From: Verrucomicrobiota bacterium
GTDB taxonomy: Bacteria > Verrucomicrobiota > Verrucomicrobiia > Opitutales > Seribacteraceae
Length of the DNA stretch: 10,025 nt
Assembly (NCBI GenBank): GCA_030830145.1
Contig: JAURNO010000503.1
Location: 1-10,025 of the forward strand
Reading direction: 5' to 3'
Under the pieces are notes generated by a model. It did no database searches. It saw only the letters and a program-made list of their open reading frames with translations, and was not told the origin of the DNA. This document shows, in pieces, positions 1 through 10,025 of the stretch (position 1 is the first letter of the stretch; every line of letters starts with the position of its first letter). Both the position numbers and the translations under genes were made by a program.

Positions 1-99
1 CTGCCGGCACGGTTCGCGGGGGGAGGATTGCCCGAGCGAGGCTTTGGGTAATGCGGTGGCCCGGATTGCTTTGGCTCCGATTCGCACGAGCCTACCGGT

Positions 100-822
100 T
101 TGGGGAACCTATGGGGACGGGGTATCGGTGTTCGTCCCTTGGAAGGAATTTTGCCGAAAAAGGAGATTTTGAGACTTGCCGATGAAGTCAGGGAAAAAGG
201 AGGTTTTGTTTCCATGCGTAAACTCGAGGATGGATCCGAAACCCCCTACGAGCTAAATGCCACTTATTATTCAGCACTTTCCGATCCTCGGAACGAAGAG
301 CTTGGCGAATTACGTTTTCTTTGCTCACAATCGGTTGCGATGGCCATGCGCGGAATTCCCGCCGTTTACTTTCATTCTCTATACGCAAGTCCGAACGACC
401 TGAAGGGGGTTGAGGAAACCGGTCGGAATCGTACCGTTAACCGAAAAAAATGGAAATCCGAGGAACTTGAAAAAGTACTTGGGGAAAAGAGCGAGCAACC
501 CGTGAGAGTCTTCGAATGGTACGCCCGCACATTAAGAAGAAGAGCTGCATGTCCTGCTTTTCACCCGGATGCTCCTCAGGCAATTTTGGACTTCGGGTCA
601 TCGATTTTTGCGTTGGAAAGAACTTCCCTTGATGGGAACCAGATGGTTCTTTGCCTTTTTAATTTTCAAGGGAAGGAAACCAAGGTTCCCGATGCCGAAG
701 CACTGCGTGAGCTTTTTCCCCAAGGCAAGGCTCGGGATTTGATCACCGATGGAGAAATTACTTTGGAGAAAGGAAAGTTTGCTCTCCGTCCCTACCAATC
801 CCTTTGGCTGACTTCTCATTGA
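100..822 (+). CDS. GH13_18 glycoside phosphorylase, C-terminal half only (broken 5' end)
   Basis: This is the C-terminal part of a sucrose/glucosylglycerate phosphorylase-like enzyme (GH13 subfamily 18), which splits alpha-glucosides with phosphate to give glucose 1-phosphate. Clean homology starts at base 121 with GIGVRPLEGILP, the segment that follows the transition-state His-Asp pair in this family. After it come PYELNATYYSAL (residues 49-60), the last barrel strand GIPAVYFHSL (85-94), NRTVNRKKW (110-118) and a beta-sandwich tail ending LRPYQSLWL. Family members run to roughly 500-600 residues. The half with the nucleophile Asp and acid/base Glu is absent, and the expected His-Asp is replaced by unrelated residues. 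The nominal TTG start at 100 is therefore an artefact of a disrupted frame, and an in-frame TAA sits at 49-51. Exact substrate (sucrose, glucosylglycerol or glucosylglycerate) cannot be decided from this fragment. The next gene overlaps its stop codon. Confidence 0.8.
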   Translation: MGNLWGRGIGVRPLEGILPKKEILRLADEVREKGGFVSMRKLEDGSETPYELNATYYSALSDPRNEELGELRFLCSQSVAMAMRGIPAVYFHSLYASPNDLKGVEETGRNRTVNRKKWKSEELEKVLGEKSEQPVRVFEWYARTLRRRAACPAFHPDAPQAILDFGSSIFALERTSLDGNQMVLCLFNFQGKETKVPDAEALRELFPQGKARDLITDGEITLEKGKFALRPYQSLWLTSH

Positions 823-1562
823 ACCTTCTCCTTCTTGAGCAAAAGCTATCTCGTCTTTGCCTTTCGAGGAAGGATCCTCGGGCCGTTCACCTTTGCGAGG
901 TTTTGCGGGTTGAAATCGATGACGAAATCGACTTGGCTCACAAGAATGGCCCGAGAGGCAAAGGAACGGTCTCCATTCTTTCCGAAGAAACCCTGGAATT
1001 AACTATTCGCTGGTTGCCGCCACACCCTTGCGATTTGTTTCCCGTTCATCTTGTCGTTGGCTTTGCCCGTCCTCAGACTTGCAGGAAAATTCTCGAACAG
1101 GCTTCAGCCCTAGGAGTCAAGAAATTCTCCTTCTTTCAAGCTGAGAAGGGTGATCCTTCCTATCCAAAAAGTAGATTGTGGACATCCGAAGAATGGAGTG
1201 AGCGAATTGATCGTGGTGTGGAACAGGCTTTCGCAACCTTTGTTCCTTCCTGCGAAACATACGGATGCCTTCTCGATGCTCTAGGCGAGCTAGAAAACGA
1301 AGGCCTTCAGCGCATCGCCCTAGATAATTATGAGGCATCCGCTCCCTTGTCGGTCGTAAAACAAAAGGGAGAGAGTTCCATAGTCTTGGCACTGGGGCCG
1401 GAGAGAGGATGGTCCGCAAACGAACGCGAGCAATTACGCTGCAATCGGTTTGAGTTACGTCACCTCGGTAATCGAGTGCTTCGACTGGAGACTGCCGTTG
1501 TAGCTTCCCTGTCTGTTGTGTTGAAGGATTATTGGACAACTGACGTTTCCGAGGATTCGTAA
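819..1562 (+). CDS. Divergent RsmE-family (SPOUT) rRNA methyltransferase, paralogue 1
   Basis: This is an RsmE-family RNA methyltransferase, the family that methylates N3 of U1498 in 16S rRNA with S-adenosylmethionine. From a TTG start at 819 it has 247 residues. It begins MNLLLLE, as members of a divergent RsmE subgroup do, and that TTG overlaps the upstream TGA (TTGA), suggesting translational coupling. A longer TTG start at 804 is possible but adds only five residues. The N-terminal region is PUA-like (RAVHLCEVLR). The C-terminal knot has GPERGW (193-198) and LGNRVLRLETA (216-226), equivalent to GPEGG and LGxRILRxETA in canonical RsmE. The usual EQSGR segment is changed to VEQAFATF, and a DPSYPKSRLW stretch resembles the KSYW loop I recall from this subgroup. 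Its true target could be U1498 or another uridine. The 3' end overlaps antisense rsmD. Confidence 0.82.
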   Translation: MNLLLLEQKLSRLCLSRKDPRAVHLCEVLRVEIDDEIDLAHKNGPRGKGTVSILSEETLELTIRWLPPHPCDLFPVHLVVGFARPQTCRKILEQASALGVKKFSFFQAEKGDPSYPKSRLWTSEEWSERIDRGVEQAFATFVPSCETYGCLLDALGELENEGLQRIALDNYEASAPLSVVKQKGESSIVLALGPERGWSANEREQLRCNRFELRHLGNRVLRLETAVVASLSVVLKDYWTTDVSEDS

Positions 1563-2113
1563 ACCCGATACGAGGGTGATCCTTTTTTTTCTTTTCCAAT
1601 GGAACGGGAAAGCGTCCATCCCTGAAAGTCCTTTGGGGCCTCAGGGGGCGATTCATGAACAAGAAGGGAATTCTTGCTGATCAAATTCCTTGACCTGAGT
1701 AATTCCAAGGCTACCGGTACAAATTTTGAAATTTCTGCGTAAGGAGGGTCTAAAAATATGAGGTCGAATGAAAGTGCGCAACTTCTCAAATATTCATTGA
1801 CCTCTCTGTTCTCAAGGTGGCCCGAGGTGGATGCGAGTTTTGCGCTTTTGCAAGTGTTGGCGAAGTTAAGCTTGAGATCGTTGAATATTCTCCGGTCGCT
1901 TTCCACGAAAACAACTTTTCTCGCTCCTCGGCTCAAGGCCTCCAGTCCATAGGAGCCTGTCCCCGCAAAAAGATCCAGAACCGACTTCTCGTGAACGAAA
2001 TCGCCTAACGATGAAAAAAGCCGTTCCCGGTTTGCATCCCCCGCCGGTCGTAACTTTTTCGAGTTGTTAACCCGTAGGGTAATACCCTTTGCAAGTCCGC
2101 CGCTAATTCGCAT
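1529..2113 (-). CDS. rsmD: 16S rRNA (guanine966-N2)-methyltransferase RsmD
   Basis: RsmD methylates N2 of G966 in 16S rRNA, acting on 30S assembly intermediates with S-adenosylmethionine. The 194-residue product is family-typical in length and starts MRISGG, as RsmD proteins do. It has the substrate-binding segment LRPAGDANRERLF (21-33), the SAM-binding motif I DLFAGTGSYGLEALSRGA (47-64), the acidic motif II VFVESD (68-73), and the catalytic motif IV LDPPY (121-125). The ATG at 2113 fits the family N-terminus, though no clear Shine-Dalgarno precedes it. It is divergent from the canonical rsmE at 2210 and convergent with the RsmE paralogue, overlapping that gene by 34 bases at 1529-1562. No separate terminator is visible in the overlap. 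Confidence 0.95.
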   Translation of the reverse strand: MRISGGLAKGITLRVNNSKKLRPAGDANRERLFSSLGDFVHEKSVLDLFAGTGSYGLEALSRGARKVVFVESDRRIFNDLKLNFANTCKSAKLASTSGHLENREVNEYLRSCALSFDLIFLDPPYAEISKFVPVALELLRSRNLISKNSLLVHESPPEAPKDFQGWTLSRSIGKEKKGSPSYRVYESSETSVVQ

Positions 2114-2209
2114 TGGTGAATGAGTTTGATGAAAAACGCATGTGCATTAACAATGCCTTAGATCTTGAACTGATTGCCAAGCAAGCATGTTTTTTACTAT
2201 AAGGATGGT
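2114..2209. promoter_or_regulatory. Divergent rsmD/rsmE intergenic region with a small dyad
   Basis: These 96 bases separate two divergent starts and must hold both promoters. A short inverted repeat, GCATT-AAC-AATGC, lies at 2144-2156 and could be an operator. For the plus strand, TTGCCA (2174-2179) and TATAAG (2198-2203) with an 18-base spacer form a weak sigma-70-like pair. If used, it would start transcription at about the rsmE ATG. This is pattern matching only; no experimental start is known. Confidence 0.3.
2201..2205 (+). promoter_or_regulatory. Ribosome binding site deciding the rsmE start
   Basis: AAGGA lies four bases before the ATG at 2210. This, with the family-like N-terminus reached from that ATG, favours 2210 over the in-frame TTG at 2174. 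The spacing is slightly short. Confidence 0.5.
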
Positions 2210-2941
2210 ATGACCCGAAAGATCAGGGCTTTTTCACCAACGAAACTCTCCGAGGGAGAGGATGAATTGCTATTGGGGGAGGAGGAAAGCCACCATCTCG
2301 GCAAAGTTTTGAGGATACAATCCGGTTCTATGGTTGAAATACTCGACGGTAGAGGTTCACTCGCCGAGGGTGAAGTTACGAAAGTCGACCGCAAGGCAAC
2401 CCGTGTCAGAATATCGAAGCGGAAATTCGTTCCCCCGCCTAATCCGTTCATTCGAATTGGCGTCGCCATGACCAAGGCAAACCGATGGGAGGAACTTATT
2501 CGACCTTTGACCGAGATGGGGGTGGGGGGGATTATTCCACTTTTTACCGAACGAACCGAAGTGAGAATTTCAACGGACAAGGTAATGGGTAAGCTTGCAA
2601 AATGGGAGAAGTTGGCAGTCGAAGCCTGCAAGCAATCCGGTAATCCTTGGCTACCCGAAATCGAAGCCCCCATTAAGTTTGGGGAATTGTCGCCCAAAAA
2701 GGAACAGGCTTGCTTTATTGCGAGTCTCCGGTCGCGTTCGGGGAAATCTTTACCTACATTGGAGACGCCCTCTTCCGAGATCCTTCTTTTTATTGGCCCC
2801 GAAGGAGGATGGACGGAAAGAGAAGAAGAGATTGCCTCGGACAGAGGAGCCGTTTCCTTTTCCTTGGGCCCCAATGTCTTGAGATCCGAGACTGCCGCCC
2901 TCTGCGCTTTGGCAGTTGCACGAGCCGGTTTCCTTGATTAG
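2210..2941 (+). CDS. rsmE: 16S rRNA (uracil1498-N3)-methyltransferase RsmE (canonical)
   Basis: Canonical RsmE, a SPOUT-class enzyme that methylates N3 of U1498 in 16S rRNA. From ATG 2210 it has 243 residues, usual for the family. The PUA-like N-terminal domain carries EESHHLGKVLRIQSG (25-39). The knot region carries KANRWEELIRPLTEMGV (89-105), the signature EACKQSGN (138-145), GPEGGW (196-201) and LGPNVLRSETA (219-229), which form the SAM-binding trefoil knot. The longer TTG start at 2174 would add 12 residues not typical of the family. It is divergent from rsmD, and the next gene starts 13 bases after its stop, so the two may be co-transcribed. Compared with the paralogue at 819-1562 it keeps all consensus residues and is the likelier true U1498 enzyme. 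Confidence 0.94.
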   Translation: MTRKIRAFSPTKLSEGEDELLLGEEESHHLGKVLRIQSGSMVEILDGRGSLAEGEVTKVDRKATRVRISKRKFVPPPNPFIRIGVAMTKANRWEELIRPLTEMGVGGIIPLFTERTEVRISTDKVMGKLAKWEKLAVEACKQSGNPWLPEIEAPIKFGELSPKKEQACFIASLRSRSGKSLPTLETPSSEILLFIGPEGGWTEREEEIASDRGAVSFSLGPNVLRSETAALCALAVARAGFLD

Positions 2942-2954
2942 ATTCCTATCCACA

Positions 2955-4382
2955 ATGGCTGAAGAGTTATCGGGAGAACATAAGCTGAGAATCGTGTTGG
3001 AATCGATCCTTCGCGACATACCAAAAGACGAACAATGTCAGAAGTACGGTATTTCCGAAGATGAATTTCAAGGATGGCATGATCATCTGATTACCAACGG
3101 TGGGAAAATATTCGAACCGGATTTCGGCAAAACGAGGACCCGGATCCGAAAAGTTCACCAAATGAGTTCCCTGAGCAAAACGCTCTTGGTCTTGAGCCTT
3201 CTCGTGAATCTGGCTGCGATGATCTTTGTGGCGGTGTGGAAGTTATATCCTTTTGACGACCCCGAATACGGTTTGGGGACGAACCTGACCGACTCTCGGG
3301 ACTCTCCGGTCGAGGATCGCCCACTCAATATCAATGAAACGATTGCTCTACCGGTGGAGGAAGAAACCAACTTCGCTACGCAAGCTCCTGCGGTTTCACC
3401 CGAACCTCTTCCCCCGCCACGGGCCGACTTGGAGCACTTGCTGGCCAAGCCGATGCCTCTTCTCAAACCAAAACCTCTTTTGCCTGTTCCGGTTCCCGAA
3501 CCAGCACGCGAGATTTCTTTCATGGGGGGGAACTTCCAAGGTAAGCACGTGGTTTATCTTTTGGACGCGGGGACTCATGTTTTGGCGGAAAAAGAGACCA
3601 AAGAAAGTTTCAAAGCAATGAAAACCGAAATGCTCAGCTCCATTGCCAATCTTTCTCCCAATTCCTATTTCAATCTGGTTCTTTTTTGGAATTTGAGAGA
3701 GGCCCACGCTCTTGGAAAAACCATTCTTCGGGCCAACAATGAAAACAAGAAATATGCTATCGATTGGTTGACCAGCTTAGGTGAAAACGTTGATGAGCTC
3801 AAGGTTAAGCGCAGCCAGTTTTACCCAAAGGAGTTACTCTACGCCAAGCCCCTGACAGGGGTTGTAGGTCTCTGGTACGGACTCAGTACCGCCATAAGTT
3901 TCGATCCCGACCTGGTATTCGTTTCAGTGGGTAACCTGCCTGCATTCAATCTATCCGAAGTCCCCAAGAGCCACTACGAAGGCTTGGGTTTGGACCCCGG
4001 TCGAATTTCCCCGAATAGATCCGAGGGGAAGACTGGAGAGGTGAGCGACCTGATTAAGGTTACCGCCCGCAAATGGTTGATCTCCATTGAAGATGCTGCG
4101 AATCTCCCTTTGACCGAAGATTCAATCGACGACATTGCACTGCGAAGACTGGGTTTTCTCGATGGAAATTTTTCCGAATCTCAAATGATAGAAATCCCTT
4201 GGGAAAGGTCTTTCGATCATCTTATTTCAGGTATGGAAATTGGTATCGATCGGGTTCCGCAAACGCACATTTTCGTCTCCCTTCCGCCCTATGCGACTTT
4301 ACCAAGAAGCTTGATTGATCCAGCCCGCGAATTTTCGGAAAGTTCGAAAGGGAGTTTTACCCTTAATCCTAGTTTTCCCTGA
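2955..4382 (+). CDS. Membrane-anchored HTH protein with von Willebrand A-like domain, function unknown
   Basis: I do not recognise a named gene. From ATG 2955 the product has 475 residues; a TTG at 2916, inside rsmE, would add 13. Residues 5-55 resemble the helix-turn-helix of IS3-type transposase OrfA or related domesticated proteins (QKYGISEDEFQGWHDHL). A basic stretch (57-67) precedes one hydrophobic segment (TLLVLSLLVNLAAMIFVAVW, 76-95), which would place the N-terminus in the cytoplasm and the rest outside. A proline-rich linker spans about 142-184. The region 197-330 looks like a von Willebrand A fold: a first strand HVVYLLDAGTHVL, a helix, then SYFNLVLFW and later LVFVSVGNL. The metal-site DxSxS pattern is degraded to D204-A-G-T-H, so metal binding is doubtful. 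A signalling, scaffold or envelope role is possible, but no function is assigned. There is no Shine-Dalgarno of note. Confidence 0.6.
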   Translation: MAEELSGEHKLRIVLESILRDIPKDEQCQKYGISEDEFQGWHDHLITNGGKIFEPDFGKTRTRIRKVHQMSSLSKTLLVLSLLVNLAAMIFVAVWKLYPFDDPEYGLGTNLTDSRDSPVEDRPLNINETIALPVEEETNFATQAPAVSPEPLPPPRADLEHLLAKPMPLLKPKPLLPVPVPEPAREISFMGGNFQGKHVVYLLDAGTHVLAEKETKESFKAMKTEMLSSIANLSPNSYFNLVLFWNLREAHALGKTILRANNENKKYAIDWLTSLGENVDELKVKRSQFYPKELLYAKPLTGVVGLWYGLSTAISFDPDLVFVSVGNLPAFNLSEVPKSHYEGLGLDPGRISPNRSEGKTGEVSDLIKVTARKWLISIEDAANLPLTEDSIDDIALRRLGFLDGNFSESQMIEIPWERSFDHLISGMEIGIDRVPQTHIFVSLPPYATLPRSLIDPAREFSESSKGSFTLNPSFP

Positions 4383-4457
4383 ATCGAATTAGCTTCCAGT
4401 CAACAATGGCGTTAGTTTTTCGTTCAATTCCCCTCGTCTTTTGTTCATGAGTTTTGA

Positions 4458-6635
4458 ATGAGAATGAGTGCCACTTTTTTTAGGTATGTTCAAAAATCAT
4501 TTGGGATTGCTTTGCTTTTCCTTTTGACGCTTGCTCAATCGGTCTTGGGACAAACCCCAGATCCCGATGAATTGATATCCGTGCGTCTGTTTTCGGATGC
4601 GAGTACGATCAAGCGAGGTGACTCGGTTTGGTTAGGGGTCGAGATCGAGATCGAGAAAGATTGGCACATTTATTGGAAGACCTCTGGAGAGACAGGCTTG
4701 CCGACGGAAATCGAGTGGACGGTTTCCTTAGATGCCAAGATTGAGCCTACCCTTTACCCTACTCCCTATTTTTACGAATACCAGGGTTCCGCCAGTTATG
4801 CTTACAAAGAAAAGATCTTATTACTTACCAAGTTAAACCTCCCGGTTGAAGGTGAGATTCCTGGAGGGGTTATCTCGGTTCAATGCGACCTTTCCGCACT
4901 TGTTTGCAATGAGTTCAATTGTCTTCCCTATGGCAAGGAATTGAGCCTTGAATTGCCGATCGGTGTAAAAACAGTTTTGGATTCCAAGTTCGTGGAAAAG
5001 ATTTCCGCTGCCGAAAAAAAACACCCGGTCGCAATGCCCTCGGGGTCGAATGTTTCCGCTCTTGCAAAAGGTGAATCGGTGGGGATTGAATGGCAGGACC
5101 AAGACCTTGGGAAACTGGAGGTCGAGCAATTTGATTTTTTTGCTCAGGGAGATTTCTTCGATCATTCCTTTCGCCCAAAATTCGAAATAACCGAAGACGG
5201 TTACCTGTTCGCATCCCTCAAAAAATCGGATGCCATGGAAGGCTTTCCTGAGTCGGTTCGCGGAGTCTTGTCCCATCCTGATCTCGAGCGTGCTTGGTTG
5301 GTCAATTTACAGATCGACCAAGCTGTTTATGGAAAGGCCAGTGAAACACTGAAGGGTGCTTCCCTTGACACCGTGGAAGAAACCCGTGCCTCGGAGAGTG
5401 GACTGTCTTTTCTTTGGACGCTCTTGGGTATGGTATTGGTTGCCTTTGCCGTTTGGACATATGGGAGGACCAATCAACCGGTCAACTCTGCCGTACAGAG
5501 AACTAGAGGTAAGGTGCTGACCTTGGCTTTTCTTGGTGCGGGGGTCTGGTTAGGATACCCCAAAGAGGAGGATGATAGAGGATTGAACTGGCAAAATTGG
5601 TCGCCTGAAAGGCAGGAATCCTTACTAGCGGAGGGGAGGGCGGTTTACGTCGATTACACAGCCAAATGGTGTCAGTCCTGCCAGTTTAACAAGCGAATTT
5701 ACGAGTCTGAAGAGGTGATCGCTCAATTCGAGGATTTGGGCATCGTACCCTTGAAGGCGGATTGGACGAAGCGGGGACCCACCATTCTCCAATCACTCGA
5801 GTCCTTCAAACGCAAAGGTGTCCCTCTCAATGTTTATTATCCACCGTCTTCGGGGCAGGTGAACAAATCCGAACCCATTTTATTCAGCGAAGTTTTGACT
5901 GAGGATTCCGTCTTGACCGTTCTAAAAACCGGCAAGCCCTATTTGACTCCGGAATCGGGAGGCTTTGCGAGCATGATCGGCTTTGCATTCCTTGGCGGTC
6001 TGATTCTCAATTTAATGCCCTGTGTGTTTCCCGTCCTCGGATTGAAGATCATGTCTTTTGTCAAGCAAGCCGGTGAGGAGAAAAGCAAAATTTCCCGTCA
6101 CGGAGTGGTCTTTACCTGTGGTGTGGTTCTTTCCTTCTGGGTCTTGGTCGGGGTCTTGTTTGCCTTGAGGGAGGCATTGGGAGAAGACTTGGGTTGGGGG
6201 TTTCAGCTCCAGGAACCGGTATTTGTCTTTTTCTTGGCCGTCTTCCTTCTCATCTTTGCCATGAGTTTGAGCGGGGTTTTTGAAATCGGACTTTCGATGA
6301 TCGGCGTTGGCTCGAAACTTTCTCAAAAATCAGGCTATGCGGGCTCTTTTTTCTCCGGTGTTCTAGCCACCGTGGTGGCCACCCCTTGCATGGCTCCTTT
6401 TCTAGGAGTAGCCGTAGGTGCCGCCCTCACGATGGACCTGTTTCCGGCCTTTGTCATCTTCACAAGCGTCGCCATCGGTCTTTCCTTTCCCTATCTTGTT
6501 CTCTCGGTCTTTCCTGGTTGGATAAGCAAGTTACCCAAGCCCGGGGCATGGATGGACACATTCAAACAGGCAATGGCTTTTCCATTGTACGCAACCGTAG
6601 TTTGGTTGCTTTGGACTTTGGCGAGCCTCCTTTAG
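4458..6635 (+). CDS. dsbD: DsbD/ScsB-type thiol-disulfide transporter with permuted domain order
   Basis: This inner-membrane protein moves reducing equivalents from cytoplasmic thioredoxin to periplasmic substrates. A signal peptide (about 1-31, ending SVLG) leads into a periplasmic ScsB-type alpha domain (35-170) with WHIYWKTSGETGLPTEIEW (69-87) and C143/C150/C155 (CNEFNC). A second beta-rich part follows (about 205-290). Next come two helices (317-335 and 353-366), then a thioredoxin domain (375-490) with WCQSC (404-408) preceded by NWSPERQ. The CcdA-like core comes last (503-725) with LMPCVFP (C522) and ATPCMAP (C644). In known DsbD/ScsB proteins the core precedes the last two helices and thioredoxin ends the protein, so the order here is permuted. 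The frame is uninterrupted. A basic loop (336-352) between the first two helices agrees with a cytoplasmic position, leaving thioredoxin periplasmic. An ATG at 4464 is an alternative start. No known partner gene is adjacent. Confidence 0.9.
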   Translation: MRMSATFFRYVQKSFGIALLFLLTLAQSVLGQTPDPDELISVRLFSDASTIKRGDSVWLGVEIEIEKDWHIYWKTSGETGLPTEIEWTVSLDAKIEPTLYPTPYFYEYQGSASYAYKEKILLLTKLNLPVEGEIPGGVISVQCDLSALVCNEFNCLPYGKELSLELPIGVKTVLDSKFVEKISAAEKKHPVAMPSGSNVSALAKGESVGIEWQDQDLGKLEVEQFDFFAQGDFFDHSFRPKFEITEDGYLFASLKKSDAMEGFPESVRGVLSHPDLERAWLVNLQIDQAVYGKASETLKGASLDTVEETRASESGLSFLWTLLGMVLVAFAVWTYGRTNQPVNSAVQRTRGKVLTLAFLGAGVWLGYPKEEDDRGLNWQNWSPERQESLLAEGRAVYVDYTAKWCQSCQFNKRIYESEEVIAQFEDLGIVPLKADWTKRGPTILQSLESFKRKGVPLNVYYPPSSGQVNKSEPILFSEVLTEDSVLTVLKTGKPYLTPESGGFASMIGFAFLGGLILNLMPCVFPVLGLKIMSFVKQAGEEKSKISRHGVVFTCGVVLSFWVLVGVLFALREALGEDLGWGFQLQEPVFVFFLAVFLLIFAMSLSGVFEIGLSMIGVGSKLSQKSGYAGSFFSGVLATVVATPCMAPFLGVAVGAALTMDLFPAFVIFTSVAIGLSFPYLVLSVFPGWISKLPKPGAWMDTFKQAMAFPLYATVVWLLWTLASLL

Positions 6636-6654
6636 GATTTTAAAGTAGGCTCGC
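6621..6654. terminator. Hairpin between convergent dsbD-like gene and glnK1
   Basis: GCGAGCCT (6621-6628) pairs with AGGCTCGC (6647-6654). After one mismatch, CTTTA (6630-6634) pairs with TAAAG (6641-6645) around a six-base loop. The stem contains the dsbD-like stop codon (6633-6635) and lies 20 bases beyond the glnK1 stop. Neither strand has a clear U-tract after the stem, so it may act as a weak bidirectional terminator or as a 3'-end stabilising structure. Confidence 0.5.
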
Positions 6655-6674
6655 GCAATCGAATCACAAGAAGT

Positions 6675-8481
<1,807 letters not shown>

Positions 8482-8658
8482 GGGCTTGGTTTTGTAGTTG
8501 GAGAGAAAATTTTTCATTGAACTGATTGTCTAGTATGCAGGATTCAAGCCATGAGAGATATTTGTTATAATAATGAACATAAATAATCCATGTGGGTGCC
8601 ATGGTTACTCTCTTTTATACACTCAATTCAAGGGACTGCCTAAAATTAAAGCACAAAA
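8482..8658 (-). promoter_or_regulatory. amt1 upstream region with dyad and weak sigma-54-like site
   Basis: The AT-rich stretch before amt1 must hold its promoter, since a terminator lies just upstream. On the minus strand TGGCAC (8601-8596) is a perfect -24-type element, but the -12 half (TGGAT, 8590-8586) lacks the conserved GC, so the sigma-54 match is weak. The same place holds an exact dyad CCATG-N7-CATGG (8588-8604), a possible operator. A TATAAA occurs upstream of this but has no well-spaced -35 partner. Confidence 0.3.
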
Positions 8659-8684
8659 AAAGGCCCGGTAATCACCGGGCCTTT
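8659..8684 (-). terminator. Strong rho-independent terminator after glnK2
   Basis: AAAGGCCCGGT (8659-8669) pairs perfectly with ACCGGGCCTTT (8674-8684) around a four-base loop, an 11-bp stem. On the minus strand the stem is followed by a run of Ts (complement of 8655-8661), a classic intrinsic terminator for amt2-glnK2. The plus strand has a T-rich CTTTCTTTAT, so it may work both ways. It separates the two amt-glnK modules. Confidence 0.93.
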
Positions 8685-8691
8685 CTTTATG

Positions 8692-8715
8692 CAAGCGAAT
8701 GAATTGGTTCGCTTG
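8692..8715 (-). repeat. Second inverted repeat 3' of glnK2
   Basis: CAAGCGAA (8692-8699) and TTCGCTTG (8708-8715) are a perfect 8-bp inverted repeat with an 8-base loop. It lies 17 bases beyond the glnK2 stop and 7 bases before the strong terminator. It has no U-tract of its own, so it may be a 3'-end stabiliser or help the terminator fold. Confidence 0.55.
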
Positions 8716-8732
8716 ACTTTATTGGAAGAGCG

Positions 8733-9086
<354 letters not shown>

Positions 9087-9116
9087 TTATTGTTTAGTAA
9101 GGTTGGGAAGCGAACT

Positions 9117-10025
9117 TTATGAAGTGTATGCTTCCTGACCGTGCTCTGAAATGTCAAGACCGCGTTCTTCCTCCTCTTCACTGACTCGTACTCCGATAGT
9201 TGATTTCAGAATGAGTGCCAAGGCATAGGAGAATACGAATGCAAACAAACTTACGCAAACGATACCAATTATTTGACCCGTTAGGCTAGCCCCACCAAAG
9301 AAGGCGACAGCTAGAGTTCCCCAAATACCGCATATACCGTGAACTGAAATGGCTCCAACGGGATCGTCGATCTTGGCCTTGTCGAAGGCGATGATAGAGA
9401 AAACAACTATAGCTCCTGCAATTGCGCCAGTGACAATAGACATAGCTGGTGAAATCGCATCCGCACCAGCAGTAATTCCTACCAATCCAGCCAGAAATCC
9501 GTTCAAAGCCATCGATAAATCAGGCTTTTTGATGACGAAAGTAGAGACAAGCATAGAAGCTAGTGCTCCTGCACAAGCGGCAAGTGCGGTAGTGACGCAA
9601 ACTCTCGAAATTAATTCGGAATCTGCACTCAAGACGGATCCGCCATTGAAACCAAACCAACCTAAGAAGAGTAGAAATACTCCGATTGCAGCCAAAGGCA
9701 TGCTATGACCGACGATGGGTTTGATTCCGCTTTCGGTGTATTTGCCTTTTCGGGGTCCGAGAACCATTACGAAGGCCAACGCGGCAAAACCTCCAAAAGC
9801 ATGGACAACCGTCGAGCCAGCGAAGTCGTAGAACGCATTGGAATAACTGTCCGCTTCTGCTCCCGCCTCGAGGGCTGCGGCTGCGATCACATTTCCGTCA
9901 GCATCGAGAGCATCACCAAGAGTGGTCAGGAAACCACCACCCCAGTGCCAAGAGCCTGCAACAGTGTAACCAATGGCTACAAGAACAGTGGCGTGAACCA
10001 AGAACGCGGAAAGCTTTACTCTTTC
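9117..10025 (-). CDS. amt: Ammonium transporter AmtB (copy 2), N-terminus beyond window
   Basis: This is the C-terminal 302 residues of an Amt-family ammonium channel, open to the window edge, so the start and first helices lie outside. The visible part begins ERVKLSAFLVHA, the usual segment after helix 4-5. It then has HWGGGFL, the first pore histidine in FAGSTVVHAFGG (codon at 9801-9803), GWFGFNGGSV, and the second in GAISVHGICGIWG (codon at 9339-9341). The cytoplasmic tail VSEEEEERGLDISEHG (PII-binding) is followed by QEAYTS. An extra Ala/Glu-rich periplasmic loop of about 33 residues separates HWGGGFL from the first pore histidine. The channel differs clearly from copy 1 (GPRKGKY against GRRQGYP; VVHAFGG against VVHATAG), so the two channels did not arise by a recent duplication. 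It is followed 45 bases later by glnK copy 2. Confidence 0.96.
   Translation of the reverse strand, partial: ERVKLSAFLVHATVLVAIGYTVAGSWHWGGGFLTTLGDALDADGNVIAAAALEAGAEADSYSNAFYDFAGSTVVHAFGGFAALAFVMVLGPRKGKYTESGIKPIVGHSMPLAAIGVFLLFLGWFGFNGGSVLSADSELISRVCVTTALAACAGALASMLVSTFVIKKPDLSMALNGFLAGLVGITAGADAISPAMSIVTGAIAGAIVVFSIIAFDKAKIDDPVGAISVHGICGIWGTLAVAFFGGASLTGQIIGIVCVSLFAFVFSYALALILKSTIGVRVSEEEEERGLDISEHGQEAYTS

What the first reader, a model, noticed from the sequence alone, without database searches (positions are those of the whole stretch)
4458..6635. DsbD/ScsB-like protein with its membrane core and thioredoxin half swapped
Known DsbD/ScsB proteins run alpha domain, helices 1-6 (with both core cysteines), helices 7-8, then C-terminal thioredoxin. 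Here the order is alpha, two helices with the sequence character of helices 7-8 (FLWTLLGMVLVAFAVWTYGR, then a short second helix), NWSPER-thioredoxin with WCQSC, and then the six-helix core, with the protein ending at VVWLLWTLASLL where helix 7 would normally follow. All cysteine pairs are present and the frame is intact. Because an even number of helices moved, every domain keeps its side of the membrane, so the permuted protein should still be workable. Thioredoxin is tethered between membrane segments rather than hanging free at the end, which could alter electron hand-over.
Basis: partly seen in the sequence, partly recalled or inferred. Interest (0 to 1): 0.75.

Follow-up and report, generated by a model that had tools for sequence, protein, structure and literature searches.

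The report
Membrane electron carrier with rotated domains
In a family of uncultured bacteria, a DsbD/ScsB-type protein, whose known relatives carry electrons across the inner membrane, has its modules joined in a rotated order, and relatives show both other rotations and a half-way form, so it looks like a traceable natural case of circular permutation in a membrane protein.

Summary
Helices 315-338 and 345-366 are homologous to canonical TM7-8. It is no assembly error: 120 of 121 sequences examined (query plus 120 best hits) have Trx before both core cysteines; the other is a fragment. Beyond the finding: behind alpha, the modules TM1-6, TM7-8 and Trx occur in all three cyclic orders in Verrucomicrobiota. 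The third order (Trx, TM1-6, TM7-8) occurs in a sister genus of the window's family, beside the same glnK-amtB genes, and in another family of the order. A few Akkermansia proteins carry a duplicated form (TM5-8 remnant, Trx, TM1-8), as expected half-way through duplication and deletion. One origin for both rotated orders is rejected (p-AU 0.001). The six redox cysteines are invariant in 32 rows and helix counts stay even, so I infer the usual relay: cytoplasmic thioredoxin, core, Trx domain, alpha. Activity and TM7-8 packing were not shown. The open-access papers searched describe no permuted DsbD/ScsB; VKOR/DsbB is the nearest precedent.

The parts
4458..6635 (+). Whole gene, 725 aa, rotated DsbD/ScsB-type protein (stop codon included)
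   Evidence: single DsbD_TM match in the own genome, which is 74.8% complete
4458..4550 (+). Signal-peptide-like N-terminus, residues 1-31
   Evidence: Sequence; helix 4-29 in the model; assigned by eye, no signal-peptide program was run
4557..5324 (+). ScsB-like alpha region, residues 34-289, redox pair C150/C155 (4905-4907, 4920-4922)
5400..5471 (+). Helix homologous to canonical TM7, residues 315-338
   Evidence: Helix in models; TM78 HMM and retained W-x-Y-G-R/K motif
5490..5555 (+). Helix homologous to canonical TM8, residues 345-366
   Evidence: Same as TM7
5580..5936 (+). Thioredoxin (gamma) domain, residues 375-493, WCQSC with C405/C408 at 5670-5681
5964..6629 (+). Six-helix CcdA-like core TM1-6, residues 503-724, C522 (6021-6023) and C644 (6387-6389); protein ends right after TM6
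   Evidence: DsbD_TM 507-718; CcdA 5vkv, 222 columns, probability 1.00 but E 0.015; helices

Best explanation
This is a working, circularly permuted DsbD/ScsB-type transmembrane electron carrier. Behind a fixed N-terminal alpha domain the cassette TM1-6, TM7-8, Trx has been rotated to TM7-8, Trx, TM1-6. The rotation most likely arose inside the gene by tandem duplication of the cassette followed by loss of the first TM1-6 and the last TM7-8-Trx. The sister order in the same family (Trx, TM1-6, TM7-8) would come from the same kind of event, either through a shared duplicated ancestor or stepwise; which of the two is open. Since 2 and 6 helices are both even, alpha, Trx and the C-terminus should all stay periplasmic. 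Inferred function, unchanged from DsbD/ScsB: electrons pass from cytoplasmic thioredoxin to the C522/C644 pair of the core, to C405/C408 of the tethered Trx, to C150/C155 of alpha and on to periplasmic substrates. Shown here: order, homology of every module, conservation, congruent module trees, same-locus orthology with the sister order, recurrence, a duplicated form elsewhere. Inferred: topology, packing of TM7-8 on the core, electron route, route of the rearrangement in this family.
For: The window's order is found in 29 of 29 further loci returned by the family scan (25 with alpha, 4 without; these are its best matches, so the two third-order genes were not among them). DsbD_TM occurs exactly once in each of 33 of 42 family genomes; the 9 without a match are all under 90% complete. 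dN/dS 0.03-0.13 for alpha, TM78, Trx and TM16 against L112 and L113. Trees of TM16, Trx and alpha made separately each put the window type together with the family's third-order genes L141/L142 (SH-aLRT 98, 95, 85); the TM16+Trx tree gives 100/99. A glnK/amtB array lies on the 3' side in 11 of 11 loci compared, two third-order ones included. All three rotations found. Akkermansia P0122: residues 318-552 align to canonical P0142 493-741 (41%), 552-855 to 311-615, 4-304 to 1-301, that is, a duplicated cassette with partial deletion. Holding window-type and third-order genes as one clade is rejected, p-AU 0.00118. Loops 528-548 (5 K/R) and 684-704 (3 K/R) lie where cytoplasmic loops are expected, acidic 572-587 (0 K/R, 4 D/E) on the other side.
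Against: No activity data. TM7-8 packing on the core was not seen: the mean-field coupling analysis on 494 sequences (Neff 127) shows no excess of TM78-TM16 pairs (14 of the top 100, 16.5 expected), though it shows none within TM16 either, so it lacks power. The full-length model has pTM only 0.50. The TM7-8 loop as delimited (338-349) holds one K/R only, weak support for topology. Window-type genes are one clade at 99/94 on TM16+Trx but 88/85 with alpha and TM78 added, and L141/L142 joined with an early branch of the window type is not rejected (p 0.253); the alpha tree alone does not keep them apart. So the direction between the two orders in this family is open. The duplicated form is known from the Akkermansia relatives only, not from this family. 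dN/dS was higher in some pairs (alpha 0.22 against L123, second half of the alpha region 0.40 against L120) and not estimable in others.
Confidence: 0.83

Rival explanations
1. Assembly or binning error: the true gene has the standard order and the contig joined pieces wrongly.
For: The source genome is fragmented (540 contigs, 74.8% complete).
Against: 24 of 42 family genomes, window included, match the whole rotated model in one stretch, and 118 of 121 sequences examined show the full order. The junction regions align across 32 relatives.
Confidence: 0.01
2. Not a permutation but a new fusion: a CcdA-like protein and a membrane-anchored thioredoxin with two unrelated helices were fused behind an alpha domain.
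For: CcdA exists as a stand-alone core protein (PMC4460558, passages); a few relatives lack alpha in the same frame (L137-L140).
Against: The two helices are recognised by homology as TM7-8 in canonical proteins (up to 56 bits) and keep the W-x-[YFWL]-G-[RK] motif (19 of 19 window-type rows, 13 of 13 third-order rows, 39 of the 47 canonical rows in which the segment was found, of 52). Alpha, Trx and TM16 trees agree on the family grouping.
Confidence: 0.05
3. Stepwise rotation: canonical to Trx-TM1-6-TM7-8 (as in the sister genus) and only then to TM7-8-Trx-TM1-6, each step moving the last module to the position behind alpha. This is a variant of the best explanation, about the route.
For: The third order occurs in the same family and locus and is sister to the window type in the best trees.
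Against: A duplicated ancestor with differential loss explains both orders at once and has a visible counterpart in Akkermansia. Grouping L141/L142 with an early branch of the window type is not rejected.
Confidence: 0.35
4. The rotated proteins have lost or changed the transfer function, for example Trx held away from the core or alpha dispensable.
For: Some members lack alpha in the same frame (L137-L140) or lack the second half of the alpha region (P0098, P0105, P0112, P0117).
Against: All six cysteines invariant in 32 of 32; low dN/dS in the two closest pairs; the only DsbD_TM protein found in each of 33 genomes with a match.
Confidence: 0.1

Closest known systems
ScsB class of the DsbD family (alpha-beta-gamma membrane electron transporters)
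   Different: Order of the modules behind alpha is rotated; the chain ends after TM6 instead of after thioredoxin
E. coli DsbD
   Different: Order; larger alpha region; below the curated cut-off of the NCBIfam DsbD model (85.6 against 330 bits)
CcdA
   Same: Six-helix core, Foldseek match to 5vkv over 222 columns, E 0.015
   Different: CcdA is the core alone, without alpha and Trx (PMC4460558, passages)
VKOR/DsbB pair (circular permutation of a four-helix disulfide-relay membrane enzyme; PMC4555120, passages read)
   Same: Membrane thiol-redox protein with helices threaded in cyclically permuted order; duplication/deletion proposed
   Different: There two distant families; here one gene family, in part at one locus, with all three rotations and a duplicated form alive. 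The modules also include a soluble thioredoxin domain

Membership tests
DsbD/ScsB family | Alpha domain of DsbD_N type with a redox cysteine pair | tested here: met
DsbD/ScsB family | CcdA-like six-helix core with a cysteine in TM1 and TM4 | tested here: met
   DsbD_TM 64.9 bits against cut-off 27.1; C522 and C644 invariant; 5vkv match, E 0.015
DsbD/ScsB family | Gamma thioredoxin domain with CxxC | tested here: met
DsbD/ScsB family | Eight helices, with TM7-8 homologous to family members | tested here: met
   TM78 HMM hits canonical proteins at up to 56 bits; helices
DsbD/ScsB family | Order alpha - TM1-8 - gamma | tested here: not met
   Order is alpha - TM7-8 - gamma - TM1-6
NCBIfam NF001419 (protein-disulfide reductase DsbD) | Score over the curated cut-off | tested here: not met
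   85.6 bits against 330
DsbD/ScsB family | Electron transfer from cytoplasmic thioredoxin to periplasmic substrates | not testable with these tools
   Needs biochemistry or complementation
Circular permutation | All modules homologous to the unpermuted protein and in a cyclically rotated order | tested here: met
Circular permutation | Former ends joined (Trx C-end to TM1) and a new end opened (after TM6) | tested here: met
   Junction views
Circular permutation | Same three-dimensional arrangement as the unpermuted protein | tested here: inconclusive
   414-aa segment model has pTM 0.72, but no coordinates are returned, and the relevant matches listed cover single domains only

The most novel reading that the evidence does not exclude
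DsbD/ScsB is a rotation-tolerant membrane machine. In Verrucomicrobiota its three-module cassette has been circularly permuted at least three times independently (window's family, another family of the same order, an Akkermansia clade), all three cyclic orders are alive, two of them as orthologues at one locus in one family, and a duplication-bearing intermediate form survives. It would be a stepwise-visible natural circular permutation series in a polytopic membrane protein.
Probability: 0.72. Interest if true: 0.68.

Novelty: new variant of a known kind. Interest (0 to 1): 0.6.

Why it matters
To my knowledge natural circular permutation of helical membrane proteins has few described cases; VKOR/DsbB is an ancient one inferred from structures (PMC4555120, passages). 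Here the event can be placed on a tree and at one locus, with sister orders and a duplicated form elsewhere, so insertion and folding of permuted membrane proteins and the duplication-deletion route become directly testable. It also suggests that the order of attachment in DsbD/ScsB is not what makes the electron relay work. In the protein listing the few names given go by content, such as 'protein-disulfide reductase DsbD family protein' or 'thioredoxin family protein', and do not tell the order.

Tried and rejected
Assembly error: rejected on independent genomes. New fusion with unrelated helices: judged unlikely on TM78 homology and tree agreement. A second, canonical DsbD in the own genome: none found, nor in the family genomes. 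Co-variation between TM7-8 and TM1-6 as proof of packing: no excess, underpowered. Structure search for TM7-8: the relevant listed rows cover alpha, Trx and CcdA; the rest was barely tested. Suspected half-way forms in the other family (matches starting at profile position 329-346): read in full, they are plain third-order proteins. Eight genomes of genus code g38 (no names given) with several matches, suspected to be rotated: in 8 of 8 the listed pieces have the core before TM78/Trx, one of them (G069) at a contig start with its front part on another contig. Literature: the searches listed no paper that I recognised, from titles and abstract starts, as describing a permuted DsbD/ScsB; the library is open-access only, and two papers asked for by id, on ScsB (2012) and on domain fusion in DsbD (2002), are not held. 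Rotated forms in other phyla: not searched genome-wide. Among the 80 best loci, those titled with other phyla showed alpha and core with Trx, where found, behind the core; could not be run.

Full report

ARE THE FIRST TWO HELICES TM7-8? Yes by homology. An HMM from columns 312-372 of the window-type alignment finds, in canonical homologues, the stretch between TM6 and thioredoxin, for example L014 534-587 at 56 bits. In 13 of 74 canonical-like loci of the named collection no such match was found. The motif W-x-[YFWL]-G-[RK] is kept in 19 of 19 window-type rows, 13 of 13 third-order rows, 39 of the 47 canonical rows in which the segment was found (52 rows in all) and 4 of 4 Akkermansia rotated rows.

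NOT AN ARTEFACT. Of 7776 homologues the 120 best were listed. With the query, 120 of 121 have the thioredoxin WCxxC before both core cysteines; the other, P0024, is a fragment. By module HMMs 118 of 121 are alpha-TM78-Trx-TM16, 2 lack alpha, 1 lacks the core. In the window's GTDB family (42 genomes, codes without names), 24 genomes, window included, match the whole model in one stretch; 2 more match from 287-296 on, with alpha as a separate match in the same frame; 4 have TM78-Trx-TM16 without alpha in the frame; 1 is broken by stops; 2 have the third order; the other 9 have alpha-like pieces or nothing. DsbD_TM occurs once in each of 33 of 42 genomes, and in 14 of 14 of those at least 90% complete and at most 5% contaminated. 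dN/dS against L112 and L113 is 0.03-0.13 for alpha, TM78, Trx and TM16; against the more distant L120 and L123 several dS values were saturated, and those that could be computed were 0.08 (TM16), 0.22 (alpha) and 0.40 (second half of the alpha region).

ALL THREE ROTATIONS. Reading the gene in 29 loci from a phylum-wide scan (L003-L031, the best matches after the window) gives 25 canonical and 4 with alpha-Trx-TM16-TM78. Reading the 80 loci returned from the named genome collection gives 74 canonical-like (core before Trx in 70; no Trx found in the frame in 4), 1 of the window type (L032, Opitutia bacterium UBA7876), 4 of the third order and 1 duplicated form (L069). The 120 listed relatives of a third-order protein from family f4 are all third order. 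In the order-wide scan (372 genomes, 310 with a match), single-stretch Trx-TM16 matches appear in 33 genomes of the window's family and in 58 of one other family, f4, counted by me from the printed rows; the rows were cut off, so more may exist. Twenty stretches, mostly from that scan, were read: 17 are third order (one of them split into two frames), 1 is the window type without alpha, 1 is the window type split into two frames, and 1 (L188) is a second copy of a third-order locus already held. Family f4 also holds canonical genes (L146, L147).

SAME LOCUS, DIFFERENT ORDER. In the window and ten longer loci of the family, the glnK/amtB array lies on the 3' side of the gene in 11 of 11 (in L199 with a 142-aa frame between); two of these (L199, L200) are third-order genes. 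RsmE/RsmD-like genes and the 488-aa frame stand on the 5' side in the 9 window-type loci and in neither third-order locus. Of 86 loci searched with the window's genes, only L032, L141 and L142, all of this family, have glnK/amtB beside it, though many loci have short flanks. The two rotations are therefore most likely orthologues in place.

TREE. On TM16+Trx (88 rows chosen by me, 329 columns) the window type is one clade (99/94), sister to the family's third-order genes L141/L142 (joint 100/99); the other third-order genes lie far off with canonical relatives, and the Akkermansia form lies with canonical relatives (100/98); the four order labels need 5 changes, shuffled mean 32.8. Such counts cannot tell gain from loss. 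Holding window type and all third-order genes as one clade is rejected, p-AU 0.00118; the f4 third-order genes alone may have one origin, p 0.234. Separate trees of TM16, Trx and alpha all recover window type plus L141/L142 (98, 95, 85), so the modules travelled together; the alpha tree does not keep the window type apart from L141/L142. With all four modules (35 rows) the window type is a clade at 88/85, and L141/L142 grouped with its early branch is not rejected, p 0.253. So I count at least three independent rotations, the Akkermansia one resting on branch support and not on the AU test, with the direction inside this family open.

A HALF-WAY FORM. In Akkermansia P0122 (the frame of L069; P0124 is the same protein, P0125-P0128 are alike, P0134 is apparently a cut-off copy, and P0129 lacks a detectable first TM78), residues 318-552 align to 493-741 of the canonical relative P0142, and 552-855 to 311-615. 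After alpha it thus carries what by eye is a remnant of TM5-6, then TM7-8 (HMM match of 12 bits only) and Trx, and then a whole TM1-8. That is what a tandem duplication with partial deletion would leave behind. Loss of the front TM7-8 from such a form gives the third order; loss of the rear TM7-8 gives the window's order.

HOW IT LIKELY WORKS. Two helices, then six: thioredoxin and both ends should stay periplasmic. The loops 528-548 and 684-704 (5 and 3 K/R) and the acidic loop 572-587 fit; the TM7-8 loop as delimited has one K/R. The relay cytoplasmic thioredoxin, core, gamma, alpha, as described for DsbD (PMC4460558, passages), needs no change. Kept cysteines, purifying selection and the lack of a second copy support function; nothing here measures it.

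LIMITS. TM7-8 packing was not seen; the coupling analysis (494 sequences, Neff 127) had no excess of TM78-TM16 pairs and too little power. Other phyla were not scanned for rotated forms (searches failed). The literature search covers open-access papers only.

COMPARED WITH WHAT IS KNOWN. It should work like ScsB/DsbD and belongs to the family by the module tests, but not by module order, and it is below the NCBIfam DsbD cut-off. Circular permutation itself is known, with VKOR/DsbB as the membrane precedent, which its authors call the first report relating distant helical membrane proteins in this way (PMC4555120, passages). A multi-rotation series within one gene family of membrane proteins was not found in the searches named under Tried and rejected.

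Noticed in passing
window 804-1562 + and 2174-2941 +: Two RsmE-like rRNA methyltransferase genes (both PF04452) flank an RsmD-like gene (1529-2113 -, PF03602); two copies recur in 8 of 9 window-type loci compared, window included. Why two are kept is unclear.
   Followed up: partly
window 6675-10001 -: Two glnK-amtB pairs in tandem (P-II, ammonium transporter; the second amtB is cut by the window end); such genes lie next to the DsbD gene in both rotations.
   Followed up: partly
window 2916-4382 +: 488-aa frame directly upstream, by eye with one hydrophobic stretch near residue 95, no Pfam match; found in 9 of 11 family loci compared, window included.
   Followed up: no
L143 from 1733 +, L144 from 1699 +, L145 from 1874 on the minus strand: Separate alpha-only proteins of about 300 aa in genomes of the family; in genus g200 the main gene lacks alpha in its frame (L137-L140), so a free alpha may serve it.
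   Followed up: no
P0098, P0105, P0112, P0117 (609-610 aa): A subgroup lacks the second half of the alpha region while keeping all redox cysteines.
   Followed up: no
L190 (G394) and L189 (G618): Rotated genes split into two frames, between TM78 and Trx (L190) and inside Trx (L189); real splits or sequencing errors.
   Followed up: no
P0130-P0133 and others among the 120 hits; L074, L086, L087, L090, L093, L106-L108: Canonical-order relatives with two alpha domains in tandem: 18 of 120 hits and 8 of 80 loci.
   Followed up: no
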